NCBI RefSeq assembly: GCF_040218225.1
Contig: NZ_JAVJQO010000002.1
Span: forward strand, 1-64,000
Origin: Gracilimonas sp.
Lineage (GTDB): Bacteria; Bacteroidota; Rhodothermia; Balneolales; Balneolaceae
DNA length: 64,000 nt
Direction of reading: 5' to 3'
Shown here piece by piece: positions 1-64,000 of the stretch. Positions within the stretch are counted from its first letter, which is position 1; every line of letters starts with the position of its first letter. Position numbers and translations under genes: made by a program. The notes under the pieces were generated by a model. The model did not search any database. It was not told the origin of the DNA and worked only from the letters and a program-made list of their open reading frames with translations.

Positions 1-121
1 TAACGGCCCAGCGTTTAAACGGCGCGGGGATTATAATTTAGTTGAAGTAGCGATATTAATTCCTTGCAAACAAGTTTCCATCGAACCCCGTCCGCGTCCG
101 ATTTAAAACGCCTTGTTATAC
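1..121 (-). repeat. integron-type attC recombination site (distal end of cassette)
   Basis: The two ends of this 121-base stretch are imperfect complements. TAAC plus a CGTTTAAA-like box at 1-18 and GGCGCGGGG at 21-29 pair with CCCCGTCCGCG at 86-96, the ATTTAAAACG box at 101-110 and GTTATAC at 115-121. An imperfect palindrome of this length ending in GTTATAC/GTATAAC is the architecture of an attC site, which is recombined as a folded single strand by the IntI integrase. Read on the minus strand it follows the stop codon of the lipoprotein gene at 134-496, as attC does in a cassette. The outer GTTRRRY box runs off the window. No folding was computed. Confidence 0.65.
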
Positions 122-133
122 CACAACATATGA

Positions 134-496
134 TTACTTAAGTACTACGGATTCTCCAATTGGTGTTAGAAATATTATGCTTTTTTGTTTAAGTATTTCT
201 TGAGGTACTTCAAAGTTTCTCACTTCGCTAACAATACCATCGCAAGGTTGATCTGGAGTTTCTTTAAATAACCAAACTTCTGTTCTTGATGTGGAAGCAC
301 GTTTCTTCAATAAAAAAGAATGATCGTTACTACAACCACTGTAGTAAAGTGAAATATTTAAAATATTCTCCTCAAGAAAAGGTGTGCGTTCACTCAAACT
401 AATCGTGTAAGATGCTCCAAACACTGATTCTTCAGTTTGATTTACAGAACAACCAATTATTAAAGGTAACAAAAATAAAAAGCTAAGATTTCTCAT
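134..496 (-). CDS. small lipoprotein carried as an integron gene cassette
   Basis: This is a 120-residue protein with a short lipoprotein signal peptide; the lipobox LIIGC ends at Cys16, so it should be processed by signal peptidase II and lipid-anchored. The mature part has three further Cys residues, and I recognise no family. The gene sits between two attC-like palindromes: the start codon is about 25 bases inside one GTTATAC box, and the stop about 13 bases before the other. GTTATACCACAA at the 5' edge is mirrored by TTGTGGTATAAC at the 3' edge. This is the compact layout of a promoterless integron cassette. Its function cannot be inferred. Confidence 0.7.
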   Translation of the reverse strand: MRNLSFLFLLPLIIGCSVNQTEESVFGASYTISLSERTPFLEENILNISLYYSGCSNDHSFLLKKRASTSRTEVWLFKETPDQPCDGIVSEVRNFEVPQEILKQKSIIFLTPIGESVVLK

Positions 497-520
497 ACGA
501 CCTCTTTTATCATTATTGTG

Positions 521-649
521 GTATAACGACCTTGCGCATAACCTGCAGGCGCAAAGATGTTGAAATTATTTACAAATGACAGGTTAACTAATAAATGGGA
601 AGCTGGCAAGAATGGGCGAGGCCTGTCCGAGTTAATGCGCGGGTTAGCC
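521..649 (-). repeat. second integron-type attC recombination site
   Basis: GTATAAC at 521-527 and GTTAGCC at 643-649 bound an imperfect palindrome. The box GCGCATAACCTG (534-545) pairs with the complement of the segment around 628-642, and GCAGGCGC with the complement of GCGAGGCCTGT. The middle is unpaired and AT-rich. It bounds the lipoprotein cassette on its 5' side. No gene is attached to it on the other side, since the TetR operon follows, so it marks an array edge or an orphan attC. The GTTRRRY consensus is only partly matched. Confidence 0.6.
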
Positions 650-715
650 GTAACCACGGTTGTAAGAACGAGCCGAAACTGCTTGCTACCTCATTTTGTG
701 ATTTTACTCTTCTAC

Positions 716-725
716 TGACCGGTCA
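716..725. promoter_or_regulatory. perfect 10-bp palindrome, probable TetR operator
   Basis: TGACCGGTCA is a perfect palindrome 108 bases upstream of the tetR start and 25 bases upstream of the -35 box. Palindromes with this core are common operators of TetR-family repressors found beside their own gene, so autoregulation is the simple reading. A weaker dyad (GTTAAATTAATTAAAC, 771-786) overlaps the -10 box. Confidence 0.6.
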
Positions 726-749
726 ATTTTTACATCCAGAAAGTATTCC

Positions 750-778
750 TTGACAATTTATTTTAACGGTGTTAAATT
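750..778 (+). promoter_or_regulatory. sigma70-type promoter of the tetR operon
   Basis: A consensus -35 box TTGACA (750-755), a 17-base spacer and TAAATT (773-778, 4 of 6 matches to TATAAT) lie about 45 bases upstream of the tetR start. This differs from the TAnnTTTG boxes seen upstream of some other genes in the window. Confidence 0.5.
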
Positions 779-823
779 AATTAAACAATGTTCAAATAAA
801 TCTATCATCGTAATAATATTTTT

Positions 824-1519
824 ATGGCACGTTCGAGGCGAGAAAAAATTCGTGACATCACACGTGAAGAAATCAAAAACACAGCCCGGCAATTGATGGC
901 TGAAAAAGGTACAAGTGGTCTTTCTATACGAGCCATCGCTCGAGAAATGGAAATGACGGCCTCGGCCCTCTACTATTACTATTCCAGCTTGAACGATCTT
1001 ATCACAGCCCTTATTGAAGATGCTTTCACACAATTGGCAGACACTATTGAAGCCGATAGCAAGAATCCGGAGTTGACTACATCTGCTGAACGAATAACCG
1101 CTGTTGCTAACGCTTACCGCGGGTGGGCACTCAATAATCCCACTGATTTCCAATTACTCTATGGCAATCCAATACCCGGTTATTCGCAACCAACAGGTAT
1201 TACCTATCCACCAGCACGCCGTAGTTTTCTTGTTACGGCCCAAATCTTTTCCGAGGCGATTGATAGCGGGGAGATCGATCTGCCGACTAATTATCGCAAT
1301 TTTCCACCCACTTTAGAACAATCGTTGTTTGATTTGACACAGGTGGATGGTCATGACCTGCCTTTGCCCGCATTGTATTTAGCAGCGACGGCCTGGGTGA
1401 AGATACATGGTCATATCATGTTGGAATTGTTCAATCTTATACAGCCTGTCATTGCGAATGTAGACGACTTTTTTCAATACGAGGTAAAGAATTTTATTCA
1501 AAACGTAGGTCTTAAATAA
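824..1519 (+). CDS. TetR/AcrR family transcriptional regulator
   Basis: This 231-residue protein has an N-terminal TetR helix-turn-helix at about residues 12-60 (TREEIKNTARQLMAEKG, then LSIRAIAREMEMTASALYYY), which binds the operator. The C-terminal part contains a Tyr/Trp-rich segment (AYRGWALNNPTDFQLLYG) typical of the WHG-type TetR ligand-binding domain. It is the first gene of a three-gene operon with an MBL-fold hydrolase 20 bases downstream and an SRPBCC protein. A TGACCGGTCA palindrome lies upstream, so it probably represses itself and both downstream genes until it binds an unknown small molecule, perhaps one the hydrolase acts on. The start is the ATG at 824; there is no clear ribosome-binding site. 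Confidence 0.9.
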   Translation: MARSRREKIRDITREEIKNTARQLMAEKGTSGLSIRAIAREMEMTASALYYYYSSLNDLITALIEDAFTQLADTIEADSKNPELTTSAERITAVANAYRGWALNNPTDFQLLYGNPIPGYSQPTGITYPPARRSFLVTAQIFSEAIDSGEIDLPTNYRNFPPTLEQSLFDLTQVDGHDLPLPALYLAATAWVKIHGHIMLELFNLIQPVIANVDDFFQYEVKNFIQNVGLK

Positions 1520-1525
1520 CCATAA

Positions 1526-1534
1526 AAGGAGGAG
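1526..1534 (+). promoter_or_regulatory. strong Shine-Dalgarno sequence before the MBL gene
   Basis: AAGGAGGAG lies 5 bases before the ATG at 1540. Most other starts examined in this window (atpA, atpG, dapF, ccmB, exbD-like) have no purine-rich box, so this site sets the operon apart. Confidence 0.75.
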
Positions 1535-1539
1535 CTAAA

Positions 1540-2409
1540 ATGAAAATTCATGCGATAGAAACCGGCAAAGTAAAAATCACAAAAAATTGGCGCATTGGGC
1601 GGGGTAACGGTCTCAAGCGTTTTAAAAACACTCTGTTTGACAGCGAATTTACCGAATGGCTGCCCATTTATGTGTGGGTGATAGAACACCCGGAAGGACT
1701 CATTGTTATCGACACCGGCATCCCGGTGGACGCCAATAAGCGTATATGGTTCCCACCGTTCATGCCCCTTGTGCAACGTGCTGCCAAATTCAAAATGACA
1801 CCAGAACAGGAAGTTGGTTCCCAGCTAAGGCAACTCGGTTTGTCGCCAAACGACGTGCGCTGGGTTGTGCTGACCCATCTGCACCAAGATCATGATGGCG
1901 GACTGCATCATTTCCCCAATGCCGAGTTTGTTGTCTCATCTAAAGAGTGGGAAATGGCCGCTGGGATAAAGGGACGAATGAATGGTTATCTCAATCAACG
2001 CTGGCCCGACTGGTTTAACCCACGATTCGTTGATTTTGATAGCCAGAAACCATTTGGGCCGTTTACCGGTCATCATACACTCACTCAAGCAGGGGATATC
2101 CATCTTGTACCGACCCCCGGACATAGCCCGGGCCATCTGTCGGTGATTCTGGTTGAAGATGATCTTATGTCTATCCTATTCGCAGGAGATGCCTCGTACA
2201 CCGAAGAATTACTCATTGAGCAAAAAGCTGATGGGATAGGAGCCGATCCGGACGTTCAACAAGAGACCCATAGAAAGATTCTGAAATACGCTGAGCAGCG
2301 TCACACAGTTTATCTGCCAAGTCATGATCCTGGTGCGAAGGAGCGGCTGGAAAATCGTATTCCCCTCAACATTAACGCGAACCTTGAATTGGAGGCGCAA
2401 GCAGTATGA
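1540..2409 (+). CDS. MBL-fold metallohydrolase, lactonase-like
   Basis: This 289-residue metallo-beta-lactamase-fold enzyme has the metal motif HLHQDH near residue 112, a GDAS loop Asp near residue 217, a TPGHSPGH motif near residue 193 and a C-terminal SHD motif. The set HxHxDH-H-D-H gives a dinuclear metal site. The early EHPEGLIVIDTG segment and the size resemble N-acyl-homoserine-lactone lactonases of the AiiA/AttM type, but many MBL hydrolases share these features, so the substrate is not settled. No signal peptide is visible, so it should be cytoplasmic. The stop overlaps the start of the SRPBCC gene (ATGA), implying coupled translation. The strong Shine-Dalgarno box fixes the start. 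Confidence 0.85.
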   Translation: MKIHAIETGKVKITKNWRIGRGNGLKRFKNTLFDSEFTEWLPIYVWVIEHPEGLIVIDTGIPVDANKRIWFPPFMPLVQRAAKFKMTPEQEVGSQLRQLGLSPNDVRWVVLTHLHQDHDGGLHHFPNAEFVVSSKEWEMAAGIKGRMNGYLNQRWPDWFNPRFVDFDSQKPFGPFTGHHTLTQAGDIHLVPTPGHSPGHLSVILVEDDLMSILFAGDASYTEELLIEQKADGIGADPDVQQETHRKILKYAEQRHTVYLPSHDPGAKERLENRIPLNINANLELEAQAV

Positions 2410-2891
2410 AATTTCAAAATGAAATTGAGATTCAGGCGTCAATCAACGACGTGTTTGAGTTTGTGGCCGATATGAGGAACATACCAAAATGGAACTATTT
2501 TGTGACAAAGGTGACCCAGGAAAATGGAAACGGACCTGTACGTGGCGCACGCTATTACCAAACACGGAAAACGGACAGCCAGCGTTATGAAATAATCCAT
2601 TACGAGCCGGGGCAAAGCCTGATCATCAAGACTATCCCTGGCAGTTCACCTATGTTCGAACGTCATCTACGTTTTGAGGCTACCGCTAACGGTACACGAC
2701 TGATTGACGAGATGACGCTCCGCACAGGGTACCCTGGGATACTTGAACGTTTGGTTGTCGGACGCATTCGCCGAGCTGTAGCGGAGAATTTAGGGAAGCT
2801 CAAGGAATTACTTGAGTATGGGCAGACTCAACTTCAAGACGGGCGGGACATCTACCTGGCCTCCATTGATGGGGCCGAGGCCAAAAAGTAA
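2406..2891 (+). CDS. SRPBCC (START-like) family protein
   Basis: This 161-residue protein opens with a segment typical of the SRPBCC/polyketide-cyclase family (FQNEIEIQASINDVFEFVADM), followed by NIPKWNYFVTKV. These small helix-grip proteins hold hydrophobic ligands, and some act as cyclases or dehydratases. It is the last gene of the tetR operon, overlapping the hydrolase by 4 bases. Regulator, hydrolase and ligand-binding protein together suggest detoxification or modification of a small hydrophobic compound; the compound is unknown. A hairpin terminator follows at 3014-3038. Confidence 0.8.
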   Translation: MKFQNEIEIQASINDVFEFVADMRNIPKWNYFVTKVTQENGNGPVRGARYYQTRKTDSQRYEIIHYEPGQSLIIKTIPGSSPMFERHLRFEATANGTRLIDEMTLRTGYPGILERLVVGRIRRAVAENLGKLKELLEYGQTQLQDGRDIYLASIDGAEAKK

Positions 2892-3013
2892 ACTTCCAAC
2901 CCTTATCTTGCCAAGAACTGCAGTCGCTGAGAACTTTCCGGCTAACATATTAATATGCGACATGGGCTATCTTATGAGACGTCGTATAACATTCGAAAAT
3001 CATCCATAATAGC

Positions 3014-3038
3014 ACCCAAACGCATCTTTTGGGTTTTT
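3014..3038 (+). terminator. intrinsic terminator of the tetR operon
   Basis: ACCCAAA (3014-3020) pairs with TTTGGGT (3028-3034) around a 7-base loop, and the T-run 3034-3038 follows directly. It lies about 120 bases after the SRPBCC stop codon. Confidence 0.6.
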
Positions 3039-3322
3039 ATGCGAAAGGGATGTCGCATAACCTCGTCGGATAATATCCAACTTTTTTGTAAGGATTTGCT
3101 TTCCCATCGCTCTAACAATATAAATAATATTATCCGAACAAGGGTTTTGTTAGCAACCGGCAGATAAAATCCACGAATCCCTCTTCAAATCCCTTATTCG
3201 ATGTTTTATGGATATTATCCAATCTGTAAGACGGATAATGTCACCGGATAACATCCACTCAGGAATGTGCAGATTTCTTTTGAGAAAGGAAAATCAAATA
3301 GTTAGCGGTACGGAAAAGAAAC

Positions 3323-3352
3323 TGGATTCTTGCCTGCGCAGGAATGACGGGA
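3323..3352. repeat. REP-like palindromic repeat
   Basis: On the minus strand this reads TCATTCCTGCGCAGG followed by CAAGAATCCAG, an inverted repeat of the widespread kind seen between genes in many bacteria. A related copy with CCCGCGAAGACGGG at its centre lies at 56949-56968. Confidence 0.55.
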
Positions 3353-3380
3353 GTGATCGTGATGTAGTTTTTAGGTTAAA

Positions 3381-3429
3381 TCTAAATACTCACATCTAAA
3401 ATCAAACGTCTAACATCTAACCTTAAAAC
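3381..3429. repeat. array of seven degenerate heptamers
   Basis: Read in 7-base steps from 3381 the units are TCTAAAT, ACTCACA, TCTAAAA and so on to TTAAAAC. Four of the seven start TCTAA and the register is exact. The array runs into the stop codon of the RND gene (3423-3425). It shares the period, not the sequence, with the arrays at 36040 and 57879. No inverted partner was seen nearby. Confidence 0.65.
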
Positions 3430-5918
3430 CGAATCCAGTCCTTGTCTTCCAGCCATTGGATAAGCGCAGGCAGAAAAGTAATCGAGGTAAGCAAAGTCAT
3501 GCCAATTCCCAATACCGCCATCACCCCTATCGACTGTAAGCCCGGATGGTTGGTAAACAGCAGTCCGGCAAAACCCAGCATGGTGGTCACCGAGCCCATG
3601 GTAATATGCTGACCGGTACTCGACAGCACCTGCCACATGCTGTTCTTCCCTTCTTCGCGATAACGGTGTGCAAGGTGAACGCCACTGTCTTCCCCAATTC
3701 CCAGAATGGCCGGAAGCACCACCAGGTTGTAGAAGTTAAACTGTAGCCCGAAGATCATCATGATGCCAAACAGCCAGAGCAATCCCACCAAAAGCGGAAG
3801 CATGGCCATCAGCGACCAGCGGAACGACCGGAAGGAAAACAGCATGAAGAAGTAAATAAAAATGAACGTAGCTCCTACCATATATGGACTTTCGGTTCGC
3901 ATCAGGTCGAGCATAGACGCTGCTACAATGGAAGTACTGGCAGCATGGAATTTCTCTCCGCTGTCCAGTTTCACTACGGCGACATCGTTTTTAAAGGCAA
4001 TGGATTGCCGGCCGTCTCCCAGTCCCACCGATGGATAGACAATCACAAAACGGCCCACTTCTCCATCTTTGGTGATAAACCGGGACTTCAGGTAATTCGG
4101 GATAGAATCTAACGAAACAGGCTCGGTGGTTTGGGCAGCCTGTCGCAGCTTATCCAGGTCTTCATCGTCCTGCTCTACCAAAAACGGATCACGCAATAAT
4201 TCACGGATTTCAGCAATTCGCTGAAGTTTCTGCTCCTCTTCCTCTTTACTGGTCGGGTAGCGTTCCTGTAGTGTCTCCACGCTTTGGATGGTCGGCGAAG
4301 TGGTGTCCGAACGCATGCGCTCTTTCAAAATGGCGGCAATCTCTTCCACCTGATCATTATCTTCTGCTACGATGTAAGCGGGATTTCGTTTGCTGTTGTC
4401 ATCTACCTGTCCGGCAAAAGACCGGAATTCTTCATACTCAGGGAAGGTGGGTTCCAGCTCGCCAAAGTCATACTGGAAGCGGAGGTTACCGCTGAAACCG
4501 ATGACAAAGGCAGAGGCAACCAATCCCACTGTGACAATGGTTTTAGCAAATGGATAGCGATGTACGCCGGTGTATTCTTCTTTGGTATCGTCGGAGATAA
4601 GGATCCAGTTTAATCTTTCATCAAAAATAACCAGCAACGCCGGAAGGATATACAACATGGCCATCAAAGCGAGTAAAATCCCTGTTCCGGATATAAAACC
4701 GAATTCGGAGAATCCGCGGAAATCAGCAAACATCAGGATATACAGAGCCGCGGCCGTGGTAAATGCAGATACCAGGATTGCTTCCCCGGTCTTCTCGTTG
4801 GTTCTCATCACGGCATCATGGGCGTTCATTCCCATAGAACGCAATTCAATGTAGCGGGCGTAATAGTGAATTCCGTAATCGATCCCCAGCCCAAACAGAA
4901 TTACAAAAAGTACCGAGGTCATCGTATTCAAAATTCCCAAATAAAAATAGGTGATTCCAAACGTCCAGGTCAGGCTAATCAGCAAAGGCACTCCGATAAT
5001 TAAAACAGGAACCGGCATCCGGATAAAGTGCGACCACACCGAATATTTCCCCCGTCCATTGGTTCCTTTCCGGTAGTGGATGTATTTCTTGAAAAAGAAG
5101 TACAGCATCACCAACAGAATCACACTGCTGATTCCGCTGGCAAAACTTCCCAATACATCGTTCATGATGGATGTCAGCTCTTCAAGGTGACGTTTTAACC
5201 TTCCCCCAAAGCGAACTTCCATGTCCGGATGGTAAGCCTGTGGATTCATGGAAGACAGCAGAGAATCATATTCAGCAAACATATCCTCCAGGTATTTAAT
5301 ATCACTCTTGGACCCGGTTGGGTAAAACTTCACCACCATAATGGTGCTGTCTTCATTAACCGGGTATTCGGAAGGCACCAGCATGTTATAGCTGTCCTCA
5401 AAGTTTTCTGCACCGGTACTCTCTTCCTCCTCTTCATCTCCAAGATCAAAATAAAAGGGGTTGGCTTCTTCTTTAGCCTGCTGTATCTCGTCCTCAAGAA
5501 ATTGCGTGACTTCATCCAGTTCTTTGTTGCTGGCTAAATAAAGAGCATTATCTTTTACAAACTCGGTTTCCCGGCGGAATTCAGCCCGCTTGAAGAACGT
5601 ATCTTGATACCGGGGATAATATAAATCCAGCGAGCGCTGAATAAGCGTATCGGCAAACGCTTTATTGGCTTCAAAACTCGGAGAGTTGATAACCACCAGC
5701 ATTTCAGTTTCACCACCTACTGTTTCGCTAAGCTTTTCCAGGGCTAAAACATTGGGATGATCTTCGGGAAGCAGATTAGCTATATCGGTATCAACCTTAA
5801 GCTGAAGTGCATAATAACCGCTCAAAACAGCCAGCACAATACAAATGGAAACGACCCAATATGGATGAGAGTAATTGAATTTTAATAGTGGCTTGAAAAG
5901 CCGCAGAAGTTGTTTCAT
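3423..5918 (-). CDS. RND-superfamily MMPL-type exporter
   Basis: This 831-residue inner-membrane protein has two similar halves. Each has one membrane segment, a large periplasmic loop and a block of about five membrane helices. The first block (about residues 250-430) carries GLGIDYGIHYYARY and the second (about 680-825) carries GIGEDSGVHLAHRY, the conserved Asp-containing motif of MMPL and sterol-sensing-domain exporters. These proteins use the proton gradient to move lipids or other hydrophobic compounds to the outer envelope. No membrane-fusion protein or TolC is adjacent, which fits the MMPL/HpnN type rather than AcrB. It is divergent from two secreted CrtC-like genes. The substrate is unknown. 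Confidence 0.9.
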   Translation of the reverse strand: MKQLLRLFKPLLKFNYSHPYWVVSICIVLAVLSGYYALQLKVDTDIANLLPEDHPNVLALEKLSETVGGETEMLVVINSPSFEANKAFADTLIQRSLDLYYPRYQDTFFKRAEFRRETEFVKDNALYLASNKELDEVTQFLEDEIQQAKEEANPFYFDLGDEEEEESTGAENFEDSYNMLVPSEYPVNEDSTIMVVKFYPTGSKSDIKYLEDMFAEYDSLLSSMNPQAYHPDMEVRFGGRLKRHLEELTSIMNDVLGSFASGISSVILLVMLYFFFKKYIHYRKGTNGRGKYSVWSHFIRMPVPVLIIGVPLLISLTWTFGITYFYLGILNTMTSVLFVILFGLGIDYGIHYYARYIELRSMGMNAHDAVMRTNEKTGEAILVSAFTTAAALYILMFADFRGFSEFGFISGTGILLALMAMLYILPALLVIFDERLNWILISDDTKEEYTGVHRYPFAKTIVTVGLVASAFVIGFSGNLRFQYDFGELEPTFPEYEEFRSFAGQVDDNSKRNPAYIVAEDNDQVEEIAAILKERMRSDTTSPTIQSVETLQERYPTSKEEEEQKLQRIAEIRELLRDPFLVEQDDEDLDKLRQAAQTTEPVSLDSIPNYLKSRFITKDGEVGRFVIVYPSVGLGDGRQSIAFKNDVAVVKLDSGEKFHAASTSIVAASMLDLMRTESPYMVGATFIFIYFFMLFSFRSFRWSLMAMLPLLVGLLWLFGIMMIFGLQFNFYNLVVLPAILGIGEDSGVHLAHRYREEGKNSMWQVLSSTGQHITMGSVTTMLGFAGLLFTNHPGLQSIGVMAVLGIGMTLLTSITFLPALIQWLEDKDWIRF

Positions 5919-6364
5919 TTATAAATAAATTCTTGGAAAATTCTTAGGTCAGCGCCCTGTCCGTTTGCCACGTTTTGATTTTCGTTTGCAGATGACCTCA
6001 GCTATTTAAAAACTGAATGAAGTTATTTTTAAATTTCTAAACATAAAAAATATATCATTCAATCCTGATGGGTAGAAATTAACTGTTTTTCAAATCATTT
6101 ATTCCCCTTTCCTAATACAATCTTTAAAAATAGAACATCTTCTGATTATATGAATTTACTTCATTCAGACTAATTACTTACTTGCTTCGTTTTTGTGGGA
6201 AATCAGAAGGATGATCATTTCAAGAAAAGCCAATGAAATCCTCCAGAATAATGTTCTATCCATAATATTTATTCCAATGTTATATATTGGTTGAGTTAAT
6301 ATTTAAAAGTCTGTCATCTGCGAACAAACACCTATTTTATCCAATCTTTCAATTATTTTATTTA
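5919..6364. other. intergenic region between the RND and CrtC-like genes
   Basis: This is AT-rich DNA between two divergent genes, so it must hold both promoters. I found no convincing TAnnTTTG box, dyad, RNA fold or gene. Confidence 0.5.
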
Positions 6365-7414
6365 ATGAAATCACTCTTTTTAAGGTTATTTCTATTTCTA
6401 ATCCTGATTCCCGCTGCTCTTTCGGCTCAAACCGTCTATTTCCCGGTTGGCAGTTTTGGAGATGCCGATGGCGAGGATTTTGAGGCCAAAAATCTTTCAT
6501 CAAAGTATTACAACGAGCTTTGGACATACCATGTGCACCTGGATAATGGTGTTCAGCTGATTTACACGTTTTCCATCAATGACTTCGGCTCTTTTAAAGG
6601 AAGAGTTACCGGCGTTAAGCTTTCGGTTACCTGGACAGACGGTAATACCTACGTGGTGAATAAGGAATATAATCCCGCAACCTTAGTGGTTGATCCTGAC
6701 AGTAATTACATCCGGCCACACCCTGACCGGCCCTACTGGGGCAAAGGCAGTTTTGATGATAAACACCGGTTGTTTTTCCATAATACCAACGACGGGATTC
6801 AATATGACCTTGACCTGACGTTCCGTAACATGGCTAAAGGAAAAGTACTGGGTGATGGAGTGTATAAAGTTGGAGATAATGAACTGGGTATTTCTCTGCT
6901 TATTCCTCATGCCGAAGTAACCGGGATGGTAGCCATAAATCAGGATACCTTACAGGTAACCGGCGTCGGGTATATGGATCACATTTATCAGAATAATTTG
7001 TCATCTGAAATTATTGACCGCAGTTATCGTATTAAAACCGGCAATAAAGAGAATGGCATGTTCTTTCACTTTTTAACACTGCGAAAGGCGGGTCTTCAAA
7101 CCCCTATCGGTTATGGTGTCGGTTACAAAAACGGGCTCGAATATATGATCACTCCTTCCAGCATTGAGCGCGTTGAATCAGATTCTAAAACCAGCGAGCT
7201 GGATAGCTTTATAAAAATCAAGCCCTACCAGACCGACCTGCTGAACGTGAGAGTGAAAAAGCACATGGATACGTATTCCCTGCTCAACGAGCTTGGAGGT
7301 ATAAAAAGGTTTTTAGCTAAAAAAGTGATTGGCGGAGAACTGATTGAGATGAATGGCACCGTAACCATCAATAAAGACCAACCCGGTTATTTTTATTATC
7401 TGGTAGCTAAATAA
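6365..7414 (+). CDS. secreted CrtC/AttH-like (lipocalin-fold) protein, copy 1
   Basis: This 349-residue protein has a clear signal peptide (FLRLFLFLILIPAALSAQ, cleavage after about residue 20). The start is taken at the ATG at 6365 because an upstream in-frame extension adds 26 residues before a good signal peptide. The mature protein is beta-rich, with NELWTYHVHLDNG near the start and GVGYMDHIYQ near residue 205. I read it as distantly related to the CrtC (hydroxyneurosporene hydratase)/AttH/Svf1 group, two lipocalin-like barrels that handle hydrophobic ligands; this is a pattern-level call. A paralogue follows 75 bases downstream. It may handle a lipid exported by the divergent MMPL protein; this is inference. 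Confidence 0.55.
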   Translation: MKSLFLRLFLFLILIPAALSAQTVYFPVGSFGDADGEDFEAKNLSSKYYNELWTYHVHLDNGVQLIYTFSINDFGSFKGRVTGVKLSVTWTDGNTYVVNKEYNPATLVVDPDSNYIRPHPDRPYWGKGSFDDKHRLFFHNTNDGIQYDLDLTFRNMAKGKVLGDGVYKVGDNELGISLLIPHAEVTGMVAINQDTLQVTGVGYMDHIYQNNLSSEIIDRSYRIKTGNKENGMFFHFLTLRKAGLQTPIGYGVGYKNGLEYMITPSSIERVESDSKTSELDSFIKIKPYQTDLLNVRVKKHMDTYSLLNELGGIKRFLAKKVIGGELIEMNGTVTINKDQPGYFYYLVAK

Positions 7415-7489
7415 TAAATTTGAGGTCAATACAAATTAACCGTTTTGACGGATGGGGCTCACTTCATTAATTTTTTTGAGCAGTATTCT

Positions 7490-8530
7490 ATGAAACAATC
7501 ATTCATCGTTATCCTCTGTTTATTTTATTTTCAACAAGCTTTGTTTGCCCAGAATTATATTAAAAAAACACCCCCCGAAATAACGGATCTTGAACAAGAT
7601 GATTTCAAGATTCACAAAAAACAGGGCGCTTATTATAATGAACAATGGGCCTACCACGTGATTCTGAATAACGGTGCTCAGATCTATGTAACCTACACCG
7701 TGCATCATTTTGCAGGACTCAGGAATTCTTCAAGCAGCGGGAGACTTTCCCTGTTGAATTGGAAGGGTGAAAACTACAGTACGGCCAAAGAATATGACCT
7801 GAATAATCTGGTGCTTGATGAAAACCCATATAAAATGAAGCTGCATCCCGAACGTGATATTTGGATTGCAGGCATACCCGGATTTAATGAGCATCACTTT
7901 CATTTTAAGGGTAAATATGAGATACAAATAAATTTTGATCAACCTTACCCCGGTTTTAAGCCAGGCGATGGTGTTTTTAAGGTAGGTAATGAGGATGAAC
8001 TTGGAATGTTTGTCCATATTCCCTTTTCCAGAGTTTCGGGGTATATCGCAGATAATAATGATACCGTAAAAGTCTCCGGGATCGGATTTATGGATCATAC
8101 GTATCAAACAAATTTAGCCACAAGACTGTTTGAAACCAGTTACAAGTTTAATGGAAGAACAGAGAGCGGTTTTTCAGGAGGCCATTTTTTGGTACCTAAG
8201 CACTCTCCCAATGACGCCATCGGTTATGCCTATTTCTATGATGGCGAAACATTGACTCTGAAAGATCCAGAAAAGATTACGGTTAATAAACGAAAAGAAG
8301 TATCAGGAACTAAGATCCCTGTTGATATTACTGTCAATTATGAGGACGGATCCAATGATACTTTTTATTTTAGTGAAGTAGAGGAAAAAGTAGCTATGTT
8401 AGATGAACTGAGTGCTTTTAAAAAACTAATCATTAAGCCCTTTTTAGGTGGAGAAGTTCTTTTCTACCGGGGCCGGGCTCAAACAAACAAAAAAGAAGAA
8501 GTCTATTTTAACCTTTCTTTGGTTGATTGA
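7490..8530 (+). CDS. secreted CrtC/AttH-like (lipocalin-fold) protein, copy 2
   Basis: This 346-residue paralogue of the preceding gene shares YYNEQWAYHVILNNG early, a GDGVFKVGN turn in the middle and GIGFMDHTYQ. The signal peptide is FIVILCLFYFQQALFAQ. The ATG at 7490 is preferred over an upstream start that would bury the signal peptide. Tandem duplication followed by strong divergence suggests the two copies bind different ligands or act as a pair. The 3' end stops 2 bases before the convergent cytidylyltransferase gene. No catalytic motif is visible. Confidence 0.55.
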   Translation: MKQSFIVILCLFYFQQALFAQNYIKKTPPEITDLEQDDFKIHKKQGAYYNEQWAYHVILNNGAQIYVTYTVHHFAGLRNSSSSGRLSLLNWKGENYSTAKEYDLNNLVLDENPYKMKLHPERDIWIAGIPGFNEHHFHFKGKYEIQINFDQPYPGFKPGDGVFKVGNEDELGMFVHIPFSRVSGYIADNNDTVKVSGIGFMDHTYQTNLATRLFETSYKFNGRTESGFSGGHFLVPKHSPNDAIGYAYFYDGETLTLKDPEKITVNKRKEVSGTKIPVDITVNYEDGSNDTFYFSEVEEKVAMLDELSAFKKLIIKPFLGGEVLFYRGRAQTNKKEEVYFNLSLVD

Positions 8531-8532
8531 TC

Positions 8533-9273
8533 TCAGAGTTGTACACCCAACATCTTCTCTGCTTCTGCAAGCATTTCCGGGGTGTCCACATCCTGCCAGT
8601 AAGCATCTCCAATATCCAGTGTATGCATTTTACCTGCTTCAGCCAGAGCCTGTACTCCATCGGAAAGAGATGCATCGCCGGTGGCTTCATACACACGTTT
8701 GATTTCTTTGAGCAAACCATCTGTACAGACAAAAACACCGGTGTCTATGCAGTTGTATTCGCTGATAAGCTTCCCTATTGATTTAATACGCCCCTCTTTA
8801 ACCATTACCTTTGTAGCATCATCCATATCAAAAATTTCATCTACCTTGTAATCAACAAGTAAAGTAGCAGTTCCTCTATCGGGGCGATGCGCACCGGCCA
8901 GCTTCATCATCTGATCGGAAAGGATATGATCAGCCATAGTCAGGATAAAATCGTCCTGAATAAAAGGTTCTGCTGCTAATACCGAGATACCATTACTCAA
9001 ATCATATCGCTTATTATGGGCGAATTCTATGGGAATATCACCGGTATAGGAATCAAGGATATCATTTTTGATCTCCTCAAAACCAAATCCCAGTACAATG
9101 ACGACTTTATTACACCCGGCTGTCTTCAGGCTTTCTATAGTTCTGTAAATAAGCGGAGTACCACCAACGGTGGTCAGTGGTTTGAGATTGGTATCCGTAT
9201 CTGCACCAGCCAGACGGGAACCAAATCCCGCTGCCAGAATTACACCTGTCTTTGTTGCTCGGGAGTCTGACAT
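8533..9273 (-). CDS. nucleotidyltransferase, probable inositol-1-phosphate cytidylyltransferase
   Basis: This 246-residue nucleotidyltransferase of the sugar-nucleotide type has the N-terminal signature VILAAGFGSRL followed by NLKPL, the metal-binding MADH near residue 110 and the late motif YWQDVDTPEM. It is cytoplasmic. It lies 6 bases downstream of an inositol-3-phosphate synthase gene, so the likely reaction is CTP plus inositol-1-phosphate to CDP-inositol, the donor for inositol lipids or di-inositol-phosphate solutes. A CDP-inositol route to inositol phospholipids has been described in the related Rhodothermus marinus (from memory). Its CDP-alcohol transferase partner, often fused in hyperthermophiles, is absent here. 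A phosphocholine or sugar substrate is the alternative. Confidence 0.7.
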   Translation of the reverse strand: MSDSRATKTGVILAAGFGSRLAGADTDTNLKPLTTVGGTPLIYRTIESLKTAGCNKVVIVLGFGFEEIKNDILDSYTGDIPIEFAHNKRYDLSNGISVLAAEPFIQDDFILTMADHILSDQMMKLAGAHRPDRGTATLLVDYKVDEIFDMDDATKVMVKEGRIKSIGKLISEYNCIDTGVFVCTDGLLKEIKRVYEATGDASLSDGVQALAEAGKMHTLDIGDAYWQDVDTPEMLAEAEKMLGVQL

Positions 9274-9279
9274 TCTAAA

Positions 9280-10599
9280 TTACTTATAGGTGTCGTAATT
9301 TTCTGAAAGGTGAGTTACCGGCTGCTCCCCTCCCATCACACGCAATGTATTCTTCAATCTGAAATGCTGAATGAAAATATCATGCTCCTGAACGTGTCCG
9401 TTTTCCACCTGTGGACTCTTGAAATAGAAACTCAGCCATTCCTGAATACCGGACTTTCCTTTACGCTTGGCAAGATCAAGGAATAGTGCTAAATCGAGTA
9501 CGATAGGAGCAGCAAGAATAGAATCACGACAAAGGAAATCTACCTTAATCTGCATAGGATATCCCATCCATCCAAAAATATCGATGTTATCCCAGCCTTC
9601 TTTTTCATCTCCGCGCGGTGGGTAATAATTGATCCGAACCTTATGGTACAGATCTGCATACAAATCTTTGTACGTTTCGGGCTGAAGAATGGTGTCTAAT
9701 ACACCCGACTTTGTCACTTCTTTAGATTTGAAGCTTTCAGGATCATCCAGAACTTCACCATCACGGTTTCCTAAAATGTTTGTTGAGAACCAGCCCCGAA
9801 TTCCAAGCATTCTTGTTTTGAAGCCCGGTGCCAGAATGGTCTTCATCAAAGTTTGACCGGTCTTAAAGTCTTTTCCGGCTATTGGCACGCCTTTTTGCTC
9901 AGCTAATTGCGTAAGAGCAGGATTGTCAGCAGATAGATTTGGGGCTCCGTTCGCATATGGAACACCTTCCATGATTGCAGCATACGCGTACAATTGTGAA
10001 GGTGCTATCGCCTCGTCGTTTTCCTCAAGGCCTTTTTCAAAAGCTTCAATCGACATATGGCAAGCCGATGGCGATTGGTACACTTCGGTAGATCCACACC
10101 AAACCATAACTGCCCGGGAGGAATTGGTTTCTTTCATTTTGTTGCGAATGTCTTCCCTGAGCTGTTCTGCAAGATCTTTCTTAGTCTTGAAATCTTTTAC
10201 ATTCGGACCTTCAAGCTTCTTAACATATTTCTGTTCAAAAGCAGCAGACATGGGCTCAATAGTCTTAAGAAAGTCTGCAATAGGATCAATATCCTGAGGC
10301 TTCAGAACTTTTGCATGAACACACGCATCGTACACATTTTCAGGCTTTACATCCCATCCACCAAAAGTAATATCTTCCAGATTGGCCAGCGGAAGAAAGT
10401 CTTTTATTAAAGGATTTCTGTTTTCAGATCTGGCCCCCAGCCTGATGGTTTGCATCTGTGTGAGAGAACCAATGGGTTTTGATAATCCCTTTCTGATTGA
10501 TTCTACTCCTGCTATAAAAGTGGTAGCGACGGCTCCCATACCAGGGGTTAGAACTAATAAGTTGCCATCCGGTGCTTCGTTTTTACTCTGTTGTGACAT
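9280..10599 (-). CDS. ino1: inositol-3-phosphate synthase
   Basis: This 439-residue protein matches myo-inositol-phosphate synthase (MIPS) across its length: the N-terminal Rossmann segment (LLVLTPGMGAVATTFIAG), YANGAPNLSADNPAL, the active-site region GVPIAGKDFKTGQT, IRGWFSTNILGNRDG and the late QIKVDFLCRDSILAAP. It converts glucose-6-phosphate to inositol-3-phosphate with NAD recycling in the cytosol. It is the promoter-proximal gene of a two-gene operon with the cytidylyltransferase. A TATCTTTG box lies upstream at 10631-10638. Inositol is rare in bacteria, and the pair points to inositol-containing membrane lipids or a compatible solute. Confidence 0.92.
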   Translation of the reverse strand: MSQQSKNEAPDGNLLVLTPGMGAVATTFIAGVESIRKGLSKPIGSLTQMQTIRLGARSENRNPLIKDFLPLANLEDITFGGWDVKPENVYDACVHAKVLKPQDIDPIADFLKTIEPMSAAFEQKYVKKLEGPNVKDFKTKKDLAEQLREDIRNKMKETNSSRAVMVWCGSTEVYQSPSACHMSIEAFEKGLEENDEAIAPSQLYAYAAIMEGVPYANGAPNLSADNPALTQLAEQKGVPIAGKDFKTGQTLMKTILAPGFKTRMLGIRGWFSTNILGNRDGEVLDDPESFKSKEVTKSGVLDTILQPETYKDLYADLYHKVRINYYPPRGDEKEGWDNIDIFGWMGYPMQIKVDFLCRDSILAAPIVLDLALFLDLAKRKGKSGIQEWLSFYFKSPQVENGHVQEHDIFIQHFRLKNTLRVMGGEQPVTHLSENYDTYK

Positions 10600-10630
10600 T
10601 CGGTGATTTTTTTGAAGTAATTTTGCTGCG

Positions 10631-10638
10631 CAAAGATA
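10631..10638 (-). promoter_or_regulatory. possible Bacteroidota-type -7 box of the ino1 operon
   Basis: TATCTTTG matches the TAnnTTTG consensus, 32 bases before the start codon on the minus strand. No clear -33 element was found. Confidence 0.4.
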
Positions 10639-10798
10639 AAGAACTTGACGAAGTTATGTTAGCACTTAATTAGTAATTATATAACAATCTGGTTACTTCC
10701 TTTTAGATCATACATTTTAATTCCTCAGACTTCGCCCTATATTTGCTGACTCCATTTTTCCTTAACAAAAGCAGCAATCCCGATGAAATTTGCCCATA

Positions 10799-12235
10799 AT
10801 GAGTGAGAATTCTTTTGCACGGAGAGTAGCTTCTTCGGTGCTTTATAGCGGTGTGGGATCCGTCACAGCCCGATTATTGAACGCTGTTGCTCTTTTTTAC
10901 ACGCTTAAAGTAATTTCAGAAGAGCAATTCGGAATCGCTGCACTCGCTCTCGCTTTCTTTAGTACAACCAAAGCATTAACAGAGCTTGGACTAGGAACTG
11001 CCCTGGTTCAGGAAGAAAGAATCGGGCGCACACAAGTTGATTCCCTTTTCTGGATCAGCTTTCTGCTCTCGGTGGTTGTGTATGGTATTATCTATCTCGG
11101 CGCCCCCTATGTTGCGGCTTTCTATGATACCCCGGTACTTTCTTCCATGATTCGGGTATATATGCTGGGCATCATCGCATTCAGCTTTTACATGATCTCC
11201 AGCAAGCTGATGATGAGAGATCTGGAGTTCAAGAAGCTGGCTATCAGTGATAACGTGGCGTTGGCTTCCTCAGCCGGACTTATGATCTACCTGGCTTTCA
11301 CCGGCTGGGGAGCATGGGCTATTATTCTTGCTGAATTGGCAAATAAAGTTGGACAGATGGTGTTTTGCATGTTCTTCAAACCTTATTGGCCGCGGCTAAA
11401 ATATGAACATGGACAGGTGAAGCATCTCATTGAATTTGGAGTTTTTACAACCGGTTCCAACTTCTTCCAGAAGTTTTACATGAATGCCGATTACCTGATC
11501 ATCGGTAAGTTCTTTTCGATGGAGTTAGTAGGTATTTACTCTTTTGCCTATCGTCTGGTGTTTGATACGGTGAAAGAGCTTTCAAATGTAATTAACCGGG
11601 TTGCTTACCCCGCTTTTGCAAAGCTACAGAATGAAATTCCCCGGCTTCGCAATTACTTCTTCACAATGTCCCGGGCAAGTATGCTTTTGGTGGGAACCGT
11701 AATGGTAATCATCGGAACCTATATAGATTGGTTTCTCCCACTCGTAGGCTATGAAAAATGGATGGACGCTGTTCCCTATATGAGAATATTTGTGGCCGTT
11801 GGAATTATTCAGTGCCTGGTTACCCTGCTTCCAAAACTGATCAACGCCAAAGGCGAAGCCAAATTCATCTTCTATTTTACTTCTGCCAATGCCTTATTAC
11901 TGCCGGCAGGATTTATCATAGCCTCTCAAATCAGCATGATGGCTGTAGCACTTGTATGGCTTACCGTGTACCCTCTTGTCTCGCTGGTGATTGTATATTT
12001 TGGAGCAAAGCTGACCGAGACCAATGTCTGGAAATTCGGATTGAAGAGTATCTCTGCATTTGCCACACTTATTCCTCTGGCAGGATTTGCTTACGCCGTA
12101 CGATATGGCATCACTACCTTTTACGGTGAGGCAACGATAGGAGCTGTAGCTTTGGCTTCAATCTTTGTATTCAGTATTACAGCAACCGTCATCTGGGTTC
12201 GCGAAAAAGAAGCCATTCAGGCCATTCGGAAATAA
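10799..12235 (+). CDS. polysaccharide flippase, Wzx/oligosaccharide flippase family
   Basis: This is a 478-residue polytopic membrane protein with about 12-14 helices. The start (FARRVASSVLYSGVGSVTARLL) and the segments ISEEQFGIAALALAFFSTTKALTELG and GSNFFQKFYMNADYLIIGKF are characteristic of the Wzx/RfbX branch of the MOP superfamily. It flips lipid-linked glycans across the inner membrane. The ATG at 10799 is chosen over a TTG 9 bases earlier. It converges on a minus-strand set of sulfotransferase, CDP-glycerol-type transferase and Wzi-like genes, so it probably exports the same surface polymer. Confidence 0.85.
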   Translation: MSENSFARRVASSVLYSGVGSVTARLLNAVALFYTLKVISEEQFGIAALALAFFSTTKALTELGLGTALVQEERIGRTQVDSLFWISFLLSVVVYGIIYLGAPYVAAFYDTPVLSSMIRVYMLGIIAFSFYMISSKLMMRDLEFKKLAISDNVALASSAGLMIYLAFTGWGAWAIILAELANKVGQMVFCMFFKPYWPRLKYEHGQVKHLIEFGVFTTGSNFFQKFYMNADYLIIGKFFSMELVGIYSFAYRLVFDTVKELSNVINRVAYPAFAKLQNEIPRLRNYFFTMSRASMLLVGTVMVIIGTYIDWFLPLVGYEKWMDAVPYMRIFVAVGIIQCLVTLLPKLINAKGEAKFIFYFTSANALLLPAGFIIASQISMMAVALVWLTVYPLVSLVIVYFGAKLTETNVWKFGLKSISAFATLIPLAGFAYAVRYGITTFYGEATIGAVALASIFVFSITATVIWVREKEAIQAIRK

Positions 12236-12241
12236 GTATAA

Positions 12242-13138
12242 TTATACTGTAAACTCGTAATCTTTCAGAAAATCGTATTTCTGACTGCGCTCCGCTACCT
12301 GATCAATCATCTCCTGCGGCCATTCAATTTTGGTACGGCTTTGTGAAGGAGAATCGAATACTTTGGCGGCAGCAGCCTTGATATAATCCTCATAAGGTTC
12401 CACTTCCAGAAATTCGACCAGAGTCCGCAGGGTTTTTTCTGAATCAGAAATAAACTCTTCATGTGTTAATTCACACCACTCATCTTCTGCCACTTCTGAT
12501 TTGAGTTTGGCATTGGCTTCAACCCTCTTGAAATAGCTGTCAATAGCTTCCTGCAGACTGGGCTGTACCGACCATTTTCTCTTGTGAGTAGCGATATTAT
12601 CCAGCGGGTGGCGTACGATATGAATCAGCTTAATAGGAAGTTTGACCTCTTTTCTGAGCTTTTCAATAATATTTGGCTTGGCCTGTAAATGACGAGACGA
12701 TCCTCCGCCCTTTTTATCACCGATTACTTTCAAATTTCGGTATCGTCCCTGCCACAATCCTTCAATCGCATAATCATAACCGGTCCATTCACGGCCTTTC
12801 CCGGTAAACACCTTGTCTTTATGCAAAATGAGGCTGAAAATCTGCTCACGGCTGAATCCGGCCCTCAGGTAACGCAATGCATCCAATTCATGGGAAATAA
12901 CCACATCAGGGTGTGCATCCAGAAGTGAACCAACCAGTGTGTGTCCGCTGCGGGGGTAACCAATAAACATGCAGTAGCGCTCTATCTCATTATAATCCCA
13001 CTTGAAATGGGAGTTCATGATTTTACTTTTCACGTAATCCCAGGGCATTCCAAGATCTGCACGTAGATCTCTGCGTTCGAACCCAAGCGCATCTGATAAA
13101 GCGGTTATCTGTTCACCAACTTTTTTGAATACCGCCAT
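12242..13138 (-). CDS. sulfotransferase domain protein
   Basis: This 298-residue cytoplasmic protein has the PAPS-binding 5'-phosphosulfate loop IGYPRSGHTL (about residues 59-68) and the 3'-phosphate motif HIVRHPLDNIATH further on. These two motifs define the P-loop sulfotransferase fold, which moves sulfate from PAPS to a hydroxyl or amine. With a second sulfotransferase, a CDP-glycerol-type transferase and a Wzi-like protein upstream, the acceptor is probably a capsule or exopolysaccharide precursor. The acceptor cannot be read from sequence. It is 22 bases downstream of the other sulfotransferase. Confidence 0.85.
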   Translation of the reverse strand: MAVFKKVGEQITALSDALGFERRDLRADLGMPWDYVKSKIMNSHFKWDYNEIERYCMFIGYPRSGHTLVGSLLDAHPDVVISHELDALRYLRAGFSREQIFSLILHKDKVFTGKGREWTGYDYAIEGLWQGRYRNLKVIGDKKGGGSSRHLQAKPNIIEKLRKEVKLPIKLIHIVRHPLDNIATHKRKWSVQPSLQEAIDSYFKRVEANAKLKSEVAEDEWCELTHEEFISDSEKTLRTLVEFLEVEPYEDYIKAAAAKVFDSPSQSRTKIEWPQEMIDQVAERSQKYDFLKDYEFTV

Positions 13139-13160
13139 TTTACTTCCTAACTATTTATTT

Positions 13161-14165
13161 TTATTTGAATTTCGATTTATCAGGATATCTATATCCTTCC
13201 TGCCGGGCTCCGGTAACAGTAGCCCAAATTGATCGGCTGAAATCTAAGCATTGATAGAACAAGTTTTTGGAAAAGGAAAGGGAATATTCACTTTTTTGAT
13301 ATCCCATTTCTTCCAGCTTATTGCCAGCTGTTTGTTCCACTAATGCAATCTGCCAGCGGGTTAATGCCGTTTTCCATTCCTCGTTCTTATCTTTTTGAAT
13401 AGGTTTTAATGTACCCTCTTTCCAGGACTCCTCACCTTCCGCAAAACCTTTTTCATCTCTTTTGTAGTACTCCAGCATTTGTGGCTGAAAATCTACACCT
13501 AAGAACGCACAAATATTTTTCAACAAACCCTCCGTATCCTCAATCAAATCCTTATAACGGAGCATCATATACTGCTCAGCCGAAAGCTCCCTTTTGCACT
13601 GCTCATGAGCTTCTACATACTCACGCCAGCGTCGGGTTGTCACAAATACTGATGGCGAGCCAAAATGAGCTTTTATCTCCGACCATGCTGCTGCTCTGGG
13701 ATCCCTAAACATAGATATTATTTTTGCATTGGGATAGGCCTTTATGATTTCCTTGACACTGAGAATGTGTCTTGGAGTCTTTTCGCCAACAATCTTCTTG
13801 CCTCGGTCTGTCCGGTACATGGTAAGTTGAAGGGTGAATAGCTCGGCAGGATCTGTCAGGTTTAATTCTTTTGAAAGCTGTCCAACATCCTGCTTTTCAA
13901 GCCCTAAATCTCTAATTCTGGTTTTTTGGTCATACCAAAAATGAAGAAGCCTTTCCCTGAAAGAATCTTTTAGGTCGCTTTCTTTATACTTTTGATTCAG
14001 ATAATCTGCGGAATGAAAGAAATGGGTTTCGGGAGGAATCACAATTTCATTGTGCGAACTCAGCATACTCTGCAGCAATGTTGAGCCCGATCTGCTGGTA
14101 CCAACGATAAAAAATATCCGGTCCCTGGTATCCTGAAGGTCGTTTTGGCTAATCTGTATACTCAA
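13161..14165 (-). CDS. sulfotransferase family protein
   Basis: This 334-residue protein has the 5'-PSB loop FFIVGTSRSGSTLLQSML at residues 18-35, with acidic PPETHFF after it, and the 3'-PB motif MFRDPRAAAWSEIKAHFGS. It is only distantly similar to the neighbouring sulfotransferase, so the two probably act on different positions or acceptors. The start is a TTG at 14165; no ATG lies between it and the P-loop. It is separated by 28 bases from the CDP-glycerol-type gene and is probably co-transcribed with it. Confidence 0.83.
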   Translation of the reverse strand: MSIQISQNDLQDTRDRIFFIVGTSRSGSTLLQSMLSSHNEIVIPPETHFFHSADYLNQKYKESDLKDSFRERLLHFWYDQKTRIRDLGLEKQDVGQLSKELNLTDPAELFTLQLTMYRTDRGKKIVGEKTPRHILSVKEIIKAYPNAKIISMFRDPRAAAWSEIKAHFGSPSVFVTTRRWREYVEAHEQCKRELSAEQYMMLRYKDLIEDTEGLLKNICAFLGVDFQPQMLEYYKRDEKGFAEGEESWKEGTLKPIQKDKNEEWKTALTRWQIALVEQTAGNKLEEMGYQKSEYSLSFSKNLFYQCLDFSRSIWATVTGARQEGYRYPDKSKFK

Positions 14166-14193
14166 GAGCTAATTGCGTGATTTAATTTTGAGT

Positions 14194-15369
14194 TCAGCCT
14201 TGGTCTTCCACAAGTTCATTTATTGCTTTCCAGATACGCTCACAATTTTTCCCATCCGCAGAAAGCATGTGCTTATCTAAATATTTTTGGGATGCTTCAA
14301 TACAGCAACCAGGGTTTTCTAATCCCTTTTGAATTTGATCCATCATGGAATCAAAATTCCTCGCCAACATTCCCCCATTATCTTCAGGGGAATATTTCCA
14401 TATAAACTTAATGGAATCTACTTTTTTCTTACGAATGCCAAACAGGGTTTTATTCAGCCACATAAACGACTCATCTTTACTTTTTACAGGGTATATGTGA
14501 ACCGTTGGCCGGTGCGTTGCATAAAATAAATTGGCAATACTACTGAAGTTTGTCACCAACAAATCTGAGACCTGCAGATCAAGAAAATTGTCTGGATGAT
14601 GATCCTTAAACTTTAATACGATGTTATCATATCTTGTTTCCAGGCTTTGCAAAAACTCCAGGTAATGGTGTTCAAATCGATAAGAATCGTGCAAGCGCAG
14701 AATTACATTTACATCTTTCTTTTTAAGATCGGTTAGCAGCTCGTTGAATAATTTATCCTCATCACCCCAGTGCGAAAATACTTCTCCATAATGCCAGGTT
14801 GGTGCAATCAGTACCGTTTTTTTGTTTACTACATCAAAAGGATAATAAGGCTGAAGTTCTTCTTTGGATACTTTTTCCTGCAAATAATCATGGCTGGCTG
14901 ATCCAAGATTAATACAATTTTCCGGGTCAAAGCCGCTTACTTCTGTACGATGTTTGAAATCAATTTTCCCAAAACTCGCCCATTTGATATCAGGATTAGG
15001 TTCCTTCATCGTACCCCAGGTCAGCTTTATATTCCGGTGAAGCCATTTGAATTCTTCTTCATCATTAGGCCCCTTCCACCCATAGCCATGCCACAGAATC
15101 AAAGCTTTAGGACTCAATTTACGAAGTGGAATATTGTTATCCATAATAGTGATATCAGGATCAAAGCCTTTTACACCTCTGATCAAGGTCATCTTATTGG
15201 AGTTATACAGCTCTACATCCAGGTCCCAAAAATCAAAAATACCTTCTTGCTTAAATTTTTCCGCATCCTCCAATAGCACTTTTACTTCAGAGTTGGTCTC
15301 CTCGGTAAGATATTTGGTAAAACTCAATAAGTCTGCGCCAAAAGTAGTGGCGTAGATCAATACTTTCAT
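14194..15369 (-). CDS. CDP-glycerol glycerophosphotransferase family protein
   Basis: This 391-residue protein resembles the TagB/TagF C-terminal catalytic region: LILWHGYGWKG near residue 91, VLIAPTWHYGE near 186, a LRLHDSYR strand and VSDLLVTNFSSIANLFYATHRP near 273. The late Ser-Ser after an aspartate strand is a family hallmark. Members transfer glycerol phosphate (or a similar polyol phosphate) to build teichoic-acid-like chains, and in Gram-negatives they decorate capsules. No signal peptide is present. It lies downstream of a Wzi-like outer-membrane gene and upstream of two sulfotransferases. The donor is not certain. Confidence 0.75.
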   Translation of the reverse strand: MKVLIYATTFGADLLSFTKYLTEETNSEVKVLLEDAEKFKQEGIFDFWDLDVELYNSNKMTLIRGVKGFDPDITIMDNNIPLRKLSPKALILWHGYGWKGPNDEEEFKWLHRNIKLTWGTMKEPNPDIKWASFGKIDFKHRTEVSGFDPENCINLGSASHDYLQEKVSKEELQPYYPFDVVNKKTVLIAPTWHYGEVFSHWGDEDKLFNELLTDLKKKDVNVILRLHDSYRFEHHYLEFLQSLETRYDNIVLKFKDHHPDNFLDLQVSDLLVTNFSSIANLFYATHRPTVHIYPVKSKDESFMWLNKTLFGIRKKKVDSIKFIWKYSPEDNGGMLARNFDSMMDQIQKGLENPGCCIEASQKYLDKHMLSADGKNCERIWKAINELVEDQG

Positions 15370-15401
15370 AGAATGAATCCTAGTTAGTTGCCCTAAAAGT
15401 T

Positions 15402-16952
15402 TTAATTATTCCCATAAAGACCTAACCTAAAACCTGCTTTTAAAATAGTCACTAATCTTTGCTGAGTAATTCCAGCTACATTATTGTAATTCGCTACGTG
15501 ATTATATCCTGTATCCAATTCAAACCAAAACTTCGAATTTGGCTGGTACAATACGTGAAGACCACCTCTTACCGTATTCTCCTCCTGCCCTGTTAAGATC
15601 AAATCTATGATACTGCCATCGGAATTCCTGCGGTTAAAATCCTGGTTAATCACCTGTTCCCCTTTTGAATAGTACGTAACATAAGGTGCCGCCATAAGCC
15701 CTTTTACATGCTGATCCAGAAAAAATTCCGGATAAACTTTAACCTTTATATAGTCATTTGTCGGGGTGCCAATTCCTCTATTCAAATATAAGTATCGTCC
15801 TTCTGCCTGATCAGTATTATAGGTTTGATAGGCAACAGCTTCAAACTCCAGATTCAAATTTAAAGCAGAACTTTTTGGGGCATAGCTCAAAGAAGACAGA
15901 AATGTGAATGTAACCGGTTCACCTTCATTGGTTGTATGTTCAAAATCATCAATTAATAGCTGACCGTTCAGGGTTATATTCTTGAATTGGGTCCATACCA
16001 TGCCACCGAAAAGCAGATTGTTTGTGTCATCCCAGGGTAAATTATCCGATACAAATACATGCGCCAATAATGGATTACTATATTTCAAAGAGAGGCCTGC
16101 ATTATTTCCCGAGTACAGGATCGCTTCAAAGAAGCTGAATCTTAAATTAGGTAAAGGATGAAAGTTCAAGCGATGAAGGGAAAGAAATCTGTTTTTTGAA
16201 CCGTCCTCAAAATAGGTTTCGCCCACAAAAACGTCATTCTCTGAAATATCATTTAGTTCTCCGATAATACTTTGAAAAGAAAAATACTTACCGCCAAAGC
16301 TGATATTCAGATGATCAAAAGAACGGGCATTCGTACTAATAATAGATGAAGCCTCTCCATACTTGCCCCAGTGATGATTATAACGGCCCAGCATAATCCT
16401 TATATCCCCTTTTTGATAACCTGCATAGGAATCCTCAGCCCTGATAAATAATCGTTTTGCCGCATCAATTCCATCAGGATCCTGATCATAATAGTAGTCA
16501 TGACGGAAGGAAAATTGTCCAACAAAATTCTGCTTTTCCATGTATCCGGTAACAGTAGCTGCTGGATACACATACAAATTTTGGTTCAAAGGATTTATGG
16601 GATCGAGCCGCTCGGTATCACTTAACACCGGAGAAGCAGAGAACTCACCCCCAATTTCATTGTCTGCCAGATTATTAAGATTTACTCTCTCTTTTATAAA
16701 ATTTAGCCAAATCTTCTCATTTGCTGACAGTCTTTCTTCATCAATCTTATTTATCGATTGCTTAACCTGTCCATATGAATAAGGCAAAACAGTAGGGTCA
16801 AGATCCAGCATTTTCCCCCGATGTTGCAAACGCTGGATATATTCATACGTGTAGTCTGAAAGCGTCAGTATCCTGCTATCTTGTGCATACAAGCTAACCG
16901 AAATAAGAGAAATAATTACTGTAAGAAGAGCGCCTTTAAGTCTTTTAGTCAT
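15402..16952 (-). CDS. Wzi-like capsule assembly outer-membrane protein
   Basis: This protein of about 516 residues has a signal peptide (ALLTVIISLISVSLYAQ), a helical N-terminal part (YEYIQRLQHRGKML) and a long stretch of alternating hydrophobic and aromatic strands ending in an aromatic-rich barrel tail. This layout fits the Wzi family, 18-strand barrels that tether capsule at the cell surface. The repeated LGRYNHHWGKYGEAS-type segment near residue 190 is typical of it. The ATG at 16952 directly follows a TTG codon and is preferred. A TAACTTTG box lies about 36 bases upstream. It is probably the first gene of the surface-polymer operon. Confidence 0.65.
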   Translation of the reverse strand: MTKRLKGALLTVIISLISVSLYAQDSRILTLSDYTYEYIQRLQHRGKMLDLDPTVLPYSYGQVKQSINKIDEERLSANEKIWLNFIKERVNLNNLADNEIGGEFSASPVLSDTERLDPINPLNQNLYVYPAATVTGYMEKQNFVGQFSFRHDYYYDQDPDGIDAAKRLFIRAEDSYAGYQKGDIRIMLGRYNHHWGKYGEASSIISTNARSFDHLNISFGGKYFSFQSIIGELNDISENDVFVGETYFEDGSKNRFLSLHRLNFHPLPNLRFSFFEAILYSGNNAGLSLKYSNPLLAHVFVSDNLPWDDTNNLLFGGMVWTQFKNITLNGQLLIDDFEHTTNEGEPVTFTFLSSLSYAPKSSALNLNLEFEAVAYQTYNTDQAEGRYLYLNRGIGTPTNDYIKVKVYPEFFLDQHVKGLMAAPYVTYYSKGEQVINQDFNRRNSDGSIIDLILTGQEENTVRGGLHVLYQPNSKFWFELDTGYNHVANYNNVAGITQQRLVTILKAGFRLGLYGNN

Positions 16953-16987
16953 CAAGAAAACAGGTAATGAATCTTTTTGAGAGCAAA

Positions 16988-16995
16988 CAAAGTTA
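16988..16995 (-). promoter_or_regulatory. possible Bacteroidota-type -7 box of the Wzi operon
   Basis: TAACTTTG on the minus strand matches TAnnTTTG, about 36 bases before the start codon at 16952. No -33 element was identified. Confidence 0.35.
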
Positions 16996-17091
16996 ATTCA
17001 CGATAAACTTTTTATGAAATATATTTTGGAATCGCATATTTCCTGAACATCAGCTCAACAATACAAAAAGATTTACCATAATTCTTGGTGA

Positions 17092-17685
17092 TCACGCCCT
17101 GGCAGCTCTTTTTCTCAAACTCTCCAAAAGAGGTTCAAATCCTTTTTGGTTAATAATGCGCTGGAACTGGCGATTATAGGAAGATGCCGTTGATACATCA
17201 TCAATTTCCATATCTACTATTACCCATTCGCCGCTCATGTACTCCATTTCATAATTAACAGGAGTACGCACATTTTCAAGCTGTGCCAAAGTTTCAACCC
17301 GGGCCTCATCACCTTCTACCTGAATATCCTGATAAGTGATTTTTGCTCTGTAGATATCCAATTTATTTAAAGACTGATCTCTGACTATGGTCGCAAAAAG
17401 GTCCACAAACTCCGTTCTTTTTTCTGTAGAAATAGTATCGAAGGTTTCTTCCAAAGCTTCCTTCGCCATAGCTTCAAAATTGATAACGCCATTAATAATT
17501 TCTTTAAGCTTCTGACGCTGTTCATCCGTGTACTCTGTTCCTTCAGGACCAACAAGTTCCTTTATTTGTACATCTCGTTCTTCCAGAAGGTTTCTTACAT
17601 CTTCTGAGGTCTGTTGGGCAACTGCAGTTGCCGTCATGAAAAACCCTATTAGAATTACTTTGATTCCGGTGTTAAACATATTCAT
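17092..17685 (-). CDS. mlaC: MlaC/Ttg2D-family periplasmic phospholipid-binding protein
   Basis: This 197-residue protein has a signal peptide (VILIGFFMTATAVAQQ). The body matches the MlaC (toluene-tolerance Ttg2D) family: VINFEAMAKEAL near the start, KRTEFVDLFATIVRD in the middle, and the late EMEYMSGEWVIVDMEIDDVSTASSYNRQF. MlaC ferries phospholipids through the periplasm between an outer-membrane partner and the MlaFEDB transporter. No mlaE, mlaF or mlaD is adjacent. It starts 9 bases after the tolC-like gene, with which it is surely co-transcribed. Confidence 0.88.
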   Translation of the reverse strand: MNMFNTGIKVILIGFFMTATAVAQQTSEDVRNLLEERDVQIKELVGPEGTEYTDEQRQKLKEIINGVINFEAMAKEALEETFDTISTEKRTEFVDLFATIVRDQSLNKLDIYRAKITYQDIQVEGDEARVETLAQLENVRTPVNYEMEYMSGEWVIVDMEIDDVSTASSYNRQFQRIINQKGFEPLLESLRKRAARA

Positions 17686-17694
17686 TCGTCTTAA

Positions 17695-19080
17695 TCAATT
17701 GGTTATTAACGTAGTTAACGGAATACCCGCCGATTTATTCAGTTTGGCCAGAGATGAATTATACTCAAAAATTCGCTGCTTTAATTGCAGCTTAAGTTCA
17801 AGTTCTTTCCGCATGGCATCAATCAAGTCCTTTACTTCACCCATACCAAAATCATAGTCGAGTTGTTCCTGCCGTAACCAGCGCTTTGAGGTAACCAGCG
17901 CTTCATCAGTCTGTTCTACCTTCACATCAGCCAGGGAAGCTTGCCTGTAATTTGTATTCACTTCCAACAAAATACCATCCTTTGCGGCATCCTGGGCATA
18001 TGTAACTTTCTTCAGTTCAATTCTGCTTCGTTCTATATTAGCTTTTATAGAAAAGAAATTAAGCTTCTGGCGAATTGTAAATCCAAAACCACCACTGAAG
18101 AGGTTTGTATTGTTCTGAATGAATGGATTTGACTGACGGGGCCGATTCGGTGTATTGGCAAAGTTTAAATACCCGGCCAGGTACAAACCGGGCAAATTTT
18201 GTTTCTTCTGAGAAGTAATGTACGTCTCAGTAGCTTCCTCTCCCACTTTAAGTGCTTTTAATTCTGGTCTGTTGTTAAAAGCAGCATTTTGATAAAAATC
18301 GACTGATTCAATATTTGCGGCTACAGGATCAAGAAACCGAACTTGTGGTTCATAAACTTCATTCTCTTCATTCCGGAGCACATAGTTCCAGGTCTCCTTC
18401 ACAAAGTTCATGTTCTCTTTTACTTCTGCTTTCTGAATCTCGAACTCTGATTTATAGATCTCAAATTTAAAAACTTCAGATTCATCGAGGCTGCTATCGC
18501 CTTCTTCTTTCATTTTGTTTATCTGGCGTTCAACCTGGTCTACTTTATCCTGAGCCTCATCCAGCAAACGCTCAATTTCCAAAGCCAATACATAACTGAA
18601 ATATAAATCAAACAGCCTTAGTTCAAGATCGGCTTTCTTTGCCTCAAAACTATGCTGAGCTGCTTCAGCTCCCAGCCTTGCGGCTTCAACCGCTTTATTG
18701 ATTGCTCCCCATGTAAAAACCGGCTGTACCGCTGAAACCTGAAATTTGGTGAAAACAGCCCAGTTGCTCCAGTCATTTCTGAGGTTTGGATCTAAATAAT
18801 ATTCGTCTTCCTGAAGATCGGTCCTGTCGCTTTCTACACCAGGAACAAGCCCGTGTTGTGTATCTAACCTTAAGTTAGGTACTATGCGCTGTGCCTGAGC
18901 CTGCTTGATTTGGTTCTCGGCAATTTCAACTTCCTGTCTTTGATACTTAATCTGACCAGAATTATTCAGTGCTTTATTCAGGAATGTATTGAAATCAACT
19001 TGAAGAGTATCCTGAGCTATACCCACAGAACTAAAGGTGAGTAAAAGACTTACAATCGAAAAAAGAATTCGTGCTGTCAT
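17695..19080 (-). CDS. TolC-family outer-membrane efflux protein
   Basis: This 461-residue protein has a signal peptide (ILFSIVSLLLTFSSVGIAQ) and two outer-membrane-factor repeats with long coiled-coil helices. The first repeat includes NQIKQAQAQRIVPNLRLD and the second NRPELKALKVGEEA. TolC proteins form trimeric channels reaching from the outer membrane across the periplasm. No membrane-fusion or pump gene is next to it; the only operon partner is mlaC. A terminator belonging to the upstream ATP synthase/tRNA unit lies 70 bases before its start. Confidence 0.85.
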   Translation of the reverse strand: MTARILFSIVSLLLTFSSVGIAQDTLQVDFNTFLNKALNNSGQIKYQRQEVEIAENQIKQAQAQRIVPNLRLDTQHGLVPGVESDRTDLQEDEYYLDPNLRNDWSNWAVFTKFQVSAVQPVFTWGAINKAVEAARLGAEAAQHSFEAKKADLELRLFDLYFSYVLALEIERLLDEAQDKVDQVERQINKMKEEGDSSLDESEVFKFEIYKSEFEIQKAEVKENMNFVKETWNYVLRNEENEVYEPQVRFLDPVAANIESVDFYQNAAFNNRPELKALKVGEEATETYITSQKKQNLPGLYLAGYLNFANTPNRPRQSNPFIQNNTNLFSGGFGFTIRQKLNFFSIKANIERSRIELKKVTYAQDAAKDGILLEVNTNYRQASLADVKVEQTDEALVTSKRWLRQEQLDYDFGMGEVKDLIDAMRKELELKLQLKQRIFEYNSSLAKLNKSAGIPLTTLITN

Positions 19081-19149
19081 ATTAATTAGTTGGTTTGAGG
19101 CGTAAACGCATGCACGATGATATTATTTAAAACCCATTATATAAAACAG

Positions 19150-19173
19150 AAATAGCCCCAAAAGGGGCTATTT
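19150..19173 (-). terminator. intrinsic terminator after tRNA-Ser and the atp operon
   Basis: AAATAGCCCC and GGGGCTATTT form a perfect 10-base stem around a 4-base loop. On the minus strand it is followed by CTGTTTTAT. It begins 4 bases after the tRNA 3' end and closes the transcript. Confidence 0.8.
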
Positions 19174-19177
19174 AATG

Positions 19178-19264
19178 CGGAGAGCGAGGGATTCGAACCC
19201 CCGGAGACCGTGAGGCCTCAATGGTTTTCAAGACCACCGCATTCGACCACTCTGCCAGCTCTCC
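19178..19264 (-). tRNA. tRNA-Ser (anticodon UGA)
   Basis: The 87-base cloverleaf on the minus strand has the acceptor GGAGAGC pairing with GCTCTCC and discriminator G. The D arm comes from GCAGAGTGGTCGAATGC, the anticodon loop is CTTGAAAA (anticodon TGA), and a long class II variable arm is followed by the T arm GGGGGTTCGAATCCC. CCA is not encoded. Its first base is also the last base of the atpG stop codon, so it must be cut from the ATP synthase mRNA. A terminator follows directly. Confidence 0.95.
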
Positions 19265-20160
19265 TAATTTTCACTTAGTGCCTGAGCACCAGATACAATC
19301 TCAGAAATTTCTGTTGTAATTGCACTTTGTCGAGCCTGATTGTACTCAAGGCGTAAATCTTTTTCCAGCTCCTTCGCATTTTCAGTTGCACTGTCCATTG
19401 CGGTCATTCGTGCACCTTGCTCCGAAGCATTCGATTCAAGTACGGCTCGCCATAGCTGCATGTTTAAATGCAAAGGCAATAATCGATCTAATATTGCTTG
19501 CGAATTCGGCTCGTAAAGGTAATCAATAGCTTGCTTAGATGCATTATCAGAATCACTTTTTGTGATATCTTCTGTATCTATAGGAAGTACCTTTTGAACT
19601 TTACGGTTTTGTGCAATTACAGACTTAAATTCATTGAAGGCGATATACACTTCATCAAAATCGCCATCAACAAACTGTGAAGTCGCAGCTTCCATTATAC
19701 TTGATGCTGCATCGTATTGAATATCATCAAAAAATCCGGGGAAGCTGTTGGTTACTTTATATTTTCTCTTTTTGAAGTGAGCAGAAGCCTTTTTCCCAAT
19801 AGTCACCAGTGATAATGTTTTATTATCGAGGTGCTTTTGAAAATCTTTATGAAGTCGGTTTTCAACTTCCTTAAAAAGATTATTATTAAAACCTCCGCAA
19901 AGTCCTCTGTCAGAACCTACCACTATAAAGAGCACATTTTTAACCTCTTCGGGTTTACGCATCACTGGATTAGTAGCATCGCTATTTTCAGCTAGCCGAC
20001 CTGCAACTTCCTCAATCTTAGATGCATATGGACGCGTTTGTGTCATGCGATCCTGTGCTTTTCTAAGCTTGGCAGCAGCAACCATTTTCATAGCTTTGGT
20101 AATCTGCTGTGTATTATTAACAGATGATATCCGGTTTCGTATGTCTCGAAGATTCGCCAT
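19264..20160 (-). CDS. atpG: F1 ATP synthase gamma subunit
   Basis: This 298-residue central-stalk subunit is recognised from the N-terminal ANLRDIRNRISSVNNTQQITKAMKMVAAAKLRKAQ, the GSDRGLCGGFNN strand and the C-terminal helix ENASEQGARMTAMDSATENA (first residue approximate). The two long terminal helices turn inside the alpha3beta3 ring and couple rotation to catalysis. It is the last protein gene of the atp run, 13 bases after atpA. Its stop codon TAG shares a base with the tRNA-Ser 5' end. Confidence 0.97.
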   Translation of the reverse strand: MANLRDIRNRISSVNNTQQITKAMKMVAAAKLRKAQDRMTQTRPYASKIEEVAGRLAENSDATNPVMRKPEEVKNVLFIVVGSDRGLCGGFNNNLFKEVENRLHKDFQKHLDNKTLSLVTIGKKASAHFKKRKYKVTNSFPGFFDDIQYDAASSIMEAATSQFVDGDFDEVYIAFNEFKSVIAQNRKVQKVLPIDTEDITKSDSDNASKQAIDYLYEPNSQAILDRLLPLHLNMQLWRAVLESNASEQGARMTAMDSATENAKELEKDLRLEYNQARQSAITTEISEIVSGAQALSEN

Positions 20161-20173
20161 CTATGCTAATTCT

Positions 20174-21784
20174 TTAGTTGGTTGCTTTAACCTGATCAAT
20201 TATGGATTCCGCTACTTCGATGAGTTTATCTCCAAAAGCATCATTCAGCACTCCGCTCTTAGCTAATTCACCCATTTCATCTTCATACTTGATGCCAATA
20301 GTTTCGAGATATTGATTCTCAAATTCTCCGATTTGCTCTACAGCGAGCTTATCGAGAAGGCCTACATCATTCACTTTCAGAAGCGCGATTTGCTGCTCTA
20401 CCGGTAGCGGCTGATATACATCCTGCTTAAGTAATTCTACCGTACGCTCTCCTTTTCGGAGCTGAGCCTGAGTAGAAGCATCAAGGTCGGAACCGAATTT
20501 AGCAAAAGCTTCCAGCTCACGATACTGTGCAAGGTCAAGTTTCAATGTACCTGACAACTTCTTCATTGATTTCACCTGAGCAGATCCACCTACACGAGAT
20601 ACAGAAGTACCCACATCAATAGCTGGGCGAATACCCTGGTTAAACAAGTCCGTATCCAGGAAGATCTGACCATCGGTAATAGAAATTACGTTCGTAGGAA
20701 TGTATGCAGATACGTCACCCGCCTGAGTTTCAATTACAGGAAGTGCCGTCAATGACCCTCCGCCTTTTACTTTTGGTTTTAACTCGTCAGGAATATTGTT
20801 CATTTCGGAGGCTACTTTATCATCATTAATGATCTTAGCAGCACGTTCCAGAAGACGGCTATGCAGATAAAATACATCACCGGGATAAGCTTCACGGCCC
20901 GGAGGTCGTTTCAGCAAAAGAGAAAGCTCACGATAAGCTACCGCCTGCTTAGAAAGGTCATCATAGATTACAAGAGCATGTCGGCCGGTATCACGGAAAT
21001 ACTCCCCGATGGTAGCACCCGCAAATGGAGCAATATAACGCATCGGTGCAGACACACTAGCAGGAGCCGCAACAATTGTTGTGTACTCCATGGCACCATT
21101 TTCTTCCAACACCTGACGGATATTGGCTACCGTAGATCCTTTTTGTCCTACAGCAACATAAATACAATGAACAGGTTTATCAGAATTTTGAGTAGCTTTT
21201 TGATTAATAATGGTATCAACGGCTACTGAGGTCTTTCCGGTCTGGCGGTCACCAATAATCAACTCACGTTGTCCGCGACCAATAGGAATCAAAGAGTCAA
21301 TAGCTTTCAATCCGGTTTGAAGAGGTTCTTTTACCGGTTCACGGTAAATCACACCCGGAGCTTTTCGTTCAAGTGGCAATCGAATGGTTTCACCGCTTAT
21401 AGCACCTTTACCATCAATGGGATTACCAAGAGGATCAATTACACGACCAAGCAAGCCTTCACCTACGTTGATAGATGCAATATCATTGGTACGTTTCACG
21501 GTATGCCCTTCCTGAACTGCGCTTGACGCGCCAAAGAGTACAATACCTACGTTATCTTCCTCAAGGTTAAGTACCATTCCGGTTACAGGTTCGCCTTTTT
21601 CATTTTTTGAATCTGGCAATTCAACCAATTCACCGGCCTGTACTTTTGAAAGCCCATATACACGTGCAATACCGTCACCTACTTCAAGTACGGTACCTAC
21701 ATCGTAGGTATCAGCTTCGTTGTCAAAGCCTGATAATTGTTTTCGTAATATGGCTGAAACTTCGTCTGGTCTGACTTGACTCAT
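20174..21784 (-). CDS. atpA: F1 ATP synthase alpha subunit
   Basis: This 536-residue subunit has the Walker A loop GDRQTGKTS near residue 176, [34 protein letters not shown] and the Arg-finger region [10 protein letters not shown]. Alpha subunits hold non-catalytic nucleotide sites and complete the catalytic sites of beta. The length is slightly above the usual 500-515, mostly from a C-terminal extension. It lies 31 bases after atpH. The beta-subunit gene is not in the window, so it must lie elsewhere, as in many Bacteroidota. Confidence 0.98.
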
Positions 21785-21815
21785 TGTTATCTAAGATTAA
21801 TAAAACTGTTTTAAT

Positions 21816-22364
21816 TTATTCCGTTGCTGTATTCAGGAATACATCTTCAAGCTGTTCCAACTTATGCTTGATGGTACCGTCAATAACTGTATCAGCTATT
21901 TTAATGGCCATGCCGCCTTTCAGGTCTTCCTGCACTATAACAGAGATGTTCACCTTTTTACCGGTCACATCTTCCAGTCTTTTAACGACCTGACTCTTCT
22001 GTTTGTCATCCATTTCTTTAGCAACAAAAACTTCCGCTTCAATAATACCTGCATATTGATTGTAGATATTGATAAAAGCAGCAGCAATTTCGTCTAGTAT
22101 GTTTTGACGATTTTTGCGCGCTATAAGAGTGATAAACCTGTAAACCAATTCACTGAGCTCACCTTCAAAAAGAGCTTCAAGTGCATTTACCTTTTTATCT
22201 GGTTTGATGACCGGGCTCTTCAAAAACAATTGCAGATCGCGTGAGTCTTCGATTGTGTTCTTTACAAACTGAACATCCTCAAAGGTACGCTCTACAGCAT
22301 CCTGTTCTTTGGCGAGCTCTAAAAGTGCAGTGGCATAACGGCGTGCCGCTTTAGATACCAGCAT
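21816..22364 (-). CDS. atpH: F1 ATP synthase delta subunit
   Basis: This 182-residue protein has the typical N-terminal domain (SKAARRYATALLELAKEQ, FLKSPVIKPDKK) and the conserved late segment VNISVIVQEDLKGGMAIKIADTVIDG. It caps the alpha3beta3 head and joins it to the peripheral b stalk. It lies 10 bases after atpF in the operon. Confidence 0.96.
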   Translation of the reverse strand: MLVSKAARRYATALLELAKEQDAVERTFEDVQFVKNTIEDSRDLQLFLKSPVIKPDKKVNALEALFEGELSELVYRFITLIARKNRQNILDEIAAAFINIYNQYAGIIEAEVFVAKEMDDKQKSQVVKRLEDVTGKKVNISVIVQEDLKGGMAIKIADTVIDGTIKHKLEQLEDVFLNTATE

Positions 22365-22374
22365 TTATGATCAA

Positions 22375-22887
22375 TTAATTTTTTGGAAGGTCGGACAGAA
22401 AACTATCCACCAGCTTGTTATTCTTTTCACTATCAAGCTCTGAGTCTATAATGATAGAAGCAGATTTTACGGCAAGTTTTGCCACCTCTTCTCTCAATTC
22501 AACCAAAGCTTGTTTCTTTTCTTGCTCAATAGAAGTTCTGGCTTGCTCAATAATTTGATCAGCCTCTTCTTTCGCTTTCTTGATGCGTTCGGAGCGAATT
22601 AATTCCGCCTCTTCAGCAGCTTCTTTACGAATCTGCTGTGCTTTTACTTCAGCTTCCCGAAGAGCTTTCTCGTTATCTTTAGAGATTTGCTCGGCTTTAG
22701 CCAGAGCTCTCTCTGCAGACTCCAAGGAGTCTTTAATTTTAGACTCTCGCTCTTCAAGCGCTTTCATAATTGGGGGTACTGCATATTTAGACATCAAAAT
22801 GATAAACACGACCATTGTGATGGCAATCCACCAGGCAAACCCGGTGTTAAATGAGAGTAATCCCCCTCCGCCTGCTAAAAGTAGCAT
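22375..22887 (-). CDS. atpF: F0 ATP synthase b subunit
   Basis: This protein of about 170 residues has one N-terminal membrane helix (FAWWIAITMVVFIILM), the PPIMKALEERE junction and a long charged coiled coil that forms the peripheral stalk. The ATG at 22887 is used; an in-frame GTG at 22899 would add four residues and is also possible, being only 4 bases after the atpE stop. The b dimer links the F0 a subunit to delta and alpha. Confidence 0.95.
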   Translation of the reverse strand: MLLLAGGGGLLSFNTGFAWWIAITMVVFIILMSKYAVPPIMKALEERESKIKDSLESAERALAKAEQISKDNEKALREAEVKAQQIRKEAAEEAELIRSERIKKAKEEADQIIEQARTSIEQEKKQALVELREEVAKLAVKSASIIIDSELDSEKNNKLVDSFLSDLPKN

Positions 22888-22903
22888 AGAGTGTAACACG
22901 ATA

Positions 22904-23137
<234 letters not shown>

Positions 23138-23161
23138 TTAGTTGATTATGGTTTTTTAAGT

Positions 23162-24235
23162 TCAATTTGCTTGTTCAGCAATATGCTCTGCGTGATATCC
23201 TTCCTCATCATGTGCATGATCTTCAGCTGCCATACCGATAAATACAGCGGAAAGAATGGTGAATACATATGCCTGCAGTAAAGCCACGAAAGCTTTAAGG
23301 AAATATAAAGCTGCAGTAAGAGGTACAGATAACAAACCTGCCATCCCATAGGCCCCACCGGGACCAAAGAGATCAGCAAAAATGAAGATTAACCCGAGAA
23401 TCGCGATAATCATCATCTTTCCTGATAACATGTTGGCAAAAAGTCGAATAGCGAGTGCAAAAGGCTTGGTGAATAGCCCAAGAATTTCAACCGGCGTTAA
23501 AATCAGACGTGTCCATCCTGGCACGCCAGGAAACCAGAATACGTGAGCCCAGTGATCTTTAGTGCCACTGAACTGAGTAATGAAAAACGTGATGGTAGCC
23601 AAAGTAGCTGTCACCGTTAAATCAGCGGTTGCAGTAGCCGCCCATGGAAGTAATCCAAAAAGGTTCATGAAGGCAATCCCCATGAAAATGGAGAAAAGGT
23701 ACGGTACATACTTTTTATATTTGTCATCGCGAATATTATCCTTGGCAATATTATCACGAACAAACTCAAACAGGATCTCAAAGATATTTTGAAAGCTCCC
23801 CTTTGGCTCGGTATCACGGCCAACACCTTTTTTGTATTTACGGGCCATAGAGATAGTAATCCAAAGAACCAGGATTATGCTAATCCAGAAATACATTAAA
23901 TGTGAAGTAATAGAGAAATCTACTTTAATATGCCCGCCATTAGCTGGCACAATAGCTCCAGCCTCAGACATCATAAACTCATCAGACGCCTCAGCTTTTT
24001 TTGTAGAACTGTAAAAACTTAACTGAGCTTCACCTTCTGCTGTTTCCCAATAAAAAATGCGGGGCAGATAAATTTTCCCAAATGGCGTTTTGAAATAATC
24101 GTGATCAAGAACAGTGCCCATTACGTCGATTATTGGCTCATCACTGGCTTCCGCCTGATCTGCCGCAAAAGTATTTGAGGTGCTTATACTTAAAAATAAA
24201 AGAGTTAAGAAAACTCGACGCAGGGTTTGAATCAT
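23162..24235 (-). CDS. atpB: F0 ATP synthase a subunit with N-terminal periplasmic extension
   Basis: This 357-residue protein is about 90 residues longer than the E. coli a subunit. The C-terminal two thirds hold the membrane helices, with the essential Arg in FALAIRLFANMLSGKM and the following LLQAYVFTILSAVFIGMA. The N-terminus is a signal peptide (FLTLLFLSISTSNTFAA) followed by about 85 non-membrane residues before the first helix. Extensions of this kind are common in Bacteroidota-group a subunits. The C-terminal tail is His/Glu rich. Protons pass through half-channels in this subunit onto the c ring. It lies 5 bases from the atpI-like gene and 42 bases before atpE. Confidence 0.95.
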   Translation of the reverse strand: MIQTLRRVFLTLLFLSISTSNTFAADQAEASDEPIIDVMGTVLDHDYFKTPFGKIYLPRIFYWETAEGEAQLSFYSSTKKAEASDEFMMSEAGAIVPANGGHIKVDFSITSHLMYFWISIILVLWITISMARKYKKGVGRDTEPKGSFQNIFEILFEFVRDNIAKDNIRDDKYKKYVPYLFSIFMGIAFMNLFGLLPWAATATADLTVTATLATITFFITQFSGTKDHWAHVFWFPGVPGWTRLILTPVEILGLFTKPFALAIRLFANMLSGKMMIIAILGLIFIFADLFGPGGAYGMAGLLSVPLTAALYFLKAFVALLQAYVFTILSAVFIGMAAEDHAHDEEGYHAEHIAEQAN

Positions 24236-24240
24236 TGTCT

Positions 24241-24627
24241 TTAACTGCCGCTCTTTTGAAGAATTTTGTTAATAAAAATCATTTCCGTTACAGATTGGCA
24301 AAGATAGGAAATTATGAAACTAACTGTAAAGTAGATTTCATCAATTTTTGTCACTCCAAGCAAAATTCCGAACAAAATCAGCACTAATAGAAAGCGAATG
24401 GCTGTAGAGAAGAAAAATATTTTTATAAAGGTGCTGGTTTTGGTCTCTCTGAAGGTATCAAAAACCCACGCACTGCTGATTACAAACACGCAGCTGAGCA
24501 TCACGCCGGTTACGACGGCTATACCTTCCTGTTCCCCAACAATAAAAAATACCCCTGAGAGTAACATCAAAAATCCGGATATCCATAGTGTGTTTTTAAC
24601 TACGCTCCGGTCACTGTTTTTTATCAT
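24241..24627 (-). CDS. small four-helix membrane protein, AtpI-like
   Basis: This 128-residue protein has four predicted membrane helices (LWISGFLMLLSGVFFIV, VVTGVMLSCVFVISSAWVF, FIKIFFFSTAIRFLLVLIL, YFTVSFIISYLCQSVTEMIF). Its place between the atpZ-like gene and atpB, and the four-helix layout with a conserved-looking Arg in helix 3, fit the AtpI/UncI group, which assists c-ring assembly and is poorly conserved. It overlaps the upstream gene by 17 bases. Confidence 0.7.
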   Translation of the reverse strand: MIKNSDRSVVKNTLWISGFLMLLSGVFFIVGEQEGIAVVTGVMLSCVFVISSAWVFDTFRETKTSTFIKIFFFSTAIRFLLVLILFGILLGVTKIDEIYFTVSFIISYLCQSVTEMIFINKILQKSGS

Positions 24628-24841
24628 TATCCTGTTGATTTAGCTTTTTTGCTATTCGTGCAATCATCAACCCGAAATTGAACATACCCACTAAAACCCC
24701 GGTTAGAGTGAGCCAGGGAGTTAGTTCAAAATATAGATCAAGATAGTATCCGCCAACAATAGGCAGGGCCATTGATACAGCAATCTCTACCCCAAGGCCT
24801 ACATATTCAGCATATTTATCGGGCAGAAGGTTATGAAGCAA
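24611..24841 (-). CDS. AtpZ/AtpI-type two-helix protein
   Basis: This 76-residue protein has two membrane helices (VGLGVEIAVSMALPIVGGYYLDLYF and LTLTGVLVGMFNFGLMIARIAK), the hallmark of the AtpZ (F0F1-ATPase gene 1) family. The Gly-rich helix 1 ending in DLYF and a short PWLTLTG loop are typical. It probably helps assembly or Mg2+ supply of the ATP synthase. The start is a TTG, 11 bases after the bactofilin stop; its end overlaps the AtpI-like gene. Confidence 0.75.
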   Translation of the reverse strand: MLHNLLPDKYAEYVGLGVEIAVSMALPIVGGYYLDLYFELTPWLTLTGVLVGMFNFGLMIARIAKKLNQQDNDKKQ

Positions 24842-24852
24842 TTATTTGTGGG

Positions 24853-25290
24853 TCAGGATTTTACTTTGGTATCGCTGGCGTAATCAGCATCGCTTTTCTG
24901 AGAAAGTTCTTTTGCGTCTGACCCCATCCGGCATGAGCCATTTATTTGAGCACCCTCTTCAACGATAAGAGTTTTGGTGTAAATGTTTCCATCAATAATG
25001 GCGCTCTCTCTGAGAGTAAGTTTGTTAGATACCTTCACCTCTCCCTCTACTCTACCAGCGATATCAGCATCAGATGAAGTGATATTTCCAATAATCTTAC
25101 CGTTTCCGGTTACTATTAGTTTTCCTTTTGAAACCGCCTCTCCGTCAATGACTCCGGCTATGCGAATATCGGTCTGGGAATTAAGGTCTCCTTTGAGTTT
25201 GGTACCCTCACTCAAAATATTTACTGCGGGCGAATGGTTTGTATTCTCAGACACGTTATTAGTATTTGTAGATTTTTTTGAATTTAGCAT
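24853..25290 (-). CDS. bactofilin (polymer-forming cytoskeletal protein)
   Basis: In this 145-residue protein the central 90 residues follow a right-handed beta-helix rhythm with hydrophobic/Gly repeats (VNILSEGTKLKGDLNSQTDI, DGEAVSKGKLIVTGNGKIIGNI). Disordered, charged tails sit on both sides. Bactofilins polymerise without nucleotide into membrane-associated filaments that organise cell-wall enzymes. It is 9 bases downstream of an M23 peptidase with a membrane anchor. That pair recurs across bacteria and controls cell curvature or septation. Confidence 0.92.
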   Translation of the reverse strand: MLNSKKSTNTNNVSENTNHSPAVNILSEGTKLKGDLNSQTDIRIAGVIDGEAVSKGKLIVTGNGKIIGNITSSDADIAGRVEGEVKVSNKLTLRESAIIDGNIYTKTLIVEEGAQINGSCRMGSDAKELSQKSDADYASDTKVKS

Positions 25291-25299
25291 AACTCGATT

Positions 25300-26157
25300 T
25301 TATTTGATTAAATAGACTTCCGGATTTTGAGGTACTCCATTCTTCCAAATCTCAAAATGGAGATGCGGCCCTGTACTTAACACTCCGGCGTTTCCAATTT
25401 CGCCCAGAATATCACCTTTTAAAACAAGGTCGCCTTCCTTCTTATTTAATTTCGAAAGGTGCTTATAAGTTGTAACCACACCTTCACTGTGTTGCACGGA
25501 TATTACATATCCATTATTAATTGTCCAACTACTATTAAAAACGGACCCATCAGCAATATTGATAACGGGTTCGTTATTTTTTGTGGCAATATCTAATCCA
25601 TAATGTTCGTCATCAGGTAAATAGCCACGGGTTAAGGATCCCTGTACCGGGTACCTGGCTGGAAAATCCGGTGCCGCCTTAGACACATTTGAAAATAACA
25701 CTTCGTTCTGGCTAAGCCGATCGAATGAACCTGTTTGCTCGAAATTTATAAAATCTGAGTTTTGAAAAGGATCATTGGGATCGAAAAAATTATCAAAGCG
25801 CTGATCCATCGCCAGCGTGGTATCAATGCTCAACCGTATGATATTCTTCATTTCCCTCAGCTGCAAATCACGCTGGCGAAGAGAATCTTCCAGGGCAATA
25901 GCTTTTTCTGTTACATCCATAATCTGTGCGCGAATTTCAGCATCATCAGTGCTATATAATAATCCTCCTAATGGAGTTAACATAAACACCAAAGCTACGA
26001 AAATGGCGAATACCGTAGAAATACCCAGTATCATTCCAAACAACCCATTGGGATAAACCCTGTAAGAATTATCCTCATCGGGCTTGGAGTCATCCAGCAA
26101 AATGACAGTAATTTTCTTCTGTCGCTGTTCAAATAATTTTTTAAGCAGATCAATCAT
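25300..26157 (-). CDS. membrane-anchored M23 (LytM) peptidase
   Basis: This 285-residue protein has a short cytoplasmic N-terminus, one membrane helix (LGISTVFAIFVALVFML, about 43-60), a coiled-coil periplasmic segment (AIALEDSLRQRDLQLREM) and a LytM domain. The metal motifs are HYGLD near residue 182 and HLHFE near 267. Active Zn ligands appear intact, so it should cut peptidoglycan cross-bridges. It is co-transcribed with bactofilin, as in the BacA/LmdC and CcmA/Csd pairs that set cell shape. Confidence 0.92.
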   Translation of the reverse strand: MIDLLKKLFEQRQKKITVILLDDSKPDEDNSYRVYPNGLFGMILGISTVFAIFVALVFMLTPLGGLLYSTDDAEIRAQIMDVTEKAIALEDSLRQRDLQLREMKNIIRLSIDTTLAMDQRFDNFFDPNDPFQNSDFINFEQTGSFDRLSQNEVLFSNVSKAAPDFPARYPVQGSLTRGYLPDDEHYGLDIATKNNEPVINIADGSVFNSSWTINNGYVISVQHSEGVVTTYKHLSKLNKKEGDLVLKGDILGEIGNAGVLSTGPHLHFEIWKNGVPQNPEVYLIK

Positions 26158-26187
26158 TGCTTTTCAAGTTACTACAATCACATCTAT

Positions 26188-27456
26188 TTATTGAGTAGAA
26201 ATTTTATTCAGAATAGTGGCTAATTTTCCTGTTAAAATTCTTCGGTTATAGGATTCCACCACTTGTTCCGAGTATTCAGGCCAGCTATCATTTTCATAAC
26301 ATTCTATGATATTCATCAGCTGTTCCTTGATTTCTGCCACATCATATGGATCTGCTAAAAACGCTTTACCATAATCAAGCAGCATCTCTTTAGCACTCCC
26401 TTCAGGTACAAGACCAAGAATTGGCTTTTTTGTTGCAAAATATTCACTGGTTTTTCCCAGAGAAATGATTTCGGGGTTTTTCTTTTGCCCGATATTCAGC
26501 CATAACACATCCGCATTCATTAAATTCTTTACGGCCAAATCATGATTCACGTACCCGAAATCCAGAACCATAGAAGACAAACCCAGATCATTTATCAACT
26601 TCCAGTGTTGTGCATTTAATCCTCCCTGGAATTGAAGTTCGAGCCTATTCTTTAGCTCCGGCTCATTCTCAATCAACTTATATACTGCTTTTAGAAAAGA
26701 ATCTGGCCGGCTTTCAGGATAAAAAGTGCCACTATATAAGAACTTCAGTTTATGGAGTGAACCGGAGGCCATCTCTTCTGCTGATTCAAAATCTTCAGGA
26801 TCGTACCCATGACCTATGACTTCAACATCTTTTAGCACCCGTGACTTTATGCTTCCCGCAATTTCAGCATTGATAGTTAGCAGGGTGTCAGCTTTTGTTA
26901 GCGTATCAATTTCCAGCTGTTGCATTTTATTCTTATGCAGGGCTGTGGGGTAATTAATCAAATGACTCTCAACCCAGTCATCCCTCAAGTCCATAATGGT
27001 TGGCAAGCCAGTCTGTTCCTTTAGTCTTTGGGCAAGCATCAAATTACTATGCGGAGGTCCGCTGGCAAAAACAGCATCTATTTCTTTCTCTTTAAAGAGT
27101 GTAAGCGCCTTCTCTAATCCCGGTTCAATCCAGCTTTTTTTGTTGTCTGGTATATAGAAAAAAGTTGACAGCCAGCGCAGAACTTTTGCAATTGTACCTG
27201 GCACTTTTACTTTTCTGGGACTCTGTCCGACCCGGTGAAATGGAGTATTTGCTTCTACCCTGTGAACTTCTATGTTCAAAGACTGTAATTCTTCCTCAAG
27301 AGAGTCATCGAATGTGTGATAAGCTCCCGGCTCCGGACATAAAACAATGGGATTCCATCCAAACTCTTTCAAATACTTAGCAAACTTGAAAGGTCTTTGA
27401 ACTCCGCTCCCTCCCATCGGAGGAAAATAATAGACGATGAAGAGTACGTTTTTCAT
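26188..27456 (-). CDS. glycosyltransferase family 4-like protein
   Basis: This protein of about 422 residues opens with KNVLFIVYYFPPMGGSGVQRPFKFAKYL, a classic GT-B start, and has FLYSGTFYPESRPDSFLKA, which begins the C-terminal nucleotide-sugar domain, then LGKTSEYFATKKPILGLVPEGS with the EX7E-like region. It transfers a sugar from a nucleotide donor at the cytoplasmic face. The ATG at 27456 is preferred over an upstream TTG. It is the second gene of the guaB-to-atpG run; any link with its neighbours is positional. Sugar and acceptor are unknown. Confidence 0.85.
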   Translation of the reverse strand: MKNVLFIVYYFPPMGGSGVQRPFKFAKYLKEFGWNPIVLCPEPGAYHTFDDSLEEELQSLNIEVHRVEANTPFHRVGQSPRKVKVPGTIAKVLRWLSTFFYIPDNKKSWIEPGLEKALTLFKEKEIDAVFASGPPHSNLMLAQRLKEQTGLPTIMDLRDDWVESHLINYPTALHKNKMQQLEIDTLTKADTLLTINAEIAGSIKSRVLKDVEVIGHGYDPEDFESAEEMASGSLHKLKFLYSGTFYPESRPDSFLKAVYKLIENEPELKNRLELQFQGGLNAQHWKLINDLGLSSMVLDFGYVNHDLAVKNLMNADVLWLNIGQKKNPEIISLGKTSEYFATKKPILGLVPEGSAKEMLLDYGKAFLADPYDVAEIKEQLMNIIECYENDSWPEYSEQVVESYNRRILTGKLATILNKISTQ

Positions 27457-27471
27457 TCCGGACAAGGCCGA

Positions 27472-28959
27472 TCAGGAAACCGAGTAATTCGGTGCTTCCT
27501 TCGTAATCTGAACCGAATGCGGGTGACTTTCACGATAAGATGCCGCTGAAATCTGTACAAACTCAGCTTTTTTCATGTCTTCGATATTAGCAGCGCCAGC
27601 ATAACCCATAGCAGCTCTTAGTCCGCCAGACATTTGATGAACTACTTCACTCAGATATCCTTTAAATGGTACCCGGCCTTCAATACCTTCGGGAACCAGC
27701 TTGCTGATATCATCTTCCACATCCTGGAAGTAGCGGTCTTTAGAGCCTTTGTTCATAGCACTGATACTGCCCATTCCACGATAGGATTTGTACTTACGGG
27801 ATTCATAAATAATCGTCTCTCCAGGACTTTCATCTACCCCTGCAAACATCGAACCCATCATAACGGCATCGGCGCCTCCTGCAATAGCTTTAGGGATATC
27901 ACCAGTTTGTTTGATACCACCATCAGCGATTAAGCCAATTCCTTTTTTGCGGGTAAACTCGGCCACCTCCATAACTGCACTTAATTGTGGAACTCCTACA
28001 CCAGTTACCACCCGTGTTGTACAAATTGAGCCTGGCCCAACACCTACTTTTACCACATCAGCACCTGCTTCTGCCAGAGCTTCTGCCGCAGCTTTGGTAG
28101 CAATATTTCCACCAATCACATTGAGGTCAGGATAAGCTTCCTTAATTTTTTTGATTGTTTCGAGTACACCTTTGGAATGTCCGTGTGCGGTATCTACAGT
28201 TATGGCATCCACGCTGGCCGCCACCAGTGCATCCACCCGATCCATGGTATCTGCTGTAACTCCCACTGCTGCCCCAACTCTCAATCTTCCCATCTCATCT
28301 TTACAAGCATTGGGGAAGTTCATCTTCTTTTCTATATCCTTGAAGGTAATAAGCCCAACCAGCTTATTATTTGCATCTACAATAGGAAGCTTCTCAACTT
28401 TATAATGCTGAAGGATCTGCTCTGCCTGCTTTAAGTTTGTTCCTTCTTTTGCCGTGATCAGGTCTTCATAGGTCATTATATCCCCGAGCTTTTTATTCAG
28501 CTCAGATTCAAACCGGAGGTCTCGATTGGTTACAATACCTACCAAAATTCCGGTATCGTCAACAATAGGTATGCCTCCAATTTTCTGCTTCTTCATCAGA
28601 GCACGGGCTTCCCGGACTGTTGCTCCTTCTTTCAGGGTAACCGGATCAACAATCATACCGCTCTCACTTCTTTTCACGAGCCGGACATGCTCGGCCTGAT
28701 CTTCGATGCTCATATTCTTATGAAGCATCGCGATACCGCCTTCTCGAGCTAAAGCAATGGCTAATCGATACTCTGAAACTGTATCCATAGCTGCACTGAT
28801 AATCGGAACGTTGAGTTTCAGCGTGGGCGTAAGCTGAACCGTTGTATCTACATCGCGTGGGAGAACCTGAGAAAAATTAGGGACCAAAAGTACGTCATCG
28901 TACGTAAGTCCCTGTCGCGTAATGCGTTCGAAAGGGGAAGAATCATTCATTTTGTACAT
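27472..28959 (-). CDS. guaB: inosine-5'-monophosphate dehydrogenase
   Basis: This 495-residue enzyme oxidises IMP to XMP, the committed step of GTP synthesis. It has the TIM-barrel start [20 protein letters not shown], two CBS domains at about residues 100-220, the NAD-binding VGAAVGV, the active Cys in GPGSICTTR, a flap region with [15 protein letters not shown] and the final SGLRAAMGY-type segment. It is the first gene of the long run ending in atpG and tRNA-Ser. A second in-frame ATG lies 9 bases downstream. A TATCTTTG box is 29 bases upstream. Confidence 0.97.
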
Positions 28960-28987
28960 GGAGAAGAAAATTTGGCTTGCAGTTTTT

Positions 28988-28995
28988 CAAAGATA
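28988..28995 (-). promoter_or_regulatory. possible -7 box of the guaB-atp superoperon
   Basis: TATCTTTG on the minus strand, 29 bases upstream of the guaB ATG at 28959, matches TAnnTTTG. The same octamer occurs before ino1 at a similar distance. Confidence 0.4.
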
Positions 28996-29071
28996 AGGAT
29001 ATCTCTGTGGAAGTTCTGCATTGAATAACAATTTTTGTTGGGATTACGTAGAGCGACCAAACTTATTATTT

Positions 29072-29845
29072 ATGAGCGATTCCAAGACATACTCGAAAAA
29101 AGAAATTAGCAAGATTCTCACCAAAGCTTCTGAAATTCAGGTTAAAAAAGATCTGTATGAAGATCAGGAGACTTTGTCTGAAGAAGATCTCATTCACATA
29201 GCCGAAGAAGTTGGTATTAGCAAGGAAGCCTTGCATGAAGCTCTAGCTAAAATTGGAGAACCTGACCTGGACGATCAATCCTATAGTTTGATAAAAGGAA
29301 CTTCACGCATTCAAAATGTTTCTTCGGTAAAAGGTGAAATTAATGAGGACCAATGGGAAGACCTTGTTCTTGAAATACGGAAGATAACCGGCGGTATTGG
29401 CAAGGTTAAAAAAACGGGGAATACCTATGAATGGGAGCAGAGAAAAAGTGATTTTGGATATAAGCACTTCTCCTTCACTCCAAAAAATGGGCAAACGAAA
29501 ATTCAGATGGTCAGTTCATGGGGACCCTTTAAAGCACTAACCGGTTTCCTGAGTTTTTTCTTCGCATTCATCGTTACCTTGATCGCTGTTAAAGAAATGA
29601 GCGGCAAGCAGCTGGCTTTGATGATCGCTCCTTTTGTAGGCTTGGGCGGATTTGCGATGAGTCGCTTCTTCATGAAAAGCTACTACCAGAAGCAGAAGAA
29701 CCAGCTATATAATCTTACAACAGCTGTCTCACAGAAAATTGCATCCTTCAGTAAAAAATCCGAATCCATAGAGATCGAAAATGCAGATCTCTACCAAACC
29801 GAAGAGCATCCGGCTTCATCCCGGGATAAAGAACACAACTCCTAA
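29072..29845 (+). CDS. hypothetical protein with two membrane helices
   Basis: This 257-residue protein was counted from the ATG at 29072; an upstream in-frame ATG would add 17 residues without similarity to a signal. The N-terminal 60 residues are helical and charged, with an LSEEDLIHIAEEVGISKEALHEAL element that looks like a short helical module found before other domains. The middle (about 80-145) is mixed, then two helices follow (ALTGFLSFFFAFIVTLIAV, LALMIAPFVGLGGFAM). The C-terminal tail is hydrophilic. I do not recognise the family. It is divergent from guaB and meets a convergent small gene with a 4-base overlap. Confidence 0.75.
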   Translation: MSDSKTYSKKEISKILTKASEIQVKKDLYEDQETLSEEDLIHIAEEVGISKEALHEALAKIGEPDLDDQSYSLIKGTSRIQNVSSVKGEINEDQWEDLVLEIRKITGGIGKVKKTGNTYEWEQRKSDFGYKHFSFTPKNGQTKIQMVSSWGPFKALTGFLSFFFAFIVTLIAVKEMSGKQLALMIAPFVGLGGFAMSRFFMKSYYQKQKNQLYNLTTAVSQKIASFSKKSESIEIENADLYQTEEHPASSRDKEHNS

Positions 29846-30189
29846 AGCGGCTTTACTTTAAGTGCATTGATAGCTGCACTTAGTGAGCAAATTCCATCCT
29901 GAAAACTGCTTACCCAGTAGTGAATGGATTCTCGTCGGCGCTTCACAAAAGGATCGCAGGAAGAAAAGCGGCCTTTCAGCTCTTCGACCATGAACTTCAC
30001 ATCATCATTGATTTCAATTTTGAGCTCGTCTGGCAAACTTCCCCAGCCTAATAAATCAAACGCCTGCTGCATTTCAGCATATTCCTGATGGCTCTCTTTT
30101 TTAATTCTGTTTAGCAGTGGAACGGCAAATAAAGCAGCTGACTGTTCTTGTTTTGGAGTGATTGAAAGTGCATTGCTTGTCATGATCAT
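29842..30189 (-). CDS. hypothetical small soluble protein
   Basis: This 115-residue protein has no signal or membrane segment. It is largely helical, with LFAVPLLNRIKKESHQEY near the start and a Cys-containing turn SSCDPFVKRRRESIHYWV in the second half. No family recognised. The end overlaps the convergent gene by 4 bases. A GTGACA/TGTCAC dyad lies 42 bases upstream. The start could be either of two ATGs two codons apart. Confidence 0.6.
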   Translation of the reverse strand: MIMTSNALSITPKQEQSAALFAVPLLNRIKKESHQEYAEMQQAFDLLGWGSLPDELKIEINDDVKFMVEELKGRFSSCDPFVKRRRESIHYWVSSFQDGICSLSAAINALKVKPL

Positions 30190-30230
30190 TGGGTTTTGTT
30201 TTTTGATTTACTCAATAATAATGACTAAGA

Positions 30231-30248
30231 GTGACATCATAGTGTCAC
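30231..30248. promoter_or_regulatory. GTGACA-N6-TGTCAC dyad between divergent genes
   Basis: A perfect 6+6 inverted repeat with a 6-base spacer sits in the 157-base gap between the small minus-strand gene and the ExbD-like gene. Its position and symmetry suit an operator for either or both genes. A weak hairpin is the alternative. Confidence 0.35.
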
Positions 30249-30346
30249 CCTTTTCTAAAAAAGATTTATAACATTCATATGCTAATTTAATTCTGCTGAT
30301 AAATTCAGTTTATAGAAGTAGCAATTTCAACTAAAACCCATGAATT

Positions 30347-30880
30347 ATGCTCTTCTCTAAGCCTTTTCGATCAGTAGCTAAAATAAATGGATCTTCACTT
30401 GCCGACATAGCCTTTTTATTACTCATCTTTTTCCTGGTTACAACAACTATCAATGTTGACACAGGAATAGGTTTAACCCTGCCCCACCCGCTTAATGACA
30501 CTAAACAGGAAATTAAAGAACGGAACCTGATGAAAATTCTGGTTAATGCTGAGGGTGAGGTAATGATGGATAATAAGAAGGTTCAGGTTAGCGAAATAAA
30601 AAACACCCTGAAAAGCTTCATCAATAATTTTGGAGAAAACCGGGAATATTCCGAGTCCCCTCAAATGGCCATCGTCTCACTAATGACTGTAAGGGAAACT
30701 CCCTATAAGGTTTATATCGACATGCTGGACGAGGTTATGGGCGCCTATGATGAACTCAGAAATGAAAAAGCTATAAAAAGTTATGGAAGGTCTTACCCAA
30801 CATTGAATGACTCAGAAAGAAAATACATCAAAGAAAGTTATCCCAAAAAGATCTCCATTGCTGAGAAAGATAGCCGTTAA
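30347..30880 (+). CDS. ExbD/TolR-family protein (solitary)
   Basis: This 177-residue protein has one N-terminal membrane helix with the family's essential Asp in GSSLADIAFLLLIFFLVTTTI (residues 15-35, Asp20). A periplasmic domain follows, including the ILVNAEGEVMMDNKKV strand pair and KVYIDMLDEVMGAYDEL, which match the ExbD C-terminal fold. ExbD works with ExbB (or TolQ/MotA-like) to couple the proton gradient to TonB. No ExbB or TonB gene is adjacent. The periplasmic domain has a long Tyr/Lys-rich tail after residue 145. The stop abuts the convergent folD stop. Confidence 0.88.
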   Translation: MLFSKPFRSVAKINGSSLADIAFLLLIFFLVTTTINVDTGIGLTLPHPLNDTKQEIKERNLMKILVNAEGEVMMDNKKVQVSEIKNTLKSFINNFGENREYSESPQMAIVSLMTVRETPYKVYIDMLDEVMGAYDELRNEKAIKSYGRSYPTLNDSERKYIKESYPKKISIAEKDSR

Positions 30881-31771
30881 TTACTCCGGATAAATACTCT
30901 TTTTCGCGGCCAGAAGCGTATTCTTCATAAGCATGGCAACCGTCATAGGACCTACACCACCAGGAACAGGAGTAATCCAGCTGGCTTTTTTCCTTACGGA
31001 TTCGAAATCAACGTCACCAACCAGTTTATAACCTTTTTCGGTGGTCTCATCGGCAATGCGGTTAATTCCCACATCAATAATTACTGCTCCTTCTTTGATC
31101 ATCTCCGCCTTAATAAGATGAGGCTGCCCCGCTGCTGCAATCAGAATATCAGCTGAAATGGTATGCTGGGTTAGGTCTTTGGTGTATTTATGACAAATGG
31201 TTGTTGTGGCCTTTCCGGATGAATTCTCCCGGGATAGCATGATGGCCATTGGTGAACCTACAATATTACTGGCTCCCACTACCACGGCATGTTTGGCTTT
31301 TACCGGAATGCTATAATGCTTGAAAAGCTCCATGATTCCTGCCGGAGTGCAGCTGCGGAAACAAGGCTGATCTACCGTTAATCGTCCTACATTCATGGGG
31401 TGAAATCCATCTACATCTTTCCGGTGATCTATGCTTTCAATCACATCATGGGAGGACAAATGAGAAGGCAACGGAAGCTGAACCAGTATCCCGTCTACTG
31501 AATCGTCCTGGTTATATTTATGAATGATGGATTTAAGTTCTTTTGCTGAGATAGTGTCTTGCAGGATCTCGGTATGAGTTTCGATACCCACATCCTCACA
31601 TGCCCTGGTTTTGGCACCGGTATACACTTTGGAAGCGGGATCATCTCCAACCAAAATCACCTGAAGAAATGGAGCCCTGTTTCCCTTTGCTTTCCAGTCT
31701 TCCACATCCTCGCGGACCCGGTTTCGGACTAATTCTGCTACTTGTTTACCATCGATAATCTCTGCACTCAT
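30881..31771 (-). CDS. folD: bifunctional methylene-THF dehydrogenase/cyclohydrolase
   Basis: This 296-residue enzyme interconverts 5,10-methylene-, methenyl- and 10-formyl-tetrahydrofolate. Motifs seen are SKVYTGAKTRACEDVGI (with the catalytic Lys), DGILVQLPLP, the NADP segment VVVGASNIVGSPMA and the signature TPVPGGVGPMTVAML. The length is usual. It starts 1 base after the regulator stop and ends the four-gene minus-strand run ptsN-dacB-regulator-folD. Confidence 0.97.
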   Translation of the reverse strand: MSAEIIDGKQVAELVRNRVREDVEDWKAKGNRAPFLQVILVGDDPASKVYTGAKTRACEDVGIETHTEILQDTISAKELKSIIHKYNQDDSVDGILVQLPLPSHLSSHDVIESIDHRKDVDGFHPMNVGRLTVDQPCFRSCTPAGIMELFKHYSIPVKAKHAVVVGASNIVGSPMAIMLSRENSSGKATTTICHKYTKDLTQHTISADILIAAAGQPHLIKAEMIKEGAVIIDVGINRIADETTEKGYKLVGDVDFESVRKKASWITPVPGGVGPMTVAMLMKNTLLAAKKSIYPE

Positions 31772-31772
31772 G

Positions 31773-33146
31773 CTATCGCTCTATATTATACTTTTTCATT
31801 TTATTGTACATGTGGCTTCGCTGGATGCCGATACTCTCAGCCGTCTGGGAAACATTCCAGTCGTTCTTTTCCAACTGCTTTACCAAAAATAAGCGTTCTG
31901 CCGTTTCCTTGAAATCCTGAAAATCTTCTGTCTCATCGGCCAGTTTGCCCAAATCTTCTGCTTTTAAATCTCTTGTTTTGAGCACATCATTCACAATTTC
32001 CCTGGTTATTTCATCGTCGGAGGATAAAATACCGAGCCGTTCAACAGCATTTTGGAGTTCTCTTACATTTCCGCTCCACTCTTTTTCCATAAGCGATTTA
32101 AGTCCATCATCGCTAAAAGAAACGGAAGAAAAGCTTATATCCCGGTCTTTCAGATTACTCAAACAGGCGTTGGCAATGAGCGGGATATCTTCCTTCCTTT
32201 CTCTGAGAGCCGGCACTTTAATGGGGATGACACTAATCCGGTGAAATAAGTCTTCCCGAAAATTTCCTTCATCGATCTCTTCTTCCAGGTTTTTATTTGT
32301 GGCTGCAAGAATTCTCACATCAACGGAAATAGCTTCATTGCCACCGACCCGGCTAATCCTATTTTCCTGTAAAGCCCGAAGTACTTTTGCCTGGGCTTCA
32401 AGGCTCATGTCTCCGATCTCATCCAGAAAAAGCGTGCCTCCGTCAGCTTGTTCAAACTTTCCTATCCGTTGATCTGATGCACCGGTAAATGCTCCTTTTT
32501 CGTGGCCAAATAATTCGCTCTCCAGTAAGTCAGACGGAATAGCGGCGCAGTTCACTTCTACAAATGGTCCTGAACTGCGCGGACTTTTTTCGTGAATCCA
32601 TTTTGCCACCAGCTCTTTACCAGTTCCATTTTCTCCGGTAATCAAAACACGTGATTGTGTGGGAGCAACCTTATCAATCAAAGACTTTATTTGTGAAATG
32701 GCTTTACTCTCCCCGATGATCTCCTGCACTTTAGGCAGCTTCTTCTTAATCTGTTTATACTCTTTCGCTAGATTTTGCTGAGAGAGTGCATTTCTTACAG
32801 ATATTAATAATCTATTTAGATCAGGTGGTTTCTCCAGGAAATCGTAAGCGCCCATTTTGGTAGCTTCAACGGCAATTTCAATGGTTCCATGACCAGAAAT
32901 CATGATAACCGGAAATTCATGACCGGCTTCCCGAATTTTTTTTAGTGTTTCAAGCCCGTCCATCCCCTGCATCTTAATATCAAGAAACATAAGATCGACA
33001 TCATTCTTAGCTATAAAATCTAAAGCGAGCTGACCGCTTTCGGCCGTGGAAACAACATAGTTTTCATACTGTAGAATTTCTTCCAGCGTATTACGGATGG
33101 CTTTTTCGTCATCCGTTATCAAGATATGTGCTTTCTTTTCGGGCAT
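31773..33146 (-). CDS. sigma54-dependent response regulator (NtrC family)
   Basis: This 457-residue regulator has three domains. A receiver domain (1-120) carries the phospho-acceptor Asp56 in DLMFLDIKMQG. The AAA+ sigma54-activation domain has Walker A GENGTGKE and an intact GAFTGA loop that contacts sigma54. A Fis-type helix-turn-helix (NDWNVSQTAESIGIQRSHMYNKM) is at the end. It activates promoters of the -24/-12 class when phosphorylated. No histidine kinase gene is adjacent, so the partner lies elsewhere. It is 12 bases after dacB, which could tie envelope genes to the same transcript. Confidence 0.95.
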   Translation of the reverse strand: MPEKKAHILITDDEKAIRNTLEEILQYENYVVSTAESGQLALDFIAKNDVDLMFLDIKMQGMDGLETLKKIREAGHEFPVIMISGHGTIEIAVEATKMGAYDFLEKPPDLNRLLISVRNALSQQNLAKEYKQIKKKLPKVQEIIGESKAISQIKSLIDKVAPTQSRVLITGENGTGKELVAKWIHEKSPRSSGPFVEVNCAAIPSDLLESELFGHEKGAFTGASDQRIGKFEQADGGTLFLDEIGDMSLEAQAKVLRALQENRISRVGGNEAISVDVRILAATNKNLEEEIDEGNFREDLFHRISVIPIKVPALRERKEDIPLIANACLSNLKDRDISFSSVSFSDDGLKSLMEKEWSGNVRELQNAVERLGILSSDDEITREIVNDVLKTRDLKAEDLGKLADETEDFQDFKETAERLFLVKQLEKNDWNVSQTAESIGIQRSHMYNKMKKYNIER

Positions 33147-33158
33147 GCGGGAAGCTAA

Positions 33159-34595
33159 TCAATATTTTTCATACAGATACATCAAAATCTGCTCGTGAAC
33201 GGCATCAATTGGGCGTACTTTTTCGGAGATAAAGTTATTGGTTGCCAGGCTTACAATGAGATTTTTTCCCGATTTTGCCTCAAAGTAACCACTGAGTGTT
33301 CTTACTCCGGTTACAAATCCGGATTTCCCTTTAAAGTTGTTGTACAGAGGTGTCCCTTTCATCCGATAGGCTAGCGTACCATCAATACCCGCAACCGACA
33401 TACTATTGAAGTAGGCCCCAAACTCCGAATGATTCTGCATTTTAACCAACATGTCTGAAAGAATGCTTGTCTTGTTGAAATTACCTCCGGCCATTCCTGA
33501 ACCATCATTCATCTGAACGTATGTGGTATCAATACCCAGATCTGCTATAAAATTCCGCACCTGTTTAATCCCATGTTCAAAGGACCCAGGCTGATTTCCG
33601 GCTTTAGCAGAAAGAGTTTTAAGCAACATTTCGGTGTAAAAATTATCGCTCTCTTTATTGATCCAGTCAACAAGTTCTGAAAGAGGTTTAGACTTATGAC
33701 TTGCTACTACCTTTGAAGTATCGTAATCGAAAGATTGATTTGAGAACGCTATCGGGCCATTAAAAATGATTCCATTGTCATTCAGATAATTTTTAAAGGA
33801 ATCCAGAAAAAACATGGGGGGATTATCAATCGAAAGAGACTCATCTTCGTAATAATCCCGGGGCAGGCTACTTCCCAATACAATTTGGTTCCCTCCCATT
33901 CCCCGTCGGTAGTATTCATCGTATTCAGTGGCAGGATGGGTAATCACCTGTTGATTTTTAAAATTCACATAATCGGTGCTGTCAGGAAACCATGTAATAC
34001 GGGGAGTATCTCCAATTTCTCCTTCAGCAAACACTTCCAGATCCACGGCATTGTTATTAAAAGAAAGCGGGCTGATTTGAACTCCGTAGTAAAAAGAAAA
34101 GTCGTACCAGTCCCACCCTTTAGGGTAATACTGTTCGTCAAACAACCCAACATCGGCCATAAGCACCCCGTCAATTTGTTCAATTCCTTCCTTTTTAAGC
34201 TGATTCAAAAACTTTCTGAACACATGGTAGCGATCCTCATCATACAAATCACCACTTATGGATGGGTCACCACTACCTTTAAAAATCAGATTTCCCTTCC
34301 AGGTATTACCTACAAGCTCCCCATCTCCATACAAATTGGTCTGAAAACGGTAATCTGATCCAAAATATTCAAGAAATGCTGCAGTAGTGATTAACTTTTG
34401 ATTGGATGCAGGAACGATAATTTTTTCGGAATTAAGGCTTTCCAACACTTTACCGCTCTCATCACGTACGGTAACCGCCCAAAATGCTTCCTGATTTGGA
34501 GCTTGGTCAATGATTGACTGAATATTTTGAGCATGGGTTAATTCCGCCAATAGTGCGAGCAGCAGAATAAGTGCAATGCGGAACGGAAGCTTCAT
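33159..34595 (-). CDS. dacB: D-alanyl-D-alanine carboxypeptidase/endopeptidase, PBP4 type
   Basis: This 478-residue periplasmic enzyme has a signal peptide (IALILLLALLAELTHA). The serine-peptidase motifs of the S13 family are complete: SxxK at PASNQK (Ser64, Lys67), SxN at SDN in KESDNFYTEMLLK, and KSG in GKSGFVTGVRTLSGYF. The inserted domain between the first two motifs is typical of PBP4. It removes terminal D-Ala and cuts cross-links during wall recycling. The gene follows ptsN without a gap. Confidence 0.95.
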   Translation of the reverse strand: MKLPFRIALILLLALLAELTHAQNIQSIIDQAPNQEAFWAVTVRDESGKVLESLNSEKIIVPASNQKLITTAAFLEYFGSDYRFQTNLYGDGELVGNTWKGNLIFKGSGDPSISGDLYDEDRYHVFRKFLNQLKKEGIEQIDGVLMADVGLFDEQYYPKGWDWYDFSFYYGVQISPLSFNNNAVDLEVFAEGEIGDTPRITWFPDSTDYVNFKNQQVITHPATEYDEYYRRGMGGNQIVLGSSLPRDYYEDESLSIDNPPMFFLDSFKNYLNDNGIIFNGPIAFSNQSFDYDTSKVVASHKSKPLSELVDWINKESDNFYTEMLLKTLSAKAGNQPGSFEHGIKQVRNFIADLGIDTTYVQMNDGSGMAGGNFNKTSILSDMLVKMQNHSEFGAYFNSMSVAGIDGTLAYRMKGTPLYNNFKGKSGFVTGVRTLSGYFEAKSGKNLIVSLATNNFISEKVRPIDAVHEQILMYLYEKY

Positions 34596-35069
34596 TTAGC
34601 TTACAAAATATTTTTCTTCTTCACCCTGAAACGCATTCAAAATCTCGTCAGTGGAACTGCAGTTCAGGATAGTTTCACGAAAAGAACCACTGTTCATCAA
34701 CCTTGAAATCCTGCTCAACAATTTAATATGCTGACTATTATTTGATTCCGGGCCTACCAACAGAAAGACCAACCGTACAGGTTCATTATCAATTGAATCA
34801 AAGTCGAGAGGCTCTTTAAGAAGAGCAAAAGCAGCCAGATTGTTTTCTACTGCTTTTGTTTTTGCGTGCGGAATAGCAAGCCCCTTACCCACTCCTGTAC
34901 TCATGATTTTTTCACGTTCAAATACGGCTTTTCTCACCTGTTCCAATTGTTCTTTGGACTCCAATTTTTCCTCTAAAGTATCTACAAGAGCGTTTATGAG
35001 TTCTTTTTTGGAGCCAACTACAAAGTTGGGAAGAACCGTGGCTTGATCTAACAGCGAAAATAAATTCAT
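34596..35069 (-). CDS. ptsN: PTS EIIA-like nitrogen-regulatory protein
   Basis: This 157-residue EIIA domain of the fructose/nitrogen type has the phospho-His in GLAIPHAKT near residue 65 and the typical ALLKEPLDFDSIDNEPVRLVFLLVGPES stretch. EIIA-Ntr proteins relay PEP-derived phosphate as a signal rather than for sugar transport. No EI or NPr gene is nearby. The ATG at 35069 is chosen; a TTG five codons upstream is possible. It is first in the ptsN-dacB-regulator-folD run. Confidence 0.88.
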   Translation of the reverse strand: MNLFSLLDQATVLPNFVVGSKKELINALVDTLEEKLESKEQLEQVRKAVFEREKIMSTGVGKGLAIPHAKTKAVENNLAAFALLKEPLDFDSIDNEPVRLVFLLVGPESNNSQHIKLLSRISRLMNSGSFRETILNCSSTDEILNAFQGEEEKYFVS

Positions 35070-35369
35070 GTAATTTCCTGGCAAAAATAAAGGTTCGATA
35101 GCGCTCGAATATAGGCAGTGAAGAGTGAATCAATCAAAGATTAATTCTTCCGATTTCTGTAAGCCAGGTAATTCATACGATTCTATAACCGATTTTTACA
35201 AATCAACCAAGGCCTGTCTTTTTTTAATAATGTTCCAATTCTACTTCTATTTAAGGGCTGGGAAATGTTACACAAGTAACGAAGCAAACATCTTTTATAT
35301 ATTCTACTTATCCAGTAATCATTGAACTAGCCCCCTATCAATAACCCGCCAAAATCCTTAAACTTGGAC

Positions 35370-36035
35370 ATGGACTGGATCCGGAGTACACTCACTATTT
35401 TAAAGAAAGACCTGCAGATTGAACTGCGCACCCGTTTTGCCTTCAATATGGTATTGGCATTCGTGGCTGCGGCTATGCTTCTGGTTCTTTTCACCCTTCG
35501 GGCCGATCAGCTTGAACCTGGCCCTAAATCTGGTTTGGTATGGATTATCATTCTGTTTGCAGCACTTTCTGCTCTGAGCCGTAGTTTTATCGCAGAGACT
35601 GATAAAAAAACTTTTGACCTGCTTCGTATCTATGCAGAGGGAACCACGGTTTATACCGGAAAACTGCTTTACAATTTTCTTTTTACTCTCCTGATAAATA
35701 TCGCCACCTTTATGGGTTATATTTTCCTCATGGGTTTAGAAATTCAATCCTGGCCAGCTTTTTTAGTTATGCTTTTTATAGGTACTGCAGGCTTATCAGG
35801 GGTGGCAACCATGACAGCAGCTGTAGTTTCACAAGCCGATCGCAAAGGAGCAATTTTCTCCGTACTCAGTATACCGCTATTTATGCCGCTGGTGCTTTTA
35901 CTGGCCGACATAAGTAAAACCGCCTTTATTAGTGGCGGAGACGGCTCTATGAACAACGTAGCGGCTCTGGTCGGATTTGCAGGCGCCACCATAACCGCTG
36001 GCATTTTACTTTTTGATTACATTTGGGAAGAATGA
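35370..36035 (+). CDS. ccmB: haem exporter subunit CcmB
   Basis: This protein of about 221 residues has six predicted membrane helices. The N-terminus TILKKDLQIELRTRFAFNMVLAF and LSALSRSFIAETDKKTFDLLRIYAEG are characteristic of CcmB, the membrane subunit of the CcmAB transporter that powers haem release to CcmE. The ATG at 35370 is used; a TTG two codons upstream exists. No ccmA is adjacent, and ccmF-E-D-C lie 22 kb away, so the pathway is split. A heptamer array starts 5 bases after its stop codon. Confidence 0.92.
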   Translation: MDWIRSTLTILKKDLQIELRTRFAFNMVLAFVAAAMLLVLFTLRADQLEPGPKSGLVWIIILFAALSALSRSFIAETDKKTFDLLRIYAEGTTVYTGKLLYNFLFTLLINIATFMGYIFLMGLEIQSWPAFLVMLFIGTAGLSGVATMTAAVVSQADRKGAIFSVLSIPLFMPLVLLLADISKTAFISGGDGSMNNVAALVGFAGATITAGILLFDYIWEE

Positions 36036-36039
36036 TAAC

Positions 36040-36088
36040 GACCGATGACGGTAGACGAACGACTATTGACTGTTGATCAACGATAAAC
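36040..36088. repeat. left heptamer array flanking the four-helix-bundle gene
   Basis: These are seven consecutive 7-base units in exact register, five starting GAC (GACCGAT, GACGGTA, GACGAAC and two more) and the last two GAT. Bases 36041-36063 match the reverse complement of 36506-36528 at 22 of 23 positions, so the arrays form terminal inverted repeats around the gene. Confidence 0.85.
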
Positions 36089-36100
36089 CCTTTAACTGAT

Positions 36101-36499
36101 ATGGCTTTTAAGTTTGAGAAACTGGAAACTTGGCAATTGGCTATTAATTTGGCTGATGAAATTTATCATTTGATAGAAGACTTGCCTGATTCCGAAAAGT
36201 TTAATCTAAAATCTCAAGTTCAACGTGCTGTAACTTCTATTTCATTGAATATAGCTGAGGGTTCAACGGGTCAAACTGACCCTGAACAAATTAGATTTAT
36301 TGGTTATGCTCATCGCTCTCTAATGGAGGTAGTTGCTTGTTTGATTCTTATGAAAAAGAGAGCTTATATAGATGAAGAAAAGTTTAAAGCTCTGTATAAA
36401 GATTCAGAAAAACTCTCAGCAAAATTATCAGCAATGAAGAATTATCTTAAAAGTAATAATCAGGCAAATGACTTTGACGAAAGCTACGAAATTGAATAA
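36101..36499 (+). CDS. four-helix-bundle protein (23S rRNA IVS/S23 type)
   Basis: This 132-residue soluble protein matches the four-helix-bundle family first noted in intervening sequences of 23S rRNA genes: FKFEKLETWQLAINLADEIY, KFNLKSQVQRAVTSISLNIAEG, RFIGYAHRSLMEVVACLIL. Family members occur in many Bacteroidota genomes as isolated genes, and the related Avd protein binds nucleic acid in diversity-generating retroelements. It lies between ccmB and holB, unrelated in function, and is bracketed by inverted heptamer arrays (36040-36088 and 36502-36536). It reads as a small mobile unit rather than part of either neighbour. No catalytic motif is visible. Confidence 0.92.
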   Translation: MAFKFEKLETWQLAINLADEIYHLIEDLPDSEKFNLKSQVQRAVTSISLNIAEGSTGQTDPEQIRFIGYAHRSLMEVVACLILMKKRAYIDEEKFKALYKDSEKLSAKLSAMKNYLKSNNQANDFDESYEIE

Positions 36500-36501
36500 A
36501 C

Positions 36502-36536
36502 GTTGGTCGTTCGTCTACCGTCATTGGTCACTCGTC
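36502..36536. repeat. right heptamer array flanking the four-helix-bundle gene
   Basis: These are five 7-base units in exact register, each ending GTC on the plus strand, so each starts GAC on the minus strand. It begins 3 bases after the stop codon of the four-helix-bundle gene and is the inverted partner of the left array. It also supplies a spurious open frame into holB. Confidence 0.85.
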
Positions 36537-36553
36537 GTAAATTAAAGAATTAC

Positions 36554-37735
36554 ATGAACATTAAATTCGGAAATCGAAGAATAATAGGACAAAGCCGAGC
36601 TAAAGAGCAGGTAGAACGCATGCTTTCCTCAGAGCGTATAAGCCATGCATATCTTCTTTCCGGCCCATCTGGTGTGGGTAAAACTGCATTTGCGCTTGCG
36701 TTTGCCGAAGCCATTAACGGAATTGATCACCTTAGTGACTTAGGAGAGCATAAAACCTCAAAAAAGTCTTCCTGGTTCACCCATCCGGATATCCATGTCT
36801 TCATTCCCAAACCAACTTCGGCTAAAACGGAAGAACTAAGAGATCGGCTGGAGTTGCTTTCTAAAGACCCATATGAAATCATCGATTTTTCACAGCGTCC
36901 TTCTCTTGATGATGAGTCTTCCAAAAACCTTCAGGCATTTTATCCTATTGATTATTTCCGGGATGATATTCGGCCTATAGCCAAACTAAAGCCCAACGAA
37001 GGAAACCGTGCGGTCATCATTCTCACCCAGGTTGAGACGATGCGTAAGGAAACTGCCAATGCCTTTTTAAAACTATTGGAAGAACCTTCTGACCGGCTCA
37101 TGTTTATCCTGACTACCGAAAGCTATGAAAGCCTCCTTCCTACCATCACTTCACGCTGCCAGCATATTCCTCTTGGGGCTTTGAAAGATAAGGAAGTAGA
37201 ACAGGGCTTAATTGAAGTGGACGGACTGGAACCGGATGCTGCTGCTTATCTGGCTCGTGTCTCAAATGGTAATTATGCAATGACCCGCTTTTTTGATGTA
37301 TCTAAACTCAAGGAAAACCGGGAATCAGTTGTTGAGTACTTAAGGATGGCTTTCAGCCAGGATGCAAATGGACTTTCTACCCTGGTTCAGGACTGGCAAA
37401 GTTCACATAATATTGAGGGTTTGATTGCTATGACCAATCTGATTGAAATGTACATCAGAGATTTGATGGTCTATCGGGAAACCGGGAATAAAAAATTTGT
37501 GACCAATATTGATCAGTTGGAATCGATCCAGAAATTCGTAAAGGCTTTGGATGATGCACGGCTGGAAGAAATGATTACCCATCTGGATGAATTTCGTCCT
37601 GCCCTTCGCCAAAATGTAAACCCTAAGCTCATATTTATTGTTTTAGCTCTTAGATTTTCAACCCTAATGAGAGGACTAGATCCCGTCATACCGGATGAAG
37701 AAAACTGGAAACATGTACCTGCTTTTGTAGAATAG
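36554..37735 (+). CDS. holB: DNA polymerase III delta' subunit
   Basis: This 393-residue protein has RIIGQSRAKEQVERMLSSERISHAYLL, Walker A GPSGVGKTAFA, NRAVIILTQVETMRKETANAFLKLLEEP and the SRC motif in TITSRCQHIPL. Those fit the clamp-loader delta' subunit, which with delta and tau opens the sliding clamp. The ATG at 36554 is the right start: the in-frame upstream part comes from the heptamer array and has no similarity to the family. dapF follows 3 bases downstream. Confidence 0.9.
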   Translation: MNIKFGNRRIIGQSRAKEQVERMLSSERISHAYLLSGPSGVGKTAFALAFAEAINGIDHLSDLGEHKTSKKSSWFTHPDIHVFIPKPTSAKTEELRDRLELLSKDPYEIIDFSQRPSLDDESSKNLQAFYPIDYFRDDIRPIAKLKPNEGNRAVIILTQVETMRKETANAFLKLLEEPSDRLMFILTTESYESLLPTITSRCQHIPLGALKDKEVEQGLIEVDGLEPDAAAYLARVSNGNYAMTRFFDVSKLKENRESVVEYLRMAFSQDANGLSTLVQDWQSSHNIEGLIAMTNLIEMYIRDLMVYRETGNKKFVTNIDQLESIQKFVKALDDARLEEMITHLDEFRPALRQNVNPKLIFIVLALRFSTLMRGLDPVIPDEENWKHVPAFVE

Positions 37736-37738
37736 ATC

Positions 37739-38563
37739 ATGAAAGAAATTAAATTTCATAAAATGCAGGGAGCCGGCAACGATTTTGTTGTTATCGATAA
37801 TCGGAAATACGGCTTCACACTGGATGAAATAGTCGAGTTCACCCCAAAAATGTGTGACCGGAAGTTTGGCATAGGTGCGGATGGAATACTCGTACTGGAA
37901 CCAGCTCAAAAAACAGAAGTAGATTTCACCATGATTTACCGGAACGCTGATGGCAGCGATGCCGGAATGTGTGGAAATGGTGCCCGCTGCCTGGTTATGT
38001 TTGCCTTCAAAAACGGTTTTAACGCCACGCAGACCTTTAACGTACACAACAATGTATATGAAGCTGAAGTCCACAATGATAACAGTGTGAGCGTTCATTT
38101 TCCGGTTCATGTTCAACCGGAAAAGAGAATACTGAATGATATCACGCTTATAAAAGCGGATGCAGCTACCGAACATTTGATCACGTTTGTGCCACAAGAA
38201 AAGCTTGAGGATGAAAAGGAACTAGCCCGGGTTGGCAGTGAACTTCGATATCACCCGGAAGTAAATCCCCCAGGAAGTAATGTGAATTTTGTTTTTGACA
38301 ACGGTTGTGAATCCATCCACTTACAAACATATGAACGAGGAGTTGAAGATCTGACCCTCGCTTGTGGTACCGGGGCACTGGCCTCTGCGGTTGCCACCCA
38401 TTTTACCAGAAATCAAAAAGAGAAACACGCTGCTTACACTGTAAAAGTGAAAGGGGGAACGCTTAAAGTTTCATTCGATTTTAATTCAGATAACAAGACT
38501 TATCATCAATTAATACTAACGGGACCAGCTCATTTTGTATTCGAAGGCATTTATTCTTTGTAA
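37739..38563 (+). CDS. dapF: diaminopimelate epimerase
   Basis: This 274-residue cytosolic enzyme converts LL- to meso-diaminopimelate for lysine and peptidoglycan. Its two catalytic Cys are in MCGNGARC and LACGTGALA. N-terminal FHKMQGAGNDFVVID and NADGSDAG are also conserved. The 3' end overlaps the start of the T9SS plug gene by 29 bases, an uncommon overlap. Confidence 0.97.
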   Translation: MKEIKFHKMQGAGNDFVVIDNRKYGFTLDEIVEFTPKMCDRKFGIGADGILVLEPAQKTEVDFTMIYRNADGSDAGMCGNGARCLVMFAFKNGFNATQTFNVHNNVYEAEVHNDNSVSVHFPVHVQPEKRILNDITLIKADAATEHLITFVPQEKLEDEKELARVGSELRYHPEVNPPGSNVNFVFDNGCESIHLQTYERGVEDLTLACGTGALASAVATHFTRNQKEKHAAYTVKVKGGTLKVSFDFNSDNKTYHQLILTGPAHFVFEGIYSL

Positions 38564-39845
38564 ATATATATTCATTTTTCTTACAGGGGTTTTTCTAAGC
38601 GGCTGTTCAGCAAATATCTCCAATTCGGTGAGTAGTTCGAATAGCGGTGAGCGTTATTTAAGCCGCTACCTTGTACCAAATCAACTTCCTGCTCCACAGT
38701 CAATTAAAAGCCTGCAATTGTACAGAAAGGGAACCGACAATAATCCTCCCATTATAGAACTCGGTTCACCCCAAAAATTGATCCTGGCCTTTGATGAGCT
38801 ATCGGACTTATCCGGACAGTTCAGAATTACATTTACCCATCATAATCAAAACTGGGAAAACAGTAACATACCTCAGGATTGGTACCTGGAAGGAATAAAC
38901 GAAATTATTCTTGGCGGAGGGCAAAAGAATGAGCTCAGTGAACCTAATTATTTTCACTATAAGACTGAATTTCCGAATGACCAGGTAAAGTTTAAAATTA
39001 GCGGAAATTACATGCTCCATGTTTCTGATTTCAACTCAGGTGTAAGGCTTTTCTCTTTGCCCTTTTTTGTAACCGAGAATGAAGGGGAAATAGTATCCTG
39101 GGTTGAAACCGTCTATAATGCCGGTCAGAGATATAACGCCATCGATCAACCATTTAGTGAATTTGTATATCCTGATTTTATAGAATTTCCTCAGTTTGAT
39201 TTGAGTTTCTATTTTGTGCAGAACCGGTTTTGGGGTGATTTCAAACAGTCAGAAAATTTCGATTTTTCTGAACAAGACCGTTCTCAGTTTCATTTATCGA
39301 GGGATAATGCTTTTCCTGCCAACTATGATTTTATGGGGCTGAATCTAAACTCTCTTTCTGTGGATGGAAATCAAATTATAGATTATCAGCCGGGGCAAAC
39401 TCCACCCCTCGTTGTTCTCAGAGAAGATATACTAAACTTTTCTTCAGATCCGGTCAGAGGCTGGACTTCCAATTTCGGAAACCCTAAAAATGCAACTGAT
39501 TCACGATACGCCAATGTTCGTTTCAGGTTTGATGATGGTGGTCAGTTCTCAGAAAATGAGGGAGTTTACCTGGTTGGGGACTTTAATCAGTGGCTGCTCT
39601 CAGAAAGCAACAAACTTAAATACAATGAGGATTCCGGATATTGGGAGACTTCATCCCTGATAAAACAAGGTACTTACACCTATAAATATGCTGTAAAAGA
39701 AGGTGAATTGGGCATCAATGATCTTATTCTTAGTGATACCATTACCCGTCAAAACCAGGAGTATGTGAGCTTTGTTTATTTTCAAGACCCGGATTATCGC
39801 TATCAACGCTTGCTCCAGGTAAATGTGTTCAGAACGTCAGACTAG
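38535..39845 (+). CDS. T9SS plug / DUF5103-like lipoprotein
   Basis: This 436-residue protein has a lipoprotein signal (FIFLTGVFLSGC). The body matches the DUF5103 family, recognised in Bacteroidota as the plug protein of the type IX secretion translocon: LIPQ-like opening strands, WENSNIPQDWYLEGINEI, EVVSWVET-type linker, and a late immunoglobulin-like domain with VYLVGDFNQW and GTYTYKYAVKEG. The start codon is a TTG inside the end of dapF; no ATG lies before the lipobox. No other T9SS gene or T9SS C-terminal sorting domain was seen in the window. Confidence 0.8.
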   Translation: MYSKAFILCKYIFIFLTGVFLSGCSANISNSVSSSNSGERYLSRYLVPNQLPAPQSIKSLQLYRKGTDNNPPIIELGSPQKLILAFDELSDLSGQFRITFTHHNQNWENSNIPQDWYLEGINEIILGGGQKNELSEPNYFHYKTEFPNDQVKFKISGNYMLHVSDFNSGVRLFSLPFFVTENEGEIVSWVETVYNAGQRYNAIDQPFSEFVYPDFIEFPQFDLSFYFVQNRFWGDFKQSENFDFSEQDRSQFHLSRDNAFPANYDFMGLNLNSLSVDGNQIIDYQPGQTPPLVVLREDILNFSSDPVRGWTSNFGNPKNATDSRYANVRFRFDDGGQFSENEGVYLVGDFNQWLLSESNKLKYNEDSGYWETSSLIKQGTYTYKYAVKEGELGINDLILSDTITRQNQEYVSFVYFQDPDYRYQRLLQVNVFRTSD

Positions 39846-39853
39846 AACAGGTT

Positions 39854-42800
39854 TTAGAAATCTATTCCCAGCGAGAAGTAATGAATGGGATCATCACCAA
39901 ACCCATTTCTTCCATAAGGCCATCCCACATCATAGCGTAAAGGTAAACCGAATACTATGGTTCTCAACCCAAAACCTGCTCCTATAAGAATATCACCATC
40001 ATAATAAGGAGCTTCAAATTCTACGGGACCTTGTGGTGTTTCTGCTTCAGTACTAAATTTTTCCTGTGCTACTTTAAAGTCTAGCTTAGCTTCATTAATG
40101 ATTGGGTTGCCATTTGCATCCAATAATCCATAGTCAATTCTTTGTCCCCATGCAGTACCTGCATCTATAAAAGCTGCTCCGGTAATGTTATAGAATGGAA
40201 GGATAGGTAATGCTCCGGGAACTACAGCAGCAAATAGCGGAAAACGAAATTCTGCATTAATCAATGAGAAATTACTTCCATAAATACTGTTGTAAGCATA
40301 TCCACGAACAGGTAATGCCGGTACAGTGAAGAAACTATCAGTTAGTCGGTCAAAGGAAAGACCATTATTGCTAAATTGTTGATTGATCCAACCCAGACGT
40401 CCTCCCATAAAGTAGGTTTGCTTATCAGGACCAATAGAGGATGCACCAGAAGCCCGGAGTGCTATTGAATACCGCCCGCTCTGCCCCAAACCTATATATT
40501 GCCTGAAATCACCAAGTACAGACCCAAACTGGGGAGCATTTTCCCCTACTCCGGGACTCCCGGAAATACCAATTGAATAACGACGGCCTCCACGTGCTGT
40601 TAAAAAGCCGGGTAACGTTCGGTCGTTGGTGAAAATAACTTCTGGATATAAAAATATGCTGCGCTGGTTATCAGGTTGATTATTGTTAGAAGACAACCCT
40701 GCAAACCGGTCACTGATTGAGTTGTAGTCCCGGGTAACACCCATTGCAGAAAATCCAAAATCAATCCGCTTAAATTTATTAAATGGATATTGGATATTTA
40801 AAGAACCTCCAAAGGTTCTGAATCGAATTAATTCCCCAAAGATGGTCTGATATCTTCTGGAAGTATGGAAATAGGACGCAAACCAATTGGTGCGATTTTT
40901 CAGATATCCATATTGAAGGGAATAATCGCTATTCCTCAGATCAGTCACGAAATTAGTACCGAGAGCAATTTGATGATCGCCCAGCAGATCACTGATAATA
41001 AATTGAGTTTGGGCCGCAGAACCATAAGTAGAAGCTACAAATGTTGGATTGTAGGCGATATCAGTGGAGAACTTGAGACGGTAGTTCTTTGGCTGAAAGC
41101 GACCATCGTCTGTTATATTATTTTCAGGACTAAAGCTTTCAATATCTTCAAGTTCTAAGGTAGTATCTTGCATTACTTCCGTACTGAAAACATAATTTCT
41201 GAAATCAATTTCATCAGACTCTTCTTCCTGTTGCTGATCTTCTTCAGCAGCTGCTTCATCTTCAGTTTGTTCGGCCTGCTCAACATCCTTATCGGCTATA
41301 GCTACACGCTCTCCTTCCAAATTCAGCCCATCAGCAAATAGCTCCCGGGCATAAGTGATTGCAGGTACGCGCTTCCCTTTGCTTTCGGCAGCCCTTCGCT
41401 GAGCCCAGTAATTTTTGGATAATTCTCCGCCCTTTTCTCTGTTCAAAGGAGATCTCAGGAGAAAAATATCGAGGTATCCCTCATTAATGGAATTAAATGC
41501 CAGCCTCGAACCATCATCGCTAATTGAAATTTGTGATGCACCAGTTTGAAGATTTGTTAATGGTCTCGATGTTCTGGTATCCAGATTGTATTCGTAAACA
41601 TTGAAAATTCCGTTCTCATCTGACAGATAAACCAAACGCCCATCACGGGTTGTTTGTGGGCCTTTCTCGCTCCAGGTTGGAGTGCTGGTAAGTCTTGTTG
41701 CTGTAGTTCTGGCGTTCAAATTCACCCGGTAAATATCCGTTTGATAAAGACTTTCATCACCTAATAAGTCATAATTCAGAGTATAATTATGCAGAGCAAC
41801 TTTCTCCCCGCGATCGGATACAAAATATAGTGTTTCAGAATCTGATCCCCAGGTGGGCTGCATGTCGGAAAAGAAATCACCTGTAACGTTTATCAATTTT
41901 CCGGTCTCCAAATTATAAACGAAAATATCCTGATATGGACCGATATTACCATCAAAAGCAATCTTATTGCCGTCTGGTGACCAAGCTATTGAAGCAATTG
42001 CATCCAGATTTGGAAACTTCAGTTTATTAATCTTACCGGAATTATAGTTAATGAGTGCAATATCATCTCTGCCTTTCGATTTGGTTGAAATTGCAATTCT
42101 ATTGCCATCCGGCGACCAGGCGATATTTGGATTCAAAATGTTGAGCTCTTCAAATTCAGGATTATCCTCTCCCCTTATCAAAGTCTTAAGTTTACTGCCA
42201 TCAATAGCACTGATAGCTACAACATCAAAGTAACCTCTCTTATTTGTGATAAAAGCTACTTTATCGCCCTGAGGAGATATAGCCGGACTGGTATTATATG
42301 ACCCATATTGTCCACGTTCTGTTAATTGATTAGCTATCATATCGGCACGTTCACGCTCTGCTACTTCAGGGTAGTATCTTTCCTGAAGAGCGTCTTGCCA
42401 GGCTTTATCGAGCTCTTTAAAAGTTAATCCCAATGATTGCTGTAAACCTATTTCGACACTTCGCATAGTTTTAATGCGCTGTAATATCTCAGCAATTTTT
42501 TGGCGGCCGTATTCTTCTACTATAAAATTCCAGAACGACTGCCCACCACGATACGCATAATAACCGCTTAAATACTGCAAAGGGGGAAGATAGTTATTGA
42601 TTACAGCATCACGTACATACATATCTGTATTAGTATCCCAACCAAGAGCAGTGTATTCAGCTAATCCTTCTTCAAACCAAAGTGGAAACTGTAACTGAAT
42701 GTTGTTACGAATAATGGAATTAATAGTACCACCATAAAACATATCGTTAAAAACTGCATGTACCAGCTCGTGATGCAGGGTGCGACGGAAGTCAGCATAA

Positions 42801-43195
42801 TCTCCAGTGAAGGGAACCGTCATGCGATTTTTCATTTTGTCAGTCACCCCGCCAATTCCTTCTGCACTAGTAGGAAGAGCTACAACATTAGTCTGAGAGA
42901 AATCATTATGAGAATCATAAACAATAAGCGTAATACGGTTAGAAATCTCATGGTTAAAATCTTCCGTTAACTGCTTATAAGCAGACTCAATACTTTTCGC
43001 GCCAAATTCTGCAAGTTCATAATTCTTTTCTCCGTAATAGTATACATCGAAGTGCTTTGATTGAATGTAGCGCCATTCAAAATCTTCATACTGAACTCTG
43101 TTTTTACCAAAAGAGTAATACTGAGCCAGAGCTGGCGTACCAGATACAAATAATAATGCAGCAAGAATTAAAACTGAACTAATTTTAACTTTCAT
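39854..43195 (-). CDS. metalloprotease-PD40-BamA-like barrel fusion
   Basis: This 1113-residue exported protein starts with a signal peptide (VLILAALLFVSGTPALAQ). Residues about 45-280 form a gluzincin-like metalloprotease domain with HELVH (142-146) and the downstream Glu in WFEEGLAEY. Residues about 295-650 hold TolB-like PD40 propeller repeats (NIAWSPDGNRIAISTKSK and others). An acidic, Glu/Gln-rich linker follows near 690. The final 400 residues resemble the BamA/TamA surface-antigen barrel, ending in YFSLGIDF with the terminal aromatic. It likely sits in the outer membrane with its propeller and protease domains in the periplasm. It is the last gene of the tamB-rnr run. Confidence 0.82.
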   Translation of the reverse strand: MKVKISSVLILAALLFVSGTPALAQYYSFGKNRVQYEDFEWRYIQSKHFDVYYYGEKNYELAEFGAKSIESAYKQLTEDFNHEISNRITLIVYDSHNDFSQTNVVALPTSAEGIGGVTDKMKNRMTVPFTGDYADFRRTLHHELVHAVFNDMFYGGTINSIIRNNIQLQFPLWFEEGLAEYTALGWDTNTDMYVRDAVINNYLPPLQYLSGYYAYRGGQSFWNFIVEEYGRQKIAEILQRIKTMRSVEIGLQQSLGLTFKELDKAWQDALQERYYPEVAERERADMIANQLTERGQYGSYNTSPAISPQGDKVAFITNKRGYFDVVAISAIDGSKLKTLIRGEDNPEFEELNILNPNIAWSPDGNRIAISTKSKGRDDIALINYNSGKINKLKFPNLDAIASIAWSPDGNKIAFDGNIGPYQDIFVYNLETGKLINVTGDFFSDMQPTWGSDSETLYFVSDRGEKVALHNYTLNYDLLGDESLYQTDIYRVNLNARTTATRLTSTPTWSEKGPQTTRDGRLVYLSDENGIFNVYEYNLDTRTSRPLTNLQTGASQISISDDGSRLAFNSINEGYLDIFLLRSPLNREKGGELSKNYWAQRRAAESKGKRVPAITYARELFADGLNLEGERVAIADKDVEQAEQTEDEAAAEEDQQQEEESDEIDFRNYVFSTEVMQDTTLELEDIESFSPENNITDDGRFQPKNYRLKFSTDIAYNPTFVASTYGSAAQTQFIISDLLGDHQIALGTNFVTDLRNSDYSLQYGYLKNRTNWFASYFHTSRRYQTIFGELIRFRTFGGSLNIQYPFNKFKRIDFGFSAMGVTRDYNSISDRFAGLSSNNNQPDNQRSIFLYPEVIFTNDRTLPGFLTARGGRRYSIGISGSPGVGENAPQFGSVLGDFRQYIGLGQSGRYSIALRASGASSIGPDKQTYFMGGRLGWINQQFSNNGLSFDRLTDSFFTVPALPVRGYAYNSIYGSNFSLINAEFRFPLFAAVVPGALPILPFYNITGAAFIDAGTAWGQRIDYGLLDANGNPIINEAKLDFKVAQEKFSTEAETPQGPVEFEAPYYDGDILIGAGFGLRTIVFGLPLRYDVGWPYGRNGFGDDPIHYFSLGIDF

Positions 43196-43213
43196 AGTAA
43201 AGAGTATTAAAAG

Positions 43214-45385
43214 TTATTTGGCTAATCCGAAATCAATTTGTCGTTTTTCCAGGTTTGTGCTTTTAACATAGACCCGGATTTCGTCACCAAGCTGATACTG
43301 TTTTCCACTCTTACGGCCTACCAAAGCGTGCCGTTTTTCATTAAAAACAAAGTAATCACTTTTCAGATCGCTCATTCTTATCATTCCTTCACAATAAATG
43401 TCTTTCAGGTTTACAAAAATTCCCCTTTCCATCACACCGCTTATAATTCCATCGAATTTTTCACCGGTTTTACTGCTTAAAAACTCAACCTGCTTTAGTT
43501 TGACAGAGTCACGCTCAGCGTCTACAGCTACACGTTCGCGTTCACTGCAGTGCTCTCCGTCCTTCTTTAGTTGGTCATGGGTATACACTCTTGCACCTGA
43601 ATTGTAACCTTTTAACAAGCGATGCACAATCACATCGGGGTAACGGCGAATCGGACTGGTAAAGTGTGCATAATGTCCAAAACCCAATCCAAAGTGCCCA
43701 ACGTTATTAGGTGAGTACTCAGCTTTAGCCATTGCCCGAAGCATCAATCCGTTAACGATATACTCCAAGCTTGTATTCTCTACTTTTTTGAGAAGGTCAT
43801 TTATCTTTTTGGGAGAGACATTTTTTCCTACTTCAAACTTGATTCCTATAGGTTTCACCTGTTCTGCAATAGAAGCTAATTTCTCCTGATCAGGCTTGTC
43901 ATGAACCCTGTAGAAAAATGGATATAAATCTTTTGAGCGTTTTTTATCCGATCGTTTTCGAAGTTCTTCCACATGCATTGCAACGGTTTTGTTCGCCATC
44001 AGCATGCATTCCTCTATAAGCCGGTGTGCAAAAATGCGTTCTTTCAGAATCACTTTAAGCGGCTTGCCATCATCATCTAAAACGAATTTAGGCTCAGGAG
44101 TATCAAAATCAATGGCTCCTTCACGGAATCGCTTATCGAGAAGAACTCTTGCCAGTTCTTCAGCCAGCTTCACTTCAGATGCAAACTTATGATTGCGTCC
44201 TTCGATTACTTGCTGGGCTTCGTCATAGGTAAACCGTTGCTTGGAATGAATCACCGTTTCTTCGATGGAATAATCTACCAATTTGCCATTGGGTGCTATC
44301 TCCATGAAGCAGCTATAAGTCAGCTTATCTTCATTTGGTCGTAAGCTACACACGCCATTACTCAATACTTCAGGAAGCATCGGAATTACACGGTCTACCA
44401 AATAAACGCTGGTACCACGGCTGTGTGCTTCTTCATCAAGAATGGTTTTTGGAGTGAGATAATGGGTTACATCAGCAATATGTACTCCAAGGTAATAATT
44501 GCCATTATCCAGCTTTTTAATGCTCAATGCATCATCAAAGTCTTTGGCATCATCAGGGTCTATGGTGAATACATTTTCGTCTCTCAAATCCCGGCGTCTT
44601 GCGCATTCCTCTTCTGGAATTTCTGTGGGAATTTGATCTGCATATTCTTCCACTTGCTTGGGAAACTCAGCCACCATGTCATTTTCAGCAAGAATGGATA
44701 ACACATTGGCATCGTTTGAACCCGACTTGCCTAACACCGATTTAATGCGAGCCTCAGGAAGTGCTTTGGGATGAACCCAGTTCACCAATTCAAAAATAAC
44801 CTTATCTCCATCCTGTGCTCCATTCACAAATTCCGGAAGCACAAAGAAGTTGGTGTGAACCGATTTCTTATCCGATTCAATAACGAAATTCTCTTTGCTA
44901 ACCTTAGAAAGCGTTCCTACATAAAAGTCTTTCCCGCGTTCTAAAATTTCCAGGATTTTACCCCTTGGCTGACCTGATCCTTTCTTTTGACCGGTGATTT
45001 TCACCCGAACTTTGTCATCATTAAGAGCAGTTCCTACATCACGGGATGAAATCATGATATCCTGATCGAGCTCATCGGTAATTACATATCCGGTTCCGCG
45101 GACTGAGATATCAATTTTACCTTCTACAATATGTGATGAACCTGAGGATTTTTTGGTTTTCTTCGTGTTGTTTTTCCCCAGAAAAACATAATTGTCTTTT
45201 CTGCTGACGGTATTTTGATTAGCTAACCGGTTTAATGATTTATCCAGTCTTTTAATTTCATTATTACTTTCTAAACGAAGTACACTAATAATCTGCTCTC
45301 TTGTTAGCTTATCGTCAGGGCTGTTTTTTAATAGATTAACAACCAAATCTTCAAATTTACTTAATCTGTCTTTCTTACTACTCAT
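43214..45385 (-). CDS. rnr: ribonuclease R
   Basis: This 723-residue 3'-to-5' exoribonuclease has an N-terminal helix-turn-helix-like region, a cold-shock domain, the RNB catalytic core with the Asp cluster in TIDPDDAKDFDDALSI, and a C-terminal S1 domain (FDGIISGVMERGIFVNL). It degrades structured RNA and takes part in RNA quality control. It is 10 bases from tamB and 18 bases before the BamA-like fusion gene. An RqcH-type gene lies at the head of the same run. Confidence 0.97.
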   Translation of the reverse strand: MSSKKDRLSKFEDLVVNLLKNSPDDKLTREQIISVLRLESNNEIKRLDKSLNRLANQNTVSRKDNYVFLGKNNTKKTKKSSGSSHIVEGKIDISVRGTGYVITDELDQDIMISSRDVGTALNDDKVRVKITGQKKGSGQPRGKILEILERGKDFYVGTLSKVSKENFVIESDKKSVHTNFFVLPEFVNGAQDGDKVIFELVNWVHPKALPEARIKSVLGKSGSNDANVLSILAENDMVAEFPKQVEEYADQIPTEIPEEECARRRDLRDENVFTIDPDDAKDFDDALSIKKLDNGNYYLGVHIADVTHYLTPKTILDEEAHSRGTSVYLVDRVIPMLPEVLSNGVCSLRPNEDKLTYSCFMEIAPNGKLVDYSIEETVIHSKQRFTYDEAQQVIEGRNHKFASEVKLAEELARVLLDKRFREGAIDFDTPEPKFVLDDDGKPLKVILKERIFAHRLIEECMLMANKTVAMHVEELRKRSDKKRSKDLYPFFYRVHDKPDQEKLASIAEQVKPIGIKFEVGKNVSPKKINDLLKKVENTSLEYIVNGLMLRAMAKAEYSPNNVGHFGLGFGHYAHFTSPIRRYPDVIVHRLLKGYNSGARVYTHDQLKKDGEHCSERERVAVDAERDSVKLKQVEFLSSKTGEKFDGIISGVMERGIFVNLKDIYCEGMIRMSDLKSDYFVFNEKRHALVGRKSGKQYQLGDEIRVYVKSTNLEKRQIDFGLAK

Positions 45386-45395
45386 TCAAATATTC

Positions 45396-48300
45396 TTATG
45401 TGGGATCTTGTCCCTCTATGTTTTCTGTTATTTCTTCTTGATTCTGTTCTTTTTCTTTAACGCCAAATAGCTTTTTGAAAGGGGAAAGCAACCGATTAAA
45501 AAATTCATCCCAGGTATTGAAAGTTACTTTAGCCTCAAGGCCTACCCCGTTTATTTCCTGAGATTGTTGAGATTGCTCGGTACTGCTAATGGTTCCGAAA
45601 GTAAGATCCTGGCGATGAAAAGCCGTTACTGCAAAGGTGCGGTTGATTCTATAGGTAGCACCAAGATCTCCAATATTTGATTGTCTTCCTGTAATTTGTC
45701 CTTCTCGACGAAGTATTATTTTATCATTATAAAGCCGCAGTGCAACTCCAAGGTCTACTTGGTTATATGTATTCAAGTTAAAATCTACATCTAAACTACT
45801 CAAATCGCTGTTCAATAACGAATTTACCTGATTTGATAACAATGGGTTAATAACCTGGCTCGAAAGCAAAGGGTTCAATACGGCCGCACTACCCGATAAA
45901 TTTTCCCCAAAAGGATTGCCTTGTGGGTCTCCAGCAGATGAAACCGGAATAAAATCCCCCATCAACATGAAATTAGTAGCCTGGATTAACTTCAGATTTT
46001 CGTCTCTGTTAATGGATGCCAGTTGTGTCGAAAGCGTTGAGCTTTGCTGCGATTCGAAAGTATCGGGCAGCCGGAAAAAGAAATTATTCTCAATACCGGA
46101 AATGGTACCTCCGATATTCAACACCAATTCAACAGGCACACGCTGGGCATTAGCCGGATCTCGGGTTCCAGTGTTACTAAGCGTGTTAATATCAGGCCTT
46201 GCACGATAAATTGCATTCAGGTTAAGACGTGCGTTTGCCGGGTCCCCTTCCCAAATAATAGTGCCACCTTGTTCCAGTTCAAATCGTCTGGTAAAAATAT
46301 CTCCACTCACAAATTGATAACTCCCGCCTGTAATATCAAAGCGGCCAAACATGGAAACCTGTTCATCCTCTAGCAAGATCCGAAGTCGCCCTGTACCATC
46401 TGCTGTAACAATATCACCCGTAACCGGATCAAATATAAGCTGGACGGTCATGGGGTTGGATGCCACAAACTGCAGATCCAGGGTAAAGCGTTCAGCAAAT
46501 GTTAACTCCTCCTCCGATTGCCCCGGCACCCCGTTTATTCGATTACGATTGTTGGTTGAACTCATGCCAGAACGGATATCATCCATGTCAAAAGAGTTTA
46601 CAAAGCGTATGAAGCGGTTGTCTTCATTAAACTCTGTTTCTTCCAGAAGAGGAATAGAAATCTGGGAGAAATCTGAGATCACAATTGGCTGTTCTGTTCT
46701 AAGTACAGGGTTCATATTGGTTCCGGAAATGGTTACCGTGCTGGAACCATAGGCCTGTCCAAAAAATGCCACAGTTGGATCAAATGTACTATTCAGAAAC
46801 TGGAATTCATCCATTTCCAGGCTAATTCGCAGACTATCTGAAGGACCAAAGTCATTTAAGTCATAATAGCCGCTGAGAATGGCACTACCACCCGAAGGAT
46901 CAATGAAATAGATATCGTTAAAGGTAAAACCGTCGTTCCGCGTAAATGTCAAATTGCCCTGTGCGTAGTAATACGTATCTAAAAACTCGGGACGGATATA
47001 AGCTGCATCGTCAATACCAACCATAAAATCCGATTCGAAATCGTAAGTCTGTAAATTACCCCAAATTTTTCCGGTCCCGTTGGCCAATCCAGATGCTTCA
47101 GCAAATACCTTTGGTCCGATATAAGGCAATATCCACAAGTCAATATTCTCAAAGTCTATGTCAAACTGATAGAGGGAATCCACATCAGGAAAATTGCCTT
47201 CCTTTGGAGCTAACACGTATCCGTCTATTTCAAAATTCTGACCTTTTCGATCATTGTTTGCAAAGTATTGAGGATATTTGGCCGAATCTGTACTGACGGT
47301 AATATTGGTATCAAATCTATCCAGTGAAGAATTGTAGCGGCTTGTGAGCAGGATGTCTCCAAACAGAGTGTTATCCAGGTTGAGGGCTTCCACATCAATT
47401 TCACCTTGTATAGTCGGCACTGTTGTGAGCGTTCTTGTGGTAAATTTACCATTTACGATTCCACCAAAGCGAATCCTTCCGCCTATTAAATCCGAAAGGC
47501 GGGCCAGATTTACATCAGCAATGTTGTAATCTACTGAGTCTTCTGTAGCACTGCTGAACGTGCCATTTACCTGAACAAATTGCGAATCACTCTCAAATAC
47601 AAAATCTCTCAGCTTTAGTTTTTCATTGGATTGATACTGAAGCATAGGAGTGCCTGCGTTTGCCCATTGGAATGTATCAGTTCCCAGCATAAAGTCATGG
47701 ATAAACAGCGTTAAAGCATCCTCCGAAATCTCCCCTCCGGCATGAAATAAGAATGATGCGTCTTCTGCTAACTGCTGAATACTGCTCCTTACTTCAACAG
47801 AATCCTGATTGAAGTTCGCTGAAAAATCAAAATTTCTTCCTTTTACAGAATAATAGTCAATCTGTGCAGCATCAGCCTGGAATTGCAGTCCGGAAAAATC
47901 TTTTAATGATGCGTCCCTTCTGAAACCTCCTGTGGCTTGTACCATCAGTGAATCAGCATCAAAATTTCTAATGCCCGTCTCAGTATCAACAAAGGTAGCG
48001 TTAAAGAGAAGCCGCTGGGAGTTTACATTGATGGTAGAATTAATGCGGGCAGAGGTTTTTATAACCGGGAAATCAGGGAAGTAAGACTTTATCAATCCCA
48101 GGTTCTTTAGCCTGCCGGATATCGTCAGACTTTGATTCCGAAGAATTTGGGTAGAATCCCTAACCGCACTTAAACTATCAAAGGTAAACTCTTCCCGCAC
48201 CCTATTTTTAAAATACTGGGTCCATTGTTTACTGAGTGTTAGCACATCTGCAGGCACAAAATCTCCCTGAACTGTGGCGTCAAATGCTGATGACGTTAAC

Positions 48301-50108
48301 CGGAGAATTCTTTGCCGGGCATCTGGTTCATTAAAATCCATATAAAGCTGATGCCGACCCAGAGTATCCTCTCCAGCTACAGCCCGGGTTATATCAAGGC
48401 TGACCTGTCCAAACAGATCGTTCCATTCTTTCCCTCTGAGATTAACATCATACTCCAGGTCTGCATAAACCTCACGCATACGATTGTCCTGTACAATCTC
48501 ATTCAGAAAGATATTACCGGCTTCTCCATTTAATGAATAAGACGGAATGGATGTGCTAAGGTCTATAGTACCATTTGTGGTTAAAAGTGCTCCATTTACT
48601 TCTGCCCTGATATCCGGCTCAATCAAGCCTCTGTCCCAGTTTGCTAATATCGAAACCTGATTAAAATTCCTCTTATCAAAAACTCCCTCTTCCGACCTGA
48701 TTACCAGCCCGCCTTTACTTTCTCTGAAGTTTAGAGAAGAGCTTTTTATTTCACCATTCAATGTCAGGTCTGTCGATTGTATTCGTGGGTCAATTAAGTT
48801 CCCAAGATCAAGGGAATCCGTATTGAAAGTAAGATCAAAACCTATCTGATCACTCCAGCTCCAAACTCCGTCTATTTCAAAACGACCGCGCTCTATATTC
48901 TCTGCAATGATGTTTGTAGCTGTACTATCTTTAGTGCCGGAAACTTCCCCTTCGAATCGTGTAGACGTAAGTGCTGCCAGTTGAGAGGGGGTTAACTTAG
49001 AGTTTAACAGTTGAAGCTCATTCTGACCTAATACTGCTGCTTCAAGGTTTATATTATATGAAAATTGACGACTACTCCGGAGATTCCTGACATAACCGTT
49101 CAAATCAGCAAAACTATCACCAACACTCAATTCTGCATTGCTGAAATAAAGGGAATCCAATGTTCCTTCGCCCATTACAGATCCTCTTATAGTATTTTGA
49201 AGCTCGGGAATGTCCGGAAAAAATCGTGTTATGTAAGACGACTCCAGTGACAGGCGGTCTACCTGCATGTTTAAAGTAGCATTTATGATCTGTTCTTTTA
49301 CTCTTCCCTCAAGCAGATTCACCCCTTCGGCCTCCCCGCTAAAGCGCCCTGTAGAATTACCTACTCTTACATTGAGGGCATTAAGTTCCAGGAACCTGGA
49401 ATCATTATAAACTTGACCAAAAAGTTCAACAGAAGGGATATCAAATTCAGGGATATCAAACTTTATCTGGTTGATGTCTACAAAGCGCTGATCTTCCGTA
49501 AATTCAAAAAACATGTCCATCTGCACATTTTGCAAGTTCATACTGTCAGCCGAGGACAATCTGTTTGGTCTTTCAAATGCATTTCTGAATATAAAATTCC
49601 CGTTTTGAACAACTACAGAGGGGATAATAATTTGAAAAGAAGATCCTGATGAATTGTTTATGGTATTATTTCTTGCCGGTAATGCAGTTTTCAGCTTGAA
49701 AGCTTCATCAAGAGAAAAGTCAGATTTCGGATCAATGATACCCATCGGCGCTTCAATTTCCAGAGCATTGATCACAACACGATTACGAAGCAAAGACCAA
49801 ACATCGAGACTGGCATTGATGGCATTGGTCTCAAAAACCGGCTCAAATTCTGAAGAATCCGGGTATATTTTAACATTACTCATTTGCATACGAAGTGGCA
49901 GTAAACCATCAAGCTCACCAATACTTAGTACACCCTCAAAGTTCTGGCTGAACCGGTCCTGAAGTTCTACAGCTACCCGATCTTTAACTGGCTGGAGTTG
50001 CATTAAGCCAAAAGCAGCACCGAAAACTATGGCAATAGTCAACACAAGCACCCCGATAAAGGTCCAGAAAACATTCCAGGATTTATGTAACCAGCGTATA
50101 TATGCCAC
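45396..50108 (-). CDS. tamB: TamB-family translocation/assembly protein
   Basis: This 1570-residue protein has one N-terminal membrane helix (FWTFIGVLVLTIAIVFGAAFG) followed by a very long beta-rich periplasmic part and the C-terminal DUF490 domain (about 1170-1510; RLRILLEDEQVSMFGRFDITGGSY). TamB proteins are AsmA-like beta-taco filaments that span the periplasm and move lipids or help insert barrels with TamA. The gene begins with GTG sharing a base with the aroB stop. The BamA-like barrel two genes downstream may be the partner (inference). The size exceeds the roughly 1260 residues of the E. coli protein. Confidence 0.9.
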   Translation of the reverse strand: MAYIRWLHKSWNVFWTFIGVLVLTIAIVFGAAFGLMQLQPVKDRVAVELQDRFSQNFEGVLSIGELDGLLPLRMQMSNVKIYPDSSEFEPVFETNAINASLDVWSLLRNRVVINALEIEAPMGIIDPKSDFSLDEAFKLKTALPARNNTINNSSGSSFQIIIPSVVVQNGNFIFRNAFERPNRLSSADSMNLQNVQMDMFFEFTEDQRFVDINQIKFDIPEFDIPSVELFGQVYNDSRFLELNALNVRVGNSTGRFSGEAEGVNLLEGRVKEQIINATLNMQVDRLSLESSYITRFFPDIPELQNTIRGSVMGEGTLDSLYFSNAELSVGDSFADLNGYVRNLRSSRQFSYNINLEAAVLGQNELQLLNSKLTPSQLAALTSTRFEGEVSGTKDSTATNIIAENIERGRFEIDGVWSWSDQIGFDLTFNTDSLDLGNLIDPRIQSTDLTLNGEIKSSSLNFRESKGGLVIRSEEGVFDKRNFNQVSILANWDRGLIEPDIRAEVNGALLTTNGTIDLSTSIPSYSLNGEAGNIFLNEIVQDNRMREVYADLEYDVNLRGKEWNDLFGQVSLDITRAVAGEDTLGRHQLYMDFNEPDARQRILRLTSSAFDATVQGDFVPADVLTLSKQWTQYFKNRVREEFTFDSLSAVRDSTQILRNQSLTISGRLKNLGLIKSYFPDFPVIKTSARINSTINVNSQRLLFNATFVDTETGIRNFDADSLMVQATGGFRRDASLKDFSGLQFQADAAQIDYYSVKGRNFDFSANFNQDSVEVRSSIQQLAEDASFLFHAGGEISEDALTLFIHDFMLGTDTFQWANAGTPMLQYQSNEKLKLRDFVFESDSQFVQVNGTFSSATEDSVDYNIADVNLARLSDLIGGRIRFGGIVNGKFTTRTLTTVPTIQGEIDVEALNLDNTLFGDILLTSRYNSSLDRFDTNITVSTDSAKYPQYFANNDRKGQNFEIDGYVLAPKEGNFPDVDSLYQFDIDFENIDLWILPYIGPKVFAEASGLANGTGKIWGNLQTYDFESDFMVGIDDAAYIRPEFLDTYYYAQGNLTFTRNDGFTFNDIYFIDPSGGSAILSGYYDLNDFGPSDSLRISLEMDEFQFLNSTFDPTVAFFGQAYGSSTVTISGTNMNPVLRTEQPIVISDFSQISIPLLEETEFNEDNRFIRFVNSFDMDDIRSGMSSTNNRNRINGVPGQSEEELTFAERFTLDLQFVASNPMTVQLIFDPVTGDIVTADGTGRLRILLEDEQVSMFGRFDITGGSYQFVSGDIFTRRFELEQGGTIIWEGDPANARLNLNAIYRARPDINTLSNTGTRDPANAQRVPVELVLNIGGTISGIENNFFFRLPDTFESQQSSTLSTQLASINRDENLKLIQATNFMLMGDFIPVSSAGDPQGNPFGENLSGSAAVLNPLLSSQVINPLLSNQVNSLLNSDLSSLDVDFNLNTYNQVDLGVALRLYNDKIILRREGQITGRQSNIGDLGATYRINRTFAVTAFHRQDLTFGTISSTEQSQQSQEINGVGLEAKVTFNTWDEFFNRLLSPFKKLFGVKEKEQNQEEITENIEGQDPT

Positions 50109-51199
50109 TATTTAAAAATATTTAGTGTGTGCTCCCATGTCCGTTCCACAAAATCGGTTTCCGATACTTTGTATACATAAGGTGAGCTTATTTGCTTTAA
50201 CAAAATGAGTTGTATTTGTTCGTCCTTCACTTTTTTATCTGATTTCATCAGGTGCACTAATTCTTTTGCAGATGAATCCACCTGATCCAAAGTCAGCTTA
50301 TACAACGGCTTAAACTGCAATAAATTGGATAAATCAATATTTGCTCCCAAAGAGTTTGAAGCATGAACTGCGGCTATCATTCCGGCATACACAGCTTCAC
50401 CATGAGAATATGTTGTATAGTTACCTGCTTTTTCAATCACGTGTGCAAAGGTATGTCCGAAATTTAGAAACGCTCTTTTACCCGCTTCCAGTACATCTTC
50501 GGCCACTATTTCCACTTTAATTGTTGCGCTCTGCTGAATTAACGGCAACCATGATTTTCCATCAACAAAGGTATTTTGTTCTATCAACGTCTTTACCTTC
50601 TCAAGGATTTCGGGACTATGGATCATCCCGTATTTGAGCACTTCGCTCAAGCCATTTACCCATTCTTTTTCCGGCAATGTCTCAAGATACTTCACATCAG
50701 CAAATACCGCTGCCGGCTGGTAAAAGCTGCCAATCAAATTCTTTCCGGTAATATGATTAATGCCCGTTTTCCCACCTATGGAGCTGTCAACCATAGCCAG
50801 CAATGTTGTGGGAATGTGAATAAGCGGTATACCCCGCAGCACCGTTGCCGCCACAAAACCAGATAAGTCACCAGTCACACCTCCGCCAATAGCTATCAAA
50901 GGGGTTCCTCTTTCAACCCCCTCATTCAAAACAAAATCTACGGCCTGCTTATAAACTTCAATATTCTTAGCCTGCTCTCCCCTGGGCACTTCAAAAACGT
51001 GCAGTTCTTTAAAATGAGATTTGAGAGCTTTCTCAAAATGTGTTCTGTGATGCTTCAGTACAAAAGCATCAACCATTAAGAAGGCTTTACCAGAACCAAA
51101 ATTCTGAACAAAGTGCTCTAATTCTGCACTCAAATCGTAACCAAAGTGCAATTCGTAAGTATCTGCTGTAGATGTTTGAACTGAAATAGAATCAGACAT
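50108..51199 (-). CDS. aroB: 3-dehydroquinate synthase
   Basis: This 363-residue shikimate-pathway enzyme has GGVTGDLSGFVAATVLRG, the IPTTLLAMVDSSIGGKTGINH motif with Lys, the metal His in NFGHTFAHVIEK and a late HGEAVYAGM. It closes DAHP to 3-dehydroquinate with NAD and a divalent metal. It overlaps aroK by 8 bases and its stop touches the tamB start. Confidence 0.97.
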   Translation of the reverse strand: MSDSISVQTSTADTYELHFGYDLSAELEHFVQNFGSGKAFLMVDAFVLKHHRTHFEKALKSHFKELHVFEVPRGEQAKNIEVYKQAVDFVLNEGVERGTPLIAIGGGVTGDLSGFVAATVLRGIPLIHIPTTLLAMVDSSIGGKTGINHITGKNLIGSFYQPAAVFADVKYLETLPEKEWVNGLSEVLKYGMIHSPEILEKVKTLIEQNTFVDGKSWLPLIQQSATIKVEIVAEDVLEAGKRAFLNFGHTFAHVIEKAGNYTTYSHGEAVYAGMIAAVHASNSLGANIDLSNLLQFKPLYKLTLDQVDSSAKELVHLMKSDKKVKDEQIQLILLKQISSPYVYKVSETDFVERTWEHTLNIFK

Positions 51200-51755
51200 G
51201 CCGGGTAATTTTTTCGATGGCTGCTTCGGTCATTTCCTCAACAGAGGAAAACAACGTTGTTTTTAAGCCAACCTGAGCCTGTTTGTAGAATTTTTCTCGA
51301 CCTGAATATAAGGCTTTCAGCTCTGTAAAGAGAGTTCCCCTGGATTTAATTTTTCCGTCTTTATTAAATAGAATTGGCCGTTCATTACTATCAAGTACTC
51401 TATCTGTGATTTGTTCCAGTGGGGTATCCACAAAAAGTAACAAACCATTTACTTTAAGGTGATCAACTATCCGCTGATTCTGCAATGCCCCACCTCCCAG
51501 TGAAACCACTCCGTTGAAATGCCGGGTCAAATCCAGCAGATATTCCCACTCTTTTTCTCTGAAATAATCTTCTCCGTGTTCATCAAAAATTTTGCGGATA
51601 CTCTTTCCTTCCTTATTTACAATAACCTCATCCAGATCGCGATATTCCCGTTCCAGTTTTTCAGCCAGAGCTTTTCCAAGCGTGCTTTTCCCTGAAGCCA
51701 TAAAGCCACACACGTAAATACTGTCCTTAAATCTTTCCAGCCGATATGAGTTCAT
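51192..51755 (-). CDS. aroK: shikimate kinase
   Basis: This 187-residue P-loop kinase has Walker A GFMASGKSTLGK, DLDEVIV, EYFREKEWEYL-type shikimate binding and GGGALQNQ. It phosphorylates shikimate at the 3-hydroxyl. It overlaps the upstream RqcH-type gene by 4 bases and aroB by 8, a translationally coupled trio. Confidence 0.95.
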   Translation of the reverse strand: MNSYRLERFKDSIYVCGFMASGKSTLGKALAEKLEREYRDLDEVIVNKEGKSIRKIFDEHGEDYFREKEWEYLLDLTRHFNGVVSLGGGALQNQRIVDHLKVNGLLLFVDTPLEQITDRVLDSNERPILFNKDGKIKSRGTLFTELKALYSGREKFYKQAQVGLKTTLFSSVEEMTEAAIEKITRHV

Positions 51756-53335
51756 GTATTGGGCTTTTTAGGAGTCACCATTTCTACCTCTTCCCGGTCC
51801 ACAACTACTGCCCCGGGAGGAGAACCTTTGGGTTTTCGGACATATTTCTTTTTGGTGATGATCACAGGAGCCAAATTCGATCCTTTTGCCTTCGAATTAT
51901 AAGCAGCGTACGAAGCGGCCTCCAGTAACACCTTTTTTCCGGGCATTCCTTTGTCATTCCCCATTCTGATAACAAGGTGTGAACCGGGAACACCTCGTGC
52001 GTGCATCCACACATCTTCCTTATGAGCTTTCTGGACTAGGGTATCATTGCTTTTTGCATTTTTCCCAATCCAAACCGGGTAACCCATTACTTCGAGTGTG
52101 TAAAATGGGAGCTGTTCTTCATCTGATGAGTTGTCCTGATTTCTATATTCTTTGAGCTCTTCTTCATGATCTTTTTCCCAATCTTTAAAATCCCAGAGAT
52201 TCGTAATAGATTCAGCCTGTTCCAGTAACCGTTCGGCCTTTTCTTTTTCTTTTTGCATGATGGGAATACGCTTCATGGCTTCCTCATAAGACTTTTCAGC
52301 CCCGGATGATTTCTTGTAATAACGCTGGGCATTCTCTGCTATGTCCAGATCGATCTCAAGCGGAATAGTCACATTTTCGCCTTCATTGTATAAATCTTCC
52401 ACTTCAATCTCTTCCTGGTTAACATCTCCAAGATGAGCATTGGCCATCAGAATATGCCCCCATTGCTCGTATTTTTCAGCGCGTTCCAGTCCTTTGTCCG
52501 CTTGTTCCAGGTTTTGCAAGCCTGATTTAGTACGCTTTATTTTACGCTTCAGGCTTTTCAGGAGTGATGATTTCCGCTGTTTGAGCCGCTGATCCCTGGA
52601 GTAATTCTTATAGCGATAAAGAATAAGGTCATTTACGCTTTCGAATTCTTTTTCAGTCTTCAGTGGTAAGGTCTTTTCAGACAGCAGCGTGGTGTCTCCA
52701 TTTTCAAGGAGCCGGGGGAAGGGTTCATTTTCCATCTCATCACAGATTTTTCGAACAAACTCCTGCAGTTCTTCTACGCTAGACTCTTCCAGATTGTAAA
52801 TATCAATAAGCTCGGGAATATTTTGTCTGGGGAACATCGCATTGATAGCTACCAATTTATTCTTGGTGCTTTTTCTGCTTATATCTTCCTCGATCTCATA
52901 TACATTCAAAACCTGGGGAGATGACGGTTCTTCTCCCTCTTCATCATATTCTTTGAACACTTCAACAATTTGCCCTTCCCTGGAAAGGAAAACATTAGCC
53001 CGGTTACTAAACAGCCTGAAGTGTAATTTATGCCCGTCCTTAAAGTGAATAAAAAGCCAGCGATCGGTCTCTGGTATGGTTACATCGGTTATTTCCACGC
53101 CATAAATTTTCTCAAAGAAATCAATGGTGTTGCTCTTTTTTGCTCCGCGGAAGCTATCCAGATATAATGCAATATTTCCGGGGGCTGAGCTAAAGCATAA
53201 TCGGTGTTTAGCGGTGTCTGTATGCACAAAAAACTCCAAATAGTTTTTATATGGGCTCACCGCCTGCTCGATTTTACCGACAGTTAACTTGTTTTTAAGC
53301 TCTCGCTTTAGATATATTAGTTCGTAATAGTTCAT
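51752..53335 (-). CDS. rqcH: NFACT/RqcH-family protein
   Basis: This 527-residue protein has the N-terminal NFACT-N fold (MNYYELIYLKRELKNKL and following strands), a long coiled coil (about 240-360, rich in Lys/Glu) and the C-terminal NFACT-R domain with HKEDVWMHARGVPGSHLVIR. Bacterial RqcH binds stalled 50S-peptidyl-tRNA and directs alanine tailing of nascent chains for degradation. The N-terminal domain seems shorter than in B. subtilis RqcH (about 570 residues), so the length is slightly reduced. It is the first gene of the run ending in the BamA-like fusion. Confidence 0.85.
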   Translation of the reverse strand: MNYYELIYLKRELKNKLTVGKIEQAVSPYKNYLEFFVHTDTAKHRLCFSSAPGNIALYLDSFRGAKKSNTIDFFEKIYGVEITDVTIPETDRWLFIHFKDGHKLHFRLFSNRANVFLSREGQIVEVFKEYDEEGEEPSSPQVLNVYEIEEDISRKSTKNKLVAINAMFPRQNIPELIDIYNLEESSVEELQEFVRKICDEMENEPFPRLLENGDTTLLSEKTLPLKTEKEFESVNDLILYRYKNYSRDQRLKQRKSSLLKSLKRKIKRTKSGLQNLEQADKGLERAEKYEQWGHILMANAHLGDVNQEEIEVEDLYNEGENVTIPLEIDLDIAENAQRYYKKSSGAEKSYEEAMKRIPIMQKEKEKAERLLEQAESITNLWDFKDWEKDHEEELKEYRNQDNSSDEEQLPFYTLEVMGYPVWIGKNAKSNDTLVQKAHKEDVWMHARGVPGSHLVIRMGNDKGMPGKKVLLEAASYAAYNSKAKGSNLAPVIITKKKYVRKPKGSPPGAVVVDREEVEMVTPKKPNT

Positions 53336-53362
53336 TTAAATAGAGGGGAAAATACAGGTTTC

Positions 53363-54016
53363 ATGCATTATCCAATATTTAATTCTATCGTAAATACTGT
53401 AGAATCACAATTGGGCAAAAGAGGGATTAAAGCCAAGAAATTCAGGACCTGGGAAGATAATAAGATTCATGCCACCGGATTAGAATTAATCATTGGACTG
53501 GATCAGACATCTAACTTCATGAATTCGCTTTCCATCAACTTTGACTGGGATAGCTTCCGGGAAACCACCATGGCCAAAGAACTGGAAGGTATGAATAGTC
53601 ATCCGTTTCTCAAGATCGAAACCCTAACCAAATCCAACGTCACTCCTACCATAGATGTTGAAATGAGCTGGTTGTTTGATATTGACCGCTGTCAGCCCGA
53701 AATACCCGGAGAAGCAGGAAATTACCGCATTGAACGAGCCAGCCGCTGGATGGAATCCATTAGCAAACGGGTAAATGAACTACTGGCTAAAGACGATATC
53801 ATCACCCGCTGGCACATCGAAATTGACGGAGATGAGCATGGCCGCTATCTCTCCGCCATTAACCTTATCTCTTATTTCCAATATGAACTGACTTCGCCCA
53901 AGAGCCTAAAGGAAGTTCAGCATTTGGTAAGCCGAAAACTGCAGGATTTGCTCCTTAAAGCCAACAGAGTGATTTACCTGGCTGATGAAATCCTCGATGA
54001 TTCGGTAGCTGCTTAA
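53363..54016 (+). CDS. hypothetical soluble protein
   Basis: This 217-residue protein has no signal or membrane segment. Segments seen are MHYPIFNSIVNTVESQLG at the start, LSINFDWDSFRETTMAKELEGM in the middle, and LSYFQYEL-type strands with KEVQHLVSRKLQDLLLKAN near the end. It has several acidic patches. No family recognised. It is divergent from rqcH by 27 bases and is followed by 390 non-coding bases. Confidence 0.7.
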   Translation: MHYPIFNSIVNTVESQLGKRGIKAKKFRTWEDNKIHATGLELIIGLDQTSNFMNSLSINFDWDSFRETTMAKELEGMNSHPFLKIETLTKSNVTPTIDVEMSWLFDIDRCQPEIPGEAGNYRIERASRWMESISKRVNELLAKDDIITRWHIEIDGDEHGRYLSAINLISYFQYELTSPKSLKEVQHLVSRKLQDLLLKANRVIYLADEILDDSVAA

Positions 54017-54408
54017 AGTTATTTACTCCTTTCTAATTGTCATGATGAAAAAGGTCAAGCGATAGGAAGACAAAGTGAAGCATATCCTGGAAGACGGCTG
54101 TACCCTCTTCATTTAGGAAATTAAGATTTTTCACTTTTACCTTACTCATACCCTTTTTGCTAGTATCCATCTTCGCAACTCAACCTGGAGAGCCCCGACT
54201 TGCTGTTTAGAAAAAATATTTTTTAGGGATATATACTAATTTCAAAATTGTATGTACTATTATTCAATGCCTAAAAATAAGGATATCGTGGTGCTCACCT
54301 CTTCATTTTGAAGCAATACTAAACAATACACTGTTAGTTATTTCACATCTCCTTTAACACCGTCATTGCTTTTCCTGATGGTTTGAAAAGGAATAACTGT
54401 AAAAACCC
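54017..54408. other. gene-free region before the SLATT gene
   Basis: This is AT-rich sequence with no credible ORF, RNA fold or clear promoter box. I see only short AT-rich tracts. It probably carries the SLATT gene promoter. Confidence 0.5.
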
Positions 54409-54924
54409 ATGATATACGAAGAATTACTCAACCGATGGCATAAAACTATCCGCCGCTACCAGGTTGAACATGAGTTAAGTGCCCGGTTCTATGAAAAATT
54501 AAACTGGAAATTTGGCATTCCGGCTGCTTTGCTTTCAACCATTGTTGGAGCCGGTATTTTTGCCGATATAGAACAACTGCCCTATAATAACCTGATTGTA
54601 TTTTTAGGAGGTTTTGTCAGTTTATTGTCAGCGGCCCTGATTGCTGTAGAAACGTTTATGAAGTTCGGTGAACGTTTCATTGTGCACAAAACTACGGCCG
54701 TTAAATACGGAGAGCTGGCCCGCAGCATTCAGCAGGTAATTACATGCGGCCCGGGCAGTACAAATCCGGAAGCGTTTATGGAATTCGTCAAAGAAACATG
54801 GAATGCCATAGATAAAGAAGCTCCCACTTTACGCAATAGTACCATTAAAGCCATTGTCGCCGACCCCGACGGAGCCGACCCTGTATTGTTTGTAAGAAAC
54901 AAGAATACAGATAAAGCCGCCTGA
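54409..54924 (+). CDS. SLATT-type two-helix membrane protein
   Basis: This 171-residue protein has the SLATT/DUF4231 layout: a short N-terminal helix (ELLNRWHKTIRRYQVEHEL), two membrane helices (WKFGIPAALLSTIVGAGIFA and LIVFLGGFVSLLSAALIAVETF), then a cytoplasmic helical part (FIVHKTTAVKYGELARSIQQV). SLATT proteins are proposed pore-forming effectors in nucleotide-signal defence systems, but many act alone. No CD-NTase or nuclease gene is near, so a defence role is not shown here. Its function is unknown. Confidence 0.75.
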   Translation: MIYEELLNRWHKTIRRYQVEHELSARFYEKLNWKFGIPAALLSTIVGAGIFADIEQLPYNNLIVFLGGFVSLLSAALIAVETFMKFGERFIVHKTTAVKYGELARSIQQVITCGPGSTNPEAFMEFVKETWNAIDKEAPTLRNSTIKAIVADPDGADPVLFVRNKNTDKAA

Positions 54925-54969
54925 TCATGGCTTGCTTCCGCCCTCTTAACTATTCATCAACTATATAAA

Positions 54970-55764
54970 ATGAAAACCATAAGCCTGCTTCGTTTCTTTT
55001 TCTTGGTGCCGTGTTGGGGAATCCCCGTACAGGCACAAACTACCTTCCTCCCCTTACCTTTCGATATTGAGATTGGTGTTACAACCAACGAAGAAATTGA
55101 AAACCGGGGAACCTGCCTTGAGCGTATTCAGGTAAGCGAATATTACTTTCGGTGTGCAAAATACTCCATACAGGATCGGTTTAATGTGTATTCCAGTCAG
55201 AACGAAATAGTGACCAAGCTGGAATTTCTGAGTACCGCCAGTCATGGCTTTCCGAGAGACTGGGCCTCTGCAGGGTTCAGGATGGGGCCTTTCCAACGTG
55301 AAGGATATGATGGCTTGGGTTTCTATAGTTATTTCACCAAAAATTGCGAAGCTGGAACTTCTGCATCTGAACTTATCAGTATCCTGAAATCGAATAACAT
55401 TACATATGAGATCGAGGAGAATAAAGCGGAAACCAATCTTTGGATTGAAAAGGAATGTCTGGTATCTAATCCTCAATACAAAGATATTACAAACTCCGCC
55501 TATAGAAGCACTCCATCAAATACTGAAGTCATCAACAGTTATGGTGGCGATTACAAAAAAAAATCAGACATCGTGAATATCAAAATAATCCGGTTTTCTG
55601 TTAACGGAAGATTGTATCAGGTTAAAACCGCTCAATGGTATCATAACTTTTCAGTTATCATCCATGCGCCAACTTTTGAACAAACAAGATATCACTCGAA
55701 TGTGCTTCCTTTCTTTCAGAAAGATCTGGGTATTTTTGAAATAAGCGTTACCGAGGATTATTGA
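54970..55764 (+). CDS. hypothetical secreted protein
   Basis: This 264-residue protein has a signal peptide (ISLLRFFFLVPCWGIPVQAQ). The mature part has Cys pairs (GTCLERIQV, YFRCAKY, TKNCEAG, KECLV) that could form disulfides, and a late EQTRYHSNVLPFF segment. No family recognised. It is 45 bases downstream of the SLATT gene and may share its transcript. Confidence 0.65.
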   Translation: MKTISLLRFFFLVPCWGIPVQAQTTFLPLPFDIEIGVTTNEEIENRGTCLERIQVSEYYFRCAKYSIQDRFNVYSSQNEIVTKLEFLSTASHGFPRDWASAGFRMGPFQREGYDGLGFYSYFTKNCEAGTSASELISILKSNNITYEIEENKAETNLWIEKECLVSNPQYKDITNSAYRSTPSNTEVINSYGGDYKKKSDIVNIKIIRFSVNGRLYQVKTAQWYHNFSVIIHAPTFEQTRYHSNVLPFFQKDLGIFEISVTEDY

Positions 55765-55921
55765 GGATAGTCTAAAGTCTTGTGAAGTTGCTATATAAAT
55801 TCCGAAGAAGTCCGGCGGAACGAGCACTACCTACCTGGTAATTATTTCATGGCATAGGTTCATCCTACCTACGGCAGGCAGGCGCTTTCGCTCAGAGTGA
55901 CTAAAGTCAGGCTTAGGTCAC
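55765..55921. repeat. inverted-repeat-bearing spacer
   Basis: CCTACCTACGGCAGGCAGG at 55864-55882 holds a CCTACC/GGCAGG near-palindrome of a kind repeated in many bacterial intergenic regions. The rest carries no gene. It lies between convergent genes and could act as a weak terminator. Confidence 0.4.
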
Positions 55922-56776
55922 TCAGTCGTAAGTGTAAAACCCTTCGCCGGTTTTGTTGCCCAATTTGCCGGCATCCACCATTTTAACCAAGAGCGGGGCC
56001 GGGCGATATTTCGGGTCTTTGAAACCTTCATACAACACGTTCAATATATCAAGGCACACATCCAGGCCAATAAAATCTGCCAGTCTTAGCGGACCCATTG
56101 GGTGAGCCATTCCCAGCTTCATCACTTCGTCCACATGTTCAGCTGTTGCGACTCCCTCTCCTACGCAAAAGATGGCCTCATTGATCATGGGCATCAGAAC
56201 GCGGTTACTTACAAAACCGGGAGCATCGTTAACAGGAACTGGTACTTTGTTCAATTTCTCTGAAGTAACTTTCACTACCTCATAGGTTTCATCATCGGTT
56301 TGGAGTCCGCGTACAATCTCGACCAGCTTCATCACCGGAACCGGATTAAAGAAATGCATCCCGATAAATTTTTCGGGGCGGGATGTTAAAGCCGCCAGCT
56401 TTGTGATGGAAATAGAGGACGTATTGGATCCCAGAATAGCATGATCAGGAGCAGCTTTGTCTACTTTTTCCCAGACGGTTTTCTTGATCTCAAAATTTTC
56501 GGGAACAGCCTCAACAACCAGGTCAACATCTTTTACACCTTTCTCCACATCCAGAAATACGGTGATTCCATCCAGTGTTGCGTTTTTCTTAGCCTCATCA
56601 ATCTTTTCTTTCTTCACCATGCGATCCAAATTCTTCTCGATGGTCGCTACGGCTTTATCCGCAAATTCCTGTTGGGTCTCGATGAGATGTACGGAAATGT
56701 CATTCATCGCAAATACATGCGCAATTCCATTTCCCATTGTTCCGCCGCCAATTACAGCTACTTTCTTTACGTCCAT
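55922..56776 (-). CDS. 3-hydroxybutyryl-CoA dehydrogenase
   Basis: This 284-residue enzyme has the NAD site VAVIGGGTMGNGIAHVFA, the NTSSISITKLA loop, GMHFFNPVPVMKLVEIVRG and NRVLMPMINEAIF, all typical of the HBDH/fatty-acid-oxidation family. It oxidises 3-hydroxyacyl-CoA, or runs in reverse for butyrate and polyester precursors. The gene stands alone, so the pathway cannot be assigned. Confidence 0.93.
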   Translation of the reverse strand: MDVKKVAVIGGGTMGNGIAHVFAMNDISVHLIETQQEFADKAVATIEKNLDRMVKKEKIDEAKKNATLDGITVFLDVEKGVKDVDLVVEAVPENFEIKKTVWEKVDKAAPDHAILGSNTSSISITKLAALTSRPEKFIGMHFFNPVPVMKLVEIVRGLQTDDETYEVVKVTSEKLNKVPVPVNDAPGFVSNRVLMPMINEAIFCVGEGVATAEHVDEVMKLGMAHPMGPLRLADFIGLDVCLDILNVLYEGFKDPKYRPAPLLVKMVDAGKLGNKTGEGFYTYD

Positions 56777-57246
56777 TCTATCCGGTTATTTTCAGTTTTT
56801 AATTTTTATCAGATTAGGACTTTTGGAAGCGTTTTTCAAGGCGATGGAGTTCCTTTTTTAGAAAAAATTCAGTCCTGTAAAAAACCTTCATTAACCTGAG
56901 TTCGATATAAGAAATGAGCATAGCAGACGAACAAATAGCGATTGTGATCATTCCCGCGAAGACGGGACTAGATATAGCCATAGAATCAGTTATTGATGTC
57001 TGGAAAACAATTGGGTTTCGGGCATTCGCCGCGAAATGACCACTCAATATATAATAACGACTATCTTTATATTGAACTGTCGTTAGTTAACGCGAATTCG
57101 ACAAAAAGTCTTTCTAGAGATCCATCAGACTGACTAGAAGCCATCAGGGCATAATCCAGATGCCAAAAATGACTCATTTTAACTTGACTTGAACTCATGT
57201 TTAGTTATGAGATTCAGAAAGGAAGGAAGGAAAACGAAAATTTGCT
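56777..57246. other. gene-poor region with a REP-like copy
   Basis: No convincing gene is present. A minus-strand 77-codon frame (56814-57047) translates the REP-like element and lacks similarity to any family I know. The REP-like copy at 56949-56968 has the arms TCCCG/CGGGA. The rest is AT-rich. Confidence 0.55.
56949..56968. repeat. REP-like palindromic repeat, second copy
   Basis: CATTCCCGCGAAGACGGGAC has an imperfect hairpin (TCCCG with CGGGA). It resembles the element at 3323-3352 in centre and flanks. Confidence 0.5.
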
Positions 57247-57945
57247 TTAAAAGTTAAACCGAAGATTAGCTGTTATCGCAGGCTGACCAAAAGTATCTAC
57301 ATAAGTAAAGCTAGCTTCAGGTACATTTTCTGCAAGATCTCGGGCATGAATAAAAGCACTGATACCGCTTACCATCCTGTTGGCTACCATAAGCGCTACT
57401 AAAGTGGGTAACTGACTGCGGTTACGTTCCACACGCTCTCTCGCATCCTGATACTGAAACCTTTGCGCTGTGCTTTCCCAACTCCATTGATTTGCAGGAG
57501 TATCCGGAATAACCTGATCCCAATTTCGTGTCCGGAGCTGTGCATCGTTGTAAGCAGAAAGGTTATCATAATTACCCACAGCGATAATATAATCTCTGGA
57601 TTTACCGGAGAGATTGGTGCTAGCTTTCGCTTGAGCAAAGGTGTAGTAATCCTGCTCTAAATAATTCGCGCGGGCATTAAGCCCAAAATATGAAAGAACC
57701 AGTACTACTTCCCCCGCAAGGTGATACTTGCCCCGATTCCAGTTATCATTATCGGCGTAATAATGTCCCCATCCCGGAACTGCCAGAGATCGCAGAAAAG
57801 CTCCACGTGGCGATGGAAGGTCTTCTTTTTGCTGAGCCCTAATATCGGTTCCCGTAGAAAATAGTAGTGCAAAAAGAATAATGAATATAGAATATTCAAC
57901 TTTGAATGTTGATCTGATCCGGAGCTCTAAAGTATTTGACTTCAT
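57247..57945 (-). CDS. DUF5683-like membrane-associated protein
   Basis: This 232-residue protein is marked by SLAVPGWGHYYADNDNWNRGKYHLAGEVVLVL, a segment seen in the DUF5683 family, followed by NYDNLSAYNDAQLRTRNW and a C-terminal VDTFGQPAITANLRFNF. A signal peptide or membrane helix (IFIILFALLFSTGTDIRAQ) is at the start. The first 24 residues before it are coded by a heptamer array at 57879-57913, so the gene's own start may have been altered. The function of the family is unknown to me. Confidence 0.65.
   Translation of the reverse strand: MKSNTLELRIRSTFKVEYSIFIILFALLFSTGTDIRAQQKEDLPSPRGAFLRSLAVPGWGHYYADNDNWNRGKYHLAGEVVLVLSYFGLNARANYLEQDYYTFAQAKASTNLSGKSRDYIIAVGNYDNLSAYNDAQLRTRNWDQVIPDTPANQWSWESTAQRFQYQDARERVERNRSQLPTLVALMVANRMVSGISAFIHARDLAENVPEASFTYVDTFGQPAITANLRFNF
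57879..57913. repeat. heptamer array inside the 5' end of the DUF5683-like gene
   Basis: These are five 7-base units in exact register on the plus strand: TAATGAA, TATAGAA, TATTCAA and two more. It is the inverted partner, in pattern, of 57941-57982. On the minus strand it codes for part of the signal-peptide region (STFKVEYSIFIIL). Confidence 0.75.
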
Positions 57946-57982
57946 TATTCTGTGTTCAACATTGATTATTCATTATTCTTTT
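57941..57982. repeat. heptamer array across the ccmF end and the DUF5683-like start
   Basis: These are six 7-base units in exact register: TTCATTA, TTCTGTG, TTCAACA and three more, all starting TT. It spans the start codon of the DUF5683-like gene (57943-57945) and the ccmF stop (57966-57968). Confidence 0.8.
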
Positions 57983-60464
57983 TCCGTTCTCTGCCCCAAT
58001 GTCGGAAAATCGAAATGCTAAATCCAGCCATCAGAATAAATGTTCCTGCCCATACCACAGATATAAACGGTTTCTCATCCGCCACAATAAGCACCCATTC
58101 CGGCTCATATTCTTCCTCAAGTCCGGTTACCGTTAGTTCAATATTGTTTTCCTGAGGGTTTATTTGGGTGAATTGAAATTCAAGATCAAAGTCTGGAACC
58201 CGGGCTGGCGGTGAATAGATGTAGCTTTGCCCGTCTTGGCTGTAAACAGCAAAAAGGGGTTCAAGAGTGATGACTCGATTGCTGGCAGGATGCATCAACT
58301 CAACCTGTGCTTTAACACCAATGGTCGTATTTGGCGGAAGTTCGGAAGTATCTGTTCTGGCATAGCTCACAAACCTGATTTTAAACTTGCCCACATCAAT
58401 AGTCTGACCCGGGTTTAGTTTAATTTTTTGAACTTCAGGTGTATCTGTTCCAGAGGTATCTTGCAGGGATGCATTTTGCATCATCCGGCGATTTTCACTG
58501 GCCCGGTCGTTTTGTTCCTGTACATATGAACTACCACCTACATATAAATAAATATCACTTAGCAATCCTGTTCTCACATCCGGATCTACCGACCATTGGA
58601 TATTCTCGGCAGTGGAAGTTGTCAGCATCGGATACACTTCCGGATTCATATAGAAAGTCTTGCCACCATCAACCGGCTCAAACTTAATTTTATAGGTTTG
58701 CTGTCCCCTGCGGATTGAATTGTCAAGTTCGTACCCTTCATAAGTCACAACATATCTGGAGTCTACTATAACCGGCTCATTCAGATTTAACAATAGCATT
58801 TCTTCTTTTTGGGTGACTTTAAAGCCTTGTTCATCCGTCACCTCTCCCCGTTCTACCGCGGTGTTATAGTTCGCTGTTTTCTGATCCACCAGATAGGAAT
58901 TATATGCAGATGAAGCTAAAATTCCGACCAAAAGTAATCCAAAACCGATGTGTGTAAGTGAACCCCCAATGAGCTTAGGATTCTGCATTGTTAAACGCAC
59001 CAGAACCCAGGCATTCCCTACCACAGCGAAGTACCCGCAAAAGAGATACACCATGTAGTAGATGTTCCGTACATCTCCAAGAATGATGGACAGGATAGTT
59101 ACCGCACTCGTAACCAGTAAGGGACTAATCAGAGCTGATGCCAGAGATTCAGCGTCATATTTTTTCCAGAAAAGGTACTGTCCCAACACCGTAAAGATGG
59201 CCATTATCATAGCAATGGGCATACTCCAGTCGTTATAAAAACTTATTTCCGGGGGAGTGGGATTTTCTACAAATAATTTACCGATAATCGGAGAACTGGT
59301 TCCTAAAATAATAACCAGGCCAAGTATGAGAAGCAGCATCGCTCCGGTGACCGTCATAAATTCACGGCTCAGGAATTTAGCTTCTTTATCTGGTGAAGGA
59401 AGCTCCTTGTACCTCCAAAAGAAGAGCCCCAGACCTACTCCGGTTACTACTACCATAAAAGCCAGCAGCTGATTGTACAATCCTAAATCCACGAAACTGT
59501 GAACGGATGAACTTCCCAGAATTCCGGATCGAGTCAGAAAGGTTTCATAAACAATTGCTACGTAAGCAAGTATGGCAAACAGAATCGATGATTTTTGAGC
59601 CACTGAGCTCTTACGTTGAATAATCATAGTGTGAATGCCCGCCGTACCGATCAGCCATGGAACCAGGGATGCATTTTCAACCGGATCCCAAGCCCAATAA
59701 CCTCCGAATGAAAGCGTGACGTATGCCCAATATCCCCCGAGAAAAATGGCGGTCAGTAAAGCTACATTTGCACTCAGTGTCCAAGGAAGTGCCGGCCCAA
59801 TCCACTCATTATACTTTTGCTTCCACAGCGCGGCCATGGCAAAGCAGTACGGGATGGTCATCATCGCAAAACCCACAAATAATATAGGCGGATGAATCAT
59901 CATCCAGGGGCTTTTTAGCAAATCATTTAAGCCGCTTCCATCCTGTGGAACAAAATCAGGATTAGTTTGCAGAAACGGAGCATTTGGCATTTCTTCAGCG
60001 ATGGTTCGGAATGGTGAGGCTCCCAGTTTTAGCCCAAAAATATCCCATCCCAAAAGCATGGATAATAAGAATACCTGTGTAAGTGTCAGGAAGAAAAGCA
60101 CCGGAGCCTTATATGGTTCCCTCGTCCACTTCATCAACCCAAAACCAAAGAAAGCGGAAATGAGAATCCAGAGCATGAAACTGCCTTCCTGCCCTCCATA
60201 AAAAGCTGACCAGAGATAACGCGGGGCTAAATCAAGACTGGTATAATTGAATACATAATAATATTGAAACTGATGCTGGAAAATCAGATAAACCAGGATT
60301 CCGGAAGCAACAACAAGAAAAGCTGCTTTTGTGGCAAACAGCCAGTTGCCCACTTTCAGGGTTCTGTTTTCATCCCGGTTTGCTGAAATGAAATAGAAGA
60401 TCATGGCCGCCAGAGAAGTTACAAAAGAAGCGGAGATCAGGATTTTACCAATTGTTCCTAGCAT
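57966..60464 (-). CDS. ccmF: cytochrome c haem lyase CcmF
   Basis: This 832-residue membrane protein has the tryptophan-rich WWD domain in FGGYWAWDPVENASLVPWL and the typical CcmF helix pattern, then a C-terminal periplasmic domain of about 250 residues, longer than in E. coli CcmF (647). CcmF takes haem from CcmE and ligates it to apocytochrome c. The last codons lie in a heptamer array. It is 9 bases from ccmE. Confidence 0.95.
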   Translation of the reverse strand: MLGTIGKILISASFVTSLAAMIFYFISANRDENRTLKVGNWLFATKAAFLVVASGILVYLIFQHQFQYYYVFNYTSLDLAPRYLWSAFYGGQEGSFMLWILISAFFGFGLMKWTREPYKAPVLFFLTLTQVFLLSMLLGWDIFGLKLGASPFRTIAEEMPNAPFLQTNPDFVPQDGSGLNDLLKSPWMMIHPPILFVGFAMMTIPYCFAMAALWKQKYNEWIGPALPWTLSANVALLTAIFLGGYWAYVTLSFGGYWAWDPVENASLVPWLIGTAGIHTMIIQRKSSVAQKSSILFAILAYVAIVYETFLTRSGILGSSSVHSFVDLGLYNQLLAFMVVVTGVGLGLFFWRYKELPSPDKEAKFLSREFMTVTGAMLLLILGLVIILGTSSPIIGKLFVENPTPPEISFYNDWSMPIAMIMAIFTVLGQYLFWKKYDAESLASALISPLLVTSAVTILSIILGDVRNIYYMVYLFCGYFAVVGNAWVLVRLTMQNPKLIGGSLTHIGFGLLLVGILASSAYNSYLVDQKTANYNTAVERGEVTDEQGFKVTQKEEMLLLNLNEPVIVDSRYVVTYEGYELDNSIRRGQQTYKIKFEPVDGGKTFYMNPEVYPMLTTSTAENIQWSVDPDVRTGLLSDIYLYVGGSSYVQEQNDRASENRRMMQNASLQDTSGTDTPEVQKIKLNPGQTIDVGKFKIRFVSYARTDTSELPPNTTIGVKAQVELMHPASNRVITLEPLFAVYSQDGQSYIYSPPARVPDFDLEFQFTQINPQENNIELTVTGLEEEYEPEWVLIVADEKPFISVVWAGTFILMAGFSISIFRHWGRERKKNNE

Positions 60465-60473
60465 AGAAGAGAT

Positions 60474-60869
60474 TTAACCTTGTGCAGCTTCGCTGAATTG
60501 ACTTGGGTCGGCATCGTTGTATTTAGAAGGACACTTCATCAGCATTTCGTTTGCATAAAAAGTATCACCCCTCATCTCACCGATAACCACCAATTGGTCG
60601 GCCTGTTCAAAATTATTGGGTTTGGGCTTGGAGTACACCACTTTTTTGGAAACACCGGATTCGTCTTTCATATAGAACACAAATCTCTTGGTTTCCAACG
60701 AAAATTCAGCTCCTTTTTCTTCATCCCAGGTACCCGGGATGTGAGCACTGCTCATTTCAGATGCACCTTCAAAAGTTGTGTAGGTACTAATACTTTCCCC
60801 AAAGTTGTACATCAACAGGGAGGTAAACCCAACAATGGCTACAATGCCTATAATCAGTTTTGGTTTCAT
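60474..60869 (-). CDS. ccmE: CcmE haem chaperone with Cys in place of the haem-binding His
   Basis: This 131-residue protein has an N-terminal anchor (IIGIVAIVGFTSLLMYNFG) and a small OB-type periplasmic domain (QLVVIGEMRGDTFYANEML). The haem-binding motif is MKCPSKY, so Cys113 stands where the classical HxxxY His would be (CxxxY). CxxxY CcmE variants occur in Desulfovibrio and in archaea and go with pathways lacking CcmH. It overlaps ccmD by 4 bases. Confidence 0.9.
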   Translation of the reverse strand: MKPKLIIGIVAIVGFTSLLMYNFGESISTYTTFEGASEMSSAHIPGTWDEEKGAEFSLETKRFVFYMKDESGVSKKVVYSKPKPNNFEQADQLVVIGEMRGDTFYANEMLMKCPSKYNDADPSQFSEAAQG

Positions 60870-61108
60870 GCGTCTTTTGATGATTGAATTTGTTCTTCCA
60901 GTTTACTCACTTTCTTATCTACCCGGAAAAGAAAAAACAGGAGTATAAACCAGATGATCAGGCTTACTCCCAACACTACATATATTAATTCGTTTGAAGA
61001 CATAAATTGAATGAATGCACCGGCATCTTCTGCCCCGGGAGCTCCACTCCAATTGTCAGAGTAGGCTTGAGTCAGGGTATCAACGACGGCGAGTGAATCT
61101 TCTTGCAT
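60866..61108 (-). CDS. ccmD: CcmD-like small membrane protein
   Basis: This 80-residue protein has one membrane helix (LIYVVLGVSLIIWFILLFFLFRV) followed by a charged coil (DKKVSKLEEQIQSS). This is the CcmD layout; CcmD helps release holo-CcmE from CcmABC. It lies 27 bases after ccmC and overlaps ccmE by 4. The N-terminal 38 residues before the helix are longer than usual. Confidence 0.8.
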   Translation of the reverse strand: MQEDSLAVVDTLTQAYSDNWSGAPGAEDAGAFIQFMSSNELIYVVLGVSLIIWFILLFFLFRVDKKVSKLEEQIQSSKDA

Positions 61109-61135
61109 TAATTTTAAATCTTATTGCATTGAAAT

Positions 61136-61792
61136 TTACGAATTCTCAATTTCGAATTGAACCTTTTTATATCTGTTAACTACATCGTAAATCCAAAAGC
61201 CTATAGCTATAAATCCGATGAATGCCGGGTATAAAATATAACGAAGTTCGTCGGCTGTAATCTCGCTAAAAGCAGGATTTCCATCTGCCCCGGGATGCAA
61301 GCTTGTTAATTGCCGCGGAACCACATACAATAAAAACGGTATGGTAGTAACTGCAAAAATATTATAAACAGCCGACAATTTTGCGCGCTTCTGTTCGTCA
61401 TCAAAAGCGGATCTGAGTACAAAATAAGCTACATAAATCATCAGAGCGAGAGCGGCCAGATTCATTTTAGGTTCAGCGAACGTCCACCATGAGCCCCATG
61501 TAAATCGCGCCCAAAGTGAACCCGTCAATAATCCACAAACCCCAAATGCGACTCCCACCATCGCAGCTGATGAAGCTTTAATATCGAATTCCATAACCGG
61601 TTCATTCAGATATTTAATGCTGTACCAAAAGCTTATAAGGAACAGCACAAACATGGTCATCCACATAGGTACGTGGAAAAAAATATTACGTGCCGTCTGT
61701 TCGAGAATGGGAATGTCAGGGATTTCAATCAAAAAGCCAGCAATGATAACGAGCGTCATCCAGCCGGCAACTACGTATTTCCAGGGTTTCAA
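61136..61792 (-). CDS. ccmC: haem-handling protein CcmC
   Basis: This 218-residue protein has six membrane helices and the tryptophan-rich loop FTWGSWWTFAEPKMNL, a divergent WWD motif. It loads haem onto CcmE. The start is a TTG at 61792; an ATG 11 codons in would lose part of the first helix. It is the first gene of ccmC-D-E-F. Confidence 0.92.
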   Translation of the reverse strand: MKPWKYVVAGWMTLVIIAGFLIEIPDIPILEQTARNIFFHVPMWMTMFVLFLISFWYSIKYLNEPVMEFDIKASSAAMVGVAFGVCGLLTGSLWARFTWGSWWTFAEPKMNLAALALMIYVAYFVLRSAFDDEQKRAKLSAVYNIFAVTTIPFLLYVVPRQLTSLHPGADGNPAFSEITADELRYILYPAFIGFIAIGFWIYDVVNRYKKVQFEIENS

Positions 61793-61887
61793 TAGTATGC
61801 GAATTTTATTAACTATGGCTACGTTTGCAATGCAAAATATACGAATTTACCCACGATAATCTGAGTATATAATCTGTAAAATCTGTT

Positions 61888-62391
61888 ATGAGTAACAACG
61901 AAAAATCCATCATTCTCACTCCCTCCTGGAAAGCTTTTTTCTGGCGGTATTTTTTTGGAGTAATTCTGACCCCGGTTTTAATTGGCATCTACCTGCTTTG
62001 GAAAACATGGAAAACACAGAAAGGCATTTCGTATAAAATCACTGACCGGAAAATTACGGTGGTAGATGGCCATATATCTCAGAATATTGATCTGGCAGAT
62101 ATCCGGCAGGCTGTTTCTGGGGAAAAGTCGTTTGGTGTTGGCTCTGTTGTCCTCAAAACAAGCGGCAGAAAGATTGAGCTTATCGGGCTGAAAAACCCGG
62201 AAGCGATCAGCAAATCAATAGAAAAAGCCGTTGAAGCTGAACTCAAAAGAATTGAAGCGGAAAAAGAAGCCAAACCAAGAGAATCGGAATACGACCCCGG
62301 TTCAATGGATCGGCTGGAATACTTGACTGGCCTTTGGCAACAGGGACTTATCGACGATCAGGATTTTAGGGCCGAAAAAGAGAAATTGTAG
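61888..62391 (+). CDS. PH-like domain protein with SHOCT-type tail
   Basis: This 167-residue protein has one membrane segment (FFWRYFFGVILTPVLIGIYLLW) at residues 17-38, then a bacterial PH (DUF304-like) domain (YKITDRKITVVDGHISQNIDLADIRQ) and a charged helix. The end, LEYLTGLWQQGLIDDQDFRAEKEKL, is SHOCT-like. The function of the family is not settled; it is a membrane-anchored cytoplasmic protein. It is divergent from ccmC and upstream of a secreted peptidase. Confidence 0.8.
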   Translation: MSNNEKSIILTPSWKAFFWRYFFGVILTPVLIGIYLLWKTWKTQKGISYKITDRKITVVDGHISQNIDLADIRQAVSGEKSFGVGSVVLKTSGRKIELIGLKNPEAISKSIEKAVEAELKRIEAEKEAKPRESEYDPGSMDRLEYLTGLWQQGLIDDQDFRAEKEKL

Positions 62392-62469
62392 CTATCCCGA
62401 ATTTTATCACAGCCTTTTACAAATATATCTCGTTTATTGTTCGCCTAATCTAAACATTATGGTTTTTCT

Positions 62470-64000
62470 ATGAACACATCTTTATTAAAATCAGCTCTTT
62501 TAGTCGCTTTTCTGGTCGCTTTATTTTCTAATACGGCATTTGCTCAACAAGCTAATTTCGAGGCTGCAGAACGTTTCACCGGTGATAAAATGGAAAAACT
62601 AATTGGAAATACTTCGGTATGGGCCCAATGGATTGAAGACACCAACAACTTTTGGTATACCTACGAAAACGATAAAGGTAAAAACTGGTATTTCGTAAAT
62701 GCTGAACGTCCGTCCCAGCGCCTTCTTTTTGACCAGGAAGAAATGGCGTCGCAACTTACAGAGATTTTTGAGCGTCCGTTCAATGCCAAAGACCTGGATC
62801 TGAAAGATTTTGAATATGACACAGATAAAGAGCGGTTTACTTTCCATGTGGACAGTATTCAATTCACTTATAATCTAAATGGAAACGACCTTATTAAAGG
62901 AGACTCGCTTGAAAAAGAAGAGCGCGAACGTTGGGCTACCTACTCTCCTGATAGTACATGGATTGCCTTTGCTAAAAATCACAATCTCTACATCATGCGT
63001 TCAGATGACGAAGACAGTACTGAGATTCAGCTTACCGATGATGGTGAACGATGGTTCAGTTACCAAGCTGATGAAGGCGACACTACCAGCGACAAACGCC
63101 TTCGAACCAATGCCGACTTTTTTGATGACGAAAGCAAACTATACATCACCAGAACAGATGACCGGAAAGTGAAAGAACTTTGGGTTATCGATGCTCTCGG
63201 AAAGCGTCCGGAACTTGAAACCTACAAATACTCCATGCCGGGCGATGAAGAGATAGGAATTCCACAGGTTGAAGTTTTTGATATCGCCAGCCGCAACCGT
63301 GTGATCATGGATACTGATAAATGGGAAGATCAGGAGCTCCGGGCTAACTATGGAAATCATCAAACCGGGGACTTTAAATCCACCCCTTCTGATAAACTGT
63401 ATATCTACCGCGAAAACCGGACTTCAGACAAAGTAGATATCCTCATTGGTGATACTGAAACCGGTGAAACTGAAGTTCTTCTAAGTGAAACCAGCAAGCC
63501 TTATTTCAACTGGAGTTTCCAGGATCTGGCTATTATCAATGATGGAGAAGAATACATTTGGTGGAGCGAGCGTACCGGCTGGGGACAGTTATATCGTTAT
63601 GATTCTGAAGGTAATCTCAAGAATCAAATCACATCCGGTAATTTTGTAGTGGGTGATATTGTTAAAATCGATACCGCGGCAAAAACCATTTATTTTGAAG
63701 GCTACGGCCGTGATGGAGATCATCCTTATTATGAACACCTGTACAGTGTTCGTTTTGATGGTTCGAACTTCAAACACCTCACTCCTGAAAATGCCGATCA
63801 CAGTATTTCAGAATCTGACAAAGGCAATTACTTTGTAGACAATTATTCACGTGTCGATATGCCAACCAAGTCGGTACTTCGGGACCGGAATGGAAAAGTG
63901 ATACTCACGCTTCAGGAGGTCGACATGGGTAAAGCTGAAGCTATTGGGTGGAAAGCACCGGAGGAATTTAGAATAAAGGCAGCAGATGGAGCTACCGACT
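62470..64000 (+). CDS. DPP-IV-type S9 peptidase, N-terminal part
   Basis: The open frame runs from the ATG at 62470 past the end of the window, 510 codons so far. A signal peptide (LLVAFLVALFSNTAFAQ) is followed by the beta-propeller of the S9B family (WATYSPDSTWIAFAKNHNLY, YSWRSERT-like EYIWWSERTGWGQLYRYD). The catalytic alpha/beta-hydrolase domain, including the Ser, lies beyond the window. Such exported enzymes cut dipeptides after proline or alanine. The start is fixed by the signal peptide. Confidence 0.85.
   Translation, partial: MNTSLLKSALLVAFLVALFSNTAFAQQANFEAAERFTGDKMEKLIGNTSVWAQWIEDTNNFWYTYENDKGKNWYFVNAERPSQRLLFDQEEMASQLTEIFERPFNAKDLDLKDFEYDTDKERFTFHVDSIQFTYNLNGNDLIKGDSLEKEERERWATYSPDSTWIAFAKNHNLYIMRSDDEDSTEIQLTDDGERWFSYQADEGDTTSDKRLRTNADFFDDESKLYITRTDDRKVKELWVIDALGKRPELETYKYSMPGDEEIGIPQVEVFDIASRNRVIMDTDKWEDQELRANYGNHQTGDFKSTPSDKLYIYRENRTSDKVDILIGDTETGETEVLLSETSKPYFNWSFQDLAIINDGEEYIWWSERTGWGQLYRYDSEGNLKNQITSGNFVVGDIVKIDTAAKTIYFEGYGRDGDHPYYEHLYSVRFDGSNFKHLTPENADHSISESDKGNYFVDNYSRVDMPTKSVLRDRNGKVILTLQEVDMGKAEAIGWKAPEEFRIKAADGATD

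Follow-up and report, generated by a model that had tools for sequence, protein, structure and literature searches.

A PF05635 gene between inverted heptamer arrays in Gracilimonas sp., a probable operon-junction version of the 23S rRNA intervening sequence

The ccmB–holB junction

The window, by which we mean the whole 64-kb stretch of Gracilimonas sp. DNA analysed, contains ccmB (35364..36035, plus strand; PF03379, E = 1.6e-20) and, downstream of it, holB, coding for the delta prime subunit of DNA polymerase III (36554..37735, plus strand; PF13177, E = 9e-36). Four bases separate the ccmB stop codon from an array of seven 7-bp units of the type GACNRNN/GATNANN (36040..36088, plus strand; lag-7 segment 36035–36089), which by unit decomposition reads GACCGAT, GACGGTA, GACGAAC, GACTATT, GACTGTT, GATCAAC, GATAAAC, with GA in phase in all seven units and GAC in five. 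A right array of five units (36502..36536, minus strand; GACGAGT, GACCAAT, GACGGTA, GACGAAC, GACCAAC on the reverse complement) runs in the opposite sense. Between the arrays lies a gene (36101..36499, plus strand) for a 132-aa four-helix-bundle protein of the 23S rRNA IVP/S23 family, which profile searches matched to TIGR02436 (E = 1e-30) and, as its sole Pfam match, to PF05635 (E = 4e-33); the protein resembles PDB entry 2gsc over nearly its full length (E = 3e-15).

A repeat search identified two inverted-repeat arms, 36040..36063 (plus strand) and 36506..36529 (minus strand), which pair at 23 of their 24 positions. The arrays, their coordinates and register, and their inverted match had been reported in a preliminary description of this DNA and are all as given there; in agreement with it, no target-site duplication is evident at the window element. 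The 17-mer GACGGTAGACGAACGAC, searched with up to three mismatches, has two matches in the 64 kb, and both are the arms; 0.06 matches are expected from the shuffle background, and none of 100 shuffles reached two. A lag scan of the window returned four segments of period 7 at three places, none for lags 5, 6, 8, 9 and 11, one each for lags 4 and 10, and three for lag 12. The feature is probably an insertion, a compact element some 500 bp long with one PF05635 gene and two inverted terminal arrays of 7-bp units.

The ccmB–holB junction was compared across relatives with HolB as the anchor. The full element is present in the window genome (G000), G001 and G007; G005 retains both arrays with an internally deleted gene, and G006 and G008 have a short left-type array only. 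The junction is empty, with a gap of about 5–10 bases, in three members of the genus (G002, G004 and G009) and in other genera (e.g. G026), and is taken by a different gene in G003 and G021. The full, internally deleted, array-only and empty states at this one site make the element a polymorphism of the genus; it probably entered the junction inside the genus. Empty sites in related genomes, which had been proposed beforehand as a check, are thus found in three species of the genus. At L036 and L040, from two species other than that of the window, the junction, read by eye, is occupied by a glycoside-hydrolase-like gene.

Against the genes of G007 and G001, that of the window genome has about 75% identity and dN/dS values of 0.06–0.07; the G007 and G001 genes share 98.0% identity, with a dN/dS of 0.16 based on few changes. 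These values (0.06–0.16, three orthologues) indicate that the window gene is under purifying selection. Such selection, and the occurrence of the gene at ccmB–holB in three species, would suit a vertically inherited host gene flanked by chance repeats; however, the empty, deleted and array-only states within the genus refute that explanation, and the chance expectation of 0.06 for the arms also speaks against it; we assign it hardly any probability. The genes neighbouring the element are 96% identical between G007 and G001, the left arrays 69% and the right arrays 74%, and the array lengths differ by exactly 21 bp, or three units, on each side. This array divergence and the 21-bp length steps, beside a gene that is 98.0% identical, mean that turnover is far quicker in the arrays than in the gene.

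Flanking arrays and insertion sites in the PF05635 family

The window genome contains 11 PF05635 hits, each with different flanking units. In four sets of elements, inverted-repeat scores of at least 12 were obtained for 6/11, 17/27, 26/68 and 44/78 members, as compared to 0/88, 0/216, 2/544 and 6/624 controls, which for this score and for lag-7 periodicity were random positions in the same loci. The lag-7 periodicity of the flanks was far above that of the controls in the four sets, with no comparable rise at lags 5, 6, 9 and 10 and a partial rise at lag 8. At least one flanking 7-base array exceeding the 99% null, which was drawn from genomes without PF05635, accompanies 148 of 184 PF05635 genes, and 82 of the 184 have arrays on both sides; the periodicity that the preliminary description had suggested seeking at the borders of other family members is therefore found there. 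Its claims that the arrays are the ends of the element and that the element was inserted are supported by the empty ccmB–holB sites, by this family-wide recurrence and by empty sites of other members (see below).

Read in the sense of the gene, left arrays are G-rich (114/128) and right arrays C-rich (89/102). On both sides the commonest array length is four units, followed by five; a fixed length of five units (pentamer × 7) was considered and, four being the commonest, is not claimed. The majority unit consensus TNAGWAN is strong in pooled IVP-flanking arrays. It was dropped as a universal unit, since the GAC array of the window element does not fit it and a comparison with the dispersed arrays showed no clear match, its total being unusable owing to an undefined value from one masked stretch.

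Similar PF05635 members were recognised by eye in Desulfobacterota, Chloroflexota, Fibrobacterota, Verrucomicrobiota and MAGs of candidate phyla. Of ten cyanobacterial or Azospirillum PF05635 hits on plasmids, nine have a clear 7-base array and/or an inverted repeat. Elements on two cyanobacterial plasmids (L397, L400) are located between cas6 and cas4 and are both flanked by heptamer arrays, inverted in one of them; the arrays of L397 are direct and form long near-perfect runs. In many Bacteroidota genera, elements recur in a single junction, the one preceding an acetyl-CoA acyltransferase-like gene, with different arrays each time. In an Anaerolineaceae MAG (L214:2300-3000), inspection by eye places an element seemingly inside a histidine-kinase coding sequence, the frame of which runs into both arrays. 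Carriage by phages was rejected, as 50,697 phage records gave no match.

Empty sites for the Nostoc, Calothrix and Azospirillum insertions were found in close relatives of approximately 85–100% identity, which in the best cases resolved the insertions to within a few bases. The repeats at these junctions are 0–7 bp long and not constant in length. A classical DDE insertion sequence or MITE has a target-site duplication of constant length; at the empty sites of these other members its counterpart spans 0–7 bp, and none was seen in the window. Related Nostoc plasmids carry independent insertions in neighbouring junctions of one operon. Among 80 elements that follow a co-directional gene whose end lies near the array, the left array starts within 10 bp of that gene's stop codon in 69; stops were sought in the array itself and in the 25 bp before it. 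Target seeding, in which units would be copied from sequence around the target's own stop codon, was not supported (24/57 concordant, p = 0.18).

Intervening sequences, arm matching and dispersed arrays

Intervening sequences (IVSs) of 23S rRNA have been known for more than 25 years, their origin and mobility being unclear, and we know of no function for the S23/IVP protein. One Azospirillum PF05635 hit lies inside 23S rRNA and has heptamer arms of the GAGGACGGATGACAGAGGACGG type; other rrn copies are free of the IVS, one of them in the same strain and with 100% identity elsewhere, and the insertion replaces a small hairpin. This IVS ties the operon elements directly to the classical IVSs. The 23S IVS of Coxiella burnetii has been shown to be excised by RNase III; its terminal stem measures 28 bp, and two to three tandem heptamers (GACAGAT) stand beside the ORF (PMC4990558). 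The IVSs of Coxiella and Azospirillum share with the window element a PF05635-family ORF between terminal inverted repeats, a length of about 430–500 bp, patchy presence and tandem heptamers beside the ORF, whereas the window element is located between two protein genes and not in rRNA. With its PF05635/TIGR02436 ORF and long-stem terminal inverted repeats, and its position outside any rRNA gene, the window element is of the IVS type by membership except for location, and it is probably the operon-junction version of the 23S rRNA intervening sequence.

The excision of the Coxiella IVS and the heptamer arms of the Azospirillum IVS also speak for the main rival explanation, an IVS acting at the level of RNA, in which the inverted arrays would be retained because they form a stem in the transcript that RNase III cuts, limiting harm to the operon or rRNA; the protein would then be a bystander or have RNA as its target. 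The window element is indeed predicted to fold into a 26-bp terminal stem with the ORF in the loop (z = -5.3); this score does not discriminate, because any inverted repeat in DNA folds anyway. Selection on RNA pairing would be expected to favour G-U over A-C mismatches, but the arms of 148 elements have 129 G-U and 166 A-C mismatches; in the absence of a G-U excess, RNA pairing is apparently not under selection. Moreover, period 7 plays no part in this explanation, which we consider unlikely, albeit the strongest of the rivals.

The summed match score between the two arms of the same element was 2358, as compared to 1353 (SD 22) with partners permuted, a difference of 45 SD, which indicates that the two arms match each other and not a common sequence. 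The unit sequence of the arrays also covaries with the protein sequence across species (Mantel r = 0.22–0.25), and the correlation persists when pairs with homologous flanking genes are removed (r = 0.159, p = 0.001). Of all the results, this covariation speaks most strongly for a reading of the unit by the protein; host relatedness may contribute, the similarity of arrays or of proteins possibly following it in part.

Gene-free arrays were detected at 25 loci in 746 kb of PF05635-positive slices, which contain only two PF05635 genes, and at none in 1149 kb of PF05635-negative slices from 20 genomes, which lean to other classes and to higher G+C, half of them having less than 50% G+C. Arrays were rare when the slices were scanned at other periods. 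Two whole-genome array patterns were found in 18 and 10 of 116 PF05635-positive genomes and in 2 and 1 of 32 negative ones; with hits in 3/32 negative genomes, the association between the gene and dispersed arrays has exceptions. In the window, the lag scan and the comparison within the genus revealed a gene-free pair of inverted heptamer arrays at an operon junction (57864..57999, unstranded). Most species of the genus have such a pair at this place, the unit sequences differing between species. The left array of the window pair is apparently translated, on the minus strand, into the signal-peptide region of the ORF 57247-57945. A solo array of ATCTAAC-like units (3376..3439, unstranded; lag scan) lies at the stop codon of the ORF 3423-5918 on the minus strand. 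Five similar heptamer arrays occur within 8 kb at the start of a G006 contig (L316:497-8008).

Heptamer arrays without a partner gene have been described before: TAACTGA arrays in Beggiatoaceae, Cyanobacteria and Bacteroidetes (PMC4679880), and GGGAATC arrays in Xanthomonas and Nostoc (PMC4692102). They resemble the present arrays in their 7-bp period, intergenic location, variable copy number and frequent inverted pairing (70 cases in X. campestris), but no partner protein was named for them, whereas the present arrays bracket PF05635 genes and covary with them. These reports and the gene-free arrays, including those of the window, could mean that the arrays arise on their own as simple repeats prone to slippage, or as regulatory repeats, and that PF05635 genes merely sit in repeat-rich junctions. 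Such repeats, however, would not account for arrays that are present at both ends, inverted and matched within the element, for their polarity, for the absence of arrays from PF05635-negative slices and the rarity of other periods, or for the covariation with the protein, and we regard this explanation as improbable, about half as credible as an RNA-level IVS.

A promoter-like motif, the proposed mechanism and its meaning

A promoter-like motif, nearly always GTAAGGA-N14-GCTCTTA, has 119 occurrences in ten genomes of the genus and none in the reversed control. It is located 24–119 bp upstream of 35 PF05635 hits, on the same strand and in no other nearby orientation, where about 0.05 would be expected; 35 of the 119 PF05635 hits in the genus thus sit just downstream of it. 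The 38 ORFs examined downstream of the motif, among which two loci are counted twice, include 10 PF05635 genes, 9 Y1 transposases, 4 integron integrases, 4 RecQ, 4 GIY-YIG, 2 RecF and 1 ComEC. By inference from these annotations, the motif genes look like a DNA-uptake and recombination regulon, a candidate competence or recombination regulon of the genus; the motif itself may be a sigma-factor promoter or an operator. The window copy, unlike many sister copies, has no such motif upstream, and its expression therefore probably depends on read-through from the operon. At L019:3074-3101 the motif has no close ORF downstream and is accompanied by a terminator-like hairpin, possibly marking a small RNA.

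Mobilisation in trans by another member of this regulon (RAYT/IS200 Y1 transposase, integron integrase or GIY-YIG endonuclease), with the PF05635 protein as accessory or passenger, would agree with the occurrence of those enzyme genes behind the same motif. Yet the Y1, integrase and GIY-YIG genes examined beside the motif have GC-rich palindromes or no repeats, a 7-base array being found only at the right flank of one integrase, and it is the PF05635 protein with which the arrays covary; we consider this explanation improbable, marginally less so than that of ordinary repeats. The Y1 transposase genes under the motif at L088, L098, L102 and L015 have inverted repeats unlike the heptamer arrays and appear to form separate RAYT-REP-like pairs.

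An Avd-type retroelement, in which the protein would partner a reverse transcriptase that copies the element, is suggested by the resemblance of PF05635 to Avd of diversity-generating retroelements, a related four-helix-bundle family (PMC10053308), and by bAvd matches of 3 of the 38 motif-downstream proteins. An RVT_1 profile search of the window genome, which is 98.6% complete, gave no match, while the same search was positive in 3 of 14 control genomes. The analogy with Avd retroelements drawn in the preliminary description is weakened accordingly, and this explanation is disfavoured as very improbable.

The best reading of the window feature is a DNA-level element whose protein would recognise and maintain its heptamer arrays. 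We put the probability of this whole explanation, which includes the compact inserted element and its kinship with the IVSs, at roughly 0.6. The PF05635 protein would recognise its own heptamer unit in DNA, bind the arrays at both ends of the element, and maintain, copy or move arrays in cis and in trans, helped by host recombination. A relative of the protein is reportedly a homopentamer. The best candidate for strand breaking or copying is host recombination active during DNA uptake, because the motif of the 35 PF05635 hits also precedes comEC, recF, recQ and integron integrase genes. Insertions would survive mostly where they are least harmful, in the gap between the stop codon of one gene and the start of the following one. 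The data above demonstrate the insertion, its architecture, the matching of the arms, the covariation and the scattering of arrays; binding to DNA, an activity in trans and the involvement of recombination are inferred. Counting against the explanation are the array hits in PF05635-negative genomes, the possible share of host relatedness in the covariation, the misfit between TNAGWAN and the window array, the inconstant repeats at the insertion junctions, the missing motif of the window copy and the direct arrays of L397. The proposal in the preliminary description that the protein helps to mobilise or maintain the arrays is consistent with our results in a correlative sense, through the covariation and the co-occurrence in genomes, the latter with exceptions.

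Protein and dispersed arrays would thereby constitute a two-part system working like RAYT transposases with REP/REPIN repeats. In both, a protein gene is flanked by short repeats that are also dispersed without the gene, and repeat and protein covary. The element protein, however, has no Y1 (HUH) transposase domain, the repeats are 7-bp tandem units and not palindromes, and the Y1 genes of the same genus have their own, different repeats. The gene-free 7-base arrays are dispersed in the manner of REPINs, but their unit sequences differ from those of the element.

A more general reading, which we offer tentatively and at slightly less than even odds, is that PF05635 and heptamer arrays together make up a mobile or self-maintaining DNA system of two parts and wide distribution, in which the protein would recognise its own unit, keep the inverted end arrays and seed dispersed arrays in trans, and of which 23S rRNA IVSs, PF05635 genes in cas operons and several orphan heptamer repeats would all be products. 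A search of the literature, mostly open, found no paper that describes heptamer arrays as a family-wide trait of PF05635, priority being uncertain. The reading links three puzzles that have been studied apart, namely the rRNA IVSs, the four-helix-bundle protein and the scattered 7-base arrays. PF05635 genes have been recorded as a cas-associated function (PMC3936711); if the link holds, this suggests that these genes would be inserted elements, and IVSs, the S23/IVP protein and heptamer repeats would be one system with a directly testable mechanism.
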